Part shown: piece after piece, positions 1-64,000 of the stretch | How the letters are laid out: each line of letters starts with the position of its first letter | How positions within the stretch are numbered: the stretch's first letter is position 1 | Assembly (NCBI RefSeq): GCF_013371465.1 | Contig: NZ_JABWDU010000003.1 | Coordinates: 62,001 to 126,000 of the forward strand | Direction: 5' to 3' | DNA: 64,000 bases | Source of the DNA: Ensifer oleiphilus | Lineage (GTDB): Bacteria; Pseudomonadota; Alphaproteobacteria; Rhizobiales; Rhizobiaceae | Program-made: the position numbers and the translations under genes | The notes under the pieces: generated by a model | What the model was told of the DNA's origin: nothing | Seen by the model: the letters and a program-made list of their open reading frames with translations, nothing else | The model's database searches: none

Positions 1-2
1 GA

Positions 3-794
3 ATTGCTGCTCCGTTTTTGACAAACCTGACGGCTTCCGACGAATTGAACACATTCCTGCAGCAACGGAACAGCATACCGGCAAGTTGCTTCTTATATCG
101 AGCAGATTGCCTGCCCACGCGAGATGTTTGGAGAGAGGACGTGGAAGGTGCAGCTGACTGGCTGCTTTGGCGTAGAATAGTCGGTGAAACTTACGATCAA
201 TCAATTTTCTATTGTCGCGCACCAACTGTCCTTCACTTTAGCGCGAAACGGATGGCATCTCGGTATGCGCGAATGCCCGAGTTCGCGACAGCATTGGATA
301 TTGCTGATCGCGCTTATTGGTGGCCGAGTCCGTTGCGCGTCGCAATTTCGAGCGAGAAAACTGAACAAAACGTCTATTCGGACCTGATGCGTGCCGATCC
401 GCATGGCTGGAGCGACACAGTTCGCCGCGCGACAAACGACTTGATAGCGCGACTCGCGTGGGAAGACATTCAGATTGTGCGTCCCGCCTACGCGGCAGTT
501 CAGCGGGAACTGTCTGCCACACAAGGTGAAATCGTGATGGCTAGGGGCCAACTAACAACCAAACGCGATCAGCTATTAGGGGCGCTGGATCTGGTCAACG
601 CTTTGCAACGTGATTTTTCTGCGTTGGAAGACAAGTCTCACGCACTCGATCTCGCAAATCAGAAAACGAGCTCGCTACTTGCCGAAGCCAATGCTAGGGT
701 TGCGGAAAAGGCGTTGGAGATTGACGCAATGCAGTCCACCGTGGCCTGGAAGCTTCACTTGTCTATCCAGCGCCTCCTATCTCGCTTTCGTTGA
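3..794 (+). CDS. Glycosyltransferase C-terminal part with coiled-coil tail (5' end outside window)
   Basis: The reading frame is open from the first bases of the window, so the gene begins upstream and only its last 263 or so residues are present. A TTG at 18 could be read as a start, but the frame continues above it without a stop. The first half (to about residue 150) resembles the end of a GT-A/family 2 glycosyltransferase catalytic region. The second half is a heptad-rich coiled coil (repeated A/L/E/Q, about residues 165-245) ending in a W-K-L-hydrophobic segment, an arrangement common in rhizobial O-antigen and capsule glycosyltransferases. It is the only plus-strand gene in the polysaccharide region and converges on rfbA. 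The catalytic DxD part is not in the window, so the family assignment is inferred from the tail and the context. Confidence 0.55.
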   Translation: MAAPFLTNLTASDELNTFLQQRNSIPASCFLYRADCLPTRDVWREDVEGAADWLLWRRIVGETYDQSIFYCRAPTVLHFSAKRMASRYARMPEFATALDIADRAYWWPSPLRVAISSEKTEQNVYSDLMRADPHGWSDTVRRATNDLIARLAWEDIQIVRPAYAAVQRELSATQGEIVMARGQLTTKRDQLLGALDLVNALQRDFSALEDKSHALDLANQKTSSLLAEANARVAEKALEIDAMQSTVAWKLHLSIQRLLSRFR

Positions 795-1333
795 TGGGTC
801 CTAGCCGCCGTGTTCGCCGCACTTCAAAACCCTTCATCTCGCCAACCGGTCAAGGAGGTTCGCAGCAACGCTTACCCGCATTTAAGGGCTCGGCGCTAGC
901 GTACGGCATTCGCTGCCCCTCCGTTCCTTAAACGGTTCGAGCGCTCACACTGAGCATCTTCACCTATTCGTAGGACAAGGTGCGGATTCCGACGTGAAGC
1001 CGGCCGCCATTCCAATCAAAGACCGGCCACCATTCCGATTTGAAGCCGGCCACACTCATCGCTCGGATATCAGACCCCGGCAGACTAGCCGGGACCATCG
1101 CTGCAACCGACGTCAACGCTGCGCAAGATGGAGGCTTCGCGTTTGCGCCGGTGTCTCATGCCGCGCCACTTGGCGCATTCAAGGCCGCCGCGGCTCTAGT
1201 CCCAGCTGGATAAAAGTTCCATGGCAGGTCAAGTCCTCAAAGCTGTGCATTCGCTCGAAAACCGACAAAATAATACATTATCTTGCGATGATGGGTGCGG
1301 CTATTAACCAGACCTCAGTCATTTGAAATGCAA
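795..1333. other. Non-coding stretch between convergent genes
   Basis: About 540 bases with no credible gene. A 110-codon open frame at 994-1326 has a basic, low-complexity translation with no recognisable domain and no good ribosome-binding site. The only structure seen is the set of 23-bp repeats at 987-1055, described separately. Confidence 0.6.
987..1055. repeat. Three 23-bp direct repeats resembling an IS21-family element end
   Basis: Three contiguous imperfect 23-bp units start at 987, 1010 and 1033. Each begins TTCC and contains the core A(A/G)RCCGGCC-like sequence (GAAGCCGGCC, AGACCGGCCA, GAAGCCGGCC). Multiple short terminal repeats with this GAAGCCGGCCA core are known at the ends of IS21-family elements in rhizobia, where they bind the transposase. 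No istA/istB reading frame is present nearby, so this would be a solo end or relic. The element start may be the TGCGGATTCC at 981. The repeat is seen directly; the IS21 identity is inference from memory of such ends. Confidence 0.5.
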
Positions 1334-2200
1334 TTAACTGTCCGCGACTTTAAGCAGGTAGCGGCCGTAGGCAGTTTTCGAGTAGGCGCTCGCATATTCG
1401 TAGAGCGTTTCCTTCGAGATGTAGCCATTTAGATATGCTATTTCCTCAATACAAGCGATGTTATTGCCCTGCCGATGCTGAATTACTCGAACAAACTCTG
1501 AAGCCTCCAGAAGGCTATCGTGAGTGCCGGTGTCTAGCCAAGCATATCCCCGCGACATCTTCTCGACGAAGAGCCCGCCCTTTTCCATGTAGATTCGATT
1601 TAAGTCCGTAATCTCATACTCCCCTCGAGCGGAGGGCTTCAATTCTTTCGCATAGTCTACGACATTGTTGTCATAGAAATAGAGCCCGGTTACTGCGAAT
1701 CTTGATTTGGGATTTGTTGGCTTCTCTTCAAGGCTTATCGCCTGTCCATCACTAGCCAGTTCAACGACACCATACCGTTCCGGGTCGTCCACCTCGTACG
1801 CGAAAACTGTTGCGCCGTGCTTCCGTTGCCGTGCCCTCAACAGGAGCTCACTCAATCCGGCCCCGAAGAAAATGTTGTCTCCAAGCACCAGGGCGACGTT
1901 CTCCTCACCCACAAATTCCTCGCCGATAATGAAGGCCTGAGCAAGCCCATCAGGACTTGGCTGCTCTGCATACGACAAAGTCAGCCCCCATTTCGACCCA
2001 TTCCCAAAAAGCCGCTTGTAACTATCTATATGCTCCGGGGAAGAGATAATTAGGATCTCACGAATGTCGGCCATCATCAGTACTGACAGCGGATAATAAA
2101 TCATCGGCTTATCATATACCGGGATGAGCTGTTTGTTTACAGCCAGAGTAGCGGGATGAAGACGCGTCCCCGAACCACCCGCCAGAATAATACCCTTCAT
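1334..2200 (-). CDS. rfbA: Glucose-1-phosphate thymidylyltransferase RfbA/RmlA
   Basis: Couples dTTP with glucose-1-phosphate to give dTDP-glucose and pyrophosphate, the first step to dTDP-L-rhamnose, in the cytoplasm. The 288-residue protein opens with the nucleotidyltransferase signature [11 protein letters not shown] (residues 8-18), followed by [17 protein letters not shown], with the catalytic Lys/Asp region and the EKP motif (about residue 161) of the RmlA family; length is normal. Its ATG overlaps the rfbD stop by four bases (ATGA), so the two are probably translationally coupled. It is the last gene of the minus-strand rfbC-B-D-A set. The identification is firm from sequence signatures and order. 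Confidence 0.96.
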
Positions 2201-3108
2201 GTTTTCCGTTTCCCTTCAATTCGCGTTCGCGCATTGGCATGTAGTTGGGCGATCGTTTCCGTGAGAGCTTCTTGCCAGGCTCTAGGCACAATGCCGAAGT
2301 CACGAGTAATCTTCTCGGTCGATAGACAAGAATATGCAGGACGTACGGCAGGTGTAGGGTAGTCTTGAGTGCTTATCGCCTCGACCGTAGGAACCCTGGA
2401 CCCTGCATCTGCGGACTGTCGAAAAATCTCACGCGCGAACGCGCACCAACTCGCTTCTCCAGAATTGACGAAATGATAGGTCCCGGTCGGAGCTCCCTTG
2501 TCCTCAATCAACCGACGAGTAATGATCGCCAGAGCCGCCGCAACATCCTTCGCCGAAGTCGGGCAACCTATTTGATCGTCGACTACCCGCAGTACGGGTC
2601 TCTCTGCGGCCAGCCGCAGCATCGTCTTCACGAAATTGCCGCCAAATGGGCTAAACAGCCAAGCAGTACGCAGTATAACGTGGCGAGCATTCGCGGTGCG
2701 TAGCGCCTGCTCGCCGCCCGCCTTCGAGGCACCGTAGACCCCTAGCGGCTTCAGGCTGTCATCCTCTTTGTACGGTGTGCAGTTCGAACCATTGAACACG
2801 TAATCCGTGGAAACGTGAACCAGTGGCACCTCTGCACGCTTCGTAGCTTCGGCAAGTGCAGCGACCGCTAAAGCGTTCACCCGCCATGCGTTGACGATAT
2901 CGTGTTCGGCATTATCCACCGCCGTATAAGCAGCTAGATTGATCACCGCATCGAAGCGACCCTGTAGAACAAAATCCTGCAAGCGCTCCGGGTCAGTGAG
3001 ATTGAGCTCCGACCGATGCGGCGCACAGACATCAACGCTTTGGCTCCACGGAAGACGCTGAAACTCTGTTCCAACCTGCCCTCCACCACCGGTAACGAGA
3101 ATCTTCAT
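2197..3108 (-). CDS. rfbD: dTDP-4-dehydrorhamnose reductase RfbD/RmlD
   Basis: NAD(P)H-dependent reduction of dTDP-4-keto-L-rhamnose to dTDP-L-rhamnose, the last step of the pathway. It is a 303-residue extended short-chain dehydrogenase with the N-terminal nucleotide-binding motif GGGGQVG (residues 7-13), the STDYVFNG segment (about residues 100-107) and the catalytic Y-x3-K in YGASKAGGE (about residue 128). Start and stop lie tightly between rfbB (5-base gap) and rfbA (4-base overlap), supporting a single operon. Length and motifs are typical of RmlD. Confidence 0.95.
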
Positions 3109-3113
3109 GAGGA

Positions 3114-4169
3114 CTAGTTGCCCAAACCGCGGCGGTCATCCGCCTTCTGTCGCGCAAGTATCTCACGCCACCAAGCCTGTTCCTGCAAGTACCAAGAGAC
3201 TGTTTTCTCCACACCACTTTCAAAGGTTTCCAGCGGTGCCCAGCCAAGCTCATTGCGAATTTTGGTTGCATCAATTGCGTACCTTTGATCATGCCCTGGC
3301 CGATCGGCAACGAAACTGATTTGCTCTCTATACAACTTACCGTCTGCACGTGGCCGCAACCTGTCAAGCGTTGCGCAGATTGCTTCGACAACCTCGATGT
3401 TCTGTCGCTCGCTGTTGCCGCCAATATTATAGGTCTGACCAGGGATACCTTGCTCGAACACCGTCTGCAACGCGCGCACATGATCCTCGACAAAAAGCCA
3501 ATCCCGAACGTTGGTTCCGGTGCCGTAGACAGGAAGCCTTTCACCAGCCAACGCCTTAACGATCACCAACGGGATGAGCTTTTCAGGAAAGTGATAAGGA
3601 CCATAATTATTCGAACAGTTAGTAATCAACACAGGCAACCCGAAAGTGTGCCCCCAAGCTGATACCAAATGGTCCGACCCTGCCTTTGTTGCAGAATAAG
3701 GCGATCGCGGATCGTAGGCTGTCGCTTCAGTGAAGTATCCCGTGTCACCAAGTGACCCAAATACTTCGTCGGTCGAGATATGGTGGAACCGAAACGAATT
3801 GCTACGGCCTTCATCGAGCCCCTTCCAATATTCGAGCGCCTTCGCAAGTACCGTATATGTCCCCAGCAAATTCGTCTGCACGAACGCCGCGGGGCCATCG
3901 ATTGATCGATCTACGTGCGATTCTGCGGCAAGGTGCGTGATGACGTCAGGCTGAAAATTCGAGATCGCCTTCGCTACCGCCAATTCGTCGCAAATGTCCG
4001 CTTTGACGAATTTGTACCGGCAAGACCCTGAGACCTTGGCGGTCGACCCTGACGTTGCCGCATAGGTCATCTTGTCGAAATTCAGCACCTCATGAGTCGT
4101 GTGCTCAATAAGGTGACGGACCAAAGCAGACCCGATAAAACCTGATCCCCCAGTAACAAGTACGCGCAT
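3114..4169 (-). CDS. rfbB: dTDP-glucose 4,6-dehydratase RfbB/RmlB
   Basis: NAD-dependent dehydration of dTDP-glucose to dTDP-4-keto-6-deoxyglucose, the second step to dTDP-rhamnose. The 351-residue protein shows the Rossmann motif [14 protein letters not shown] at the N-terminus, [13 protein letters not shown], the catalytic [10 protein letters not shown] segment and Y-x3-K in [10 protein letters not shown], all as in RmlB. It lies 18 bases after rfbC and 5 bases before rfbD in the same operon. Nothing unusual was seen. Confidence 0.96.
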
Positions 4170-4187
4170 AAATGCTCCGTTTCAAAC

Positions 4188-4757
4188 TCAGATCTGAACA
4201 AGGCTCATCGGAGTGCCATCATATTCGAACACATCTCCGATCTCTGACAGCGGTGGCTGCCGCTGATCCTTGTCACTTAAAATTGGTGACGCTCCCTTTG
4301 GAAGAGGCCAAATGACACCAACAGCAGGGTCGTCCCACTTCAATCCACAATCACAGGCAGGCGAGTAGACGTTCGAAACTTTGTAGACGACTTCAGTCAT
4401 CGGTTCGAGTGTCAAAAATCCATGTGCAAAACCGACCGGTATATACAATTGGTTGCCATTTTCCGCAGAGAGCTCGGCACCTACCCACTGTCCAAAAGTT
4501 GGCGACTTCGAACGTAGATCGACCGCAACGTCGAATATACTGCCACGGACGCACCGCACCAATTTTGCCTGGGCAAAAGGCTCGGTCTGAAAGTGCAACC
4601 CCCGAAGTGTATATTGGACGATAGAAAGGGAGTGATTGTCCTGAACGAACCTTTCTGTGATGCCATAGCCTTGAAACGTCGTCTCGCTATAAACCTCGGC
4701 AAACCATCCACGCGCATCACCAAAGCGCTTGGGCTGCAGCAACGCAACCGATGACAT
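4188..4757 (-). CDS. rfbC: dTDP-4-dehydrorhamnose 3,5-epimerase RfbC/RmlC
   Basis: Epimerises dTDP-4-keto-6-deoxyglucose at C3 and C5, the third step of the dTDP-L-rhamnose pathway. The cupin-type protein of 189 residues carries the conserved DNHSLS and LRGLHFQ segments with the catalytic His, and a FAHGF motif later. A longer reading frame extends to 4826, but its first 23 residues are Cys/Arg-rich and unlike the family. The ATG at 4757 has a good GGGAG ribosome-binding site seven or so bases upstream and gives the standard N-terminus, so it was chosen. It is the first of the four rfb genes. Confidence 0.94.
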   Translation of the reverse strand: MSSVALLQPKRFGDARGWFAEVYSETTFQGYGITERFVQDNHSLSIVQYTLRGLHFQTEPFAQAKLVRCVRGSIFDVAVDLRSKSPTFGQWVGAELSAENGNQLYIPVGFAHGFLTLEPMTEVVYKVSNVYSPACDCGLKWDDPAVGVIWPLPKGASPILSDKDQRQPPLSEIGDVFEYDGTPMSLVQI

Positions 4758-4884
4758 ATTCAGCTCCCGTTCCACATTAAGGCCAACGCAGACGATGCAG
4801 CTGCGCCGCCGCAAACCTGCGCACAAATTCTTACTTCAATGACGGCCGCTGCAGCGCGATTACACGATCGGCATTTTGACCTAG

Positions 4885-5556
4885 CTAGTTGTACACAGAC
4901 TTTTCAAGAAGCGCTCTTCGGGACGGCTCAAAGGTCGCTGATATATCAATCTCTGATTTACGTGGCTCAGGCAACATCAGGATCGCTGCTAACCCTCCCC
5001 AAATCTGGCCGTTTATATCCGCTCGATCATAAAGCATACCCGGTACAAAATCCAAATTTATCGCATGTACATATGGGCATCCGACCCAGGGAACCGATGT
5101 AATACCAGCCCGGACAGCCGGATTCGCGCTATCGTGCGCGAGTATCACGGTTGGCCGTCGCTTCGGTACATATTTTATACACTCAATGAGATCTCGCCTA
5201 ACGCCGTCTTCTTCGTGACTCCCATCTACCAGTATAAAATTAACTTCCTCATCTCCAGAATTAAGCGCTTCAATAATGGGAGGCAGCGTTTGAGCAGAAT
5301 CGCCAGTAACGAATTTTACGTTGGGAAACAGAGGGCTAATACGATGCTGATTCTCATCGATATCGAAAGTGATTACGCGCTTACTTGCAGCAGCAATGGG
5401 TCTCAAACTACCGCATTGAAACGTACCAATCTCAAGGCTAACTTCAGATTTTACTCGCCCCAACACATGCATAAGCGCAACTCGCTCACTCAACTGCATA
5501 TGCCAATTTTGATTGACGCCGTCATCAAAAAGAAAATCTTCAAATGCGTTAGTCAC
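4885..5556 (-). CDS. Class I SAM-dependent methyltransferase in the polysaccharide locus
   Basis: A 223-residue protein with a methyltransferase motif I variant (SLEIGTFQCGS, about residues 40-50), an acidic motif II (VITFDIDENQ, about residues 60-69) and ILVDGSHEEDGVRRDL (about residues 109-124), the pattern of the Methyltransf_24/cephalosporin hydroxylase-like methyltransferase families. It is likely to methylate a sugar or a polysaccharide precursor, but the acceptor cannot be read from the sequence. It stands 127 bases upstream of rfbC and 125 bases downstream of the giant glycosyltransferase, on the same strand. The gene is AT-rich compared with the catabolic genes further on. Confidence 0.75.
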   Translation of the reverse strand: MTNAFEDFLFDDGVNQNWHMQLSERVALMHVLGRVKSEVSLEIGTFQCGSLRPIAAASKRVITFDIDENQHRISPLFPNVKFVTGDSAQTLPPIIEALNSGDEEVNFILVDGSHEEDGVRRDLIECIKYVPKRRPTVILAHDSANPAVRAGITSVPWVGCPYVHAINLDFVPGMLYDRADINGQIWGGLAAILMLPEPRKSEIDISATFEPSRRALLEKSVYN

Positions 5557-5681
5557 GACTACTTTTCTCCAACTATTGCCGGCAACTGATGACGGGAGCT
5601 ATCCACCACACTGCTCAAGCAGTTTTTCCAAAGACGCCCACGTCGCCGCAAGGCGAAATTAAACCGTTACGATAGATAAGA

Positions 5682-8600
5682 TCACCGCGGCGACGCTTCA
5701 TTGAGAACGTCGATGGTTAGCGCCTTATACTCGCCAACCATACGATTCATGTCAAACTTCTCAAATGCCTGAAGGGCGCACCTTTCGAGCATCTGCGCTC
5801 GCGACCTCTCAACGATGAATGTCTCCATCGCCCTCGAAAGCACGTCGCACCTCACCTCGCCTGAGATAGTATCAAGCGGGACCACCAAGCCAGCAGTGGC
5901 CTCTCCTGCCTGAATAGCCCAAGCGCACTGGCCGATATCAGACACAATCGCCGGCTTGCCCTGGGCAAGAAACTCCAGCAACACAAGAGGTAGCGACTCT
6001 CCTGCAAACCAACTCGGGAGCAGACATACGTCACTTAAGTTGATGTATTCGGCGAGCCGGGTCGTGTGCCGAACAAGATGAAGCCCATCCACCTCTCCGG
6101 CAGATCTTAGCGTATCCGCCTCGGGGCCATCCCCAATCAAAAGAAGCCGAACATCAACCGTCTGAGTGAATCGCTGCCGCAGCTCTTTGAATGCTTCTAC
6201 TGCCACGTTCCAACCTTTGGCCGCAATGGCGCGACTTGCCAGAGTAAAAACAAGCGCCCCATCAGGCAAACCAACATCAGAACGAGTTAGATCAAAACCT
6301 GATACGGGTTGAAACCCATTCACGATGTTTGATATGCGCTTCGGCTCGATATATCCCGCTTCAAATACCTCTTTATTTTTCTCAGCCGTCCAAACCCAGT
6401 GATCACAATAGAGTTCTGCCGTCTTCATGTCTTCGAGCATGGTAGGGAACGCTTTGGCATTGCTTAAGACGTTTTCGTAGCACCCATGCATAATTATTAT
6501 CCAGGGGATGTGCGCATCGGCGCGCGCGATTAGCTTACCGAGCGCTCGATCGCCCCACCAATGCCCACTCACTACGATTTCAAGGCCCCAATCTGCCATG
6601 AACCGCGACAAGCCGCCTGCTTCCTCTATATCCCGATGATTGACTACTGCGACCTCCGGTGACAGGCGCCTTGCGGTTCCGGGATTGTCAGGTTCGTGCC
6701 CTGCAACGAATAGAACGGCGGAAGCCGCAGAACTAACCCAGGAATTTACAAAGCGAACTGCGAACATTTGGGCGCCGCCGCCAGATAGATCTCCCACACC
6801 ATAAAGAACGGCGGGGTGCCTGACGTCGTTAATTTCCGTGGGAACCCGCGGCGCAGGCAAGACCTGATCAAAAGCAAATCGCTTTACTTCTTGTGCAACG
6901 TGCTTGTCAAAGAGCTCTTTTCGCGAGTCATTGACGCCGTACAATGCTTCCACAATCGCGTACACATCTTGCAGTTCTTGAAAATATTCAAAGCCGCCCT
7001 CAACTTTGGCAGTCACACTAGTATCGTGCCGCCGGTGATAATTGATAGCATCGTGGCAGTAAGCGATTCTGCCCCCTGCAATGGCCACAAGATAAAACGC
7101 CCAATCGCCTGCGAGCTTAAATTTTGTTGCCACACGGATGGCACGAAGTGCTGATTGACGCCTAACAACAACGGCGCTCGCGTTTGGGATCGTGTTCGCA
7201 CGACCTAGTGTTTCATTGACTTCTCTGAACGAGGGAGAAACGAAGGATTCTCGCCAGCGCCCGATGGAAATCCGATCGAGATAGAGGTCGTTCCAGTCGC
7301 CGGCAACCTCGCCATCCGCCCTCACAGGGATAGATCTGCCGTGAACAAGCCGAACCCCCGACACATCGAACGCCGCGATCGCCTTTTCAAGAAAGGTTGG
7401 CTCACACCAATCGTCCGCCTCCGCTAGCCAAATTAGCTCGCCGGTCGCGACCTCGATTCCCCTTTTCCAAGCCTTGAAAACTGACCCGCTGTTCTCAGAT
7501 GCAAAATGTAACTTTGCGTAAATATTCTCAGCCGCAAACTGCTCGAGTATCTCCCGACTATTATCCTGTGAAACGTCATCCAAAAGGAGTATCTCTATGT
7601 CCTTGAACGATTGGCCGGCGATGCTCTGCAGCCGTTGCCCGAGGTATTCTCCGCAATTGTAGCTAGGCACTACCACCGACACCAAGGGGGCAATTCCGGC
7701 AATTTCCCGAATAACCTTAAGTATCTCGGCACACGCCCTTTCCGCGGTGTACTGCGACAGCACCCTTTCGCGCGCCGATCGGGCCATATTCTCGCGCAAT
7801 ACATCGTCACCCAGAAGTCGGTCTACAGCCGCGAAATATGCCTCCTCATCGTTCAAAGGAACCGCCAATCCTGCCGGCGGCTCGCAATCAGGTTCGACAA
7901 GAGCTGTCATCCCTGTCGCCTCACGAAAGATTACCGAGGGAGCGCCGACAACTGACGCCTCAAGGCAAACGAGAGGGAAAGGATCCTCGAGAGAGGTCAA
8001 CGCAAAAACATCCGCCGCCGCAAAAATGGAGCGAAAATCTTCTCTGTGGCCGAGAAATTCGATCCGATCAGATACGTTGAGCGTACGCGAGAGCTTGCGC
8101 ATCTCCGATAAGTCTTCGCCGTCGCCGACCCAAACAAAGCGAACGTCTCGGTTCCACTCCAAAGCAAGCTTCGCCGCCATTCGGACAAATACCGCCGGTT
8201 GCTTCCTCCAATGTAAGACTCCGCAACCGACAACGATTTTTGTATCCGGCGACCAACCTAGCGCAACACGCTGAGCCCGCTTTTCAGCGGCGGTCCAACT
8301 CCTTTGCTCTTGAAGAGCTTCAATGAATGCGGGTCGATTTGTTAGTTTGCTTTCCGGCAAACCTTCCGTAGACAGAAAATATTCATATACGTTCTTTCCC
8401 CCGCAAAATATATGGTCGGCATGCGCGAGAAGGCTCTTCAATCGATCCTTGAACAGAGTTAAGATCGCGGGCATTTCATGCACGTAACCAAAAACTGGTG
8501 CCTCATAAGGGTCGATCTTGCAGTAATCACCGGCTGCAACGGAGTTTATGAACGTAAACGCAGGTTCTTCGCCTACAAATTCATGCAATCTTGCCTGTAA

Positions 8601-10193
8601 CTGAGCTATGTCCCGATGTGATATGTCGATTTTTCCCACCACATGTAACGGAGCTATCTGCTCAAAAACAGGCGCGAGGGGGCCGCCATTCATAGCCACA
8701 ATCCGAACATCGTAGTTCGTTCTCTCTTGAAACCATTTCGCGATCGTTGCCAGAAGTGTCGGTGCACCCCCGATGTTTAAATCATGGGTGACAAACACGG
8801 CTACTCGACCACTATTCCTGCGGCGGTTGCTATGCTCTGACGATATTTCGCGCCGAGCGGGGAACCCTAGTGCCTCAAGCGCACCAGCAATTTCGGCTAT
8901 GCCCCGACGGATGAAATCAAGCAAGGGATTTATTCCTCTCAATCCGACGTCCGGGAAGTGTGCAATGTACTTTCTGCTGTCGAAAAGGGGGCCTGGCTCC
9001 CGCCCCTCTGCAGCGCCAAAGTCGAGGTAGTGTTTGGCTGCATCCAACCCTGCATCTTTCACATCGGCGTTTTGTTGAAGATACCAGTCGGCATCAAAGT
9101 ATTTACAGGACCTCAGCAATTTTAGATTGCGGTCCTCTTCCGGGCCACTCGGGTCTCGCAAGTCTGACGTAGATTTCGGATCACGGATTGGCAATATTCC
9201 GTGTGCGGAAAGATCATCTTTAACTTCGAGAAAACCCCACCTGAGAAAATGAACCAGCGGATTTATCCCACTTGCGGCGACATCGGGCCGGCGCAAAAGA
9301 TACAGGCCGCCGTCGAAGTAAGGTCCGGGATTTCGGCCCTCCTCAGCCCCAAAAGCAATGTAGTGAAGTACGGGATCAAAACCTGCCGCCTCCACGTCCC
9401 GATTCTGCCCAAGGTACCATCCCGCATCGAAGTACTTCGACGCCCTCACAACCGTTTCGTCATCCTGACCATCGCGGATTGCCAAGGGGCCGGTGACGCC
9501 AAACGACCCAGCTCCTGCACCACCATAGCGCAGGAAATGTACGAGAGGGTTCGTGCCGCTAGCGGCGACTGCCGGATGTTGCGATAAATAGGCATCGCTA
9601 TCAAAATTCGGGCCAGGATGCCGCCCCTCCGCCGCACCATACGTTAGATAGTGTGAGAGGGCGTCAATTCCCGACCCAGCAACATCTGCGTTCATTGCCA
9701 GGTACCAGCTGGCGTCAAAGTATCCTGAAGAACTCAGTAGATCCGCATCTTCGGCCCAGAAATGCAACTGGTCAGATTCAGATGCCCAACCTTTGCTAAC
9801 GCTATTGAGCATAACGCCGTAATCTTCATACTCAGGGCCAATCTCGCTGATGCCGTAGCGAAGAAAATGTACCAGAGGATTTATGCCACTTCGCGCAACA
9901 TCGGGCCGCCGCGCCAAATAAACCTCACCATAGAATAGGGGGCTCGGCGCTCGCCCCTCTACGCCGCCAAATCGCAGGTAGTGTTCAACCGCAGTAAAGC
10001 CGGAGGCTGCCACATCAGGATTGTTCGACAAGTACCAGTCCGCTTGGAAAAGACGAGAACCAGATAGAAGCAATGCATCAAAATCGCGCGCAAACCGCCT
10101 TCTCAAAATCTTCTTCACTGCCAATTCCCAAACGTTCAATTTAAACAATTGCGGTTGAAGCCTTCGCTCACGGGAAGCACGCCACCACTTCAT
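5682..10193 (-). CDS. Giant multi-module glycosyltransferase (repeat domain + GT4 + GT2 + GT4)
   Basis: A 1503-residue protein. Residues about 45-440 hold four units of about 100 residues, each made of two half-repeats of the type Y-x3-WYL-x2-N-x-DV-x2-G-x4-HYL-x2-G-x2-EGR-x-P then a YL-x4-PDVA-x2-G-NPL-HFL half. This repeat is known from other bacterial glycosyltransferases but has no assigned role. A GT-B (family 4-like) module follows (about 455-820; GGAPTLL near its start, DVFALTSLEDPFPLVCLEA near its end). Next is a GT-A family 2 module (about 835-1110; VSVVVPSYN, AEADDW). A second GT-B module closes the protein (about 1140-1490; LSGGGAQMFA, CLLPSWFAGESLPLVLLE). It probably builds a polysaccharide repeat unit by adding several sugars. 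Its ATG overlaps the preceding stop by one base (TAATG), so it is coupled to the methyltransferase gene upstream. Confidence 0.85.
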   Translation of the reverse strand: MKWWRASRERRLQPQLFKLNVWELAVKKILRRRFARDFDALLLSGSRLFQADWYLSNNPDVAASGFTAVEHYLRFGGVEGRAPSPLFYGEVYLARRPDVARSGINPLVHFLRYGISEIGPEYEDYGVMLNSVSKGWASESDQLHFWAEDADLLSSSGYFDASWYLAMNADVAGSGIDALSHYLTYGAAEGRHPGPNFDSDAYLSQHPAVAASGTNPLVHFLRYGGAGAGSFGVTGPLAIRDGQDDETVVRASKYFDAGWYLGQNRDVEAAGFDPVLHYIAFGAEEGRNPGPYFDGGLYLLRRPDVAASGINPLVHFLRWGFLEVKDDLSAHGILPIRDPKSTSDLRDPSGPEEDRNLKLLRSCKYFDADWYLQQNADVKDAGLDAAKHYLDFGAAEGREPGPLFDSRKYIAHFPDVGLRGINPLLDFIRRGIAEIAGALEALGFPARREISSEHSNRRRNSGRVAVFVTHDLNIGGAPTLLATIAKWFQERTNYDVRIVAMNGGPLAPVFEQIAPLHVVGKIDISHRDIAQLQARLHEFVGEEPAFTFINSVAAGDYCKIDPYEAPVFGYVHEMPAILTLFKDRLKSLLAHADHIFCGGKNVYEYFLSTEGLPESKLTNRPAFIEALQEQRSWTAAEKRAQRVALGWSPDTKIVVGCGVLHWRKQPAVFVRMAAKLALEWNRDVRFVWVGDGEDLSEMRKLSRTLNVSDRIEFLGHREDFRSIFAAADVFALTSLEDPFPLVCLEASVVGAPSVIFREATGMTALVEPDCEPPAGLAVPLNDEEAYFAAVDRLLGDDVLRENMARSARERVLSQYTAERACAEILKVIREIAGIAPLVSVVVPSYNCGEYLGQRLQSIAGQSFKDIEILLLDDVSQDNSREILEQFAAENIYAKLHFASENSGSVFKAWKRGIEVATGELIWLAEADDWCEPTFLEKAIAAFDVSGVRLVHGRSIPVRADGEVAGDWNDLYLDRISIGRWRESFVSPSFREVNETLGRANTIPNASAVVVRRQSALRAIRVATKFKLAGDWAFYLVAIAGGRIAYCHDAINYHRRHDTSVTAKVEGGFEYFQELQDVYAIVEALYGVNDSRKELFDKHVAQEVKRFAFDQVLPAPRVPTEINDVRHPAVLYGVGDLSGGGAQMFAVRFVNSWVSSAASAVLFVAGHEPDNPGTARRLSPEVAVVNHRDIEEAGGLSRFMADWGLEIVVSGHWWGDRALGKLIARADAHIPWIIIMHGCYENVLSNAKAFPTMLEDMKTAELYCDHWVWTAEKNKEVFEAGYIEPKRISNIVNGFQPVSGFDLTRSDVGLPDGALVFTLASRAIAAKGWNVAVEAFKELRQRFTQTVDVRLLLIGDGPEADTLRSAGEVDGLHLVRHTTRLAEYINLSDVCLLPSWFAGESLPLVLLEFLAQGKPAIVSDIGQCAWAIQAGEATAGLVVPLDTISGEVRCDVLSRAMETFIVERSRAQMLERCALQAFEKFDMNRMVGEYKALTIDVLNEASPR

Positions 10194-12442
10194 TACTTCC
10201 TGCGAAAAAAACGTCCTACTCCAGAACCAAACCGACGAAGTTCATCACGCTCTAGATTTGCGAGCCGCAAGGAGTGTTTAAGCTCTCGGAATAGAACCTG
10301 CAGCTTGGCGTTCTCGCGCCGGGTGACTTCCAACTCTTCCTGCAACGTAAGCAAGCCATTGCGAAGAGTCTCGGCGTCTAGAGAAGTACGCTCCAACTCC
10401 CTTGAAACCGTAGCGATCTTATCCGCGTTACGGCTCGCGACCACTTCAATCTCCAGCTTTGATGCATTTGCGGCCTCCAGATCAACTAACAAACGGGAAG
10501 ATGATTGATTCGCCTTATCGAGCTCCACCAATAGCATCTCGTTCTTTTCAGTAGCGGCATCCAACTCGTATCCGACCGTCCCGAGTTTCTCTTCGGCGCT
10601 CAAAAGGACCGAGTGCAACTCCCCAAGCTGAAGCTCCTTTGCATCAAGAGCTTGCGACAAAGCAAGAGCGCTTTCAATTCGCCCCCTACGCGGAATGCTT
10701 CTTTCCAGCGTAAGATTTATGCTTTCATTTATCTCAAATACACTCGGCCCCGCAGTAAGCTCAGAGACATTATCCTGGAACTGCCGTTCGAAATCGATGT
10801 ATCGGGTGACATCACCAAGCGACAACATGACGCCAAGGCGATAGGCAACATCAACTACCAGTTTTCCGAACTGCAATGATGTGCCGACCGCAGGTTCTCC
10901 ACAATGCTCGACCCCCCAAAGCGCATCCAGCAAACCGCGAACAAAAATGTAACCCAGCTCGATTTCAAACGGTATCTCCCACTCCTGGTCAATGAAGCGC
11001 GGCACCCCATCTCCACCCACAATCAAGTTACGGGGAATAGCGTCAACCAAGCGGCCGCTGACCATGCAGGAAATAGCCCTACAGCTCTCGTCGGATCGTT
11101 CCTGCACCTTCAGGAGTAGGGCCCTCCACCAAACCTTGGCCCATTCCGAAATTTCGTCGACTGACCACCCATCGCGTAGCACGATTAAAGTCAGTCGATC
11201 TTTCCACAACACCCCCTGCTCAAATACCTCCTCTTCAAGATGCGCGCGCGCCGAGAAAGCGTCCGATTCAGCCTGAATTCCAGCCAGTGGAGTGCGGGTA
11301 ACCTTTATTGCTGCATCTTCCAAACGGAATTCTGTTACTTTATTATACTTCGATGGCTTGCTATTCTTGAAATAGAATGCCAACGCATTATCGATCTCAA
11401 TTTCGCGTCGTGAAGCAACCACAACGAAGGAGTTCGCCAAGTCACCATGCAATCGGTTTCTTGCAACGACTGACCACGCTTGCGACAATGCAAAGGTACT
11501 CACTGCCGGTTTCTGAGAATCCGTCTCAGATGCAAGCCTAATCAACGAACTAAAGTCGGCCGAACAGCTGTCCGCCAGAGCAGCTTCGGAAAGGACGACC
11601 ACTGGAAGCTTGTAGTCGGGGAACGGAAACCACCATTGCTGCTTCGCAAATCCCACCACACGCAATTTCTCACGAAGCTCGTGTCGTCCGAATGTTACTG
11701 CGCTGCTCTTGGTGTACTGATCCTCAAGCCCATACATCGGGCGTCCAATGTGGTCTTCCGGATAGCCTGCGAAGTATTTGAGGCCAAGCTGGTTCTCAAT
11801 AGCCAGAATGACGACACCGTCGTCGGCAAGAAATCTAGATACGTGCTCCAGCATCAAATCCACGGGATCACGATCTTTGTATTCAGCAAAAAAGACCCGC
11901 GCGTACTCCAGGACGCCAATTAGGAGAATGGTCTTAAACTTAGTGTCTGAGCTAAATTCTTGAAACGAATCGGAGACCACACTGACGTTTGGAAAGCCGC
12001 GACAACGTTCAGCTGCGATTTGCGCCCTGCGGCTGCTGCCTTCCAGCGCCACAACCTCAAGACCTTGCTCCGCGATATATCGTGTGATCGCCCCGCAACC
12101 CGCGCCAATCTCTAGTACCGGCCCCCGTAAAGTATTAACTAATGGGCGGAGCAAGTTTGAACGCTGCAGACTTAGGTGGTATTTTGATGGCCAATCGTAT
12201 ATTCCCTGGAATACCTCTTGAGAATTCACGGATCTATCTTCAAGACCAGACAAGAAATTAAGCAGTCCCGTCTCAAATTGATCGCCGTCTGAGTAATCAA
12301 AAGCGCTTTCGCCCTCAGAAACTACCCAGATATTACTTGAGGCCACATACGAATACTTCGGGTGCACGATACCTGGCAAATCTTTATCCAGTTCCAATCC
12401 GCGAGCCTGAAACGATAGATCTCTTGAGGCCCGACAGGTCAC
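10193..12442 (-). CDS. Methyltransferase with long C-terminal coiled coil
   Basis: A 749-residue protein. A class I methyltransferase domain with motif I VLEIGAGCGAITRYIAE lies near residues 94-110, followed by VVALEGSSRRAQIA and the post-motif ILLIGVLEYAR. The middle region (about 300-560) has no recognised family but carries a DQEWE-type acidic stretch. The last 150 residues are a heptad-rich coiled coil ending in GRFFRRK. Coiled-coil tails on polysaccharide methyltransferases can act as molecular rulers or scaffolds (WbdD is a known case), so a role in chain capping or in organising the neighbouring giant glycosyltransferase is possible but is inference. It is coupled to that gene by TAATG. 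An internal start would shorten the N-terminus slightly. Confidence 0.72.
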   Translation of the reverse strand: MTCRASRDLSFQARGLELDKDLPGIVHPKYSYVASSNIWVVSEGESAFDYSDGDQFETGLLNFLSGLEDRSVNSQEVFQGIYDWPSKYHLSLQRSNLLRPLVNTLRGPVLEIGAGCGAITRYIAEQGLEVVALEGSSRRAQIAAERCRGFPNVSVVSDSFQEFSSDTKFKTILLIGVLEYARVFFAEYKDRDPVDLMLEHVSRFLADDGVVILAIENQLGLKYFAGYPEDHIGRPMYGLEDQYTKSSAVTFGRHELREKLRVVGFAKQQWWFPFPDYKLPVVVLSEAALADSCSADFSSLIRLASETDSQKPAVSTFALSQAWSVVARNRLHGDLANSFVVVASRREIEIDNALAFYFKNSKPSKYNKVTEFRLEDAAIKVTRTPLAGIQAESDAFSARAHLEEEVFEQGVLWKDRLTLIVLRDGWSVDEISEWAKVWWRALLLKVQERSDESCRAISCMVSGRLVDAIPRNLIVGGDGVPRFIDQEWEIPFEIELGYIFVRGLLDALWGVEHCGEPAVGTSLQFGKLVVDVAYRLGVMLSLGDVTRYIDFERQFQDNVSELTAGPSVFEINESINLTLERSIPRRGRIESALALSQALDAKELQLGELHSVLLSAEEKLGTVGYELDAATEKNEMLLVELDKANQSSSRLLVDLEAANASKLEIEVVASRNADKIATVSRELERTSLDAETLRNGLLTLQEELEVTRRENAKLQVLFRELKHSLRLANLERDELRRFGSGVGRFFRRK

Positions 12443-12545
12443 AGAGCGCTCGATCCTCCGCTGGACGAACGCGCGCCGACATATGCCTCATGTCGAAAGG
12501 GCAGTCAATTTGAGCGCGGGATTTAATCAGTGCAATCTCGCAAAC

Positions 12546-13487
12546 CTACTGCGTCTCGATCAGCCATTGGAACGTGCTTCTTAAGCCAGCATCAAATTCC
12601 GTCTTCGGGATCCAACCGAGCTCGTTGCGCGCACGGGAAATATCCAGCACGCTCACGGGTATATCGACCAACCGACCATCCTTTCTGACGATGTCGATCT
12701 TCTTCCCTGTGACGTTTTCGAGTGCGGCAATTACTTCGTTCAGCGTCCTCGACACACCACTGCCGATATTGAAGACGCGGCTGCGGCCTTCGTGCAACAT
12801 CGCCAATTCGAACGCGTCTATGACGTCGTCGACGTAAAGATAATCACGACTTACACTACCATCGCCCCAAAGCTCGATTGGCTGCTCGTTGATAATCCGC
12901 CTCAAGAAGGCTCCGATTACACCTTGGTCTCTTTCAGCCGTTTGATGTGGCCCGAATGGGTTTGAAACACGCAAGATTCTGTATTCCAACCCGTGGATAT
13001 ACTCATAGAGATGCAGATAGCGTTCGATTGCCAACTTCGATATGCCATATGAAGTTATAGGCCAACAGGCGTCATCTTCCCGCGTGGGCAGACTCTGCGG
13101 CACCCCATACACGGTGCCCCCGGAGGAAACGAAGATTACTCGCTGAACGCCCGCAGCCACGCATGCATCAAGCAGTTGGATTGTACTAACAACATTCGAT
13201 TTCAAGTCCCCAATTTTGTCGAGGTTGGCACTTGACGGGGTGCTGGCGTTGATAAGGTGGAAAACAACATCGCAACCTTCCAATGCGCCTCTTATGCTGC
13301 GCGGGTCATTGAAGTCACCGCCCAACCATTCGATACCCGATAGCGCACGGGGACGATTTTCACTTCGCCCAAAGGCTCGAAGCGATCCGACTTTCCCTGC
13401 CAACCGTCGGCTGAGATGCGTCCCAATAAAACCTCCGCCGCCAAGGACGACACATCTTCGATCTCGCAACGACTTCCCTTTTGTCAT
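12546..13487 (-). CDS. NAD-dependent sugar epimerase/dehydratase
   Basis: A 313-residue extended SDR similar to UDP-glucose 4-epimerases and related nucleotide-sugar epimerases. The NAD-binding motif GGGGFIGTHLSRRL is near the N-terminus, VSSGGTVYG near residue 120, and the catalytic Y-x3-K is in SYGISKLAIERYL. The frame could begin at a TTG at 13535, but the ATG at 13487 gives the family-like N-terminus and is preferred; both have weak ribosome-binding sites. It probably makes a nucleotide-sugar precursor for the polysaccharide. Substrate is not readable from sequence. Confidence 0.85.
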   Translation of the reverse strand: MTKGKSLRDRRCVVLGGGGFIGTHLSRRLAGKVGSLRAFGRSENRPRALSGIEWLGGDFNDPRSIRGALEGCDVVFHLINASTPSSANLDKIGDLKSNVVSTIQLLDACVAAGVQRVIFVSSGGTVYGVPQSLPTREDDACWPITSYGISKLAIERYLHLYEYIHGLEYRILRVSNPFGPHQTAERDQGVIGAFLRRIINEQPIELWGDGSVSRDYLYVDDVIDAFELAMLHEGRSRVFNIGSGVSRTLNEVIAALENVTGKKIDIVRKDGRLVDIPVSVLDISRARNELGWIPKTEFDAGLRSTFQWLIETQ

Positions 13488-13645
13488 CCTATCTTGAAAC
13501 GCTTTCCTAGAACGAAACCCTATGAACGCTGTCAACCGACATCGGTTAGACCCGTACCGCTAACACTTGGAAAATCGTGACCTGGGCATCTCCGAGTGCA
13601 CAACCTTTGTAAAATCAAAAGTATAAGTAAGCTTTCTCCAGTAAT

Positions 13646-14980
13646 TCAGCTCATGCTATCCCGAACACTGGCGAACATTAGTGAAAAGATGCCCCAGATT
13701 ATAGTCAGTCCGGCGAAAATCAGTGCCGTGTTGACGAAAGGTTTAGGATAGAGAGCTCGTTCCGGCAAAGTAGGCGGAACGATGACTGCAACATAAAGCT
13801 GTTGGCGCTCCAGGTTCTGACGGGCATTCTCGAAGCCGTTCCTCGCAAGCTTATAGATGTACTCAGAAAACTCCTCCTGGAGTTTCAGCAGCTCAAAATC
13901 ACGCAACTGCGTTGATATGGTCTCGGGGTCACTTGTTCCGGCAAGCTTTGCATTCAAATCGGCAATCTGCTTAGAAACTGCCGCTAGCCGCGCTTTGAGT
14001 TGCGATACACCAGGTTTATTTGTTATCCCGAGTGACATTGTAGTCGCCAACTCATTCTCTATAGCGACCTTTTGTATAGTCAAGGATGATATTATCTTCA
14101 AGACCTGCTTTGCAGTATCTGTTGGATCTATAGTTTGTATTTTCGTCTGAAAACTCAACATATTGCTTCGGGCTTCAGCCAGAGATTGAGCAGCAAGCTT
14201 CACTTCATCCTCCGCCCTCGTTAGTGCATCTTGCTTACTTCTCTTGGAAATGCGATTAATTAAGTTTTCGCTCTGAGTTATTACTGCCTCTGCTAACTGA
14301 AGTGAATCTTCCGGACTGTAAGCACGCACACGTAGCGTCAGAATACTTGAAAGGCTGTCGACAGAAGCCGTCACATGGTCTTTCCAATATATCCATATAT
14401 TTTCTGTGTCCCTCTGCGATCCCAACCTAGATAGCCAGTCGATCTCCGCACGATCATAGACACTCGCGATTCTTTCCGCCCCCCCAATGTCGTTTATTAC
14501 TGCGCGACTTTTGAGGTAGTCAAGAATAATCATGGAGTCTTGTGTAGTGTTACTAGCGGATGACAAGCCCAATTGACCCAAGATGGCGGAAGGATCCTTA
14601 CCGCTCGATTGCTGGATGGCATCGCGAACCGTTAGTTTCGCCTCCGAAACAAACACATCCGACGCGAAGAACGCGAAATACGCAAGAGCGATGGCCGACG
14701 GAGCTAGAACCCCGAGCGAGAAGCTCTTCAGGAGCATTCCACCGATGCCGCCCACCGCTGTCCGCGGTTCAAGTGGACGCTGGTCGGATTGAGGCAGCTC
14801 CTTGATACGCGGAACTAGTGTTTTCGAAATTGACGGGATCCCGAGAAAACGGGATTTGAGATCCTTGGTTGTGGCTTGCACGGACTGATCTGAACCCGCC
14901 GTCAGGTTGCCCTTGCCTTGTCGAATAGAGTTGAGTGGCTTCAAACGAACTATATCCGCAATACGATTTCTAGCGCTCAT
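13646..14980 (-). CDS. KpsE/RkpR-type capsule export inner-membrane protein, copy 2
   Basis: A 444-residue polysaccharide co-polymerase/export protein of the KpsE-BexC-CtrB family. A cytoplasmic N-terminal stretch of about 85 residues precedes the first membrane segment (about 86-110, LGVLAPSAIALAYFAFFASDV). A large periplasmic part with coiled-coil character (about 250-370) follows, and a second membrane segment lies near the C-terminus. These proteins bridge the ABC transporter KpsMT to the outer-membrane KpsD in group 2-like capsule export. A paralogue lies two genes upstream (16077-17363). Both share VSEAKL/VSEARF after the first membrane segment and a YSPEDSLQLAEAVI/FTAEDSLALTEAVV block, so they are diverged duplicates. 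The long N-terminus distinguishes this copy. Confidence 0.85.
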   Translation of the reverse strand: MSARNRIADIVRLKPLNSIRQGKGNLTAGSDQSVQATTKDLKSRFLGIPSISKTLVPRIKELPQSDQRPLEPRTAVGGIGGMLLKSFSLGVLAPSAIALAYFAFFASDVFVSEAKLTVRDAIQQSSGKDPSAILGQLGLSSASNTTQDSMIILDYLKSRAVINDIGGAERIASVYDRAEIDWLSRLGSQRDTENIWIYWKDHVTASVDSLSSILTLRVRAYSPEDSLQLAEAVITQSENLINRISKRSKQDALTRAEDEVKLAAQSLAEARSNMLSFQTKIQTIDPTDTAKQVLKIISSLTIQKVAIENELATTMSLGITNKPGVSQLKARLAAVSKQIADLNAKLAGTSDPETISTQLRDFELLKLQEEFSEYIYKLARNGFENARQNLERQQLYVAVIVPPTLPERALYPKPFVNTALIFAGLTIIWGIFSLMFASVRDSMS

Positions 14981-15006
14981 AACGGCCTCCGGCGATTGAC
15001 GTACTG

Positions 15007-16062
15007 CTAGGCATGGACGCCTCTTTCGCCAAGTCCACTCTGCACCGCTTCGGCTGCGAACGAGTAAAGCGCAATATCTTCATCAATCAAATCTGCAACG
15101 AGACCGATGTTTGCCAAGATCAAAGCCAGCTCTGGCGCACCTGGTAACGTCTGCAACTCCGCCCCTTCGAATATCGGCGCACCTAGCAACGCGTCCAGCA
15201 GAATTGAGAATTCGCCGAATCTTTCGCGTGTGCCGACCAGGTCGAACTGAGCAAGATTGTCCAGCGCGATACTAACACTTCGGCGTTGTACCTCCTCTTC
15301 CGGCGAGCAACCGAACGCCCTGGTCATAGGAGACCGGAGAAGGTTGTATTGCTCCGCACTAAGTTTTCGAAAACCCCCAAGCAAAGACTTCTCGCTCCCG
15401 AGATCAAGTCCATCGACAATGTTCAAGAGCGTCGCATGGCGCTTGAACACAGAATTACCTAATGCCTTTTCGGACCATTTTTTCATATGGACGAGAGCTA
15501 TCAAGCGCTCGGCGAGTTCTTCAAAGGGATCCCGCAATAATGCGGCCGTCACAAACCCTTTCTCGCGTGCAAGAGAGCCATGGCGCTGCCAACTCGGTTG
15601 ACCTGAGACAAACAGTGAAGAAGTGAAACTGCCGATGATGGAACTGACGGTTTCCAATGGGAACCGATCGACAACGGGATATGCTAGGTCAAACATATCA
15701 ATTACGCGGCGCATCAGTTTAACTTGGGGAATGGCTCCAACCTCCATAAGGAGAAGCCTCTTTTGCACGGATCGGGCGTTCGCGTTACGCCTGAAAATCG
15801 GCAGATCGCTTTCTACCTCCGCCAAGGTCAGTTCAGATACATGAGTTAGATCTGGAATCAGCTGCCCGTCGATCTGGAACCCGACCAGCCCTGTACTGTG
15901 CAATCCGTGGTCGCGCAAATCCGGGCGAATTACATTCGCGTTGAATGTTATCGGAGCTTTGCCGGGGATTCGGATTACGAACTGCGGAACGTCAGCAGGA
16001 TTGTCGAGGATAAGCCAGCCTGAGATTGTGTGGCCCTGGTCTGAATCAATAGCAAAGTACAT
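15007..16062 (-). CDS. Unknown protein, weakly sulfotransferase-like, between two KpsE paralogues
   Basis: A 351-residue protein I do not recognise with certainty. The first 90 or so residues (GWLILDNPADVPQFVIRI ... PIFRR) resemble a small beta-rich module found at the N-terminus of several rhizobial polysaccharide proteins. The rest has pieces that recall family-2 sulfotransferases: a LRDPFEELAERL segment like the R-x-P-x2-R 3'-phosphate motif, a LSAEQYNLLRSPMTRAFG segment and VGTRERFGEF. However, the usual PAPS-binding HIPKTGGTS-type loop is not visible. It may be a degenerate or divergent sulfotransferase fold, a guess only. It lies 15 bases after one kpsE-like gene and 26 bases before the other, so it belongs to the same operon. 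A sulfate importer 7 kb away is suggestive at most. Confidence 0.5.
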   Translation of the reverse strand: MYFAIDSDQGHTISGWLILDNPADVPQFVIRIPGKAPITFNANVIRPDLRDHGLHSTGLVGFQIDGQLIPDLTHVSELTLAEVESDLPIFRRNANARSVQKRLLLMEVGAIPQVKLMRRVIDMFDLAYPVVDRFPLETVSSIIGSFTSSLFVSGQPSWQRHGSLAREKGFVTAALLRDPFEELAERLIALVHMKKWSEKALGNSVFKRHATLLNIVDGLDLGSEKSLLGGFRKLSAEQYNLLRSPMTRAFGCSPEEEVQRRSVSIALDNLAQFDLVGTRERFGEFSILLDALLGAPIFEGAELQTLPGAPELALILANIGLVADLIDEDIALYSFAAEAVQSGLGERGVHA

Positions 16063-16076
16063 CTGCGTGATTATCT

Positions 16077-17363
16077 TTAGCTGGCCATATGGTCGCGAAC
16101 AACGATCGATAGGCCCGCGACCGTGGCAGAAATCAGAAGACTAGTCCCAAAAACTGATATCCACATAAGGAACCTCCTCGGGTACAGCGCTTCCTCAGCT
16201 AGCTGTGGCTCAATATATGTCAACAAATATGACCTCTGTCTCTCCAACGTCAACCTAGCCTGTTCATAGGCTGCTACTGCGGACGCATACTCCGACCGTG
16301 CAATCGACACCTCAGTATCCTTTTGCTGTATGCCTGTCGCCAATTCCGCTAGGTTTGAACCTTGGACGCTTGTCGACCTGCCTCCGCCAGCAATAGCGCC
16401 TTCATACGATTCGATCTGCGCCCGCAGAGAACTTGCTCGGCTAGTGAGCGACGCGAGTTGCGGAGCGTCGGTCGCTGTCGTGCTGATGACCGTCTCCAAT
16501 TTAGATAGCTCGAGCCGCAGCTCGGTTATCAATTCCGAATAGCCCGTCGCTGCCGTTTCAATATCGAGCACTCCAGCTTTATTCCGTGCATCTCTAAGCT
16601 CAGAAACCGCTTTGGACAGTTGGCCCTTCTTAGTTTCCACCTCCTCTTCCGCCCTGACCAATGAGTCGGTTTCATTCCGTCTCGTCAGTTTATTAACCAT
16701 ACGCTCGGAGGCCTTGACTACAGCTTCAGTCAAGGCGAGGCTGTCCTCTGCCGTAAACGCGCGCAACTTAATCGATATGAGACCTGAGTTCCTATCCACT
16801 GAGATATCGACTTGGTCCTTCCAATAATCGACAAAGTCCTCAATGGAATCACTGGGATCAAAACTCGCGATCAGATCCGCGCCGGCTTTGGAGAATATTC
16901 CGGGAAGGTCGAATTGCGGGGAGAGCACGTCAACAAGGGCTCTGCTTTCGACATAGTCCGCTATAATTAACCCATCTCGCGCTTGGCCTGTATCGACAAG
17001 GGCGCTAATCCCCGACATTTTAGACAGTCCAGCAATGGACATATCCTGGCCTGCTCGAACAGCAAAACGAGCCTCGGATACGTACTGATTGGCAGCGACA
17101 AAGCCATAATAAATCGTTGCCAAGGAAACGGGCAGCGCAAAAAATAGCACAAAGTTGAGTGCGATAAGCGCGTAAAAGTAGCGATCGCTTTGCCGCGCCC
17201 GAAATCCGCCGCCCCCACTTGTTACAGGGCGAGGAGTACGCGCCTTCCTTGCAGCACGCCTGAGCTCTATTGAGATGGCATTTGCAGTTTGGGCTGCGCC
17301 TTCGGACATTGCGGTATTCGTCTTCTCAGCTACTGAAGCCATATTGCAAGCCTCCGTGCTCAC
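16077..17363 (-). CDS. KpsE/RkpR-type capsule export inner-membrane protein, copy 1
   Basis: A 428-residue KpsE-family protein. A cytoplasmic N-terminus of about 65 residues is followed by a membrane segment (about 68-92, ALIALNFVLFFALPVSLATIYYGF), a periplasmic region with coiled coil (about 220-370), a RSYLLTYIEPQLAEEALYPRRF block typical of the family, and a second membrane segment (about 395-420). It couples the KpsMT ABC exporter to the periplasm and outer membrane. The start overlaps the kpsT-like stop by four bases, so the two are translationally coupled; the order KpsT-KpsE is as expected for a rhizobial rkp-3-type export operon. Confidence 0.88.
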   Translation of the reverse strand: MSTEACNMASVAEKTNTAMSEGAAQTANAISIELRRAARKARTPRPVTSGGGGFRARQSDRYFYALIALNFVLFFALPVSLATIYYGFVAANQYVSEARFAVRAGQDMSIAGLSKMSGISALVDTGQARDGLIIADYVESRALVDVLSPQFDLPGIFSKAGADLIASFDPSDSIEDFVDYWKDQVDISVDRNSGLISIKLRAFTAEDSLALTEAVVKASERMVNKLTRRNETDSLVRAEEEVETKKGQLSKAVSELRDARNKAGVLDIETAATGYSELITELRLELSKLETVISTTATDAPQLASLTSRASSLRAQIESYEGAIAGGGRSTSVQGSNLAELATGIQQKDTEVSIARSEYASAVAAYEQARLTLERQRSYLLTYIEPQLAEEALYPRRFLMWISVFGTSLLISATVAGLSIVVRDHMAS

Positions 17364-18013
17364 TGATTCAATTTCTTGTAAAGCTCGATAGCATCATCAA
17401 TGTTGGAGAACTCATGAATTGCGCCGTGCGCCAATACGATCGCCCGCTTGCAGTAACTTCTAATGGTCTCCATCGAGTGAGAAACCATAATTATGTCCGA
17501 ACGCTCTCGACGTTTGTCGAACTCCTCCAAACACCGCGCTTGAAAACGGGCGTCGCCAACGGCCGTGACCTCATCGATAAGGTAGCATTCAAAGTCTATA
17601 GCCATAGAGAGCCCGAATGCCAACCGTTGCATCATCCCAGATGAATACGTCTTAAACGGCTCGTCGATGTATGCCCCGATCTCAGCAAAGTCTTCGACAA
17701 AATCAACCACCTTTCGAGGATCATGACCGTACACGCGCGCGACAAATTGAACATTCTCTCGCCCTGTCAGCGCGCCATGCAACCCGCCAGCGAAACCGAG
17801 GGGCCAGGAGACACGTGCCTTGCGGGTGATCTTGCCCGAATTAGGGAGTTCCGTACCACCCAACATGCGCATGGTCGTGGATTTTCCGGCACCGTTGATA
17901 CCCAGGATCGCGTAAGAGGTACCAGCCCGAAACTCGGTCGTCACATGATCAAGAATGATCTTCGGACGCCCGCTCGTGCGGTAAAATTTGAAGACATTTG
18001 ACAGGGCAATCAT
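17360..18013 (-). CDS. kpsT: KpsT/RkpS-type polysaccharide ABC exporter ATPase
   Basis: A 217-residue ABC ATPase of the capsule/O-antigen exporter group. Walker A is GINGAGKSTT (about residues 38-47), the signature is YSSGMMQRLAFG (about 133-144), Walker B is CYLIDEV with the following D loop, and the switch His is in MVSHSMET. Size and motifs fit KpsT, which powers translocation of finished capsule chains through the KpsM permease. A KpsM gene would be expected next to it, but the 457 bases upstream contain no coding frame, and no kpsM was found elsewhere in the window. The gene overlaps the downstream kpsE-like gene by four bases. Confidence 0.9.
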   Translation of the reverse strand: MIALSNVFKFYRTSGRPKIILDHVTTEFRAGTSYAILGINGAGKSTTMRMLGGTELPNSGKITRKARVSWPLGFAGGLHGALTGRENVQFVARVYGHDPRKVVDFVEDFAEIGAYIDEPFKTYSSGMMQRLAFGLSMAIDFECYLIDEVTAVGDARFQARCLEEFDKRRERSDIIMVSHSMETIRSYCKRAIVLAHGAIHEFSNIDDAIELYKKLNQ

Positions 18014-18470
18014 ATTGACAACAGTTTTCCTCGAACAAAGTGCTCAAACAGGTACGGGGAGTTCAAGCGACTTGCATCCTGCTGTCTCACAGAGTCAACG
18101 CAAACATTGTGGCGGCTCGTCAAACAAGCTTTTCGATCCACGTTAATGTTCGCTTCGCAGTCCATAGTCGAATGCCACAGGCTCAATCAACCCAGCCCAT
18201 AAGCCGTACGAAGATTTTTAGCGCTAATTTATGACAAAATTGATTGAGACCCCAACAAGCATCGTTCCGAGAAAAGCATTCGCTGCTGAACCAGGATGAC
18301 CATTGCATCCTGAACCGCGGTTGAGTTGCGGTTCACGATGCCGACCAATAGGCCTTGCGGCGAAAAAGCACTGCTGAGGACATGGCGGTTCAGCGACTCA
18401 GATCGTACGCAAGCATTCGATCATCGGCTGAGGTTTATGTATCAGAGAAGCCAATCTATTGCACTATGCG
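18014..18470. other. Non-coding stretch upstream of the kpsT-like gene
   Basis: About 460 bases with no credible gene on either strand. It separates the kpsT-like gene from the original end of the IS-interrupted glycosyltransferase gene, and should hold the promoter of the kpsT-kpsE operon. No clear -35/-10 pair and no kpsM remnant were recognised. Confidence 0.5.
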
Positions 18471-18510
18471 TTAGATCTTAGAAAAAATGGTGGTTTGGGC
18501 AATTGGCTTG
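18471..18510 (-). pseudogene. Severed 3' end of the IS-interrupted glycosyltransferase gene
   Basis: Removing the IS and one copy of the GCTTG duplication joins these bases to the reading frame at 19830-20934. The frame then continues as PIAQTTIFSKI and stops at a TAA at 18471-18473. These are therefore the original last eleven or so codons, now separated from the gene by 1.3 kb. Derived directly from the sequence. Confidence 0.8.
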
Positions 18511-18583
18511 TGAACTGCCCCCCAATTCGACCGGACAGTCGGCATAAGCAGAAAGGCTCAAGCACAGGCTTGAGGACAGGCTT

Positions 18584-18973
18584 ATGCCTAACGAGTATCG
18601 ACAGGTTGAATTGCTGACGGGTGATGTTCGCCGCAGGCGGTGGACAACCGAGCAGAAGCTGACGATCATTGAGCAGAGTTTCGAACCGGGCGAGACGGTG
18701 TCTTCCACCGCTCGCCGCCATGGCGTTGCGCCCAATCTGCTTTACCGGTGGCGCAGGCTGTTGAGCGAGGGAGGTGCTGCAGCCGTGGATTCAGACGAGC
18801 CGGTTGTCGGCAATTCGGAAGTGAAGAAGCTTGAAGACCGCGTCCGCGAGTTGGAGCGCATGCTCGGCCGCAAGACGATGGAGGTCGAGATACTCCGCGA
18901 AGCACTTTCGAAAGCAGACTCAAAAAAACGGATATCGCGGCCGATCTTGTTGCCGAAGGACGGTTCCCTATGA
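18584..18973 (+). CDS. IS3-family transposase OrfA
   Basis: A 129-residue DNA-binding protein of the transposase_8 type. The helix-turn-helix is at about residues 19-60 (RRRWTTEQKLTIIEQ ... TARRHGVAPNLLYRWRR), followed by a leucine-zipper-like segment (VKKLEDRVRELERMLGRK, about 84-101) for oligomerisation. It binds the IS ends and regulates transposition. A run of seven A residues at 18922-18928 lies upstream of its stop; slipping one base back there moves ribosomes into the orfB frame, which is open from that point. The ATG overlaps orfB's start by four bases at the far end (ATGA at 18970). Confidence 0.93.
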   Translation: MPNEYRQVELLTGDVRRRRWTTEQKLTIIEQSFEPGETVSSTARRHGVAPNLLYRWRRLLSEGGAAAVDSDEPVVGNSEVKKLEDRVRELERMLGRKTMEVEILREALSKADSKKRISRPILLPKDGSL

Positions 18974-19797
18974 AAGCCGTCGCAGACACGCTGGGCGTCT
19001 CCCGTTCCAACCTCGTGGAGCGGTTGAAAGGCAGATCAAAGCCGCGCGGAGCCTATCACAAGGCCGAGGATGCGGAGCTTCTGCCTGTCATCCGCAGACT
19101 GGTGGATCAAAGGCCAACCTATGGCTATCGGCGGATTGCCGCGCTCCTCAATCGCGAAAGGCGAGCCGCCGATAAGCCTGTCGTCAACGCCAAACGGGTT
19201 CATCGCATCATGGGCAACCACGCCATGCTGCTGGAGAAGCATACGGCCGTTCGCAAAGGTCGCATCCACGACGGCAAAGTCATGGTGATGCGCTCGAACC
19301 TGCGCTGGTGCTCGGACGGTCTGGAGTTCACCTGCTGGAATGGCGAGGTCATCCGTCTCACCTTCATCATCGATGCCTTCGACCGGGAGATCATTGCCTG
19401 GACGGCGGTCGCCAACGCGGGCATCTCCGGCTCTGACGTGCGCGACATGATGCTGGAAGCAGTCGAGAAGCGGTTCGTATCAACGCGAGCCCCGCACGCA
19501 ATCGAGCATCTCTCGGACAATGGTTCTGCTTACACCGCGAGGGACACGAGGCTGTTTGCCCAGGCGCTCAATCTGACGCCTTGCTTCACGCCGGTGGCCA
19601 GCCCGCAGTCAAACGGCATGTCGGAAGCCTTCGTCAAAACCCTGAAGCGGGATTATATCCGCATCTCAGCACTACCGGACGCAGAAACGGCGCTCCGGCT
19701 CATCGACGGATGGATCGAGGATTACAACGAAATCCATCCCCATTCCGCGCTCAAGATGGCTTCCCCTCGGCAGTTCATCAGGGCTAAATCAAACTAG
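18970..19797 (+). CDS. IS3-family transposase OrfB (DDE catalytic domain)
   Basis: A 275-residue retroviral-integrase-type transposase. An HTH_21 region precedes the catalytic core, with the acidic triad in TFIIDAFDREIIAW (first D), LSDNGSAYTA (second D) and MSEAFVKTLKRDY (E). All catalytic residues are present and there is no internal stop, so it should be active. The frame is also open upstream of its ATG back to the A7 run at 18922, consistent with production as an OrfAB fusion by programmed -1 frameshifting. The last codons run through the right inverted repeat. Confidence 0.95.
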   Translation: MKAVADTLGVSRSNLVERLKGRSKPRGAYHKAEDAELLPVIRRLVDQRPTYGYRRIAALLNRERRAADKPVVNAKRVHRIMGNHAMLLEKHTAVRKGRIHDGKVMVMRSNLRWCSDGLEFTCWNGEVIRLTFIIDAFDREIIAWTAVANAGISGSDVRDMMLEAVEKRFVSTRAPHAIEHLSDNGSAYTARDTRLFAQALNLTPCFTPVASPQSNGMSEAFVKTLKRDYIRISALPDAETALRLIDGWIEDYNEIHPHSALKMASPRQFIRAKSN

Positions 19798-20934
19798 CCG
19801 ACATGTCCGGTCAAACGGGGTGCACTCCAGCTTGTTATTAGGATTGGCGAACGTCCGCACCAGATCTCCACGCGCGATTGCCATCAATTCAACCGAATGT
19901 GCGGTGGCCGAAGCGCTAACATGTCGCGCCTCTCTATTACGCAGCAAATCGAGAATGGCGCACACCCAAATATCCCGGTCATATGACAGCAGCGACTCTC
20001 CTAACTCGACAGACGCGCCATAGGCCGGACCTGACGAGAACAATCCTGCGGCGCCGTACCGTACAACATCAATTCGCTTGGTCGGCGCACGGCAATCATT
20101 CACCCGTGAAGGATCGAGTGGTATTAGCATGATATCGATGGTGCGATGGTTGGCATCCTCGAGATAGTCCTCCCAAGGTAGCGGCCTTCGGATCGATACA
20201 CGTTCCATGCCGGCCCAAATCGATGCCGCTCGACCATCGGCGAAGACCTCGAAACGAGCCTGTGGGCGCTGCGCAAGGACGTCCGCGATGATCGGACGGA
20301 GAAATCGGTGTTCTTTGAGATGAACGCCAGTCGCATGGTATGCAATCAGAACCTGGTCTGAAGCCTGGTTTGGAGCGAGATTTGTTGTGTCTTCCCGCTT
20401 CCACAACCTTTCCGGCGGCGCTGGAGGCAAGACCTGGGCTTCTTCAAGCCGCAAGGTCGAAGCCAAATGCGGCGTCGAGGCCCAGACAATATCGAGGTGG
20501 CGATTGAGACGGCGTAGAGGCCAGAGCGCGCGATAGCAGAGGCGTATGCGGTAGAGAAAATCCGCATCCTGGCCGGTCACCACGGCCGGTATATTATCAT
20601 CGAGAAACAGTCCCACACCTGACAGCCGATCAGCATTGGTATCCAGCCAAGTCAGCACGTCAGGCGACGCATAGCGACAGATGATGATGAAGGCACTCTC
20701 TGCATCAAGGTCCGAAAGATTGCCATGCCTGATATCGACGGCCTGCGAAGGGGGCATGCCCGGCGCATTGAGCCGAGCGGCCAAATAATAGTCAAACGTC
20801 GGGTTCGGCATACGTCCGAAGACGATGATGTGCTTGACAGGCTTGCGCGGGCAACCTGTTGCACCACGTCGCAGTTTCGGCTGTGGCAGCTTGCGCTCAA
20901 TCCATAGTGCGAGCTGTTCTCTGAAATCGATCAT
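19789..20934 (-). CDS. GT-B glycosyltransferase, C-terminus rewritten by IS insertion
   Basis: A 381-residue glycosyltransferase 1/4-like protein. The C-terminal half shows the features of a GT-B nucleotide-sugar site: IDIMLIPLDPSRVNDCRAPTK followed by RYGAAGLFSSGPAYG, like the N-x-C-R-S-P-x-K and G-A pattern of Glyco_trans_1_2 proteins. The ATG at 20934 overlaps the upstream stop by four bases (ATGA) and is preferred to the longer frame reaching 21045. The IS at 18511-19829 entered about 11 codons before the native stop. The frame now runs into the inverted repeat and ends at 19789, replacing PIAQTTIFSKI by 13 IS-encoded residues (LECTPF...). Because only the extreme tail is changed, the enzyme may still work. 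Acceptor and donor are unknown. Confidence 0.75.
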   Translation of the reverse strand: MIDFREQLALWIERKLPQPKLRRGATGCPRKPVKHIIVFGRMPNPTFDYYLAARLNAPGMPPSQAVDIRHGNLSDLDAESAFIIICRYASPDVLTWLDTNADRLSGVGLFLDDNIPAVVTGQDADFLYRIRLCYRALWPLRRLNRHLDIVWASTPHLASTLRLEEAQVLPPAPPERLWKREDTTNLAPNQASDQVLIAYHATGVHLKEHRFLRPIIADVLAQRPQARFEVFADGRAASIWAGMERVSIRRPLPWEDYLEDANHRTIDIMLIPLDPSRVNDCRAPTKRIDVVRYGAAGLFSSGPAYGASVELGESLLSYDRDIWVCAILDLLRNREARHVSASATAHSVELMAIARGDLVRTFANPNNKLECTPFDRTCRLV

Positions 20935-22865
20935 CCTGACGACCTCGGCGACAGATCGCGCGGGTGAGCCTGCAGAACGAGATCCTCTGTGATCAGCGAA
21001 AGGTTCGGGTTGTGGTATGGATCGTTCTGCAAGATAGCGCCCCACCGCTCGTACACGGTCTTTTCCTCGCGCGCGAAGCGGCGCAGCTTTTCCGGTGTAT
21101 TGTCTGCACCTCGCGATACCGACTCTCTATGCAGCATGGCGCTATCGGGCGTCCAGATTATCTTCATGCCCGCTTGTCGCACCACCTTGACGCAGTAGTC
21201 CACATCATTGAACGCAACAGTGAGATTGTCCTCATCCATACCGCCGAGACGCGCCCACAGGCTCTTGCGCGTCAACAGGCAGGCTGCAGTGACCGCGGAG
21301 ATCTCGCGTCGCTCTCGCAGCAGGCCATTATCCTCGCCTGATCGAGGGTGCAGGAAATGAAAGCTGTGGCGGGCAACAGTGCCGGCGCCGAGCGTCACGC
21401 CGCCATGTTGCACGTAGCCGTCAGGGAATAATAAGAGGCAGCCCGCAGCACCGACATCTGGATCATTTAGTTCCCCGGCAAGATTGGCGAGCCAACCCAA
21501 TTGCAATGGCTCAACGTCGTTGTTGAGCAGCAGGATGAGTTCGTGGCGCGATGCTTCGACGCCGAGATTGCAGGCCGTCGAAAAATTGAACTCGCCCGGG
21601 AGCGGCAGACGACGGATACGCCCTGCCTCCTGATAACGGTTCATGAGGGCAAGCGCGGCGGTATCGCTGCTATCATTGTCGATGACGATTACATCCAGTT
21701 CAACGCCCTTGGTTCCTTCAAAAAGTCCGTTGAGACAGGCCTCAAGCAGGTCTGCCCGGTCGCGTGTCGGGATGATGACGCTGACCTTCGGCGTCTCAGC
21801 AGCCCGAGCCGGAGGCGCGACAGCTCTCGTCGCTCGTCGGTGGGGCGGGTTCCTGTGCAAAAGCACCCGTGGCACATGAAGAACCGCGCCTCGCCGCCCC
21901 GTTGCAGCTTTTGCGATCAACTCTCCAAACGGCATGTTTTCGAGATCGAGGCCATCAGGCAGATCGGCCAGGCGAATAATTGCTCCGTCCAACGGTAGCC
22001 AACCGGATTGCGCAAGCGGCGGGTTCCAGGCGGGTTTGAAGAACGGTAGGGTTCGCCGACCACGGCTATTTATGCGGTCTTCGTCGCAATAGACCGCCGC
22101 AACCGCAGCCGAAAAGGCAAAAGGTCTGACCAGCCGTTCCAAGGCCCGAGGCGCCAGACGCATGCCGGCGGGAAGCCGCATCCAGAGTTGCGGTCGAGCC
22201 GAACCCGCATCTTCCATCGCGGCAACTTCCTCGGCAGAAGCTTCGACATAATCGCCCCACGTCTGCTTCGCCAGTGAGGCGCGTGTCGCAGCTACTGCCT
22301 TCTCCGTACCTCGCCCGATCGACACGAGGACAATGGGTCTTACCGGCCAGTTGTTCGGTGAATCCGGCGCCTCCGCCCGCTCCGCCGCCTCCTGAGCCGC
22401 TACCCATTCGTTGTAATCTGGTGCCGACAGGGCGTCGCATTGCCGGACGAAACGAAATTTAGCGCCTTTGACATTGCCCACCATGAGCAGGCGTAGGATG
22501 CGGAGCACGAACACGGGTCGCCGCAGCACGAGAAGCAGCGCGAGCTCGAGCAACGATAACCGACGCACACTGATCTCAGGGTTCGCTCTCCCTGATGCTT
22601 CTGCCGTCGCCTTATCGGCGAGAAGAGTGGCACCTTCGAGTTGCTCCGGCATCCAGCCGTAAAACCGTCCGCGCCCACGGCGATTGATCAAGAAGGAGCG
22701 GAAGACCGTCGCGGGCACCCTGTCCTTTAGATGCAACGCGATCTGCGGACGAAACCCCAAGCGATGCTCCGGGTCATGAACCGTGAGAACGATGGGGCTG
22801 TCGGCATAACATTCGGGCGCCGCTTTGAGCGGTACCTCGAGTTTATCCTGCGAAACGTCAGCCAT
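20931..22865 (-). CDS. Family 2 glycosyltransferase of O-antigen/capsule type
   Basis: A 644-residue protein. The N-terminal 330 or so residues form a degenerate GT2-like module (VYCDEDRI retained near residue 260). A complete GT-A module follows from about residue 365: KVSVIIPTRDRADLLEACL, then VIVIDNDSSD, LLLNNDVEPL (the DxD-like metal site), and FNDVDYCVK near the end with a W/H-containing C-terminal segment. The layout matches rhamnosyltransferase-type GT2 proteins with two modules, which agrees with the dTDP-rhamnose genes in the same locus; the sugar specificity is inference. The stop overlaps the following gene (ATGA), so the two glycosyltransferases are coupled. Confidence 0.85.
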   Translation of the reverse strand: MADVSQDKLEVPLKAAPECYADSPIVLTVHDPEHRLGFRPQIALHLKDRVPATVFRSFLINRRGRGRFYGWMPEQLEGATLLADKATAEASGRANPEISVRRLSLLELALLLVLRRPVFVLRILRLLMVGNVKGAKFRFVRQCDALSAPDYNEWVAAQEAAERAEAPDSPNNWPVRPIVLVSIGRGTEKAVAATRASLAKQTWGDYVEASAEEVAAMEDAGSARPQLWMRLPAGMRLAPRALERLVRPFAFSAAVAAVYCDEDRINSRGRRTLPFFKPAWNPPLAQSGWLPLDGAIIRLADLPDGLDLENMPFGELIAKAATGRRGAVLHVPRVLLHRNPPHRRATRAVAPPARAAETPKVSVIIPTRDRADLLEACLNGLFEGTKGVELDVIVIDNDSSDTAALALMNRYQEAGRIRRLPLPGEFNFSTACNLGVEASRHELILLLNNDVEPLQLGWLANLAGELNDPDVGAAGCLLLFPDGYVQHGGVTLGAGTVARHSFHFLHPRSGEDNGLLRERREISAVTAACLLTRKSLWARLGGMDEDNLTVAFNDVDYCVKVVRQAGMKIIWTPDSAMLHRESVSRGADNTPEKLRRFAREEKTVYERWGAILQNDPYHNPNLSLITEDLVLQAHPRDLSPRSSG

Positions 22866-22991
22866 CGTTCTCTATCTTGCAAGTCAGCGAAACCGGATTC
22901 GATATCCGCTTATGCCAGAGCTTCGAACGAAAATTAACTCGTAAATGTCCGCAACCGGCACAAAGCAAGGCGCAACGTTTTCGATTGTGTA

Positions 22992-24011
22992 TCAGGCAGG
23001 ATAGAGGCGTGACCGCTTGATCGACAACTTTCCGACTTGACCGGACCTTACAGCCATCTCGGGTGCGACATCGAACTCCAGCGCCGTTCCGCCTTCCACG
23101 TTGGCGAGAACCCGTCTGCCGCCGGGTCGATCAAGCACACGGATGACAGTTGCAGGTATGCCATCGCCCTCGGGACGCCAGTCGACGTCGCCCGGCCGGA
23201 GGTAAATGTCGATTGGGCCGTCAAGTGAAGTCGGAGCGTCGACCACGGTCTCGCCGATATAGGCTTGGCCGTCCCGAACGGTCGCCGATATGCGGTTCGC
23301 ATCGCCCAGGAACTGCATGACGAATGCCGAATTTGGCGCACGGCAGACCTCTGCAGGTGTACCCTCCTGAACGATCCTGCCTTGGTCGAGGATGACCACC
23401 CGGTCGGCAAGGTCCAGTGCCTCCTCTTGGTCGTGCGTCACGAACAGGGTCGTGATCCCGAGTTCATCGTGGATCTCACGCAGCCAGCGGCGCAAGTCCC
23501 GGCGGACGTTGGCATCGAGCGCGCCGAACGGTTCGTCTAGCAGCAGCACCTTCGGATCGACAGCAAGCGCGCGGGCCAGCGCCACGCGCTGACGCTGGCC
23601 GCCGGAGATCTGGCCGGGGAAGCGGTCGTCGAGCCCTTCGAGCTTGACGAGGCGCAGCAGCTCATCCACGCGCGTGGCGATTTCCGGCTTGCTGCGCTTG
23701 GTCTTGGAAACTTTCATGCCGAAGGCAATGTTTTCGGCCACCGTCATATGCGGGAAGAGCGCGTAGTGCTGAAAGACGAAGCCGACGCCGCGGTCGCGCA
23801 CGGGAATATCGGTCGCGTCCTGATCGCCGAAATAGATGTGGCCACCATCGGCATATTCGAGCCCGGCCACCATGCGCAGGATTGTCGTCTTGCCGGAGCC
23901 CGAAGGGCCAAGGAGTGCCACCAGCTGACCGCTCTCGATGTCGAGCGAGACGCCGTGCACGGCGCGGAACGTGTCGAAGGTCTTTACGACCTGGTCGAGA
24001 CGGATTTTCAT
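22992..24011 (-). CDS. cysA: Sulfate/thiosulfate ABC importer ATP-binding protein CysA
   Basis: Energises sulfate/thiosulfate import at the inner membrane. It is a 339-residue CysA/MalK-type ATPase with Walker A GPSGSGKTT (about residues 33-41), signature SGGQRQRVALARAL, Walker B LLLDEPFGALD with D loop, and switch His in FVTHDQEEAL. The C-terminal 100 residues form a TOBE-type regulatory domain (IDIYLRPGDVDW). It is the last gene of the operon, overlapping cysW by four bases. Its identity is supported by the neighbouring CysT, CysW and sulfate-binding protein. Confidence 0.95.
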   Translation of the reverse strand: MKIRLDQVVKTFDTFRAVHGVSLDIESGQLVALLGPSGSGKTTILRMVAGLEYADGGHIYFGDQDATDIPVRDRGVGFVFQHYALFPHMTVAENIAFGMKVSKTKRSKPEIATRVDELLRLVKLEGLDDRFPGQISGGQRQRVALARALAVDPKVLLLDEPFGALDANVRRDLRRWLREIHDELGITTLFVTHDQEEALDLADRVVILDQGRIVQEGTPAEVCRAPNSAFVMQFLGDANRISATVRDGQAYIGETVVDAPTSLDGPIDIYLRPGDVDWRPEGDGIPATVIRVLDRPGGRRVLANVEGGTALEFDVAPEMAVRSGQVGKLSIKRSRLYPA

Positions 24012-24895
24012 GGGCGGGTTCCTGCATTCTGTTCTTTGGCCACGGCGGCAAGCGCCGGCCTGCGGCCAGCACCGCGGCGCTCAAGCGCGACCTTGGCAAT
24101 GATGGTGACGACGGCGAGCGTCGCGAGGATGGAGGCAGCGGCAAAGGCGCCGGCCGCCTGGTAGTCGTGATAGAGCAGCTCGATATGAAGCGGCAGTGTG
24201 TTGGTCTGGCCGCGAATGTTGCCGGAGACCACGGAGACAGCGCCAAACTCACCCATGACGCGGGCGTTGCAGAGAACAACACCGTAAAGCAGCGCCCATT
24301 TCACATTCGGCAGCGTAACGGAAAAGAACGTGCGCCAGCCTGATGCGCCAAGCGAGGTTGCCGCCTCTTCAAGGTCCCTGCCCTGCGCCTGCATCAACGG
24401 GATGAGTTCTCGCGCAACGAAGGGTGCGGTCACGAACATCGAGGCAAGGACGATACCTGGCAGAGCAAACAGGATCTTGATGTCAGCCGCCTCAAGCATT
24501 GGCCCGAACAGGCCCTGCAGGCCATAGACGAAGAGATAGGCGACGCCGGCAACGATCGGCGAGATCGAAAACGGGATCTCGATGACGACGAGTAGGAAGC
24601 GCCTTCCCCAAAAATCGAACTTGGTGATTGCCCAGGCGGCGGCGAGACCGAAGGCGGTATTGACGGGCACCGCGATCAACGCCGTCGCAACGGTCATGAA
24701 AATAGCGTGGCGCGTATCGGGATGGGCGATGGTCGCGGCATAGGCCTTCAAACCTTGGCCGAAGGCTTCGACGGCAATCACGAGCAGTGGTGCTAACACG
24801 AGAATGGCGCCAAAGAACAGTGTCGTGCCGATCAGTAGACGGCGGATAATCGGCCCGTCGCCGACACGCGGCGGCTTGCGTCTGGTCGGGGTCAT
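24008..24895 (-). CDS. cysW: Sulfate/thiosulfate ABC importer permease CysW
   Basis: A 295-residue integral membrane permease with about six membrane segments and the EAA-type cytoplasmic loop (LEEAATSLGASGWRTFFSVTLP, about residues 180-201, first 20 residues LEEAATSLGASGWRTFFSVT) that contacts the ATPase. It forms the channel with CysT. The N-terminus is preceded by a 12-residue basic, cytoplasmic stretch. It starts two bases after the cysT stop and overlaps cysA by four bases. Length and loop sequence are typical of CysW. Confidence 0.94.
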   Translation of the reverse strand: MTPTRRKPPRVGDGPIIRRLLIGTTLFFGAILVLAPLLVIAVEAFGQGLKAYAATIAHPDTRHAIFMTVATALIAVPVNTAFGLAAAWAITKFDFWGRRFLLVVIEIPFSISPIVAGVAYLFVYGLQGLFGPMLEAADIKILFALPGIVLASMFVTAPFVARELIPLMQAQGRDLEEAATSLGASGWRTFFSVTLPNVKWALLYGVVLCNARVMGEFGAVSVVSGNIRGQTNTLPLHIELLYHDYQAAGAFAAASILATLAVVTIIAKVALERRGAGRRPALAAVAKEQNAGTRP

Positions 24896-24897
24896 CG

Positions 24898-25719
24898 TCA
24901 GGACCTCGCGGTGTAGCGCAAGGCACGCGCCTGCAACAGATTGGTGGCGGCCAACATCAGGAAGGCGGTGATCAACAGCACCGAGGCGATCGCAGCGGCC
25001 GCCTGGTAGTCGTATTCCTCAAGCCGAATGAAGGCGAGCAATGCGGTGATTTCAGTTTCCATCGGCTGATTGCCGGCAATAAAGATGATCGCGCCGAACT
25101 CGCCGAGTGACCGGGCAAAGGAGAGCGACAGGCCGGCAAGCAGCGCAGGCATCAGCAAGGGCAGGATGACACGCAGGAAAATGGCGCGATCCGATCCGCC
25201 GAGCGATTGTGCCGCCTCCTCCAGCGCCGGATCGAGGTCTTCAAGCACTGGCTGTACCGTGCGGACGATGAAGGGCAGGCTGGTGAAGCACATGGCGACC
25301 ATGATGCCGAGCGGGGTGTAGGCCACCTTGATGCCGAGGGGCGCCAGAAGCGAACCGAACCAGCCGTTCGAGGCAAAGAGCGTCGTCAAGGCGATGCCGG
25401 CGACAGCCGTTGGCAAGGCAAAGGGCAGATCGACGATCGCGTCGACGATGCGCCGCCCCGGAAAGCGATAGCGAACGAGGACCCAGGCAAGCGCCAGGCC
25501 GAAGACGAGATTGAAGGCAGTGGCGACAAGCGCTGAAAGCACGGTGACGCGATAGCTGGCGACGGCGCGCGGGGACGACACGATCGCCCAGTATTCTGCG
25601 GGACCCAGGCTCGCCGCCTTGAAGACGAGCGCCGCCAAGGGCAGTACGACGATCAACCCGACATAAAATAGGGTGATGCCCAGCGACAGGGGCAGGCCGG
25701 GCAGGACATTGCGTTTCAA
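24898..25719 (-). CDS. cysT: Sulfate/thiosulfate ABC importer permease CysT (CysU)
   Basis: A 273-residue inner-membrane permease with six predicted segments, the first being LSLGITLFYVGLIVVLPLAA. The EAA loop reads LEEAAQSLGGSDRAIFLRVI (about residues 170-190), followed by the LSFARSLGEFGAIIFIAGN block characteristic of CysT. It pairs with CysW. It is separated from the binding-protein gene by about 90 bases that contain a stem-loop, and from cysW by two bases. Confidence 0.94.
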   Translation of the reverse strand: MKRNVLPGLPLSLGITLFYVGLIVVLPLAALVFKAASLGPAEYWAIVSSPRAVASYRVTVLSALVATAFNLVFGLALAWVLVRYRFPGRRIVDAIVDLPFALPTAVAGIALTTLFASNGWFGSLLAPLGIKVAYTPLGIMVAMCFTSLPFIVRTVQPVLEDLDPALEEAAQSLGGSDRAIFLRVILPLLMPALLAGLSLSFARSLGEFGAIIFIAGNQPMETEITALLAFIRLEEYDYQAAAAIASVLLITAFLMLAATNLLQARALRYTARS

Positions 25720-25761
25720 GATTTCGCCTCCGCGGCGGCTTGGCTTTCATACATGGCAGAA

Positions 25762-25784
25762 CCCGGCGAGCAGAACTCGCCGGG
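25762..25784 (-). other. Stem-loop between sulfate-binding protein gene and cysT
   Basis: A perfect 9-bp stem CCCGGCGAG / CTCGCCGGG with a 5-base loop, about 25 bases after the binding-protein stop codon. It lacks a U-run in either direction, so it is unlikely to be a full terminator. Hairpins at this place after a binding-protein gene often protect the upstream mRNA and keep the binding protein more abundant than the permeases. Confidence 0.6.
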
Positions 25785-25809
25785 CAAAAGGTTGACTTGT
25801 TATCGCTCG

Positions 25810-26796
25810 TTAGCGATTGCCGTAGATCTGATCGAGCGCGGCGCCGGCGGCAAAGTGCTCGTCCTTGATCTTGCCCCAACCGCCGAACACGTCTTCGACC
25901 TTTACAAGGCGGATCTCGGGAAACTGGTCCTTGAACTCGGCCGCTACTTTCTCGTTGTGGACGCGATGGCCATATTCAGCGGCGATCTTCTGGCCCTCTT
26001 CGGTATAGAGGAAATCGAGGTAGGACTTGGCCAACTCGCGCGAGCCGCGCTTCTCGGCGACCTTGTCGACGACGGCGACCGGGAATTCGGCAAGCAGGCT
26101 GACGGAAGGCACGACGCTTTCGAACTTGTCGGTACCGTATTGCTTGGCGATCGAGCGGGTCTCTGCCTCAAACGTGATGATCACGTCGCCGATTTCGCGC
26201 TCGACGAAGGTCGTGGTAGCAGCACGCCCACCGGTGTCGAAGACCGGAACGTTGTCGAAGATCTTCTTGACGAATTCGGTGACCTTGGCCGGATCATCCT
26301 TGAATGCTTCCTTGGCATAGGCCGTTGCCGCCAGATAGGTGTAGCGCGCATTGCCCGAGGTCTTCGGGTTGGGGAAGATCACCTTCACGTCGTCACGGGC
26401 GAGATCGCCCCAGTCCTTGATGCCCTTCGGGTTGCCGGCGCGCACCAGGAAGGACGGGAAGGAATAGAAGGGCGAAGCGTTGTTGGGAAACTCCTTCTGC
26501 CAGCCCTCGGCGACGAAACCATTCTTTGCCAGGAAGTCGATGTCGGTGACCTGGTTGAAGGTGACGACGTCAGCCTCAAGACCTTCGACAATGGCACGCG
26601 CCTGCTTCGAGGTGCCGGCATGCGACTGGTCGACGGTGATGCCCGGATGCGCCTTGATGAAGGCTTCATTCTCGGCCGCAAAGATTTCCCGGGCGATATC
26701 GTAGGAAGCATTGAGAAGGGTGGTCGGCGCCTCGGCAAAGGCCGGGCCGCTCAGCAGCGCGACAAAGGCGGCGCCCGCAATCAGCAGTTTCTTCAT
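25810..26796 (-). CDS. sbp: Periplasmic sulfate-binding protein
   Basis: A 328-residue sulfate/thiosulfate-binding protein. The start at 26796 (GGAGAG ribosome-binding site) gives a clean Sec signal peptide, MKKLLIAGAAFVALLSGPAFA, cleaved before EAP; a frame reaching 26868 would spoil it. The mature part begins LLNASYDIAREIF, the conserved LLN-x-SYD motif of SBP/CysP proteins, followed by SHAGTSKQARA and DVVTFNQVTD, typical of the ligand site. It delivers sulfate or thiosulfate to CysTWA and is the first gene of the operon. Sbp and CysP paralogues cannot be told apart here. Confidence 0.93.
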   Translation of the reverse strand: MKKLLIAGAAFVALLSGPAFAEAPTTLLNASYDIAREIFAAENEAFIKAHPGITVDQSHAGTSKQARAIVEGLEADVVTFNQVTDIDFLAKNGFVAEGWQKEFPNNASPFYSFPSFLVRAGNPKGIKDWGDLARDDVKVIFPNPKTSGNARYTYLAATAYAKEAFKDDPAKVTEFVKKIFDNVPVFDTGGRAATTTFVEREIGDVIITFEAETRSIAKQYGTDKFESVVPSVSLLAEFPVAVVDKVAEKRGSRELAKSYLDFLYTEEGQKIAAEYGHRVHNEKVAAEFKDQFPEIRLVKVEDVFGGWGKIKDEHFAAGAALDQIYGNR

Positions 26797-26956
26797 GGGT
26801 CTCTCCGGTGAAATAGAGGCGGTAGGTTGCATGAAACCTAGCGGCAGCCACCGGAGACGACGAGGCACCTTGATCTGCGGTTGTTTCCCTAACCGGAAAA
26901 TTCACCTAACGATCTCGGATATCAGAGAAAATGGCGTTGCGGACGAGGCCCGCGGA

Positions 26957-27775
26957 CTACCGATCGGAAGTTGCTGATGCTTCTTGTGCTTGCGCAGATT
27001 GCGACGGTCGCTTGAGGCTGATGGCCGGCGCCTCTCCTTCAAACACCTCGACACGCCGATCATAGACCGGCGAGATCGTGCCGAGAACGCGATCCCAGAA
27101 GGAGAAGTAGTTGGCATAGTTGTATTTGAACTCGGCATGATGCTGATCGTGGTAGGTCGTGCAGAGCAGCGGCCAAGGGTAGCGCGCCGTCGGCGAGGCA
27201 AAATATTCGAAGCCCGCGTGCCCGAACGTGCCATTGATCTGGTCGAATAGCCGGTGTGCCAGCAGGATCAACGGCGGAAACGGCACCACGAAGGTGATGA
27301 CGGCGTAGTAGCCTTGCGACAGGGCGGTGTCGACCAGACCGATCGAATCGTTGCTCCAAACGGTCGGAGCGACGCTGCGGTGATGCAGCAGATGGTATTT
27401 GTAGAACAGCTTGGTGTGCAGCAGCCGATGGGCAAAATAAAACCATGCATCGAACAGCACCATGCATAGCAGGAAGAGCGGCACGGCCGTCCACCAACTG
27501 AAGTCCCAGGGTGCAAACAGGGTCCATCCCTGATACTGGACAAAGAGGCCTATTGCGACCGAGGTGCAGGTCACGAGGATCGACGCCATGCTCTGGCGAA
27601 TCTCGATCGCCTTGCGCTTCTCCCCTCGCCGCTCCTTCTGGATGCGACGCTCCGGATTGCGATCATTGAGCCAGGTGATGCCGTAGCCGAGCGCAAAATA
27701 AAGGAGCACCGTCGCGGCATAGATGACCGCAAGAATGGCGAGAAAAGTCAGGGTACCCTGGACGAACGCGTTCAA
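26957..27775 (-). CDS. Membrane di-iron fatty acid hydroxylase/sterol desaturase family protein
   Basis: A 272-residue integral membrane protein with at least four hydrophobic segments and the eight-histidine signature of the FA_hydroxylase superfamily: HRLLH (about residue 118), HLLHH (about 130), and HDQHH (about 213), plus HAGFEYF. Members use a di-iron centre and O2 to hydroxylate or desaturate lipids and other hydrophobic molecules. It lies 87 bases downstream of the panB-like gene on the same strand, so it may be the last gene of the moc-like operon, or a separate lipid gene. Substrate unknown. The C-terminal 20 residues are polar and probably cytoplasmic. Confidence 0.85.
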   Translation of the reverse strand: MNAFVQGTLTFLAILAVIYAATVLLYFALGYGITWLNDRNPERRIQKERRGEKRKAIEIRQSMASILVTCTSVAIGLFVQYQGWTLFAPWDFSWWTAVPLFLLCMVLFDAWFYFAHRLLHTKLFYKYHLLHHRSVAPTVWSNDSIGLVDTALSQGYYAVITFVVPFPPLILLAHRLFDQINGTFGHAGFEYFASPTARYPWPLLCTTYHDQHHAEFKYNYANYFSFWDRVLGTISPVYDRRVEVFEGEAPAISLKRPSQSAQAQEASATSDR

Positions 27776-27862
27776 GTGGAGATCCGGTGCTGCGGTGGGA
27801 GACTAACAGACAGGCTGAATACACCAACCGGATCGCGCAAGGCAAGACAGGGCGTCCCCGGC

Positions 27863-28660
27863 CTACGCCCGCTCCAGATCCGACAAGAATGCGCTCAGCT
27901 CCGCCTGGTCGATCCCGACGAGATGGCCCTTCTCCGGATAGACCCCGGACCGCACGTCTTCTGCAAACTCCGAGTAAGCGGCAATGCGTTCGCGTTGCAA
28001 GCGCTCATGTTCGGCGGCAAAGTTGCGGTAGATTTTGGCGTGGCGAGGAACGTGGCCACGGTTGGCGCCAAGCACATCATCACTGAAGAGGTATTGCGCG
28101 TCGCAGCCCGTACCCGCGCCCATAGACAGCATCAGCATCGACGTCTTGGCGCTGATGGCCGCGGCGACCTCGCCCGGCACCACTTCGATCTCGGCAGCAA
28201 AGGCACCTGCTTCCTCCAGCGCCTTGACCTGCCGCCAGATTTCGAGCGCACTGGCTGCAGTCTTGCCCACCGCACGAAACCCACCGGTCCAGGTGGCCTT
28301 GGAGGGAATGAGGCCGACATGGCCGCAGACCGGAATGCCCTCGTCGCGCATGCGGCGGACGGTTGAGAGGCTGGCGGCACAATAGACGGCGTCGCCTCCC
28401 GCCTTCAGCGCCTTGAACGCGGCGCGGATGTACTCGTCAGCGGTGACGAGTTCGCCATATTCGAGGCCGGGAAAGGCAAAGCAGGTGGGCGCGACTTCGC
28501 GAAACTCCGGACCGAGGAGGGACGGCGGCACGGAGACGAGGTCGATACCAGCCGCTTCGGCCGCTTCGGCCTCCTCAAGCGTTTCCACTCGCAGCATCGT
28601 CAACTGTCTCTTGCCCTTGATCGACAGGAGATCGGCAACGGTCGGGCGGCGGTTTCGCAT
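27863..28660 (-). CDS. Divergent PanB-like (ketopantoate hydroxymethyltransferase family) protein
   Basis: A 265-residue TIM-barrel protein of the PanB family, clearest in the C-terminal half: VCGHVGLIPSKATWTGGF, EIEVVP (the position of the catalytic Glu181 of E. coli PanB), MGAGTGCD, NRGHVPRHAKIYRNF and SGVYPEKGH. In the N-terminal half, the E. coli metal and substrate ligands Asp45 (VGDSLG), Asp84 (LLADLPF) and Glu114 (VKIEGG) align with VSVPPSLLG, CFAFPGLEYG and VYCAAS, so all three appear lost. It is therefore unlikely to be the housekeeping pantothenate enzyme. It lies 52 bases after the mocF-like gene in the same direction, in a locus predicted to release a one-carbon unit. A role with methylene-tetrahydrofolate or a related aldolase reaction is possible but unproven. 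The start has a GGAG site. Confidence 0.7.
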   Translation of the reverse strand: MRNRRPTVADLLSIKGKRQLTMLRVETLEEAEAAEAAGIDLVSVPPSLLGPEFREVAPTCFAFPGLEYGELVTADEYIRAAFKALKAGGDAVYCAASLSTVRRMRDEGIPVCGHVGLIPSKATWTGGFRAVGKTAASALEIWRQVKALEEAGAFAAEIEVVPGEVAAAISAKTSMLMLSMGAGTGCDAQYLFSDDVLGANRGHVPRHAKIYRNFAAEHERLQRERIAAYSEFAEDVRSGVYPEKGHLVGIDQAELSAFLSDLERA

Positions 28661-28712
28661 CGGAATCTCCGGATATCGGTTATTGTTATGAAAGAGGGAA
28701 CTGCATCGCGCC

Positions 28713-29951
28713 TCAGGCGGCGAGCAGAGCCTTCAGCTTGGTTTCGGTCGAGCGTAGCGCCTGCGGACTTGGCCGCTTGCCGGCAGCAATCAGCATCTCG
28801 GCAAGACGGATATCGCGCGCAATGGCGTTTCCTTTCCCGATGCCGCTGGCGCTGATCAGCCGGCCGCTGGCGTCGAGATGGAAGAGAATGAAGGCACCGT
28901 CGCCAAGGTCGCGCCGCACCGTCGTTGCCGCCCCTTCGGCAAGGCCTGCAATCTGCAGGGTGAGATCGTATTGATCCGACCAGAACCACGGCACGCTGGC
29001 GATCGGCTCGGCTGCCCCCAAAAGATTGGCGGCGGCGAGCGTTCCCTGATCCTGCGCGTTGCGCCAGGCCTCAAGCCGTATGCGCCGGCCGCCATAATGC
29101 CCGAGCGGAAAGGAGCAGCAATCGCCGGCTGCAAAAATGTTGGGGTCGGAGGTGCAAAGCGTCTCGTCGACGGCAATGCCATTGTCTACGAAAAGGCCCG
29201 CAGCCTCGGCCAAGGCCGTATTCGGCACGGCGCCGATGCCGACGACGACCAGGTCGGCTTCAAGCAAGCCTCCATCGCCAAGATCGATTTTCGCCCTCTC
29301 CTCACCGGCCTCAATGCCAAGGATCCTGACGTTGCAGCGGATATCGACGCCCTCCAGCCGATGCCGCTCGGCAACGACTGTGGCGATTTCTTCGGGCACG
29401 CCACGGGAAAGCACGCGTGGCAACCCCTCGAGAAGAACAACATCAGCGCCACGCTTGCGGGCGGTCGCCGCAAGTTCCAGGCCGATGAAGCCTCCTCCAA
29501 TGATGGCGATCACCTTCCCGGGCGCGAGATGCAAACGGATGGCAGCAGCGTCGGCATGCGTACGGAGAACCCGGATCAACGGCGTTGCCTGAGGCTGACC
29601 TGGAAGGAGCCTGGGACGTGAACCGGTCGCGAGCAGCAGCCGGTCATAGGTAAGTTCTCGCCCGTCGGCGGTTCGCACCGTCTTGGCAGCTCGATCAATG
29701 GCCTCAACCGATGAGTCCGTCAGCACTTTGATACCCGCAGCCTGATATCGTTCAGCATCAGCGACAAATTTGGGATCCTGCGGATCAGCCAAGCCGTCTT
29801 TCGAAAGCGGTGGCCGCTCGTAGGGCAGATGCGGCTCGGCGCCAATGAGCGTGATCTCGGCCTCATAGCCCTTTTCCCGAAGGCCGAACGCCGCTCTTGC
29901 GCCACACTCACCCGCGCCGACGATGATAATTCTGTTCATGGGCCTGTTCAT
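28713..29951 (-). CDS. mocF: Ferredoxin reductase, MocF-like
   Basis: A 412-residue FAD- and NAD(P)H-dependent reductase of the rubredoxin/ferredoxin reductase type. The FAD motif is IIVGAGECGARAAFGL near the N-terminus, with LPYERPPLSK after it. The NAD motif IIGGGFIGLELAATA lies near residue 155 and the second FAD motif NIFAAGDC near residue 276; a Reductase_C region closes the protein. It passes electrons from NAD(P)H to the adjacent Rieske ferredoxin. The order oxygenase-ferredoxin-reductase matches mocDEF of rhizobial rhizopine catabolism, hence the symbol, but the substrate of this system is inferred. The ATG at 29951 has a GGGAGAGG site. Confidence 0.8.
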   Translation of the reverse strand: MNRPMNRIIIVGAGECGARAAFGLREKGYEAEITLIGAEPHLPYERPPLSKDGLADPQDPKFVADAERYQAAGIKVLTDSSVEAIDRAAKTVRTADGRELTYDRLLLATGSRPRLLPGQPQATPLIRVLRTHADAAAIRLHLAPGKVIAIIGGGFIGLELAATARKRGADVVLLEGLPRVLSRGVPEEIATVVAERHRLEGVDIRCNVRILGIEAGEERAKIDLGDGGLLEADLVVVGIGAVPNTALAEAAGLFVDNGIAVDETLCTSDPNIFAAGDCCSFPLGHYGGRRIRLEAWRNAQDQGTLAAANLLGAAEPIASVPWFWSDQYDLTLQIAGLAEGAATTVRRDLGDGAFILFHLDASGRLISASGIGKGNAIARDIRLAEMLIAAGKRPSPQALRSTETKLKALLAA

Positions 29952-29993
29952 GTGCCTCTCCCAATTTTCGCGTCCGCCGCCGTCAGCGCCCGC

Positions 29994-30311
29994 TCAAGCG
30001 ACGGCTATGAAAACGCTGCCCGCCTCGACCTTGACCGGATAGGTCTTCAGGTTGACGCAGACGGGGGCGCCCTTGGCCTGGCCGGTCTTGTAGTTGAAAC
30101 GACCGTTGTGTTTGGGGCATTCGATGATGTCGTCCATCACCAGGCCGTCGGCGAGGTGGATATGCTCGTGGGTGCAGAGCCCGTCGGTCGCGAAATACTC
30201 GTCGTCGGGGCTGCGATAGACGGCAAAGGTACGTCCGTCATGGTCGAAGCGGATCACGTCCTCCTCGTCGATCTCATCGGCCGCGCAGACCTCGATCCAG
30301 TTGCCGCTCAT
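29994..30311 (-). CDS. mocE: Rieske [2Fe-2S] ferredoxin, MocE-like
   Basis: A 105-residue small Rieske protein. The cluster ligands are in CTHEH (about residues 46-50) and CPKHNGRF (about residues 65-72), that is C-x-H-x16-17-C-x2-H. It has no signal peptide, so it is a soluble cytoplasmic electron carrier between the reductase (43 bases downstream) and the membrane oxygenase (gap 36 bases upstream). Size and sequence agree with ferredoxins of oxygenase systems such as MocE. The ribosome-binding site GGAGGAAAG is strong. Confidence 0.88.
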   Translation of the reverse strand: MSGNWIEVCAADEIDEEDVIRFDHDGRTFAVYRSPDDEYFATDGLCTHEHIHLADGLVMDDIIECPKHNGRFNYKTGQAKGAPVCVNLKTYPVKVEAGSVFIAVA

Positions 30312-30347
30312 GGTCTTTCCTCCAATGTTGGTTGTTTGCTGGTCTGC

Positions 30348-31439
30348 CTATTCGGCGGCATGCACCAGTTCGTCACTGTGAAACTCTTCGCGATAGGGTT
30401 TTGCCGTCGGCGGCAGCTGCCGCTTCAGGAAATAATCCTCATTCCTCAGTTGCCGAAGGAAGGCCGGGATCATCTCGCGATAGCCGTGGAGCATGGATGG
30501 GTTCGGCTCCGGCAGGTCATGTTTGATCATTTCGTGGAGCCGCGGCAGCGCGTGGTAGGGCACCATCGGGAACATGTGATGTTCGACGTGGTAGTTCATG
30601 TTCCAGTAGATGAAGCGGCTGATCGGGTTCATGTAGACCGTGCGGCTGTTCAGCCGGTGGTCCGTGACGTTGTCGGCGAGCCCGCCATGCTGCAGCAGGC
30701 CCGTCAGCACGTGGTGCCAAGCACCATAGAGGCGTGGCAAGCCGATCAACATCAAGGGCAGGATCGAGCCGAGATAAAAGGACAGGCCGATTGTAACGAG
30801 ATAGATCGCAAACCAGATCCGCGCGACGCGGATCGCCTTCGACTGCTCCATTTCCGGGATGAAAGTCTTCTCGGCAGCACTGATGACTCCGAAGGCATTG
30901 CGGACCATGTCGACCACCGCATGCCAGACATCGAGAATGCCGAAGAAATTCAGCACCAGCCGAAGCAGATCCGGTGGCCGCATGACGGCGATTTCCGGGT
31001 CCCGGCCGACGATAACAGTGTCGGTATGATGCCGGGTATGGCTCCAGCGCCAGGTCACCGGATTGCGCATGATCATGAAACAGGCGACCTGGTAGACGAC
31101 GTCGTTCATCCACATCGTCTTGAAAGCCGTGCCATGACCGCACTCGTGCCAGCGGCTGTCCGAAGCCGAGCCATAAAGAACGCCGTAAGCGAGAAAGAAG
31201 GGAACAGCCAGCCAGCTGCCCCAGAAATAGACGCCGAGGCCGCCGAAGAGAATGAGACTGCCGAACCAGATGGCGGTATCACGAATGGCCGGCCCATCCT
31301 CACGCTTCATCAGTTCCTTCATCTGCTTGCGCGGGATGTCGGTGTGATACCACTCCGCCGCCGATAGCCCGTTGGCGACGGCCGCTTGAGCGTCGCGCCC
31401 AAGCAGGCTGTAATCACGCTTCGTCGGAACGATCGTCAT
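30348..31439 (-). CDS. mocD: Membrane fatty-acid-desaturase-type oxygenase, MocD-like
   Basis: A 363-residue integral membrane di-iron enzyme. The three histidine boxes are HECGHGTAF (about residues 103-111), HTRHHTDT (about 139-146) and HVEHHMFPM (about 306-314), with membrane segments around GSLILFGGLGVYFWGSW and AIYLVTIGLSFYLGS. With the Rieske ferredoxin and reductase downstream it makes a complete three-component oxygenase. The closest named relative by layout is MocD of the rhizopine (3-O-methyl-scyllo-inosamine) pathway, where it is proposed to remove the O-methyl group; this is inference here. The start at 31439 (GGAGGAGAAA site) is chosen over 31457. It is divergent from the LacI-type regulator gene. 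Confidence 0.8.
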   Translation of the reverse strand: MTIVPTKRDYSLLGRDAQAAVANGLSAAEWYHTDIPRKQMKELMKREDGPAIRDTAIWFGSLILFGGLGVYFWGSWLAVPFFLAYGVLYGSASDSRWHECGHGTAFKTMWMNDVVYQVACFMIMRNPVTWRWSHTRHHTDTVIVGRDPEIAVMRPPDLLRLVLNFFGILDVWHAVVDMVRNAFGVISAAEKTFIPEMEQSKAIRVARIWFAIYLVTIGLSFYLGSILPLMLIGLPRLYGAWHHVLTGLLQHGGLADNVTDHRLNSRTVYMNPISRFIYWNMNYHVEHHMFPMVPYHALPRLHEMIKHDLPEPNPSMLHGYREMIPAFLRQLRNEDYFLKRQLPPTAKPYREEFHSDELVHAAE

Positions 31440-31478
31440 CGTTTTCTCCTCCCGCAATCGGCCGCATCTCGCCGGCCA

Positions 31479-31586
31479 TTCCTCATCTCATGGAACTGAC
31501 GATAGGTTGACTTTTGCAAGCCTTCAATGCAGTGATGATATATTCTCTCAAATACCATCAGATCTTGCATTTCATGAATGATGGAA
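31479..31586. promoter_or_regulatory. Divergent mocD/lacI-type intergenic region with two weak inverted repeats
   Basis: Two 17-base inverted repeats of the form TTYC-N9-GGAA lie here: TTCCTCATCTCATGGAA at 31479-31495 and TTTCATGAATGATGGAA at 31570-31586. The latter is just before the regulator's ribosome-binding site. They are less perfect than, and arranged differently from, the palindromes in front of mocC and the binding-protein gene, so they are only candidate operators. Confidence 0.3.
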
Positions 31587-31604
31587 TCATTTCAGGGGTG
31601 TTCC

Positions 31605-32636
31605 ATGAGCAACCGACCGACAATCGCCGATCTCGCCCGCGCCGCAGGCGTCAGCGTTGCCACCGTGGACCGCGTTCTCAACGGCCGACATCCGGTACGC
31701 GAGGAGACGGCCCGCCGGGTCTATGACGCCGCCAAGGGGATCGGCTATCACGCAGTCGGCCTGCTGCGTCAGCGCGTCTTTGAGGATCTGCCGCAATACC
31801 GCCTCGGCTTCCTGCTGCAAAAACCGCAGCAGGCTTTTTATCAGTTTGTCGCCAAGGAGATGGAGAACGCAGCCCTTGCGCTTTCAACCGTCCGTGCGGT
31901 GCCACAAGTGGAATTTGTCGCCAACTCGACACCGACAGGCATCACCGAGAAACTGCGAGCAATGGCCGCCCGCAATCAGGCTATTGCGCTTGTGGCGCCG
32001 GATTATCCTGCGGTGACAACTGTCGTCGAAGAATTGAAGGAGCGCGGGATTCCGATCTTCTCGCTACTTTCGGATTTTGCCGCCGGCGTGCGTGAAGGCT
32101 ATGTCGGCTTGAACAATCACAAGGTCGGCAGGACTGCCGCCTGGATGATTGCCAAGGCAGCGAAGCGTCCCGGCAAGGTCGCAGCATTCGTCGGCAGCCA
32201 TCGGTTTCTCGGCCACGAATTGCGCGAAATCGGCTTCCGCTCCTATTTCCGCGAGCACGCCCCCGACTTCGAAGTGCTCGACACGATGGTCAATCTCGAT
32301 ACGGCCGAAATCACCCACGAAGCGACACTCAATCTGTTGCAGCGTCACCCGGATCTGACCGGCTTCTACGTCTGCGGCGGCGGAATGGAAGGCGCGATCT
32401 CGGCGATCCGCGAGGAAAAGCTCGAAGGCAAGCTGATCGCCGTCGTCAACGAGTTGACCCCGGAATCGCGAGCCGCCCTCGCCGACGATGTCGTGACACT
32501 CGCGATCTCGACGCCGACCGCAGCCTTGGCCCGGGAGACGATCAATCTGATGATACAGGCGATCGACAAGGGGCCGACAGGTGCGCCCGGACAGACCTTC
32601 CTGCCGTTTGATCTTTTCACGCCGGAGAACATCTGA
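31605..32636 (+). CDS. LacI-family transcriptional regulator of the moc-like locus
   Basis: A 343-residue LacI/PurR-type repressor. The helix-turn-helix is TIADLARAAGVSVATVDRVL (residues 6-25) with the hinge GRHPVREETARRV after it. A periplasmic-binding-protein-like effector domain follows (about 65-330; YRLGFLLQKP, EGYVGLNNHKVGRTAAW, FYVCGGGMEGA), close to the sugar/polyol-binding subgroup. It is divergent from mocD and upstream of the mocC and ABC genes, so it probably controls both arms in response to the imported compound. The ATG at 31605 (AGGGG site) is used; an in-frame ATG at 31578 would add nine unrelated residues. Confidence 0.9.
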   Translation: MSNRPTIADLARAAGVSVATVDRVLNGRHPVREETARRVYDAAKGIGYHAVGLLRQRVFEDLPQYRLGFLLQKPQQAFYQFVAKEMENAALALSTVRAVPQVEFVANSTPTGITEKLRAMAARNQAIALVAPDYPAVTTVVEELKERGIPIFSLLSDFAAGVREGYVGLNNHKVGRTAAWMIAKAAKRPGKVAAFVGSHRFLGHELREIGFRSYFREHAPDFEVLDTMVNLDTAEITHEATLNLLQRHPDLTGFYVCGGGMEGAISAIREEKLEGKLIAVVNELTPESRAALADDVVTLAISTPTAALARETINLMIQAIDKGPTGAPGQTFLPFDLFTPENI

Positions 32637-32663
32637 CGGCGAATAGACAAACTGAAGAAAAAG

Positions 32664-33713
32664 TTAGCCTTTCGATTTATTTGCGGCGATTTCCTCGATC
32701 AAATAATCAATTGCCTGTAGCGGCTCCAGGACTTTCCACGACTTTGGATGGCGATAAACGGGGTAAAGACTGAAAGCTGCGAATGTTAGCTGATCGACTG
32801 TAGGGCGTGCGGTTGCCCGCCGCGCATGCGCCGCTTGCGCTCGATCCTCCACGCGGTCGTCTGTCAGCCCCCAACCTGCATAGAACGGCGTTGCATAACA
32901 ACGGACGGGAAGGCCCCGCAAAAGCGCGTCGAAGCCCATTTGGCTGGAGACAGTCCAGACTTCATCCACGACGGCTAGGATTGCGGCCGCAGAGACCTTG
33001 TCGGCCATCAGGGTCACGCCTGGCAATTTCGATGCCCGCTCGGTCATGTAGCCCTTGCGGTGACCGGCGATAACGTCTGGATGCGTGCGAACGATGACTT
33101 GGCCACCACTTGCAATCGCGTCGTCCAACATTTTGTCAAAGGCCGAAGCCGAACCCAGCGCCTTCTCGACGGAAACATCGCCAAAAACCTGATCGACGAG
33201 CAGGAGCCTGCGCCGTGTCGACGGGTCGAGACGAGGCTCGCTGTGAGGGAGATTGTTGTATTTCGACAGCCTATGCTCGACCAGCGCCTCACGGATCGGT
33301 GCACCGATGTCATGCGCAAGGCCGCCCGCTGCATCGCGGATCAGCAATTCCAATCGTGAGGCGCGAGCAGCATCGACCGGCAGCGCCTTGTCATCGACGA
33401 CAATCGAGATCGGAATACTTCCATCCTTACCGAGACCAACGGAGCGCAGGAAACCGTCCTCGAGATGCCAATGCGGTAGCTTGCGCAATCGCGCAATTCG
33501 CATTGCAGTCTTTGCCGGCAACCGGCCACCCCATGAGACGATACCGTCGAGCCCAGGCGCAAGCGTCGAACGAAGCCGCGCCTCGCCGAAATACCGGCCC
33601 AGCCAGGGAAAAGCCTTGTGCACGAAGTAAGTCGCTCCGAGCCTTGCTCCCCATTTCGGGTGCCAAGGGCGGGCTTGCATCACGGCAAGCGTTGAATTGT
33701 CGAGCACGTCCAT
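32664..33713 (-). CDS. KpsC-like capsular polysaccharide biosynthesis protein
   Basis: A 349-residue protein of the capsule synthesis family that contains the beta-Kdo transferases KpsC and KpsS. Diagnostic segments are HLEDGFLRSVGLG (about residues 61-73; KpsC-type), VIVRTHPDVIAGHRKGY, and VDEVWTVSSQMGFDALLRGLPVRCYATPFYAGWGLT near the C-terminus (first 20 residues VDEVWTVSSQMGFDALLRGL). It has one module, where KpsC has two, so it resembles the short rhizobial relatives such as RkpJ or one KpsC half. It is expected to help make the Kdo linker or modify a K-antigen in the cytoplasm. The frame continues to 33965, but the added residues have no family resemblance; the ATG at 33713 is preferred although its ribosome-binding site is weak. 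It sits oddly within the moc-like locus, convergent with the regulator gene. Confidence 0.75.
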   Translation of the reverse strand: MDVLDNSTLAVMQARPWHPKWGARLGATYFVHKAFPWLGRYFGEARLRSTLAPGLDGIVSWGGRLPAKTAMRIARLRKLPHWHLEDGFLRSVGLGKDGSIPISIVVDDKALPVDAARASRLELLIRDAAGGLAHDIGAPIREALVEHRLSKYNNLPHSEPRLDPSTRRRLLLVDQVFGDVSVEKALGSASAFDKMLDDAIASGGQVIVRTHPDVIAGHRKGYMTERASKLPGVTLMADKVSAAAILAVVDEVWTVSSQMGFDALLRGLPVRCYATPFYAGWGLTDDRVEDRAQAAHARRATARPTVDQLTFAAFSLYPVYRHPKSWKVLEPLQAIDYLIEEIAANKSKG

Positions 33714-33990
33714 TTTTTCACTCGGCCATCGCGGTGGATTGCGCCAAGAACCACCTTGCAAAGGCAAATGCAAACCGAACTTTCGACGTGATCGCCGTTT
33801 GACGGTAGCTTTGTTGCTCCCATGGCCGATGAGCGCAAGACCAAGCCTGATTGAGCGCGAACACGGCATGCCGGCGCAACTGCCATGAAGTTGATTGAAT
33901 CCCATCATTGACGATCGACAATCTTGCAGCGATGCAAGTGCTTTGACGGCGCGTTTGCTCGCCACCTCCTAGCCATCGGCGTTTTGTAAC

Positions 33991-34030
33991 GCTAGCAATA
34001 AATGGAATGAACGTTCCATTTATTGCTAGC
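33991..34030. promoter_or_regulatory. 40-bp palindrome, probable operator of mocC
   Basis: Perfect 17-bp arms GCTAGCAATAAATGGAA (33991-34007) and TTCCATTTATTGCTAGC (34014-34030) surround the six bases TGAACG. The centre, ATGGAATGAACGTTCCAT, is a typical LacI-family operator shape and closely matches the site at 34945-34962. It lies 30 bases before the mocC start codon, so it would overlap the promoter or leader. The neighbouring LacI-type protein is the likely ligand. The palindrome is seen directly; the regulator pairing is inference. Confidence 0.75.
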
Positions 34031-34059
34031 AACAAACCGAACCTGGAGGAGACATTCCC

Positions 34060-34872
34060 GTGACCACCCTACCCTTCGCACTCAACCACATGACCACGCC
34101 CGCCCTGCCACTCGACGCATTCTTTGGCCTTGCGCGCTCGCTCGGCATGACGGCCGTCGAAATCCGCAACGATCTGACCGGTAACGCCATTCTCGACGGA
34201 ACGCCCGCCGCGGACGTGGCAACACTTGCGCGACGTCACGGCGTGACAATCATCTCCATCAACGCCCTTCAGCGCTTCAATGAATGGAACGAAATCCGCG
34301 CGACCGAAGCCGCCCACCTTATCTCCTATGCCAAGGATTGCGGTGCAAAGGCGCTCGTTCTTGTGCCTGTCAATGACGGCAGCGGCCAGGCCGATGGCGA
34401 GCGCCAGGCAAATCTGAAGCAGGCTCTTGTCGCACTGAAGCCGATGCTTGATGCCGCCGGAATCATGGGTCTTGTCGAGCCTCTCGGCTTCGAAATCTGC
34501 TCGCTTCGCTCCAAAACCGAGGCTGTCGACGCTATAGTGGCGATTGGCGGCGAGAGCAGCTTCCGTATCGTGCACGACACCTTCCACCACCATCTCGCTG
34601 GCGAAACGGCAATCTACCCTGAGATAACCGGCCTTGTGCATATCTCCGGCGTGACTGACCGCAACGTGGCGATCGCAGATCTGCGCGACTCGCACCGCGT
34701 TCTGGTCGACCAGAATGACACCCTCGACAATGTCGGTCAGATCAGGCGCCTGCTGGCGGCGGGTTATGCCGGTCCGTTCTCGTTCGAACCTTTTGCCGAT
34801 GAAGTCCACGGGCTTGTCGACCCCGTCAGCGCCCTCAAGGCCAGCATGGCTTACATCGAAGCCGGGCTCTGA
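34060..34872 (+). CDS. mocC: TIM-barrel sugar isomerase/epimerase of the IolI/MocC type
   Basis: A 270-residue AP-endonuclease-2 superfamily barrel. Segments matching Bacillus IolI (inosose isomerase) include ISINALQRFNEWN, VEPLGFE (metal Glu), IVHDTFHHHLAG (metal Asp), LVHISGV (metal His) and FSFEPF (metal Glu), so the divalent-metal site is complete. MocC of rhizopine catabolism belongs to the same family, and the setting next to a sugar ABC importer and a MocDEF-like oxygenase supports that name. A direct substrate cannot be read. It starts with GTG after a strong GGAGGAGA site and is the first gene of the plus-strand arm. Confidence 0.75.
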   Translation: MTTLPFALNHMTTPALPLDAFFGLARSLGMTAVEIRNDLTGNAILDGTPAADVATLARRHGVTIISINALQRFNEWNEIRATEAAHLISYAKDCGAKALVLVPVNDGSGQADGERQANLKQALVALKPMLDAAGIMGLVEPLGFEICSLRSKTEAVDAIVAIGGESSFRIVHDTFHHHLAGETAIYPEITGLVHISGVTDRNVAIADLRDSHRVLVDQNDTLDNVGQIRRLLAAGYAGPFSFEPFADEVHGLVDPVSALKASMAYIEAGL

Positions 34873-34944
34873 CCAGCGGCACCGATCGATCACTGGAAAA
34901 CGAAGCGAGACGCCGAAAGACACTCTTGACGGCGTCCGCATAAA

Positions 34945-34962
34945 ATGGAATACATATTCCGT
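34945..34962. promoter_or_regulatory. Second operator-like palindrome, upstream of the binding-protein gene
   Basis: The sequence ATGGAATACATATTCCGT matches the core of the 33991-34030 palindrome (ATGGAATGAACGTTCCAT) in both half-sites and spacing (GGAA-N6-TTCC), and its flanks are again AT-rich with GCA/TGC edges. It lies 148 bases upstream of the binding-protein start. It is a likely second site for the same LacI-type regulator and implies a separate promoter for the ABC genes. Confidence 0.65.
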
Positions 34963-35109
34963 AATTGCAAATCACTGGTTCTTTTATTCCGTTTTGATTG
35001 GGGCGTAGCGGGAGTGCCGCTTCCGATCAGGGACCGACGCAACCCGCTGTGGTCAGCGTTTCCGGCTGGAGAAGGTGTAGCCGGGCACCGAATGTGGAGG
35101 AGAAAGACA

Positions 35110-36039
35110 ATGAAAAAGTTCCTGCTGGGTACAGCCATGGCCGTGATGATGTCGACGGCGGCGCATGCCGAAACCATCGGCGTCTCGATGGCGCAGTTCG
35201 ACGACAACTTCCTGACGGTCCTGCGCAACGGCATGTCCGACTACGCAAAGACGCTCAATGGCGTCGACCTGCAGATCGAAGACGCACAGAACGACGTTTC
35301 GAAGCAGCAGAGCCAGATCCAGAACTTCATCGCCGCCGGCGTTACCGCCATCATCGTCAACCCTGTCGATACCGACGCAACGGCCGCCATGTCGAAGATC
35401 GCCGCCGACGCGGGTATTCCGCTCGTCTACGTCAACCGCGAACCTGTCAACGTCGACACGCTGCCGGAAAAGCAGGCTTTCGTCGCTTCGAACGAACAAG
35501 AATCCGGCACGCTGCAGACCCAGGAAATCTGCAAGATGCTGAACGGCAAGGGCAAGGCCGTCGTCATGATGGGCGAGCTCTCCAACCAGGCCGCCCGCAT
35601 GCGCACCAAGGACATCCATGACGTCTTGGCGACGGAAGCCTGCAAGGGCATCGAGATCGTCGAAGAGCAGACCGCCAACTGGTCGCGTACCCAAGGCTCC
35701 GACCTTGTGACCAACTGGCTTTCTGCCGGCCTGGAATTTGACGCCGTTATCTCCAACAACGACGAAATGGCGATCGGCGCGATCCAGGCGCTCAAAGCCG
35801 CTGGCCGTTCGATGGACAGCGTCGTCATCGGCGGTATCGATGCCACCCAGGACGCCCTTGCTGCGATGGCCGCCGGCGACCTCGACGTGACGGTGTTCCA
35901 GAACGCGGCCGGCCAGGGCAAGGGCTCGGTCGACGCAGCGCTCAAGCTCGCCAAGGGCGAAGCGATCGAGAAGAAGGTCTACATCCCCTTCGAACTCGTC
36001 ACCAAGGAAAACATGGCCAGCTATCAGGCGAAGAACTGA
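35110..36039 (+). CDS. mocB: Periplasmic sugar/rhizopine-type ABC binding protein, MocB-like
   Basis: A 309-residue class B (ribose/inositol type) binding protein. The start at 35110 follows a GGAGGAGAAA site and gives the Sec signal MKKFLLGTAMAVMMSTAAHA, cleaved before ETIG; a frame open from 34945 would bury it. The mature part begins IGVSMAQFDDNFLTVLRNGM, with the QNFIAAGVTAIIVNPVDTDA and AVISNNDEMAIGA segments of RbsB-like proteins. MocB, the rhizopine-binding protein, belongs to this family; the name rests on context. It captures the substrate for the transporter encoded just downstream. A GC-rich hairpin follows the stop. Confidence 0.78.
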   Translation: MKKFLLGTAMAVMMSTAAHAETIGVSMAQFDDNFLTVLRNGMSDYAKTLNGVDLQIEDAQNDVSKQQSQIQNFIAAGVTAIIVNPVDTDATAAMSKIAADAGIPLVYVNREPVNVDTLPEKQAFVASNEQESGTLQTQEICKMLNGKGKAVVMMGELSNQAARMRTKDIHDVLATEACKGIEIVEEQTANWSRTQGSDLVTNWLSAGLEFDAVISNNDEMAIGAIQALKAAGRSMDSVVIGGIDATQDALAAMAAGDLDVTVFQNAAGQGKGSVDAALKLAKGEAIEKKVYIPFELVTKENMASYQAKN

Positions 36040-36050
36040 TCGTTTGCGTC

Positions 36051-36076
36051 GAGAGCGCGGGATACCCCGCGCTCTC
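36051..36076 (+). other. Stem-loop after the binding-protein gene
   Basis: A perfect 11-bp stem GAGAGCGCGGG / CCCGCGCTCTC with the loop ATAC, starting 11 bases after the stop codon. The following ATTCAAAAA is not a U-run. It is therefore likely an mRNA-stabilising or partial termination element that raises binding-protein expression over the ATPase and permease, as in other ABC sugar operons. Confidence 0.65.
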
Positions 36077-36199
36077 ATTCAAAAACAGTCCCGCGGCAGA
36101 TGCGCTGATCCTGTAGACTGGCGCCTGCGGAGGAAAATGGCTGGTTGACCCACCAGCTGCGAGGACTTTTCCGCGAAAGCCGGAATTGACGGGGAGGCA

Positions 36200-37747
36200 A
36201 TGACCATGACGCTCAGTCCGACAACGATGGCCGCCGTGCGCGCCAGCGGCGCCGTACCCAATGCCGAATACCTTCTCAACGTCGAAGGCATTCGCAAGGA
36301 ATTTCCCGGTGTCGTCGCGCTCGACGACGTGTCGTTCCGGCTTAAGCGCGGCACGGTCCATGCGCTGATGGGCGAGAACGGCGCCGGCAAATCGACACTG
36401 ATGAAGATCCTTGCCGGCATCTACACGCCCGACAAGGGCGAGGTCCGGCTGAAGGGTGTCGACATCAGGCTGAAATCGCCGCTCGACGCACTCGAAAACG
36501 GCATTGCCATGATCCATCAGGAACTGAACCTGATGCCGTTCATGACGGTCGCCGAGAACATCTGGATCCGGCGCGAGCCGAAAAACCGTTTCGGGTTCGT
36601 CGATCATGGCGAAATGCGGCGCATCACCGCCCGGCTGTTCGACCGCCTGAACATCAAGCTCGATCCCGAAATAGAAGTCCGCCACCTCTCGGTTGCCAAC
36701 AGACAGATGGTCGAGATCGCCAAGGCAGTCTCCTACGAATCCGACGTCTTGATCATGGACGAACCGACCTCGGCCCTGACGGAGCGCGAAGTTGCCCACC
36801 TGTTCGAGATTATCCGTGATCTCCGCTCACAGGGCATCGGCATCGTCTACATCACCCACAAGATGAATGAGCTGTTCGAGATCGCCGACGAGTTCTCGGT
36901 GTTCCGCGACGGCAAATACATCGGCACACATGCCTCGAGCGACGTCACCCGCGACGACATCATCCGCATGATGGTCGGCCGCGAAATCACTCAGATGTTC
37001 CCGAAAGAGGACGTACCGATCGGCGACGTCGTGCTTTCGGTCAAGAACCTGACGCTCGACGGCGTGTTCCGCGACGTTTCCTTCGACGTGCGCGCCGGTG
37101 AGATCCTCGGGATCGCCGGGCTTGTCGGCTCCGGCCGCTCGAATGTCGCCGAGACGCTGTTTGGCGTGACGCCTGCAAGCTCGGGCACGATCGCCATCGA
37201 AGGCAAGACAGTTTCGATCGACAGCCCCAACACAGCCATCCGCAACCGCATGGCGTTCCTGACGGAAGACCGCAAGGACACCGGCTGCCTGCTGATCCTT
37301 GATGTACTCGAAAACATGCAGATCGCAGTGCTGCAGGACCGCTTCGTCAAGGGCGGCTTCGTGGCGGAGAAGGACATCACCGCGGCTTGCGAAGAGATGA
37401 GCCGCAAGCTTCGGGTCAAGACGCCCAATCTGCAGGAGCGGATCGAGAACCTCTCGGGCGGCAACCAGCAGAAGGTGCTGATCGGTCGCTGGCTGCTGAC
37501 CAACCCACGCATCCTGATCCTCGACGAGCCGACGCGAGGGATCGATGTCGGCGCCAAGGCGGAAATCCACCGCCTCGTCACCGAACTCGCCCGCAACGGT
37601 GTCGCCGTCATCATGATTTCTTCAGAAATGCCGGAGGTGCTGGGCATGAGCGATCGCATCATGGTCATGCATGAAGGGCGCGTTACCGGCATCCTCGACC
37701 GTGCCGAGGCAACCCAGATCAAGGTCATGGAACTCGCCGCCAGCTAA
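36200..37747 (+). CDS. Sugar ABC importer double ATPase (RbsA/MglA type)
   Basis: A 515-residue protein with two fused ABC modules, as in RbsA, MglA and XylG. The first has Walker [10 protein letters not shown] (about residues 61-69), signature [15 protein letters not shown] and Walker [12 protein letters not shown]. The second has the degenerate Walker [13 protein letters not shown] usual for this family, signature [15 protein letters not shown] and Walker [13 protein letters not shown]. It powers uptake of the substrate captured by the MocB-like protein, at the inner membrane. The start at 36200 has a GGGGAGGCA site; the 160-base gap from the binding protein holds the hairpin. It is followed 35 bases later by the permease gene. 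Confidence 0.93.
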
Positions 37748-37782
37748 GCGCGAACCGAACGGACCACAGGGAGGAACAAACA

Positions 37783-38808
37783 ATGGAAACCAATGTCGCC
37801 GCACAAGGCACCGGCTCGGCCCTTCCGGCTGCCAAGCGCCGGATGCCGCCCGAATTCAGCATCTTCCTGGTGCTGATCGGCATCGCGCTCGTCTACGAAA
37901 TCCTCGGCTGGATTTTCGTCGGGCAGAGCTTCCTCCTAAACCCGCAGCGCCTGACGATCATGATCCTGCAGGTTGCCGTGATCGGCATCATCGCCGTCGG
38001 TGTGACCCAAGTGATCATCACAGGCGGCATCGACCTTTCCTCCGGTTCCGTCGTCGGCATGACCGCGATGTTCTCGGCAAGTGTGGCGCAGGCCTCCACC
38101 TGGCCGCGGGCGCTCTATCCGTCGCTCACCGACCTTCCCGCCATCGTGCCGATCGGTCTTGGCATCGGTGTTGGTCTCATTGCCGGCCTCATCAACGGCC
38201 AGTTGATCGCCCGAACCAAGATCCCGCCCTTCATCGCCACGCTCGGCATGATGGTTTCGGCGCGGGGCATTTCCAAGTGGTACACCAAAGGTCAGCCGGT
38301 CTCGGGCTTAACCGAGCAGTTCAATTTCATCGGCACCGGCATCTGGCCCGTTGTCGTGTTCCTGGTCGTCGCCATCATCTTCCATATTGCGCTGCGCTAC
38401 ACCCGCTACGGCAAGTTCACCTATGCGATCGGCGCAAACGTTCAGGCTGCGCGCGTCTCGGGCATCAATGTTGAGGCGCATCTGATCAAGGTCTACGCCA
38501 TTGCCGGCATGCTCGCGGGCCTTGCAGGCGTCGTCACCGCCGCCCGCGCTCAGACGGCGCAGGCCGGCATGGGCGTGATGTATGAACTCGACGCGATCGC
38601 GGCGACCGTCATCGGCGGCACATCGCTGACCGGCGGCGTCGGCCGCATCACCGGCACCGTCATCGGTACGATCATCCTCGGGGTCATGACCTCAGGCTTC
38701 ACCTTCCTTCGGGTCGACGCCTACTACCAGGAAATCGTCAAGGGTCTGATCATCGTCGCTGCCGTCGTCATCGACGTCTACAGACAGAAGAACCGCAAGA
38801 AAGCCTGA
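37783..38808 (+). CDS. Sugar ABC importer permease (RbsC type)
   Basis: A 341-residue inner-membrane permease of the BPD_transp_2 family with 8-10 membrane segments. Family blocks include GGIDLSSGSVVGMTAM, GLINGQLIARTKIPPFIATL, RYGKFTYAIGANVQAARVSG and ATVIGGTSLTGGVGRITGT. It forms the translocation pore, probably as a homodimer, for the moc-like importer. A GGGAGGAAC ribosome-binding site precedes the ATG. It is the last gene of the plus-strand arm and ends just before a strong terminator. Confidence 0.93.
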   Translation: METNVAAQGTGSALPAAKRRMPPEFSIFLVLIGIALVYEILGWIFVGQSFLLNPQRLTIMILQVAVIGIIAVGVTQVIITGGIDLSSGSVVGMTAMFSASVAQASTWPRALYPSLTDLPAIVPIGLGIGVGLIAGLINGQLIARTKIPPFIATLGMMVSARGISKWYTKGQPVSGLTEQFNFIGTGIWPVVVFLVVAIIFHIALRYTRYGKFTYAIGANVQAARVSGINVEAHLIKVYAIAGMLAGLAGVVTAARAQTAQAGMGVMYELDAIAATVIGGTSLTGGVGRITGTVIGTIILGVMTSGFTFLRVDAYYQEIVKGLIIVAAVVIDVYRQKNRKKA

Positions 38809-38847
38809 TCCTCCAAAGAAGCCCCCCTCCTCCCAGTGAGCCACCTG

Positions 38848-38879
38848 GCCGGGATGATGAAAATCATCCCGGCTTTTTT
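38848..38879 (+). terminator. Rho-independent terminator of the moc-like ABC operon
   Basis: An 11-bp stem GCCGGGATGAT / ATCATCCCGGC with the loop GAAA is followed by six T residues (TTTTTT), 39 bases after the permease stop. It is the clearest intrinsic terminator in the window. Confidence 0.93.
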
Positions 38880-39471
38880 ACCGGCGATGGCGCTCTGGCT
38901 GGCAGCCAGCCAACAGCAAACCGAGCTATTGGAGCCTGATAGGAACTGGACGCTGATTCCGATTGCTATACACTCGCATCGTCATAAACCGCGCGTGTTG
39001 ACCGCAGTAGCGCTCTCGGTCCCGTTTGAGGCGGGCTCACGGCGCCGCGAGATCGTGGCCAGCCGAGTGGTGTTGTTCGGCGCTGGCACAGCCGCCCGCG
39101 GGCGCGCGCCAATCGCGCTTTAGCGAGTGAGGGACTGTGCGGGCGGCCATAGATGTTTTCGACCAGCAACGGTTCGTGCAGGAAACAACCTTCCCGACAC
39201 CCCTGATTTCCCGGCTCTCAATGAGGTTGGCATTCTCTACGCCTTATTCCAGCAAGTCACTGAGACTGACGCAACCGATGAAACGTCTGTCCAGCACCAG
39301 GCCGCTGCGACACGTACGGATACTCTGCAACTCAATCAATCGACCGATCTTTGGTGAAGACGCGAACCTGAACGGCATGCTGCTCCACGTCGACGACGTC
39401 CACAATCAACTTCTCGGGAACAACACCAATCGATCGGTCGCCGAAGAGGCGAAAGGGAGCGCCAGCGATTT
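38880..39471. other. Non-coding or decayed stretch after the moc-like operon
   Basis: About 590 bases without an intact gene. Short open frames on both strands have no family resemblance. The only sign of former coding is a CBS-like peptide on the minus strand at 39244-39330, listed separately. Confidence 0.5.
39244..39330 (-). pseudogene. Possible CBS-domain gene remnant
   Basis: On the minus strand these bases read RTCRSGLVLDRRFIGCVSLS followed by DLLE and a stop at 39244. The end resembles the last strand and helix of a CBS domain (VxDxxFIGxVSxSDLL). No start and no longer frame are attached, so if real it is a decayed fragment, in keeping with CBS proteins elsewhere in this stress island. 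Weak evidence. Confidence 0.25.
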
Positions 39472-40113
39472 TCACTTCTGGAACGCGCCGAGCAAACGAA
39501 CAACGTCGTTGTCGCTCACTTGAGCAAACTCGTCGTAGTAGTAGCCGACCGCGCCCATTGCCGGCGGCATATAGAGGCAAACAACCTCGTCAACCTCGGC
39601 TTGCAGGTTCGAAATCGCCTGTGGTGAAGCGACCGGCACAGCAACGACGATCTTCAATGGCTGACGTTGTCTGATGCCGTGCACAGCCGCCCGCATGCTG
39701 GAACCGGTTGCAATCCCATCATCGACGACGATAACGATACGTCCTGCAATCGAGAGGGGAACGCACCCGAAGAAATAGCGCCGACGGCGACGATCGATCT
39801 CGACGAGCTCCCGCTGGCAAAGCGTTTCGAATGCAGCCTCGGAAATGCCAGCCAGTCCGGCGACTGCCTCGTCCCGCACGACAATCGGCCTGGCCCCGTC
39901 GACGACGGCGCCCATTGCCACTTCCGGCTGCCAGGGGACGCCGATCTTGCGCACCAAAAGCACCTCAAGCGGCGCATCGAGAGCGTTTGCGACTTCCGCA
40001 CCGACAGGAACACCGCCACGTGCAAGAGCGAGCACGACCACGTTCAGTTCGCGGTAGTGTTCAAGCGCTATCGCCAGCTGTCTGCCTGCCTCCGACCGGT
40101 TGGAGAATCGCAT
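39472..40113 (-). CDS. Phosphoribosyltransferase-domain protein
   Basis: A 213-residue protein of the type I phosphoribosyltransferase fold. The PRPP loop is IVIVVDDGIATGSSM (about residues 119-133), preceded by ARGGVPVGAEVANAL and VRKIGVPWQPEVAMGAV. Such proteins are common beside Hsp20, universal stress and CBS genes in rhizobial stress islands, and their substrate is unknown. The frame can be extended to 40185, but the ATG at 40113 (GGATGGGA-like site) gives the family N-terminus. It is the last of four minus-strand stress genes. Confidence 0.8.
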   Translation of the reverse strand: MRFSNRSEAGRQLAIALEHYRELNVVVLALARGGVPVGAEVANALDAPLEVLLVRKIGVPWQPEVAMGAVVDGARPIVVRDEAVAGLAGISEAAFETLCQRELVEIDRRRRRYFFGCVPLSIAGRIVIVVDDGIATGSSMRAAVHGIRQRQPLKIVVAVPVASPQAISNLQAEVDEVVCLYMPPAMGAVGYYYDEFAQVSDNDVVRLLGAFQK

Positions 40114-40390
40114 TATAGGTCCCATCCTATTGTTCTGCGCGGCGCCTAGTACACACCGGAAGCCCGTCAAACCGTTATCGCGCATCCAGGTCGACGCATT
40201 TGCCGAAATGCCAGCCGCTTTATGCTCTATTCGGGTCCGTCATTTCGGCCGCGGCAGATCCCACGCGCCTCCGGCCCAAAGCCTGTCGCGCAAGAGTGTT
40301 GAGTGTGCAGCGAAATTGCATTGACAGTATGTGCAAAAACAAAATGTTAAAGCGCTCATAGCGGCCCCCTGGAGATCGCGGCGCGACACT

Positions 40391-41374
40391 TTACGGGACA
40401 AGAACGGCTGCACCGTTCAACCGGCCGCAGCGCAGATCGTCCAGCGCCTGGTTCGCCTCTTTTAGGGGGTAGATCACTGTATGCGTCTCGACGCCGGCCT
40501 CCCTTGCGAGCGGGAAGAACTCCCACGCATCCGCGCGCGTCAGGTTTGCAACGGATACGATCTCGCGCTCCTGCCACAGCATCGAGTAGGGCATCGAAGG
40601 AATGTCGCTCATGTGGATGCCGCCACACACCACGCGCCCGCCCTTTCGCACCGCCTGCAATGCTGTCGGAACCAGTTCGCCCACCGGTGCGAAGATTATG
40701 GCTGCGTCCAGCAAGTCGGCTGGCGCCTGGTTCGACCCTCCTGCCCATGCCGCACCGAGACTGATTGAAAAGCGCTGAGCTCGAAGGTCATCCGGCCGAG
40801 TGAATGCGTAAACCTCACGCCCCTGCCAGACACAGATCTGTGCGATGATGTGGGCGGCTGCGCCGAAGCCATAGAGGCCGATACGTTTTCCGGTTCCGGC
40901 CTTTTTCAAGGCCCGCCACCCAATAAGGCCGGCACAAAGCAACGGCGCCATCGCCACGGGATCGGCTGCCTGATCGAGGTCGAAGGCAAAACGTTCGTCG
41001 GCGATAACATGAGTGGCAAACCCACCATCGCGCGTGAAACCCGTAAAAAGCGGTGCATCGCAGAGGTTTTCAGAGCCTGAACGACAATAGCAGCAACTGC
41101 CGCAGGTGTAGCCGAGCCAAGGAACCCCGACACGGCACCCAAGCCGAGACGGTGCCACACCAGGACCAACCGCCTCAACGATCCCCACAATCTCGTGGCC
41201 GGGCACCAGCGGAAGTTTGGGACGATCCAGTTCGCCGTCAATCACGTGCAAGTCGGTGCGGCATACCGCACAGGCCTCGACGCGCAAGCGGATCTCGCAC
41301 GGGCCAGGTTGTGGATCGGCAAGTTCCTTCAAGACCAATGGCGTTCCGGGTCTTTCAAGCACCATCGCCTTCAT
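40391..41374 (-). CDS. Zinc-dependent alcohol dehydrogenase
   Basis: A 327-residue medium-chain dehydrogenase. Catalytic zinc ligands are in CAVCRTDLH (Cys about residue 36) and PGHEIVG (His/Glu). The structural zinc site is in CGSCCYCRSGSENLC (about residues 94-108), and the Rossmann motif is GLYGFGAAAHIIAQI. It oxidises an alcohol or reduces an aldehyde with NAD(P); similar adh genes accompany low-oxygen stress genes in alphaproteobacteria. The ATG at 41374 has a GAGG site; the frame from 41476 adds a hydrophobic, non-family stretch. It lies 102 bases after the DUF5335 gene. Confidence 0.88.
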   Translation of the reverse strand: MKAMVLERPGTPLVLKELADPQPGPCEIRLRVEACAVCRTDLHVIDGELDRPKLPLVPGHEIVGIVEAVGPGVAPSRLGCRVGVPWLGYTCGSCCYCRSGSENLCDAPLFTGFTRDGGFATHVIADERFAFDLDQAADPVAMAPLLCAGLIGWRALKKAGTGKRIGLYGFGAAAHIIAQICVWQGREVYAFTRPDDLRAQRFSISLGAAWAGGSNQAPADLLDAAIIFAPVGELVPTALQAVRKGGRVVCGGIHMSDIPSMPYSMLWQEREIVSVANLTRADAWEFFPLAREAGVETHTVIYPLKEANQALDDLRCGRLNGAAVLVP

Positions 41375-41476
41375 CGAATACCTCAACGGGCACAACAAAC
41401 ACTTATGGAAGACCAACGCCACGCACACGGGGACTGCGACTGTGGCTGGCGTGTGAACCGCTGTTCTTCTAACCAA

Positions 41477-41818
41477 TTATTCTCCTGGCGGCGGCAGACG
41501 GACCGGGCTCACCAATGTGACGATCTGTCGGTTCTGATCGGCATCCACAATCTCCAAAGCGCTGAGCCCGTCGGCACTCTCGAGAACAGCAATGCTTGTC
41601 GGCTTGTGAATGAGATGATCAAGACCTTCCATGGCGATCTCAAGCAGATCATCCTTGTGGTCAAAGGTTATGCCAAGCAGCGGGACTGATTTTGCCTGGA
41701 TCTGGTCACCGAGGTGAATCCCCGTCACTTCGACGTCGGCGCGCTTGCCTTGGAGGGCTTTCGCCATCCGTTCGAAGAAGGAATGCCATTCCGACCTGGC
41801 CAATACACGACTAGTCAT
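41477..41818 (-). CDS. DUF5335-type small protein
   Basis: A 113-residue protein with the look of the DUF5335 family: SEWHSFFERMAKALQGKRAD, EVTGIHLGDQIQAKSVPLLG, ITFDHKDDLLEIAMEGLDHL and a final LVSPVRLPP. The function is unknown; relatives cluster with stress and low-oxygen genes. It is soluble with no signal peptide, and lies between the CBS-BON and alcohol dehydrogenase genes on the same strand. Confidence 0.7.
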   Translation of the reverse strand: MTSRVLARSEWHSFFERMAKALQGKRADVEVTGIHLGDQIQAKSVPLLGITFDHKDDLLEIAMEGLDHLIHKPTSIAVLESADGLSALEIVDADQNRQIVTLVSPVRLPPPGE

Positions 41819-42014
41819 GGTTCATGCTCCTCTTGCTGATCTGTTTGATGACGGTCCCCATTTCGACGGACCGCCCATTTCTTGCCGAACTTCGCGTATC
41901 GACGTTTCACCGCCGCCCAGTCGCTCCGGCACCTCGCTTCTTCGTGGCGCCGATCGAAACGGAGAAGCAAAAGCGCGACTGAAACTCTCTCGGTATCGCA
42001 AGCACCCGCATCGC

Positions 42015-42707
42015 TCACGGCTTCGGCTTGGGCGACGCACGCTCTGTTTCATGGGCAATCCGAAGCTCATTTCTAACGCATCCGACGCCATCGACGGCTT
42101 CAGCTGCCACGCGTGCAGCCAAGCGCTTCACCCCACTTTCGATCGTGCCGCACAAACTAACGACACCGCGATCGACCCTCACCTCGATGAGGTTTCGATC
42201 GAGTCCCAGATCAGATGCAAGACGCGCCTGCACAGCGCACTTGATCGCCTCGTCACCGCTGGCGGATCTTTCGGGTTCAGCTGCAGTTATCAGTTCGAGA
42301 ATGTCACGACGGCTGACGATACCGACGATCCGGCCATCAGCAACGACGGGAACGCGCTTTATGGCTCTCTTTGCCATCAGCTCAGCGATCTGGCCTACTG
42401 GCGTATCGGTCCCAACAGTCAGGGAACCTTGTGTCATCACGTCGCCTACGCGCCAGCCATAACCTTTGATGTATGCCTCGGCGACTTGCGTTGACAAACT
42501 TGTTTCCTTTTTTCCAAGTGCTGCCGATCCCAACTCGGCGCGTCTCAGCAAGTCCCCCTCCGACAGCATACCCACCAGCACCCCTTCATCGTCACATACC
42601 GGCAACCCACTGATATGGTTGTCGAGCATCAGTCGTGCGGCATGTCTTACACTGTGGTCGGGGCTGATCGTTATGACCGTTCTGGTCATGATGTCCGCGG
42701 CGCGCAT
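42015..42707 (-). CDS. Tandem CBS domain plus BON domain protein
   Basis: A 230-residue protein with two CBS domains (about residues 1-60 and 85-145; MRAADIMTRTVITISPDHSV and VGDVMTQGSLTVGTD ... VPVVADGRIVGIVSRRDIL) and a C-terminal BON domain (about 155-215; VQARLASDLGLDRNLIEVRV, DRGVVSLCGTIES). CBS pairs bind adenosine nucleotides and sense energy state; BON domains often bind membranes or phospholipids. It is likely a stress or energy sensor. It is divergent from the phasin gene across a 248-base region carrying a perfect FNR/FixK box. Confidence 0.9.
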   Translation of the reverse strand: MRAADIMTRTVITISPDHSVRHAARLMLDNHISGLPVCDDEGVLVGMLSEGDLLRRAELGSAALGKKETSLSTQVAEAYIKGYGWRVGDVMTQGSLTVGTDTPVGQIAELMAKRAIKRVPVVADGRIVGIVSRRDILELITAAEPERSASGDEAIKCAVQARLASDLGLDRNLIEVRVDRGVVSLCGTIESGVKRLAARVAAEAVDGVGCVRNELRIAHETERASPKPKP

Positions 42708-42822
42708 CTGGGCCTCCTCGGCTTTGAATGACGAGTACTATATCCCAGGAGCGGTACTTCAGATTGATGCCCGTCAAATATTGGACACGTGGATTCTTAA
42801 TCGCGCTCCGAGTGATGACGCA

Positions 42823-42836
42823 TTGATCGGCATCAA
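42823..42836. promoter_or_regulatory. FNR/FixK-type box between CBS-BON and phasin genes
   Basis: TTGATCGGCATCAA is a perfect match to the FNR/FixK consensus TTGAT-N4-ATCAA. It lies 116 bases from the CBS-BON start and 119 bases from the phasin start, so it could serve either or both divergent operons under low oxygen. Binding itself is inferred. Confidence 0.75.
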
Positions 42837-42955
42837 AGATGCGGACGCCGGACCTCTATAGGATGGTTGCAGTCTGCCGGTATCGCTCAAGCGGCACCGA
42901 TGCAGCAAAGGCGTGCACGTCAACTCGATCAACTTCGGCAAGAAGGAGCTAGAAC

Positions 42956-43354
42956 ATGCAAGCAGCAGCCATTCCCCAAACGAGGCCGTCCTTCTGGCCG
43001 GACGCGTCGTCCGAATTTCCTTTGAACGACATTGCAAGTGCGCAATTGCCAGTCGCACGCGCTCAAATAGCGGCGATCGAGGCGACCCTGCGTTATCAGA
43101 TTGAGGGGTTGAAGTTTCTTGGGAAACGCCTCGATAGCCATTTGCGCCTCCTCGAAAACAGCCAACAGCCCGATCACATCAACGACCTGTTCGATGTTTG
43201 GTGCAGCTTTTGCCAAAACGCCTTTATTGATTATGCCCAAGAGGGTGCCCGGATGGCCGAAATTGGCGCGTCACTCGCTAAGAAAACCGCAAATCGTCTT
43301 CAGCAAGACGAGAAGAACTTGGTCGAAAATTTGGCCGTACAGTCAGTAATATAG
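42956..43354 (+). CDS. Phasin-family protein
   Basis: A 132-residue, largely alpha-helical protein of the phasin_2 type, with helical segments VARAQIAAIEATLRYQIEGL and INDLFDVWCSFCQNAFIDYA (about residues 32-51 and 75-94). Phasins coat polyhydroxyalkanoate granules, and stress-island members may act as chaperone-like proteins. A GAAGGAGC site precedes the ATG. The cytochrome gene follows 12 bases after the stop, so they form an operon, probably controlled by the FNR-type box upstream. Confidence 0.72.
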   Translation: MQAAAIPQTRPSFWPDASSEFPLNDIASAQLPVARAQIAAIEATLRYQIEGLKFLGKRLDSHLRLLENSQQPDHINDLFDVWCSFCQNAFIDYAQEGARMAEIGASLAKKTANRLQQDEKNLVENLAVQSVI

Positions 43355-43366
43355 CGAGGCAAGACC

Positions 43367-43717
43367 GTGCCATTCATCAGGGCGGAAAGTCTCAAGAACG
43401 CGGTCGTCATTGCCATCTTCCTGCTGTCCTTCAAGGAGGGTGCGGCGGCCGACCTCACCCGCGGCCACAGCATTGCCGTTCGATGGTGCAGCGAATGCCA
43501 TATGGTTGCACCCGGGCAAGGCCACGGCTCCGATGCCGTTCCAACATTCGCGGAGATCAAGGCTTCAGATCGCCTTGACGAAGCCCAGTTGACGGCCTTC
43601 TTGTCGGCCCCCGAGCATTCGCGCATGCCCAATCTCTCGCTGACGCGCGCCGAAATTGCCGACCTCGTCGCCTATATCAAGGCGCAGCGTAAGGTTGGTC
43701 GGAACTCAGGCGACTAG
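43367..43717 (+). CDS. Small monohaem c-type cytochrome
   Basis: A 116-residue exported cytochrome c. The N-terminal hydrophobic stretch NAVVIAIFLLSFKEGAAA is a probable signal peptide cleaved near AAADL. The haem motif is CSECH (about residues 41-45). The likely sixth ligand is the Met in HSRMPNLSLT (about residues 84-93), followed by EIADLVAYI typical of class I cytochromes. It would carry electrons in the periplasm. Co-transcription with the phasin gene (12-base gap) and the FNR-type box upstream suggest expression at low oxygen. Confidence 0.88.
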   Translation: MPFIRAESLKNAVVIAIFLLSFKEGAAADLTRGHSIAVRWCSECHMVAPGQGHGSDAVPTFAEIKASDRLDEAQLTAFLSAPEHSRMPNLSLTRAEIADLVAYIKAQRKVGRNSGD

Positions 43718-43979
43718 AGGCATCAAAGGCAAAGCGACGGGTCTATCGGCATTCAGCGCCGAACCGGCGCGTCACTTTCGGCCGTTATAGACAGGTAACA
43801 GATCGACGATAACTTCGAAAAAGAGCCCAAGCGCGGATCAGCCGATAGTTGATATCGTCACGGCCATTGCCGTGCACCCATTTGAGCCCGCGCTACGCCA
43901 GTCACGTCTGACGGGCCGCCGCCTTGACGTCACCCAACTGGTCACCCGGTCTTTCGCCTGGAAAATGGAGGTCGTTGTT

Positions 43980-43993
43980 TTGACCACGGTCAA
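43980..43993. promoter_or_regulatory. FNR/FixK-type box upstream of a universal stress gene
   Basis: TTGACCACGGTCAA fits TTGA-N6-TCAA exactly and lies about 46 bases before the ATG at 44040. This spacing suits an activator site near -41 with a short leader. The rest of the 43718-44039 interval shows no gene. The site's position also argues against the longer reading frame that starts at 43872. Confidence 0.6.
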
Positions 43994-44039
43994 TGCCATC
44001 CCGCTGGACACGGGCAGACTTGGAAATGGGAGCATGGCT

Positions 44040-44561
44040 ATGATCAGGCACATACTTGTCGCAACCGACGGCTCAGACAAGGCGCAAGAAGCTGTAGCCC
44101 TTGCCGCAAACTTCGCCAGGGCAATCGGGGCGAGTGTTACGATCCTCCACGTCATCCTGCACGGAGTGAGGGCAGACGAGATGAACCGGCTGGCTCGATC
44201 CGAGCATTTGGTACGAAGCGTGTCGGGCGTTGTATTGCCTGGCCAGGAGCAACGCTTCATCTCGATGCATGATTTGTTTCAAAGTGCGCAGGTCGACATC
44301 GGCGAGACGGTAGCGGTGCTTGGAGAACGCATCGCAGAAGATGCAGCGGAAGAAGTCCGGGCTATCGGCGTCAAGGACGTGAGCCCGAGGGTCGAACCGG
44401 GCGACTATGCCGAGACCGTTCTGGCGGTGGGCCAGGAGATTGGTGCAGACTTAATCTTTGTTGGCAGTCGTGGCCTCGGACGATTGTCGGGTATGGTGCT
44501 CGGCAGTGTTTCGCAAAAGATCGTCCAGCGGGCCCTTTGCTCCGTCATGGTGGTGCGATGA
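44040..44561 (+). CDS. Universal stress protein (single UspA domain)
   Basis: A 173-residue UspA-fold protein beginning MIRHILVATDGSDKAQEAVA, with the C-terminal ATP-binding pattern GADLIFVGSRGLGRLSGMVL followed by GSVSQKIV (G-x2-G-x9-G-S/T). A central insertion of about 30 residues (RSEHLVRSVSGVVLPGQEQR) makes it slightly longer than a standard UspA. It probably helps survival under stress or low oxygen. The ATG at 44040 has a GGGAG site eight bases upstream; an ATG at 44034 and a longer frame from 43872 are less likely. Confidence 0.88.
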   Translation: MIRHILVATDGSDKAQEAVALAANFARAIGASVTILHVILHGVRADEMNRLARSEHLVRSVSGVVLPGQEQRFISMHDLFQSAQVDIGETVAVLGERIAEDAAEEVRAIGVKDVSPRVEPGDYAETVLAVGQEIGADLIFVGSRGLGRLSGMVLGSVSQKIVQRALCSVMVVR

Positions 44562-45083
44562 CTCAGACAGCGTGGAATCCGCAGAACACTAGTGACCCGT
44601 CTGAGCGCCTCGCTCGTACAATTGCTGTGCTTTAAGTCGGATCATGTTCATATGGCCTGCTGTTGGAACCTCATCTTCACTCCCGCCCAACGTTCGCCCG
44701 CAATGTGAAGCTTAAATGGCGCCGATCCGCCGCGGGTGGTGATCCAATATGCGAAGTGGCGCATGTGACGACCTATGTACGCCATCACCTTGAGAGAGTT
44801 GCGCTGGTTCTCTCCGCCAAGCGCCATTTTGCAGATGAACGGCGCACGGGTCTCACGTCCGCTATGCACGGCCAGGGTGAGGTGAACAAGCCGGGCTCAT
44901 GTCGCGCAGGTCAATAAAACAGCACCCACCTCGGGCAAGACATTGGCGGTCACAGCAACTCACCGGGTTGAAGCTTTTACCTACTGGTGCAGGGCCATAG
45001 CCGCTGCCGGTGGGCGTAGCGACTTTCGGACAGGCCGGTTGTCAATACGATTTTCACCGAACACAGGTGGTAAACTGCTTTGG
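44562..45083. other. Non-coding stretch between universal stress gene and autotransporter gene
   Basis: About 520 bases with no credible gene; the short frames have no recognisable domain or ribosome-binding site. The two neighbouring genes converge here, so terminators are expected, but no clear stem with a U-run was found. Confidence 0.5.
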
Positions 45084-48000
45084 TCAAAAGTTCACGCGAG
45101 CGCCAATTCTCGCGCCGCCCGATCGTGAGCCATCGCCCTCGACGTTAAACAGCAGTGAAAAGTCGATATTCCAGTTGTCGTTGTTGGAGAGAGCGAGCCC
45201 GGCCGAGACCCTCCCGAACAGGCCTTCGCCATCAAGCGAGGCAAAGCCGACATCCGCGCCGATCGAAGGTGATAGCGTTAGTCCGCTTTCCAGCTCCAGC
45301 GTTCTCTCGACATCGAACCCGATGCTGAAGCGGGCCTGTTCCTCTATGAAGCCCTTGAGATCGATTGTTTCGCCGAGGGAATTGGAGACCGAATAGTCCT
45401 CAGTCTCCTCGGTGAAATAGACCGCGCGGAGCTTCGGCGTGAGCACGGTCATTTCGTCCAGTTGCCATTCGCCAGTGAGCTTCACATCCGCCATCCAGCG
45501 GCTAGTGTCGAAGCTGCCGTGGAAGATACCCGTGTCGATGTCGTTCGACGAGCCGCCAAAGAGCAAGTTGGCATCGAGGAAGAGGCCCTTACCGATTTCG
45601 AACGAGGCATAGGGGCCGGCAAGCCAACCATTGCCCTTCAGTTCGGCGTCCTCGTCGGTTGGGTCCGTCATGTAGTCGTAGTGGAACGACAGGCCGACGA
45701 GCATGCGGTCATTGACGAGATAGTCGGCGCCGACGGAAAGCAGCCCGAAGTTACCCCATTTGTCGCTTTTGTCGTCTTCGTCTTTATGGAACAGGAAGCT
45801 GCCGTTCATCCAGATGTCGAAGGGGCGATTGGTCATCACGAAGGTTTCGCCGGCCGCGGCCGCATCGGCGGCATCGCGTGCCGCCTGGATCTGGGCGAGG
45901 CTGGAGGAGAAGCCAAGACGTGCGCCTCTTTCGGATGGCGTGACGGCCGTCGTTACCGGATCGGTGCTCCCTGCAGCCTTGCGCCGATCCAGGAGGCCTG
46001 GGACCCTGACTGTCGATGACAACAGGTTCTGCCTCGTGCGGACGAAATCGCGAACAAGACTGTCGATTTCCTCTCCCGCAGCCACTCGGTCCAGGGCAAT
46101 CCTGTAGGTAACGCGTCCGACATTCGAAGTCCCGAGCGCGCTCTGCAACGTGTAACCGATGACGGCAGAGCCAGAATAGGACGGATTGGGCGTAAACCTG
46201 AGGTAATAGCCGACCGGTGTAAAGCTGCCGGCAGCCGCGAGTTCACCTTCGATAATCTCCGCCTTGCCAGCGTTGGGCGGTGTAACGGAAGCAATCGCGG
46301 CGCTGACGAATGGACCACCAGTTGCACCACTGTTGAGGTAGACGTTCTTCGGCGTCGACCCGGCGGGAACATCGACGACGACGTCGGGTACGGTCACCGC
46401 TCGCCCCTTCAGTCTCAGCGTATAGGCCGCCGATCCACTTACGCCGCGGCTGTCGACGACGGCAATCGTAAAGCGGTAATCATCGGGCGTCGCATCGCCG
46501 GCGATTGGCCCTGTCAGCTCTCCGGTGGATATGTTTAGGACCATGCCCTTCGGCAAGTCGCCGCTCTTAATGCTGTAAATGAGCCCGCCGACGCCTCCGG
46601 TTACCGAAATGCGCGCGGAATAGGCTTCGCCGACCATGGCGTCTGGCAGCGCACCGGCAGGTGGGCTGAAGACGAAACTGGTGGAAAGGACGGAGAGCGT
46701 ATAGTTCGCCTGCCCTGTGGCACCGCTCGCATCCGTTGCTGTTACGGTGAAGGGGAAGTCGCCGTCAGCAGTCGGCGTTCCGGAGATGCGGGCGCTGGCC
46801 CCATCCAGCATAAGACCTCCTGGCAAGGCGCCTGATGTCACGGCGTAAGTAAAACCACCACCAACACCGCCGCTTGCTGAAATCGAGGTGTCCGAGTAGG
46901 CGACGCCAAGTGTGCCGGATGGAAGCGCCGCGCCTGTGGCCGGCGTCAGCACGACCGGTAGAGCGGCGACCGTGATCGAATAGTTCGCAGTGGCGGAGCC
47001 ACTGGTCGCAGCAGTCGCCGTCACCGTGAAGTTGGCAGTGCCGAGCGCTCCAACTGTCGGCGTGCCTGATATCGCGGCGTTCGACGCATTCAGGCTGAGG
47101 CCCGCTGGAAGCGAACCGCCCGTTACCGCATAACTGATCGTACCAACACCGCCGCTCGCTGAGATCGAAGTGTCCGAATAGGACGAGCCAACCGTGCCGC
47201 CGGAAAGTGCTGTGCCGGTGGCCGGAGAGAGCACAAGGGTCGGCGCCCCGATCGTGATGGAGTAGGCTGCAGAGGCAGAGCCGCTGATTGCGGCAGTTGC
47301 TGTCACGGTGAAGGTCGCCGTTCCGAGCGCGCCGTCCGTCGGCGTGCCCGATATCGCGCCGTTCGAGGCATTCAGGCTCAGGCCCGCCGGCAGTGATCCG
47401 GCCGTTACCGCATAGCTGATCGTACCAACACCGCCGACCGTTGTGATTGACGCATCCGAATAGGACGAGCCGACGGTGCCGGCCGTAAGCGCCGTGCCGG
47501 TGGCCGGCGTCAGCACCAGAGCCGGCGCTCCAATGGCGATCGAATAGGTGGCCGAGGCCGTACCGCTAGTCGCTGCCGTTACCGTAACAGTGAAACTTGC
47601 CGCTCCGAAGCCAGCCGGCGTCGGCGTGCCTGATATCACGCCGGTCGCCGCATCAAGTGCCAGACCCGCCGGCAGCACGCCGGATGTCACCGCATAGCTG
47701 TACGTACCGACACCGCCACTCGCGGAGATTGATGTGTCCGAATAGGTGGATCCCACCGTCCCGCTGGAAAGCGCTGTGCCTGTTGCCGGCGTGAGGACGA
47801 CGGGCGGAGCACCCACCGTGATCGTGTAGCTGGCCGATGCGGAGCCAGCGGTTGCAGCCGTCGCCGTGACCGTGAGGTTTGTCGTACCGAACCCGGCCGC
47901 TGTCGGCGTGCCGGTGATGGCACCGGTTGTCGCATCGATGCTCAGACCCGCCGGCAATGCACCGGACGTGATGGCATAGCTGATCGTACCCACGCCGCCG

Positions 48001-51000
48001 CTCGCCGAGATCGAGGTATCCGAATAGGACGCGCCGACGACGCCAGTCGCCAGTGCGCCGCCCGGCGGCGTCAGCACCACCGGCGGGGCCGCGATGGTGA
48101 TCGAGTAGTTGGCCGCAGCCGAGCCGCTGGTCGCCGCGGTTGCCGTCACCGAGAAGTTCGCCGTTCCAAGCGCTGCAACCGTCGGCGTGCCGGTAATTGC
48201 CCCGGTGGATACATCGAGGCTCAGGCCAGTCGGCAGAGCGCCTGATGTCACCGCGTAACTGAACGTTCCGACACCGCCACTGGCAGAAATCGTGGCGCCA
48301 GAATAGGCGGCACCCACCGTCCCGCCCGAAAGCGCCGTACCGGTTGCAGGTGTCATCACGACGGCCGGCGCGCCCACGACAATCGTATAGCTTGCAGAAC
48401 TGCTCCCGCTGGTCGTCGCTGTCGCTGTCAGGGTGAAATTCGCCGAGCCGAGCGCGGCATCAGTGGGCGTGCCGGTGATCGCGCCGGTCGATCCGTTGAG
48501 CGTGAGGCCGGTAGGCAGGGATCCGGCGGTCACCGCAAAGCTGATCGCCCCTGCGCCGCCGCTCGCCGAGACGGAAGTGTCGGAGTAGGACGAACCGACC
48601 GTGCCTGCCGAAAGCGCCGTGCCGCTTGCCGGCGTCATTACGACCGGCAGTGCCCCGACTACGATAGTGTAGTTGGCCGAAGCAGAACCTGCCGTGGCCG
48701 CCGTGGCCGTCACGCCAAAGTTCGCCGTGCCAAAGCCGGCGGCCGTCGGCGTTCCTGATATCTCGCCGGTTGCCGGATCAATGGCAAGGCCCGCCGGGAG
48801 AGCGCCCGAAGTCACGGCATAGCTGATCGCACCCACACCGCCGCTCGCCGAGATCGACGTCTCCGAATAGGACGATCCGACCATGCCGCCCGCAAGGGTC
48901 GTACCGCCTGCTGGCGTCAGCACAACCGGTGGCGCCACCACCGTGATCGTATAGCTTGCTGATGCGGTGCCGCTTGTCGCCGCGATAGCCGTCACGGTGA
49001 AAGTCGTCGTGCCGAGTGCGGCTGCAGTCGGCGTACCCGTTATCGCACCGCTTGCCGGGTCAATCGTAAGGCCGTCAGGAAGCGCACCGGATGTCACCGA
49101 AAAGCTGAGGCTCCCCAGGCCGCCGGTTGCGGAGATCGACGCACCCGGATAGGACGCACCAACGGTACCGGCCGAAAGCGCCGCACCGCTGGCCGGTGTC
49201 ATGACCAAGGGCGGAGCTCCGACCTCAATCGAGTAGGTCGCCGAAGCCGAACCAGAGGTGGCCGCTGTGGCTGTCACCGTGAAGTTCGCCGTGCCGAATG
49301 CACCCGCCGTCGGCGTGCCGCTGATCGTGCCGGTCGTCGCATTCAGAGAGAGGCCATCGGGTACCGCTCCGCTGCTAACCACATACGTGAACGCACCCAC
49401 ACCGCCGCTCGCCGAAATCGTCTGTGAGTAGGCAGAACCGACCGTCCCGGCCGTCAGAGCCGTACCTGTGGCCGGTGTCAACACCACTGGTTGTGCTCCG
49501 ACTATGATCGTATAGTTGGCGGTAGCCGAGCCGCTGGTCGCGGCCGTGGCCGTCACCTCGAAATTGGCCGTACCGAACCCGCCCGCCGTCGGCGTGCCGC
49601 TGATTGCACCGGTCGATGCATTCAGGGTGAGGCCCGCAGGCAAAGCGCCAGCGGTCACCGAATAGGAGATTGGGCCCGCGCCTCCGGTCGCCGAAATAGA
49701 TGCGTCTGAATAGGCAACCCCAACCGTTCCTGCCGTAAGCGTTGTTCCGTCTGCCGGAATCAGCACCACCGGCGTCGCGACCACCGTGATGGAATAGCTG
49801 GCCGAAGCTGAGCCCGCAGTTGCGCCTGTTGCCGTCACCGTGAAATTGGACGTGCCGAACCCGCCGGCCGTCGGCGTACCACTGATCGAACCGGTTGACG
49901 GGTTCAGGGCGAGGCCTGCAGGAAGAGCACCCGATGTGACCGCGTAGCTGATCGTTCCGAGTCCACCGCTCGCCGAGATTGACGCACCAGGATAGATCGC
50001 GCCAACCGTGCCGCCCACCAAGGCGCCGCTCGCCGGCGTCAGCACCACCGGTGGTGCTGCGATCGCGAGCGAGTAGCTCGCCGAAGCCGAGCCCGTTGTC
50101 GCGGCCGTCGCCATCACCGTGAAGTTCGCCGTGCCGAACCCACCCACCGCCGGCGTCCCGCTGATCGCACCGGTCGATGTATTCATGGAAAGACCCGCCG
50201 GCAGCGAGCCGGACGTTATCGCATAAGTGATCGTCCCGACACCGCCGCTCGCCGAGATCGAGGTGTTGGAGTAGGCCACCCCCACGGTACCGCCGGTCAA
50301 AGCGCCGCTCGCCGGCGACAGCACCACCGGTGGAGCTGACACCGTTATCGAGTAGCTGGCCGAAGCCGAACCGGAAGTCGCAGCCGTCGCCGTCACAGTG
50401 AAATTCGCGGTTCCAATCGCGCCCACTGTGGGCGTGCCAGTAATCGCGCCAGTCGATCCATTGATGCTGAGGCCTGCCGGCAGTGCGCCGGCGGTGACCG
50501 CGTAGGTGATTGTACCAGACCCCCCGCTCGCCGAGATCGATGCGTTGGAATAGGAGGTTCCCACCACGCCGGCCGAAAGCGCCGTGCCGCTTGCCGGCGT
50601 CAGCGACACCGGCGGGAAGGCATTGACGGTGACGGTAACGTTCTGCGTGATGAAGTGCACCCCGCCGGTCGAGATGGTGGTGCTGTCCTGGACCTTCAGG
50701 TTGAAGGTCGAACTGCCAACCGCCGAAGGCGTGCCGGACAGGAGCCCGCTGGCCGAGAGCGTAAGCCCGGGGGGCAGGCTGCCGCTGTCGCGGGTATAGG
50801 TATAGCCTGGAGTACCACCGCTTGCGGAGAACTGGACGCTATAGGCCGCACCCACGCCGCCGTCCGGCGGAGTGTCCGGTGTCACGTCGATGACAGGCGC
50901 GGCGATGAGAACGCTGTAGGCCTTATCGAGCGTATTGGCCGTCGGCGTCGTCGAATCGACTACACGGACGGTAAAATTGTAGGGACCCGAGCCGGTCGGC

Positions 51001-51545
51001 GTACCGGAGATGACGCCGGAGGATGAAAGGGAGAGGCCGGGCGGCAGATTGCTGCCTGCGACGAGCGAATAGGTATAGGGGCCGGTTCCGCCGCTCGTGC
51101 TGAGCGCCTGATTATAGGACGTGCCGATGACGGGTGTGGCAAGACCCGAGGGCGTGACCGTCAGCGGGGAGGTCGACGGATTGATCGTGATGTTGAATGT
51201 AATCGGCGTTGCGAAATCATCCTTGACGATGAACGTGTCGGATGTCGCACCGTCGCCGTTGTTAGTGTAGATGAGCGCCGAAACGTTTGACGGTATTCCG
51301 AAGGTCAGGCTGCCGTGAGACGGGGATACGTTGGCCGGCGAAATAAAGCCGAAATCCGCGCAGGTAAAGGTTGCCGTACCGCCCGAGCTTATAGTTGCAG
51401 TCTGCGGTGAACTACAGGCAGCCCGAGCCGCCGATATCGGCCACAGAGCCGTCAGGCAAGCGAACATCACCAAAGCAAGGAGATAAGCCACGTTCGTGCG
51501 ATATCCGCACACCAGGTTTGCCCAACCAACTGATTTCTGCGCCAT
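45084..51545 (-). CDS. Giant autotransporter adhesin with about 17 Ig-like (He_PIG) repeats
   Basis: A 2153-residue secreted surface protein. An extended signal region of about 42 residues (SVGWANLVCGYRTNVAYLLA, then a hydrophobic core) ends near AARA. After an N-terminal domain with two Cys (about residues 43-120), some 17 He_PIG-type units of about 93 residues run to about residue 1720, each with the pattern GGVGTISYAVTSGALPAGLS, then A-I-S-G-T-P-T, then NFTVTATAAT. A linker domain follows, and the last 245 or so residues form an autotransporter beta-barrel of alternating aromatic strands (FDIWMNGSFLFHKDE, VGADYLVNDRMLVGLSFHYD) ending in Phe. The passenger is probably displayed as a long rod for adhesion or as a scaffold. 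The ATG at 51545 is chosen (GGGCGGGAT site). It is divergent from three tail-collar genes. Confidence 0.88.
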   Translation of the reverse strand: MAQKSVGWANLVCGYRTNVAYLLALVMFACLTALWPISAARAACSSPQTATISSGGTATFTCADFGFISPANVSPSHGSLTFGIPSNVSALIYTNNGDGATSDTFIVKDDFATPITFNITINPSTSPLTVTPSGLATPVIGTSYNQALSTSGGTGPYTYSLVAGSNLPPGLSLSSSGVISGTPTGSGPYNFTVRVVDSTTPTANTLDKAYSVLIAAPVIDVTPDTPPDGGVGAAYSVQFSASGGTPGYTYTRDSGSLPPGLTLSASGLLSGTPSAVGSSTFNLKVQDSTTISTGGVHFITQNVTVTVNAFPPVSLTPASGTALSAGVVGTSYSNASISASGGSGTITYAVTAGALPAGLSINGSTGAITGTPTVGAIGTANFTVTATAATSGSASASYSITVSAPPVVLSPASGALTGGTVGVAYSNTSISASGGVGTITYAITSGSLPAGLSMNTSTGAISGTPAVGGFGTANFTVMATAATTGSASASYSLAIAAPPVVLTPASGALVGGTVGAIYPGASISASGGLGTISYAVTSGALPAGLALNPSTGSISGTPTAGGFGTSNFTVTATGATAGSASASYSITVVATPVVLIPADGTTLTAGTVGVAYSDASISATGGAGPISYSVTAGALPAGLTLNASTGAISGTPTAGGFGTANFEVTATAATSGSATANYTIIVGAQPVVLTPATGTALTAGTVGSAYSQTISASGGVGAFTYVVSSGAVPDGLSLNATTGTISGTPTAGAFGTANFTVTATAATSGSASATYSIEVGAPPLVMTPASGAALSAGTVGASYPGASISATGGLGSLSFSVTSGALPDGLTIDPASGAITGTPTAAALGTTTFTVTAIAATSGTASASYTITVVAPPVVLTPAGGTTLAGGMVGSSYSETSISASGGVGAISYAVTSGALPAGLAIDPATGEISGTPTAAGFGTANFGVTATAATAGSASANYTIVVGALPVVMTPASGTALSAGTVGSSYSDTSVSASGGAGAISFAVTAGSLPTGLTLNGSTGAITGTPTDAALGSANFTLTATATTSGSSSASYTIVVGAPAVVMTPATGTALSGGTVGAAYSGATISASGGVGTFSYAVTSGALPTGLSLDVSTGAITGTPTVAALGTANFSVTATAATSGSAAANYSITIAAPPVVLTPPGGALATGVVGASYSDTSISASGGVGTISYAITSGALPAGLSIDATTGAITGTPTAAGFGTTNLTVTATAATAGSASASYTITVGAPPVVLTPATGTALSSGTVGSTYSDTSISASGGVGTYSYAVTSGVLPAGLALDAATGVISGTPTPAGFGAASFTVTVTAATSGTASATYSIAIGAPALVLTPATGTALTAGTVGSSYSDASITTVGGVGTISYAVTAGSLPAGLSLNASNGAISGTPTDGALGTATFTVTATAAISGSASAAYSITIGAPTLVLSPATGTALSGGTVGSSYSDTSISASGGVGTISYAVTGGSLPAGLSLNASNAAISGTPTVGALGTANFTVTATAATSGSATANYSITVAALPVVLTPATGAALPSGTLGVAYSDTSISASGGVGGGFTYAVTSGALPGGLMLDGASARISGTPTADGDFPFTVTATDASGATGQANYTLSVLSTSFVFSPPAGALPDAMVGEAYSARISVTGGVGGLIYSIKSGDLPKGMVLNISTGELTGPIAGDATPDDYRFTIAVVDSRGVSGSAAYTLRLKGRAVTVPDVVVDVPAGSTPKNVYLNSGATGGPFVSAAIASVTPPNAGKAEIIEGELAAAGSFTPVGYYLRFTPNPSYSGSAVIGYTLQSALGTSNVGRVTYRIALDRVAAGEEIDSLVRDFVRTRQNLLSSTVRVPGLLDRRKAAGSTDPVTTAVTPSERGARLGFSSSLAQIQAARDAADAAAAGETFVMTNRPFDIWMNGSFLFHKDEDDKSDKWGNFGLLSVGADYLVNDRMLVGLSFHYDYMTDPTDEDAELKGNGWLAGPYASFEIGKGLFLDANLLFGGSSNDIDTGIFHGSFDTSRWMADVKLTGEWQLDEMTVLTPKLRAVYFTEETEDYSVSNSLGETIDLKGFIEEQARFSIGFDVERTLELESGLTLSPSIGADVGFASLDGEGLFGRVSAGLALSNNDNWNIDFSLLFNVEGDGSRSGGARIGARVNF
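46400..51172 (-). repeat. Coding tandem repeats of about 280 bp (He_PIG units)
   Basis: About 17 tandem units averaging 280 bp encode the Ig-like repeats of the autotransporter. The central 12-13 units are the most alike, with recurring nucleotide blocks such as GCGGTGTGGGTACG-like and ACGCCGACGGC-like segments, while the first two and last two are diverged. Unit count is from reading the translation and may be off by one. The similarity would allow recombination-driven length variation. Confidence 0.8.
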
Positions 51546-51575
51546 TATCCCGCCCTTGTGCGCACGGCACGTCAA

Positions 51576-51789
51576 ATGGACGGAAGTCCATCGCCACGAT
51601 TAATCCGTTCACCGCCTCACCCACTGATTGACATGTATTTTTGAGTCACACAACCCAGCATCGTGCGACTTTTGCGAGAAACTCGTTCAAAAAGTTTGTA
51701 AGGCCACCCCTTCCCAACGTGCTCGTTATGAGAGAGAGTGCGCCGCAGAATAAATCCAGAGTCGTCAAGTTTTATCGGGATGGGGGAAC
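51576..51789. promoter_or_regulatory. Divergent intergenic region between autotransporter and tail-collar genes
   Basis: The 214 bases must contain promoters for the autotransporter gene (minus) and the collar genes (plus). It is more AT-rich than its surroundings, with TTGACA at 51628-51633 as a possible -35, but no convincing partner -10 at normal spacing was identified. Confidence 0.4.
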
Positions 51790-52320
51790 ATGAGCGAACC
51801 TTTTGTGGGGCAGATCATGATGAGTGGATTCGGGTTTGCGCCACGCGGTTTTGCGCTGTGCAACGGCCAGATTTTGGGGATCAATCAGAACCAGGCCCTG
51901 TTCTCATTGTTGGGGACGTACTACGGCGGCAACGGCTCGACCACCTTTGCACTGCCTAATCTGCAGGGGCGAACGCCTGCAGCGGCCGGTCCATCCGTCG
52001 ACCCCAGCTGGAACCCGACACCCTATGAAATTGGAGAGGTCGGTGGCATTGAAGTTGTGACGCTCACGCAGCAGCAGATTCCTGCCCACCAACATCAGGG
52101 CAACGGGACGACTGCGCAGGCCAATCAGCGCAACCCGACGAACACACTTTACGGCACCACCTCCTTGCCGATCTATGCGCCAGCAGGCGAAGCGCAGGTT
52201 GTGCTGGCGCCCCAGAGCGTCGCGGCGGCGGGCGGCGGACAGCCGCACTCAAACATGCAGCCATTCAACGTCATCAATTTCTGCATTGCGCTACAGGGCA
52301 TCTACCCGTCCCGCAATTGA
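51790..52320 (+). CDS. Phage tail collar/microcystin-dependent-type protein 1
   Basis: A 176-residue tail collar domain protein. It begins MSEPFVGQIMMSGFGFAPRG, then FALCNGQILGINQNQALFSL, YYGGNGSTTFALPNLQGRTP and, near the end, NMQPFNVINFCIALQGIYPS, all hallmarks of the collar family that includes the MdpB (microcystin-dependent) proteins and short-tail-fibre ends. There is no signal peptide and no other phage gene nearby. It is the first of three tandem paralogues; the start has a GGGGGAAC site. Probably forms trimers or fibres; function unknown. Confidence 0.88.
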   Translation: MSEPFVGQIMMSGFGFAPRGFALCNGQILGINQNQALFSLLGTYYGGNGSTTFALPNLQGRTPAAAGPSVDPSWNPTPYEIGEVGGIEVVTLTQQQIPAHQHQGNGTTAQANQRNPTNTLYGTTSLPIYAPAGEAQVVLAPQSVAAAGGGQPHSNMQPFNVINFCIALQGIYPSRN

Positions 52321-52343
52321 ACCCAGCCGCCGGAGGATAACTA

Positions 52344-52874
52344 ATGGGCACTCCCTATATCGGGGAAATTCGGATGTTTGGCTTTTCCCGCGTGCCAACC
52401 GGCTGGCAGGCCTGCGATGGATCGCTGCTGTCTATCGCGGATTATGACACGCTGTACACGCTGCTTGGCACCACCTATGGCGGCGATGGCCAGAACACGT
52501 TCGGCGTGCCCGACCTTCGCGGTCGCGTGCCCCTGCATCAGGGCACCGGGCAAGGCCTAAGCACGCGCCTACCCGGCCAACTTGGCGGCTCCGAAACCGT
52601 GACGCTTCTCGGGACCCAGCTGCCGCCGCACAACCATCCGATGTTTGCAACGACGACGGCAGCCACCGCGACCGCTATCGGAACGAACGCCGAACTCGGT
52701 GCACTCTCGGGCAACACGATGTATGCCACTGATGTCACTGGCCTCAATGGGTTCAATACGTCCCCGAATTCGACCGGCCCTGCCGGCCAGACCCAGCCCC
52801 ACGACAACATGATGCCCACGTTGACGGTGCAATTCTGCATCTCGCTTTACGGCGTCTTTCCGTCGCAAAGCTGA
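52344..52874 (+). CDS. Phage tail collar/microcystin-dependent-type protein 2
   Basis: A 176-residue paralogue of the preceding gene: GTPYIGEIRMFGFSRVPTGW, QACDGSLLSIADYDTLYTLL, TYGGDGQNTFGVPDLRGRVP, QLPPHNHP, and NMMPTLTVQFCISLYGVFPS at the end. The central 60 residues differ most between the three proteins, as expected for the variable exposed head. It follows 23 bases after gene 1 with its own GGAGG site, so it is part of the same operon. Confidence 0.88.
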   Translation: MGTPYIGEIRMFGFSRVPTGWQACDGSLLSIADYDTLYTLLGTTYGGDGQNTFGVPDLRGRVPLHQGTGQGLSTRLPGQLGGSETVTLLGTQLPPHNHPMFATTTAATATAIGTNAELGALSGNTMYATDVTGLNGFNTSPNSTGPAGQTQPHDNMMPTLTVQFCISLYGVFPSQS

Positions 52875-52906
52875 TACAGCCCCCATTGCACGATAAGGGA
52901 GAAGAA

Positions 52907-53440
52907 ATGTCAGAGCCTTTCATTGGTGAAATCCAGCTATTCGGCTTCAATTTCGCGCCCCGCAATTGGGCGCTTTGTAATGGTGCGACGCTTGCAATTC
53001 AGCAGAACACGGCTTTGTTCTCATTACTGGGCGTATCTTACGGCGGCAATGGCAGTACCACTTTCCAGTTGCCAAACTTCACCGGTCGCGCCGGCTTCAG
53101 TCAGGGCATGGCACCGGGACTTTCGCAACGCACGATCGGCGAGGTTGTGGGCGAAAACAGTGTGACGCTGAGCAATCCTGAGATGCCGGCGCATTCGCAC
53201 GGGTTCACGATCTACAACCAGACCGATACGGCAAAACGGGCAAGCGTACCTTCTGCCGGCAACGCGTTGACACTTCCCATCGAGACCTCGGTCACCGCAA
53301 AGGACGCTCAACCAAACGCGCAATTCGCGTCAAACATGATCGGCTTGGCGGGCAACAACCTGCCGCATGAAAACAGACAACCTTATCTTGCCGTGAACTT
53401 CTGCATCGCCCTCTACGGCAACTACCCGTCGTTCGGGTGA
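52907..53440 (+). CDS. Phage tail collar/microcystin-dependent-type protein 3
   Basis: A 177-residue third paralogue: MSEPFIGEIQLFGFNFAPRN, WALCNGATLAIQQNTALFSL, GVSYGGNGSTTFQLPNFTGR, EMPAHSHG, and NRQPYLAVNFCIALYGNYPS at the end. It is closer to copy 1 than to copy 2. The ATG at 52907 (GGGAGAAG site) is chosen over a frame beginning at 52886. The stop overlaps the start of the acetyltransferase gene (TGATG), indicating translational coupling. Confidence 0.88.
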   Translation: MSEPFIGEIQLFGFNFAPRNWALCNGATLAIQQNTALFSLLGVSYGGNGSTTFQLPNFTGRAGFSQGMAPGLSQRTIGEVVGENSVTLSNPEMPAHSHGFTIYNQTDTAKRASVPSAGNALTLPIETSVTAKDAQPNAQFASNMIGLAGNNLPHENRQPYLAVNFCIALYGNYPSFG

Positions 53441-54003
53441 TGTCGCCACTCGACATAGCCGCGACAGGATTTCCGACACGCCGCAATCCACCCCGGTTGA
53501 CGGTGGCAGATATGGGCTTACGCCATGCCACGTCTGATGACATGCCGTTTCTCCAGCGGCTTTACCGATCTTTTCGGATGGACGAGCTTGCGGGCGTACG
53601 ATGGCCGATGGAGCAGAAGCACGCCTTTCTGGAGCAGCAGTTTATTTTTCAACACCGCCACTATATGGCGGCTTTCCCTGACGCCGAATTCCTCATTATC
53701 GAACTCAAGGGAATGCCGATCGGTCGCCTCTACCTGAATTTTAGCCGAGAACAGTGGCTTATCGTCGATATCGGCCTGGCGCCGGAGTGGCGCAGCCAGG
53801 GCAGAGGAAGCTCTCTCCTGTCTGCCATTCAGCGTGAGATGACCAGATCAGGCGTCCAGTCACTGATGCTGCATGTCGAGCACCACAATATAGCAGCACA
53901 GGCGCTTTATCGCCGACTTGGCTTTCGTGATGTGGAGGGTGGTAGCTCGCATATCCGGATGGAATGGCCTTGCAGTATTGTCTCCAACGCGACGCCGCGC
54001 TGA
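53440..54003 (+). CDS. GNAT-family N-acetyltransferase coupled to the collar genes
   Basis: A 187-residue acetyltransferase. The acetyl-CoA loop is LAPEWRSQGRGSSLLSAIQR (about residues 108-127; R-x2-G-x-G pattern R-S-Q-G-R-G), followed by LHVEHHNIAAQALYRRLGFR, the usual motif B. Its start overlaps the stop of collar gene 3 by one base (TGATG), so it is made together with the collar proteins and may modify them or a partner. No other substrate hint is visible. It converges on the DUF6916-like gene with a 7-base gap. Confidence 0.85.
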   Translation: MSPLDIAATGFPTRRNPPRLTVADMGLRHATSDDMPFLQRLYRSFRMDELAGVRWPMEQKHAFLEQQFIFQHRHYMAAFPDAEFLIIELKGMPIGRLYLNFSREQWLIVDIGLAPEWRSQGRGSSLLSAIQREMTRSGVQSLMLHVEHHNIAAQALYRRLGFRDVEGGSSHIRMEWPCSIVSNATPR

Positions 54004-54010
54004 CCCGCAA

Positions 54011-54304
54011 TCAGTTGAAGACAGCTTGGTAGACGATACCCTGCTTATCGCGGGCAACCGGCACGAGGAAAATTTCCAACGCGCCGAGTGACGCATTCTT
54101 CATGCGATAGATTTGCTGAGGCAGGACTATTGCCGATTGACTGCGGAACAACAGGGAAAACGGAGCTCGCCTCATGCCGGGCATGATCTGCGGTCCTCCG
54201 GGAGTAGCTTCCGCCAAGGTCAGTGGCACGGTACTCTCGCCAAGCGAAAGATCGAAGGCTTGGCCGACGCAACTTGCAAAGTTTTGAAGCGTCAGAAATT
54301 CCAT
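54011..54304 (-). CDS. DUF6916-like small protein
   Basis: A 97-residue protein beginning MEFLTLQNFASCVGQAFDLS, with a central R-x-PFSLLFRS segment and an end IFLVPVARDKQGIVYQAVFN. This pattern matches small proteins (DUF6916 as I recall it) that regularly accompany tail-collar genes in proteobacteria. They may be structural partners of the collar proteins. The ATG at 54304 has a strong GGGGAGC site; the frame reaching 54424 adds a Cys-rich, unrelated stretch. It is convergent with the GNAT gene. Confidence 0.65.
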   Translation of the reverse strand: MEFLTLQNFASCVGQAFDLSLGESTVPLTLAEATPGGPQIMPGMRRAPFSLLFRSQSAIVLPQQIYRMKNASLGALEIFLVPVARDKQGIVYQAVFN

Positions 54305-54827
54305 TCGTTGTGCTCCCCAATGATTCCCGCCTAGGTCGATGACGGTACTCTTACAGCATTGTGATTGAGCACAAAAGATGTGACGCACCACGCGCTCGTT
54401 CGCGTTTATGCCAGACACCCACATGCCTTCAATTGGGTTAGGTCGCGCCGCTCATCCTGCCTATATTTGAGAAGAGTGGTCTTGATCATTAGGCGCTGAA
54501 GAGCGCAGCGCTTATCAGCAGGACCCTGTTTAACACGGCCATCTGTACCATGTGCAATATCCGACGCCCGGACATCTTTGCTTCACAGAGTGCGCTCGCG
54601 TTACCAATAGCGACATGTCCACCGGCGCTCTGCATTGCTCCCTGTCAAAGCTCCGGCAACATCACTTTTTGATCGCCGTCAATGCGCGCCCCGCCCGGAA
54701 GCGCTCTAATCGCGATGTCTGGTGGCCAGCGGGCCGAACACCAGAGGAACGGCGACCAAACCGAACCTCCCTCCCCTCACGTGCGTCACTGGCCGAGATC
54801 CATTTCCATCTGAAGGAGAAAGCAATC
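54305..54827. other. Non-coding stretch upstream of the Hsp20 gene
   Basis: About 520 bases containing the promoters of the DUF6916-like gene (minus) and the Hsp20 gene (plus). A frame from 54552 is open into Hsp20 but its translation is Cys/Arg-rich and not conserved in character. The one recognisable signal is the FNR-type box at 54669-54682. Confidence 0.5.
54669..54682. promoter_or_regulatory. FNR/FixK-type box upstream of Hsp20
   Basis: TTGATCGCCGTCAA fits TTGA-N6-TCAA and has one difference from TTGAT-N4-ATCAA. It lies 145 bases before the Hsp20 start. With the boxes at 42823 and 43980 it suggests common low-oxygen control of both parts of the stress island. Confidence 0.55.
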
Positions 54828-55352
54828 ATGGCCGAGACTTCAACCAAACTCCCGATCAAGCAAGAAAAGGAAACCCCGGCTCGCACGGAATCGTGGATGC
54901 CCTTTGACAGCCTTCGGGCCGAAATCGACCGCCTGTTCGATGACTTTACCCCGAGCTTCTGGCGCCGTTCGTTTGAGCCTACCCCTGCTCGTCGGGCACC
55001 TCTTTTGCCGAGTTGGGCGATCGCACCGGCTGTTGACCTGGTGGAGAAGGAGGCAAGCTACGAGATCACCGCCGAGCTGCCAGGTATCGAAGAGAAGGAT
55101 ATCGAGGTGAAGGTTTCAAACGGCAACCTGTCGATCCGAGGAGAAAAGCAGGAGGACCGCGAACAAAAGGACAAGGAATACGTGTTGTCGGAACGGCGCT
55201 ACGGTTCGTTCCAACGAACCTTCAAACTACCCGAGGGCATCAAAGCTGACGACATTGCAGCGACCTTCTCCAAGGGGGTGCTGACGGTCTCGCTGCCGAA
55301 GAGCCAGGAGGCTCTCCAGAACGATCGCAAGATTCAGATAAAAGCCGCTTGA
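54828..55352 (+). CDS. Hsp20/alpha-crystallin small heat-shock protein
   Basis: A 174-residue small heat-shock chaperone. The N-terminal arm (about 1-60) contains LRAEIDRLFDDFTPSFWRRS, and the alpha-crystallin domain (about 64-165) contains PAVDLVEKEASYEITAELPG, IEVKVSNGNLSIRGEK, ERRYGSFQRTFKLPEGI and the A-x-x-x-n-G-V-L signature FSKGVLTVSLPK. It holds unfolding proteins in oligomers in the cytoplasm. The ATG at 54828 has a GAAGGAGAAA site. A universal stress gene follows 69 bases later in the same direction. Confidence 0.95.
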   Translation: MAETSTKLPIKQEKETPARTESWMPFDSLRAEIDRLFDDFTPSFWRRSFEPTPARRAPLLPSWAIAPAVDLVEKEASYEITAELPGIEEKDIEVKVSNGNLSIRGEKQEDREQKDKEYVLSERRYGSFQRTFKLPEGIKADDIAATFSKGVLTVSLPKSQEALQNDRKIQIKAA

Positions 55353-55421
55353 GGATCTGGCGTCCGGCTCCACAAAGGACACGCTCCCTCTGTGGAGCTG
55401 CGCGCAGAAAAGGAGGAAGAT

Positions 55422-56252
55422 ATGCCCTTCAAGACAATTCTGACTGTGCTCGGCGAGCACGGTGCAGGCGAGGATCTTCAGATCGCGATGAAACTCGCAG
55501 GCGAGGTAAGTGCGCATCTAACCGCGCTTCTGGTCGTGATGGCGCCTGTGCCGAGCGGGCGCTATCAGACGCTATCGCCGAGCTGGCTGGAAGTGCGCGA
55601 ACGCAACCTGCAGAAGCTTGCCGAAAGCCTCACGACTATCCGAGAGCGGATCGCACCGAGCGGATTGTCGTTTGACGTCGACAGTGTTTACGCGGAAGTC
55701 ACCGGACCAGCCTATGACATCGGTGAGAGGGCGCTTTACGCCGACCTTCTTTTGGCCGGGCCCGCCGCCTTTATGAGCGAGGACCTAAAGCCACAGATCA
55801 TCAGCGGCGGGCTCTTTCAAGCGGGACGCCCCGTCCTGTTCGTTCCACCAGATGTGAAGGTGACGCTGAAGCCAAAGACAATCCTGCTCGCGTGGGATTC
55901 GCGCCCGAGTGCGGCACATGCCGCAAGGGATTCGCTCGAAATGATGAAGATGGCCCAGTCCGTACACATCACCATGGTCGACCCGGTTGCCGCCTCGAGA
56001 GTGAGTGGTGACGAACCTGGTGCAGACATCGCGACCTATCTTGCGCGTCACGGGATCAACGTCTCGGTCGATACTCTGCCGAGCTCGGGCCGGTTTGTGG
56101 TGGAAACCCTGCACAGACACGCAATTGACATCAACGCCGACATGATTGTTATGGGGGCCTATGGACATTCCAAACTGCTGCAGCTGATCCTCGGCGGTGT
56201 CACGAAATCGATGTTTAGTGAGGCCAAATTTCCCATTTTAATGGCGCATTGA
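55422..56252 (+). CDS. Universal stress protein with two UspA-like halves
   Basis: A 276-residue tandem Usp protein. The N-terminal half (MPFKTILTVLGEHGAGEDLQ, to about residue 145) lacks the ATP-binding glycine pattern and looks degenerate. The C-terminal half (from KTILLAWDSRPSAAHAARDS) ends with ADMIVMGAYGHSKLLQLILG followed by GVTKSM, the nucleotide-binding pattern. It acts in general stress tolerance. The ATG at 55422 follows a strong AAGGAGGAAG site; it is likely in one operon with hsp20. Confidence 0.9.
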   Translation: MPFKTILTVLGEHGAGEDLQIAMKLAGEVSAHLTALLVVMAPVPSGRYQTLSPSWLEVRERNLQKLAESLTTIRERIAPSGLSFDVDSVYAEVTGPAYDIGERALYADLLLAGPAAFMSEDLKPQIISGGLFQAGRPVLFVPPDVKVTLKPKTILLAWDSRPSAAHAARDSLEMMKMAQSVHITMVDPVAASRVSGDEPGADIATYLARHGINVSVDTLPSSGRFVVETLHRHAIDINADMIVMGAYGHSKLLQLILGGVTKSMFSEAKFPILMAH

Positions 56253-56261
56253 AGGCCAGAT

Positions 56262-56800
56262 GGGAGGCGCCTGACACCGATCGAACCGCTGCGGCGAGCG
56301 CGGTCGCATCCTGCATCTACCGTAGATTGACGTCGATATGGGACCGCGCGTCGACTGTAGGGATGTCGCGCCGCATGACACCTCGCACTGACGCGTTCGT
56401 TGCTCTTTTCACTCATCGCCTGAACGATGCCCTCGCGCGTCATTAGCCCCTCGAACCGCCCGGCCTTGTCAACAACAGGAAACTCAATTTGGCTGGTCGC
56501 GAGCAAAAGCTCTACTGCCCCGGCATGAGCCTGCGGGCCGAGCGTTGCGAAACTGGTATTGATCACCTCAGCAAACGCACGTGCCGTCGGAGATCGCCCG
56601 ACGCTTTTTGCTTTGCTTTGCGTTTCCGCGGGGAAATATGGGAAGATGGAAATCAGGATCAGCAGCGGATTGAAGAAGACGCCAAAGACACCCGTTTCTA
56701 AGGTGATCGCTTGCGCGATTAGAGCCGCAAGTTTGCGGAATTATGTAGCAAATGCCACCAGCCGGTGATCGTGCGGTGGCCGTTTTGCGCGCCAACAGGA
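56262..56800 (-). pseudogene. Decayed site-2 protease (M50) gene with CBS domains
   Basis: On the minus strand, segments of an M50 zinc metalloprotease with CBS domains can be read, but in different frames and with stops. From about 56735 down: FRKLAALIAQAITLETGVFG, VFFNPLLILISIFPYFPAE (membrane segment plus the family's A-x-x-E), AFAEVINTSFATLGPQA and a CBS-like FPVVDKAGRFEGLMTREGIV. Then comes a frameshift near 56400 into VMRRDIPTVDARSHIDVNLR, a TAG, and MQDATALAAAVRSVSG. Upstream of 56740 the frame changes again (PAGGICYIIPQ). The catalytic HExxH part is missing, so it is a truncated, frameshifted relic. Such proteases commonly sit in rhizobial stress islands beside Usp and CBS genes. Confidence 0.75.
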
Positions 56801-57297
56801 GACATTCCTGTGCTTAGAGCGGTGACCAACTTGGGGCCGGAAGCAGAATGGCTGCTTTTCTGCAGGCAGTCAGAGAAAGCGGGCCTTCAAATCGATGATG
56901 CGAGCTTGGAACGAAGGCTCGATGACGCTTACGCACTACCTTAACACGGTATACCGGTTTCCAAGTACACACTGCACAATCCAGGGTGTACCGCTGGCCG
57001 CAACTAATCCCACGGCTCGGAGGACGCCAAGTAAGCACGCGAAGCCTGGGCACGCCACCTGCGGCAGGCCGCTGCGCCCAGCGGCCTTGCGAAAACCGAT
57101 GCCAGATGCCTTGATGACCTGTCGCGGCGTCATGGCCGCCGAGCACTTATCCATCGGCGGGGGAACGGCCATCATTGCTGAGCAATCAGTGATGTATTTC
57201 GCATGTAACAGCGGCTATAGTCCGGACGTGTGAGCTCTCGTGAAACGATCGTTCACGCATTCAGAAAGCCTGTGCGTTTGCATCCGGAGCTTCGGCC
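56801..57297. other. Non-coding stretch upstream of the large regulator gene
   Basis: About 500 bases with no credible gene. Short frames on both strands overlap each other and show no domain. It should hold the regulator's promoter, but no clear promoter or operator was recognised. Confidence 0.5.
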
Positions 57298-60201
57298 GTG
57301 CTTTCGTATTCCTTCGGTCCGTATGTATTTGTGCCAGAGCGGCAGTCGCTGCTGCGTGATCACACGGCCGTTCGTGTCGGTAGCCGCGCACTCGAAATCC
57401 TGGCGGCGCTGATCGAGCGTCCCGGCGAAGTGGTTGGCAAGGCTGAGCTTATTTCGCGTGCCTGGCCGGATACCTTTGTCGAGCAAAGCAATCTCAAGGT
57501 GAATGTTGCAGCTCTTCGTCGGGCGCTGGGCGACGCTCCGGACGGCACGCAGTACATAGCGACGGTGAGCGGCCGTGGCTATCGTTTCGTATTTCCCGTA
57601 AGTGTTTCCGAGCAGAGCTCCGCCGCCGTCGCCGCGAAGTTTCAGGGTGGCCGCGCGAATAACCTTCCGATTTCGACAACCCGTCTGGTGGGAAGAGACC
57701 ATGCCATTGATGCGATCCGGGCCGCCCTTGAGGCATCGCGCCACTTGACGATCGTTGGCCCGGGTGGCGTTGGCAAGACGAGGCTGGCTCTCGCAATCGC
57801 TGGTCGACTCACCGCAGCCTATGAGCATGGAGTATGGTTCGTTGATCTGGCGACGGTGAACGATGCGACGCTCGTACCGACGTCGATCGCAACGGCCTTG
57901 GGATTGAGGGTCCACTCGGCGAACATCAAGGCGGCGATCGCCGCCTTCGCGGCCGACCGCGAATTCATGCTTGTCCTTGACAATTGTGAACATGTTATCG
58001 AAGCGGTTGCCGCCTGTGTGGAAGCGTTGCTGGCTGCTGCAGCAAGGGTGCGGATTCTCGCCACAAGCCGCGAACCGCTACGGGTTCACGGAGAACAGGT
58101 CTATCGCCTGCCGCCGCTGGAAACACCGCCCAAGGTGTCCAGACTGTCCGCGGCCGAGGCTTTGGCGTTCCCTGCAGTCGAGCTCTTCGTCGAGCGCGCA
58201 GCCGGAAGCCGCGGCGATTTCGTGCTTGAGGACGGAGATGCGCCGGTCGTGGCCGAGATCTGCCGCAGGCTCGACGGGCTGGCCCTAGCGATCGAACTTG
58301 CCGCGCCTCGACTAGATGCGTTCAGCACAAGCGAACTCCTGGGCTTTCTTGCCGATCAAACCCCTGTGTTGAGCGATAGGCGGTGCGGCGACACTCGCCA
58401 TCACACCTTGGCTGCGACACTGGACTGGAGTTTTGGCCTGCTCGCCGAGCCCGAGCGAGTTCTGCTGCGACGCCTCTCGGTTTTTGCCGGCGCCTTCAGT
58501 GTCGAATCCGCTTGCGTCGTAGCGGTCGACAAGGGTCGTGCCCGATCCGAATGCATTCACGCCGTCGCCAACCTCGTTGCGAAATCCCTTGTCTCGATCG
58601 AGAGAGGAGAGTTTGGGACGCTGTACAGATTGCTCGACACAACCCGCAGATACGCGCAACAGAAACTGACTGAAAGCGGTGAAGGTGGGAGCCTGCGCCA
58701 ACGCCACGCAGAACATCTCCTCGAACTCGCCAAACGCGCCGAGACCGAGTGGAAAATCCGGCCGACTGCCCACTGGCTCGCAGACTACGGGAGAAGGATG
58801 GATGATCTCCGCAGTGCTTTGGGCTGGGCGCTATCGGGGAGCGGCAACGCTGCCATTGCCGTCGCGCTCACTGTAGCCGCTCTCCCGTTCTGGGAGCATC
58901 TATCGCTCACAGAAGAATGCCGCGCGGGGGCGGAACTCGCGCTCAGCAGTCGCTTCACAAAATTTCGTAGCCCGGTCGACGAAATGAAGCTGCAGTTTGC
59001 CTATGGCACGGCGCTGCTTCATACACGCGGACCCCTTCCGCAGGTCAAGGCGGCCTGGATCACAGCTCTCGGCTGCGCCGAGTCGCTCCACGACACGGAT
59101 TACCGGCTCAGATGTCTTTGGGGATTGTGCGACTATTTCACCTGGACGGGCGACCATCACTCGGCCCTTGCGATGGCGGAAAAGATCAGAGTGCTGGCAA
59201 CCGATCGCGGCGACCTCGACGCACGCATCAATGTCGATAGGCAAACAGGAACCGCTCTGCGCTACCTCGGCGAGCTCGCCGAGGCGCAGCGTCACCTCGA
59301 GCGCATGATCGCCCGATACATTCCTCCCGTGGCTCGCTCGGACATCGCGCGGTTTCAGTTGGATCCGCGATCGGCGGCGCGTGGCACCCTTGCGAACGTC
59401 ATCTGGTTGCAGGGGCATCCCGACAAGGCGGTTGCCATGGCGCAGCGCCAACTGGACGAGGCGCGGGCGGCGCAGCATGCCCTCGCGCTCTGCAATGCAG
59501 TGGTCCACACGACCTGCCCCATCGCGCTGCTGACGGGAGACCTCGCCACCGCGGAGCGCCTGCTTCTCGGCATCGAAGCTCATGTCGCCGAACATGCGAT
59601 GACAGTTTGGAGTGCCATGAGCCGCTGCCTTCGCGCGGAGTGGCTCCTGCAAAGCGGCGATGCGTCTGGACTGACAACGCTAAGGCGCGCGCTCGATGAG
59701 CTTCTCGCGGTGCATTTCCGCATGCGGTGCCCCTTCTATATCGGCATTTATGCGGCTGCTCTGGGGAAGCATGGAGACGTTGATGCAGGCAGAATCGCCA
59801 TCGAGGAGGCGATCGCACTATCGGCATCAACCGGCGAGATTTGGTGCATGCCGGAACTGCTGCGCATAAAGGCGGACTTGTTGAGCAAGGAAGGCACCAG
59901 CCGGAGGGCGGACGCCGCCGAAGCACTCTTTATGCAAGCGCTTGATCTTGCGCGACGGCAAGGGGCGCTGTCATGGGAACTGCGCGCCGCAACGGCTCTG
60001 GCCAAGCATTGGCATCGGATGGATCAAGGCGCAAAGGCGGTTGGAGTTCTGGCGCCAGTTTACCGACGTTTCAATGACGGGTTAGCCACCCGCGATGTTC
60101 TTAAGGCGCGCACGCTTCTCAATGTTTTGGGAGACGCCGGCAAGAGACGCGATGCCGTCTTCGATGCTACGAGCGGCAAGGTATCTAAACCTGGGCAGTA
60201 A
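57298..60201 (+). CDS. Large winged-helix/NTPase/TPR transcriptional regulator
   Basis: A 967-residue signal-responsive regulator. An OmpR/PhoB-type winged helix forms residues 1-100 (FGPYVFVPERQSLLRDHTAV, ELISRAWPDTFVEQSNLKVN, ATVSGRGYRFVFPV). An AAA/NB-ARC-like ATPase follows, with Walker A GPGGVGKT (154-161) and Walker B MLVLDNCEH (224-232), then a winged-helix-like region. From about residue 490 there is a long helical, TPR-like sensor region. No phosphoreceiver domain is present. Proteins of this layout couple ligand or protein sensing to DNA binding. It starts at a GTG (57298). It overlaps the convergent MFS gene by 17 bases and may control the neighbouring MFS, VOC, ABM and SDR genes, which is inference from position. 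Confidence 0.85.
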   Translation: MLSYSFGPYVFVPERQSLLRDHTAVRVGSRALEILAALIERPGEVVGKAELISRAWPDTFVEQSNLKVNVAALRRALGDAPDGTQYIATVSGRGYRFVFPVSVSEQSSAAVAAKFQGGRANNLPISTTRLVGRDHAIDAIRAALEASRHLTIVGPGGVGKTRLALAIAGRLTAAYEHGVWFVDLATVNDATLVPTSIATALGLRVHSANIKAAIAAFAADREFMLVLDNCEHVIEAVAACVEALLAAAARVRILATSREPLRVHGEQVYRLPPLETPPKVSRLSAAEALAFPAVELFVERAAGSRGDFVLEDGDAPVVAEICRRLDGLALAIELAAPRLDAFSTSELLGFLADQTPVLSDRRCGDTRHHTLAATLDWSFGLLAEPERVLLRRLSVFAGAFSVESACVVAVDKGRARSECIHAVANLVAKSLVSIERGEFGTLYRLLDTTRRYAQQKLTESGEGGSLRQRHAEHLLELAKRAETEWKIRPTAHWLADYGRRMDDLRSALGWALSGSGNAAIAVALTVAALPFWEHLSLTEECRAGAELALSSRFTKFRSPVDEMKLQFAYGTALLHTRGPLPQVKAAWITALGCAESLHDTDYRLRCLWGLCDYFTWTGDHHSALAMAEKIRVLATDRGDLDARINVDRQTGTALRYLGELAEAQRHLERMIARYIPPVARSDIARFQLDPRSAARGTLANVIWLQGHPDKAVAMAQRQLDEARAAQHALALCNAVVHTTCPIALLTGDLATAERLLLGIEAHVAEHAMTVWSAMSRCLRAEWLLQSGDASGLTTLRRALDELLAVHFRMRCPFYIGIYAAALGKHGDVDAGRIAIEEAIALSASTGEIWCMPELLRIKADLLSKEGTSRRADAAEALFMQALDLARRQGALSWELRAATALAKHWHRMDQGAKAVGVLAPVYRRFNDGLATRDVLKARTLLNVLGDAGKRRDAVFDATSGKVSKPGQ

Positions 60202-61393
60202 GCGATCGCGTTCGACGATCCAGGATCAGCAACACTGGCGCGATCAGGGCAATGCCGGCAAAGATCGTGAAAGCCTCGAGGTAGCGGGCGCCTTCGGCGG
60301 CCGCGATGTGTAACGAAGCCGGTCCGAGACCCGCGCCAAACGTCAAAGCCATGTAATTGATGCCGAAGAGCTTGCCAAAGCTTCGCATTCCGAAGCGTTT
60401 CGCCAGAAGATAGCCGATCGCGTCGCCCTCCGCTCCGGTGGCGAGGCCGAAAAAGACGGCACTGACATAGACCGGGATCAGGCCCTCGGAATTCAACAGA
60501 ATAAGATGGCCTACAACGGGCGACAGAAAGGCCAGGCTGGTCAATGGGACCGGGGGAAATCGATCAAGCAAGGCCCCGAATCCGAGACGCATGACAATGA
60601 AAGACAAACCCACAAAACTCATGACCAATGCCGCCGTTGCCGGATCGGCTCCGCGATCCGCCAGCACGACGGGAAGCGAGATCGACCCGGCCGCAGCAGC
60701 GAAGTAGTTGAGAAAAAATGCGCCCAGCATCAGCCAGAAGCTTGCTGTCTCCGCCGCCTGGCGAACAGTGCAGCCCTCGATATCCGCGCGATCGACCTTC
60801 TGAACGACGGGTGGATCACGAATAACGAAAAGTGCGACCGGAAGCGTAGTTGCCATCGCCGCCAGGCCGGCCGCGATGAAGGCAAAGCGCCAGCCCCACT
60901 CGCTTATCAGAAACGCAAGGATCGGAGGAACCGTCGCGATTCCAAGCCCGACGAAGGAAAGCATGACACCCAATGCTAGGCCGCGCCGGGCGGTGAACCA
61001 TCCGACCACCACATAGGTATATGGCACACCGGTCTGTGCGGCGCCCAAGAGGCTTGCCACGACCACTGCCACGATAAAGGCGGTGAGGTTCTGCGACACG
61101 ATCCCGATGCCAATCAGGCCGAGCGCCATCAACACGGATGAAAAGGTGAGCACCCGGCGCGGGCCGAAGCGATCCGTCAGGGCCCCCACCACCGGCGACA
61201 TAAGGCCATTTACGATGGCTATCGGTGCGACGACCGCAGCAACAACGGTCCGGTCCCAGCGCGTGTCCTCCGTGATTGGCACAATGAAAACGCTGAAACC
61301 GTAGATCAGCACGATGCCGATGCTCAGATACATCCCCGCGCCGGAACCCAGCACGATCGCAATCCGTCTCGTCCGCCCCGCCGTCGTGTCCAT
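60185..61393 (-). CDS. MFS transporter, oxalate/formate-antiporter-like
   Basis: A 402-residue major facilitator with 12 predicted membrane segments, starting GSGAGMYLSIGIVLIYGFSV. The cytoplasmic loop motif between segments 2 and 3 is GALTDRFGPRRVL (G-x3-D-R-x-G-x-R-R). The pattern resembles the OFA/monocarboxylate branch of MFS, so a small organic acid is a plausible substrate. The ATG at 61393 (AGAGGAT site) is chosen over the frame reaching 61456. It converges on, and overlaps by 17 bases, the large regulator gene, and diverges from the VOC gene across 185 bases. Confidence 0.87.
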   Translation of the reverse strand: MDTTAGRTRRIAIVLGSGAGMYLSIGIVLIYGFSVFIVPITEDTRWDRTVVAAVVAPIAIVNGLMSPVVGALTDRFGPRRVLTFSSVLMALGLIGIGIVSQNLTAFIVAVVVASLLGAAQTGVPYTYVVVGWFTARRGLALGVMLSFVGLGIATVPPILAFLISEWGWRFAFIAAGLAAMATTLPVALFVIRDPPVVQKVDRADIEGCTVRQAAETASFWLMLGAFFLNYFAAAAGSISLPVVLADRGADPATAALVMSFVGLSFIVMRLGFGALLDRFPPVPLTSLAFLSPVVGHLILLNSEGLIPVYVSAVFFGLATGAEGDAIGYLLAKRFGMRSFGKLFGINYMALTFGAGLGPASLHIAAAEGARYLEAFTIFAGIALIAPVLLILDRRTRSLTAQV

Positions 61394-61578
61394 ATCCTCT
61401 GCGAGCCCTTGTTGGCGCCGTTCCCTGGAGGCCGCAGTCCCCTCACAACAAGACACCGCATCGTCGGCATCGTGTTAACCGGATCACTGCTCGGTTCACT
61501 AAATTTCCCCGATATTAACCAGCCTAGCAAGCGCGGCTGCATTAGAATTTGCACATTCACGAGCAACGGGAGGCAACG

Positions 61579-62433
61579 ATGTCGCACGAGCAAGAGATCT
61601 CTATCCAACCGCAAGACCCGGATCGTCGCGCCGTGATCTGTGCTGCCGGAACCGTTGCCCTCGGTGGAATTGCCGCCGCTCTTGCAGGCCCCGGTACAGC
61701 GTCCGCCCAGGATACGCAGGTCACAACCCGCGATCCAGGTTCGCTGGGTGCCCGGCTCCAGGGCGTTCAGCATTTCGGCCTCACTGTGCAGAACATGGAA
61801 CGCGCGTACGAATTCTACACTGCAGTGCTCGGTGGCACAGAAGTCTTTCGCCACGGCGACTTCCAAGGCGACGCCGTCCAGAACACGCTGCTTGCAGATC
61901 AGGAAATCCTTGCCAATGAACTCGGTGTCAATCCCCGGACGATCGGCGTTCCGGATCTGAGGGGCGGCGCCCAACGCCTCGACGTCCGGTTCATCCAGTT
62001 CGATAACGTCGTGATCGAACTGCTTCAATATCGCGATGCCGACCAGCCGATGGGCGGCCCCAAGGCTTTCGCCGAGCCGCTGGAGCACATGAGTCCGGCT
62101 TTTCCGCGCATGATGCACATCTGCTTCTACGTTCGCGACGATGTCGACTTCAACCAGTTCATCGCCGATCTCGAAGCAGAATCCACCAAGCGGGGCATGA
62201 CACAGGTACGGGCAAACCGCATCATTCGCGTTTCGACGGAGGAGGAACGAAAGGCGACCCCCCTCAGCGCCAACACCAACAAGGTTACGGTTGCGCCCTC
62301 GGACGGCTGGGAGTTGATCTACTGCAAGGGCCCGGAGGGCGAACAGCTCGAATTCGTCAAGGCGCTCGGCCCGGTGAAAAAGCGGTTCGCGGATGCTCTG
62401 GCTGCGCATTTGCAACTTGCCAGCGCCAATTGA
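61579..62433 (+). CDS. Exported VOC-family (glyoxalase/dioxygenase fold) protein
   Basis: A 284-residue protein with an N-terminal twin-arginine-type export signal: DPDRRAVICAAGTVALGGIA followed by a hydrophobic core and ASAQ (about residues 15-45). The rest is a vicinal-oxygen-chelate fold with HFGLTVQNMERAYEFYTAVL (metal His), FIQFDNVVIELLQYRD and MMHICFYVRDDVDFNQFIAD (second metal His), ending with a GEQLEFVK strand (metal Glu). It may be a periplasmic dioxygenase or isomerase of small aromatic or carboxylic compounds. The ATG at 61579 has a GGGAGG site. It begins the operon with the ABM-domain and SDR genes. Confidence 0.8.
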   Translation: MSHEQEISIQPQDPDRRAVICAAGTVALGGIAAALAGPGTASAQDTQVTTRDPGSLGARLQGVQHFGLTVQNMERAYEFYTAVLGGTEVFRHGDFQGDAVQNTLLADQEILANELGVNPRTIGVPDLRGGAQRLDVRFIQFDNVVIELLQYRDADQPMGGPKAFAEPLEHMSPAFPRMMHICFYVRDDVDFNQFIADLEAESTKRGMTQVRANRIIRVSTEEERKATPLSANTNKVTVAPSDGWELIYCKGPEGEQLEFVKALGPVKKRFADALAAHLQLASAN

Positions 62434-62525
62434 AGGCAACCTGCAAGCACCGCCATATTTGCCAGCCGGCAGCCGGCTGGGCTGCCCGCCATCTCACCAC
62501 GCCCGACGGGAGAAGGAGAGACCAC

Positions 62526-62945
62526 ATGATGACGACGCTCAGGCTACAGACGTCAGCCATCCTGCTTGCAGGTTCGATATTCAATGCCGGCGGTGCTATG
62601 GCACAGGAAGGACCGGGCCAAGGCTACGCTAAGATCGACAACGGAGCCTATTCAGTCGTTGCCGAGGTTCGCGCCAAGCCGGGCAAAGAGGCTGAACTGC
62701 GTGCCATTACGCTGCCACTCGTCGAGCTCGTCCGCGGCGATCCAGCCAATCTCGTCTATTTTCTCCAGGAGAACCGCGGGACCCCCGGACACTTCATCTT
62801 CTACGAGATATTCGCCAACGAAGCCGACTTCGAGGCTCATAACGCCATGCCCTATGTGCAGGAATGGTTTGCCAAGCTTCCGGATCTCGCCGATGGCGGA
62901 GTGAAAGTGATGCGAATGGAAATCCTTGCGCCGACCGGCAAGTAG
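62526..62945 (+). CDS. Exported ABM-domain (antibiotic biosynthesis monooxygenase fold) protein
   Basis: A 139-residue protein with a Sec-like signal (MMTTLRLQTSAILLAGSIFN then AGGAMAQ, about residues 1-27) and a single ABM ferredoxin-like domain: YSVVAEVRAKPGKEAELRAI, FLQENRGTPGHFIFYEIFAN and AHNAMPYVQEWFAKLPDL. Such domains act as cofactor-free monooxygenases or binding proteins and are usually cytoplasmic, so an exported one beside an exported VOC protein is notable. The ATG at 62526 follows a GGAGAAGGAGAG site, 92 bases after the VOC gene. Confidence 0.8.
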   Translation: MMTTLRLQTSAILLAGSIFNAGGAMAQEGPGQGYAKIDNGAYSVVAEVRAKPGKEAELRAITLPLVELVRGDPANLVYFLQENRGTPGHFIFYEIFANEADFEAHNAMPYVQEWFAKLPDLADGGVKVMRMEILAPTGK

Positions 62946-63055
62946 GTCATGCCACCATGGTTGCTTGGGGCTTGCGAAGGCCGCGTTGCGGTTTCCAACA
63001 TCGAATCTGACCACGTTTCCAAGGCTGTACCATCAAATCGGAAAGGAGTTGCGAC

Positions 63056-63775
63056 ATGAGACTTCAGGGCAAAGTTGCATTGGTTACAGGTGCCGCAGGC
63101 GGCATCGGTTTCGCCGTCGCGGAACTGTTCGATCGCGAGGGTGCCATCGTCGTCGCCACAGACGTCAAGCCGCCCGAAAAGCCGTATCCTGGGGCGATCG
63201 AAGCGATGACGCATGATGTTACCAGCGAAGAGCAATGGGCAACGATCGTTGCCGCGATCGTCAAGAAGCATGGGCGTCTTGACGTGCTGATAAACAATGC
63301 GGGGATTATCGCCTACGAGCCTTTGGACAAGCTGGAGATGAAGGAGTGGCTGAAGATGATCGCCGTCGACCAGACCGGAGTCTTCCTCGGCATGCGGGAG
63401 ACAGTTCGCGTCATGCGCAAGCACCAGACCGGCTCGATCGTCAACATCTCGTCGATATGGGGCAGTGCGGCCGTTTCCGGTGCGCATTCCTACCACGCCG
63501 CAAAAGGCGCTGTCCGCAACATGTCCAAGAACGCGGCCATGACGTACGTATCCGACGGAATCCGGGTCAACTCGGTGCATCCGGGCTTTATCCATACGCC
63601 GCTGACGGACGCGCAGGCACCCGACCTGAACGACGTTGTCATCGCGGCGACGCCCATGAAACGCGGCGGCAAGCCGATCGAGATCGCCTATGGCTGCCTT
63701 TTCCTTGCCTCCGACGAGGCCAGCTACATCACCGGCACCGAATTGAACATCGACGGTGGCTATCTCGCCCAGTAG
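63056..63775 (+). CDS. Short-chain dehydrogenase/reductase
   Basis: A 239-residue classical SDR. The cofactor motif is VTGAAGGIGFAVAELF (T-G-x3-G-x-G, about residues 10-25). NNAGIIAYEPL lies near residue 80, and the catalytic residues are in SIVNISSIWGSAAV (Ser) and YHAAKGAVR (Y-x3-K). ITGTELNIDGGYLAQ ends the protein. Asp in ATDVKPP at the end of the second strand suggests NAD preference. It probably oxidises or reduces an alcohol/ketone in the same pathway as the VOC and ABM proteins. A GGAAAGGAG site precedes the ATG. Confidence 0.92.
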   Translation: MRLQGKVALVTGAAGGIGFAVAELFDREGAIVVATDVKPPEKPYPGAIEAMTHDVTSEEQWATIVAAIVKKHGRLDVLINNAGIIAYEPLDKLEMKEWLKMIAVDQTGVFLGMRETVRVMRKHQTGSIVNISSIWGSAAVSGAHSYHAAKGAVRNMSKNAAMTYVSDGIRVNSVHPGFIHTPLTDAQAPDLNDVVIAATPMKRGGKPIEIAYGCLFLASDEASYITGTELNIDGGYLAQ

Positions 63776-63958
63776 CGCTGGCGACGGGTGCAAGGCATAA
63801 ACGGATCGGGCTTGTGTATCGTCGCGCAGCGTTCGGCGCGACCGACAACATCGGGATCCCTGGACGCCTACCGATCTCGGGTTTGCCTTTTATCTTTTGC
63901 CATGGACCTCGGTACTGAATCCGCGGTCAGGATCAAAAACCAGCAAAGGATCGAATCG

Positions 63959-64000
63959 ATGACTCTCAAAGATATATTACCAAGTGAGCTCGGATTCGGC
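63959..64000 (+). CDS. Start of a further gene, possibly aldo/keto reductase (3' end outside window)
   Basis: An ATG at 63959 preceded by AAAGGA opens the frame MTLKDILPSELGFG, which runs off the window. The LGFG ending resembles the N-terminus of aldo/keto reductases of the L-fucose/pyridoxal dehydrogenase group, and such a gene would suit the SDR-containing operon. Only 14 residues are visible, so this is tentative. Confidence 0.35.
   Translation, partial: MTLKDILPSELGFG

Follow-up and report, generated by a model that had tools for sequence, protein, structure and literature searches.

Two palindromes in a myo-inositol uptake locus

Which protein reads the two related palindromes that flank a xylose-isomerase-like gene in Ensifer oleiphilus? 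The initial annotation assigned both to the nearest regulator, a LacI-type protein, in a moc-like (rhizopine) locus. We analyzed a stretch of 64,000 nucleotides (the window) together with the rest of the genome and related loci. The features concerned are listed here, and the TIM barrel gene keeps its earlier label mocC.

31605..32636, plus strand: LacI-family regulator (LacI HTH and Peripla_BP_4 domains)
33991..34030, no strand: site 1, a 40-bp palindrome with a predicted IolR-type core GGAATGAACGTTCC (34004-34017) and extended outer arms
34060..34872, plus strand: mocC, encoding a xylose-isomerase-like TIM barrel protein that corresponds to SMb20711 (putative inosose isomerase)
34945..34962, no strand: site 2, predicted IolR-type operator ATGGAATACATATTCCGT, 5′ of the binding-protein gene
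35110..36039, plus strand: sugar-type substrate-binding protein (IbpA, myo-inositol), 92.6% identical to its S. meliloti equivalent in the position of SMb20712
36200..37747, plus strand: ABC transporter ATPase, IatA-like
37783..38808, plus strand: ABC transporter permease, IatP-like

The genes 3′ of the palindromes follow the order TIM barrel protein, sugar-type binding protein, ATPase and permease. The same order is found on a 1.64-Mb plasmid in one annotated S. meliloti record, which we infer from gene order and identity to be SMb20711-14. By these likenesses the Ensifer locus is predicted to correspond to SMb20712-14, the transporter for myo-inositol in S. meliloti, and to SMb20711, the putative inosose isomerase in front of it. 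According to PMC3454389, SMb20712-14 form an ABC transporter operon preceded by SMb20711, and the binding protein binds myo-inositol with a Kd of 0.47 uM. PMC2597717 reports that disruption of the S. meliloti transporter abolishes growth on myo-inositol. The rhizopine assignment was rejected, as the binding protein scores only 47 bits against the rhizopine-SBP model NF052284 (cut-off 420) and the genes match the myo-inositol transporter.

The Ensifer locus differs from the SMb20711-14 type in the position of lacI, which lies upstream in Ensifer (here together with a capsule-type gene) and elsewhere in the 16 Sinorhizobium loci. The capsule-synthesis-type gene (PF05159) occupies 32664-33965 on the minus strand, between lacI and mocC. 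It recurs at the same place in Ensifer adhaerens Lc04 (L058), the closest named locus among the best 80 listed. The other four named Ensifer loci (L059-L062) have no capsule-type gene, and about 175 bp separate lacI from mocC there. A further palindrome, CTTGCAGCGATGCAAG, lies 5′ of mocC at 33923-33938; by eye it is kept in most of 16 Ensifer sequences and broken in L019.

The arms of site 1 (33991-34007 and 34014-34030) measure 17 nt each, are complementary at 17 of 17 positions and enclose a centre of 6 nt. No perfect inverted repeat in the window whose loop measures 3-10 nt is longer; the next independent ones have arms of 11 nt, and the longest arms in five mononucleotide shuffles of the whole window measured 9-11 nt. 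The second copy lies at 34945-34962, 943 bp from the first. As originally described, the palindromes are real, operator-like and paired. The shared pattern ATGGAATNNNNRTTCCRT has four exact places in the whole genome (6.76 Mb), two of which are sites 1 and 2. The other two were taken as chance matches: C30:162275 falls within a coding sequence, and C11:831638 on the border of two genes. When up to two mismatches were allowed, with palindromic places scored on both strands, we counted 36 forward and 39 reverse matches (75 rows) versus 10 and 11 (21 rows) for a reversed-pattern control.

Sites 1 and 2 as predicted IolR operators

Both palindromes carry the core GGAA-N6-TTCC, which PMC2597717 gives as the alphaproteobacterial IolR motif. 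In Caulobacter it occurs upstream of ibpA, idhA, iolC and iolA. Deletion of iolR led to derepression, and PiolC activity rose when motif 1 of iolC was mutated. Mutation of the second iolC motif had no effect, so that one of the two motifs mattered. The same paper places the motif upstream of the S. meliloti transporter operon; the site before these genes is therefore already known as an earlier prediction. Its text, as searched, does not name SMb20711 or mocC. Two papers of the open-licence literature name SMb20711, and within that literature we found no paper on site 1 at SMb20711 or on its arms. An S. meliloti IolR study (Kohler 2011) is cited in PMC8877191. In E. aridi, iolC is reported not to be derepressed in the iolR mutant, which, like the second Caulobacter motif, counts against an IolR assignment. 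The operators of Caulobacter and S. meliloti described in PMC2597717 share with the Ensifer sites the core and the position before ibpA-iatA-iatP-type genes. Site 1 differs from them in its site-specific, co-varying outer arms and in its position before the TIM barrel gene.

Comparable sites accompany the iol cluster, iolR and idhA of this Ensifer genome. The iolR gene lies on another contig (C11, 273716-274576) and encodes an RpiR HTH (HTH_6) and a SIS domain; an RpiR-type iolR gene is present in all 16 genomes of the genus. The iolC, D, E and B genes and iolG score above the NCBIfam cut-off. Matches with two mismatches lie upstream of iolC (93-110 bp), iolR (69-86 bp), a Gfo/Idh gene in the iol cluster (71-88 bp) and idhA/iolG (about 230 bp); for the last two, gene starts were set by eye. 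The refuting condition named in the initial annotation, further occurrences in the genome, led to the sites at these inositol genes. Since they account for 4 of 65 two-mismatch rows in the genome, the match within this genome is of moderate weight by itself, and its standing therefore rests on conservation.

The pattern [AG]GAA-N6-TTC[CT] precedes iolR and iolC in 16/16 Ensifer genomes, and sites 1 and 2 are likewise present in 16/16, with site 1 reading GGAA-N6-TTCC in 11 and GGAA-N6-TTCT in 5. By eye, site 2 overlaps the −10 element of a probable promoter (TTGACG at 34926-34931, a 17-nt spacer and AATACA at 34949-34954), an arrangement kept in 21 of the 21 Ensifer rows that bear the site (22 rows, including two duplicates).

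An IolR-like protein was found in 49/49 genomes searched from the best 80 loci, with 84-100% identity in 27, 57-60% in 20 and 37-38% in 2. In each of the 27 genomes whose IolR is close (84-100%), GGAA-N6-TTCC precedes the binding-protein gene. In the 57-60% class, 16 loci have neither the transporter beside mocC nor the motif. Four Shinella loci have the site despite an IolR of 58-59% identity, and the two loci of the 37-38% class have more distant matches, 265-325 bp upstream. Because of these six loci, the link between the site and a close IolR is not exclusive.

In the window, the GGAA-N6-TTCC palindromes stand before predicted genes of inositol transport or catabolism in a genome with an RpiR-type iolR. 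From the sequence match, the genome-wide pattern, the conservation and the co-occurrence, we conclude that IolR, the RpiR-family protein that represses inositol catabolism and has its gene on another contig, very probably (about 0.88) has its operators at sites 1 and 2. An assignment based on adjacency, to the nearest regulator, is thereby replaced by one based on comparative data, to a regulator encoded elsewhere. Binding, repression, effector and promoter positions we infer as follows. With IolR bound at site 2, over the presumed −10 element, the genes of the myo-inositol ABC transporter would not be transcribed, and IolR at site 1, 56 bp upstream of the start codon, would shut off the putative inosose isomerase gene. 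During inositol degradation IolR would be released by an intermediate, identified as DKGP in the published model for S. meliloti.

Further IolR-type sites in the genome

Two more transport operons carry sites of this type. The first, ATGGAATACAAATTCTAT at C26:39968-39985 (L009:6969-6986), precedes ugpB, whose product scores as UgpB above the NCBIfam cut-off. The pattern [AG]GAA-N6-TTC[CT] was found before ugpB in all 14 Ensifer loci recovered, at 159-161 or 180-188 bp, two of the 16 genomes giving no match at the set E-value. The second case consists of two sites 31 bp apart at C30:329383-329431 (L007:13384-13432), before an AfuB-like ABC operon. One of them is kept in 15/15 close orthologues (one of the 16 genomes has none), and three of three distant paralogues have no site. 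The AfuB-like operon adjoins a second lacI-type gene, whose product may instead own these sites, and a cluster with genes that by eye resemble an inositol monophosphatase and a phosphoesterase. These matches suggest that the TIM barrel gene and the two further transport operons (ugpB and AfuB-like) belong to the Ensifer inositol regulon. By computation, the predicted site before the TIM barrel gene and the two further operons are new, as are the arm covariation and the candidate LacI site described below.

Outer arms of site 1

The outer arms are longer than a regulator requires and can form a hairpin, as the initial annotation had pointed out. The arm sequence GCTAGCAATAAATGG occurs once per arm at site 1 and has no exact match elsewhere in the genome; with no second exact place, a mobile or intergenic repeat element was rejected. 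An intrinsic terminator was also rejected, as no T run follows the stem 3′ and a terminator scan lists none at site 1.

The letters of the arms vary by species while their complementarity is mostly kept. The arms read GCTAGCAAT/ATTGCTAGC here and AGTAGCTAT/ATAGCTACT elsewhere, and other Ensifer pairs are AGGTTAT/ATAACCT, ACGTTAT/ATAACGT and CGATGT/ACATCG. We aligned the 19 distinct sequences among 22 Ensifer rows; two rows that duplicate L023 (L159 and L161) and one that equals it over this stretch (L157) were left out. The share of paired cells was 83.4% versus 76.2 in shuffles, 28 cells were doubly changed versus 12.2 (sd 2.8), and the covariation score was 0.233 versus 0.118; each value was reached in 0 of 500 shuffles. 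A control with slid partners gave at most 11 doubly changed cells and a covariation score of at most 0.092.

As related rows inflate covariation tests, we also ran simulations in which the arms evolved without constraint on the mocC tree, with a palindromic ancestor and six rate settings that bracket the observed identity of 0.588. The simulated mean was 4.4-12.1 doubly changed cells, and 28 was reached in 0/400 runs of each setting (0/2400).

Folding was tested with the 20-nt core fixed and the flanks shuffled. At site 1 the mean z was −3.07 in the 19 Ensifer sequences (p < 0.05 in 14) and −1.42 in 16 Sinorhizobium sequences (p < 0.05 in 6). Real flanks thus fold better than shuffled ones at site 1, unlike at site 2 (z +1.01 and +0.37), iolR (−0.18) and iolC (+0.27), where core-fixed folding gave no arm extension. 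The leader stretch 33979-34062, with bounds of our choosing, folds at −33.9 kcal/mol (z −8.33). On these comparisons the outer arms appear to be a separate, site-specific, hairpin-forming feature of site 1, and their covariation could stem from a leader-RNA stem or from a mutation process that corrects palindromes.

According to the first explanation, the arms pair as a stem within the 5′ leader of the mocC transcript, serving as a stabiliser or a translation control, in addition to the operator in DNA. We regard this as possible but less likely than not. Compensatory changes beyond chance and kinship, together with the site-specific folding, argue for it. So does the strand bias: the mRNA strand is the more stable one in 17 of 19 sequences (equal in one, worse in one), and one arm pair shows A-U, G.U and G-C. 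This difference is partly trivial, however, as it also arises from an inner U.G pair and from one position at which IolR sites tolerate T. Two of the five shuffle measures were not exceptional: pairs changed on both sides (7 versus 5.6, 89/500 shuffles as high) and pair types (19 versus 17.4, 127/500). In the simulations, 0-20 of 400 runs reached the paired share (0.78), and 1-82 of 400 reached the number of pairs. The arms are mostly lost in L019 (fold z +0.5) and partly unpaired in L022, L024, L026 and L027, and an A.C mismatch stands in the core in 2/16 Sinorhizobium sites. The consensus promoter scan lists no promoter at site 1. A promoter found by eye (TTGTAA at 33984-33989, 16 nt, AATGAA) would start transcription inside the palindrome, and therefore no stem could form.

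The second explanation holds that a mutation process keeps the arms complementary without selection on RNA. Template switching during replication would turn imperfect palindromes into perfect ones. Such a process would account for arms that stay perfect or nearly so while their letters change fast among related sequences, and covariation tests cannot tell RNA selection from mutation, so that such a process could mimic the compensatory changes above. We still consider it rather unlikely. The other IolR palindromes in the same genomes have no such extension, the G.U steps and the strand bias are not predicted by it, and some Sinorhizobium folds contain asymmetric internal loops. The co-varying arms present a compact case of a wider question: does an operator double as an RNA structure, or does replication keep palindromes perfect?

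Taken with the predicted IolR sites, the leader stem would make site 1 two elements in one, an IolR operator in DNA and a pairing-selected leader-RNA stem in the inosose isomerase mRNA. The extension of the arms would belong to Ensifer and, in a different register, to some Sinorhizobium, within an IolR regulon that reaches uptake of the ugpB/AfuB-like phosphoester and sugar-phosphate type. We hold this combined reading to be quite uncertain, with the odds against it.

Spacing of the two sites

Two sites about 940 bp apart, as found in 18 Ensifer and 16 Sinorhizobium loci, might allow DNA looping, a possibility raised in the initial annotation, through bound tetramers of IolR or LacI. Beyond the presence of two sites nothing favours such a loop, which we consider improbable. 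The spacing is 938-959 bp in the Ensifer and 935-947 bp in the Sinorhizobium loci, and over the full range of 935-959 bp no helical phase is constant. How far apart the sites lie depends largely on the length of mocC, and each site precedes its own gene.

The LacI-type regulator and its own candidate site

It is highly improbable that the LacI-type protein encoded at 31605-32636 has the two palindromes as its operators: GGAA-N6-TTCC was found within 300 bp upstream of lacI in 0/59 loci, the motif never occurs at mocC in the 44 loci with an adjacent lacI and no transporter, and it is present where lacI lies elsewhere. The palindromes do resemble LacI-family operators in lying near a lacI-type gene, but the motif is not tied to lacI. 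In favour of LacI, the gene stands upstream of mocC in the window and in 59 of the 80 loci, five named Ensifer loci carry both lacI and the motif, and at C30:329383 and 329414 a similar pair of sites is placed between an ABC operon and a further lacI-type gene. The survey covered the best 80 named loci, with the motif counted as GGAA-N6-TTC[CT] or AGAA-N6-TTCC within 110 bp of mocC. The loci fall into four types.

lacI adjacent, no transporter: 44 loci, motif in 0, TGAT-N7/8-ATCA in 38
transporter, no adjacent lacI (Sinorhizobium-type): 18 loci, motif in 16 (missing in L118 and L135), TGAT site in 2
lacI and transporter both: 15 loci, motif in 5 (the named Ensifer), TGAT site in 7
neither lacI nor transporter: 3 loci, motif in 0, TGAT site in 0

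Eight of the 15 loci with both genes have neither type of site at mocC.

Absence of LacI from Sinorhizobium was considered and rejected. An orthologue (82-87%) is encoded elsewhere, divergent from a desaturase gene in 16/16 loci, and the argument against LacI therefore rests on placement, not on absence. GGAA-N6-TTCC is upstream of none of these 16 displaced genes. LacI orthologues were found in 48/49 genomes, so the protein is hardly ever absent.

The LacI protein has a better candidate site of its own. The palindrome TGAT-N7-ATCA lies upstream of lacI in 53/58 loci, versus a mean of at most 0.3 in mononucleotide shuffles of the same lacI-upstream stretches. TGAT-N8-ATCA lies upstream of mocC in 44/58 loci with lacI versus 3/22 without. 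The count of three instead of two arises because the length limit also placed one locus whose lacI match is shorter among those without lacI (by difference, L128); the two mocC loci that have the TGAT site without an adjacent lacI are L069 and L071. The corresponding places in the window are as follows.

31536..31550, no strand: TGATATATTCTCTCA, candidate autoregulatory site of lacI, TGAT-N7-ATCA with one mismatch
31579..31594, no strand: TGATGGAATCATTTCA, second candidate, just 5′ of the lacI start, TGAT-N8-ATCA with one mismatch
33892..33907, no strand: TGATTGAATCCCATCA, candidate LacI operator at mocC, TGAT-N7/8-ATCA type

TGATTGAATCCCATCA is the sole exact match to its pattern in the genome. 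The candidate LacI site is imperfect in that both copies upstream of lacI in the window have a mismatch, and an exact TGAT-N7/8-ATCA precedes only 1 of the 16 Sinorhizobium lacI genes. The simplest reading of these counts is that lacI goes with the TGAT site and the inositol transporter with IolR sites, and that Ensifer has both. For the LacI-type neighbour, the probable route to mocC is a palindrome of its own at 33892-33907; with IolR on site 1, mocC would therefore have two inputs.

The divergent arrangement of lacI and the desaturase gene seen in the 16 Sinorhizobium loci is also present in the window, at 31400-31604. By eye, many loci of Ensifer, Sinorhizobium and Rhizobium share the lacI-upstream blocks TTGACTTT, CTCAATGCAG and TGATATATTCTMTCA.
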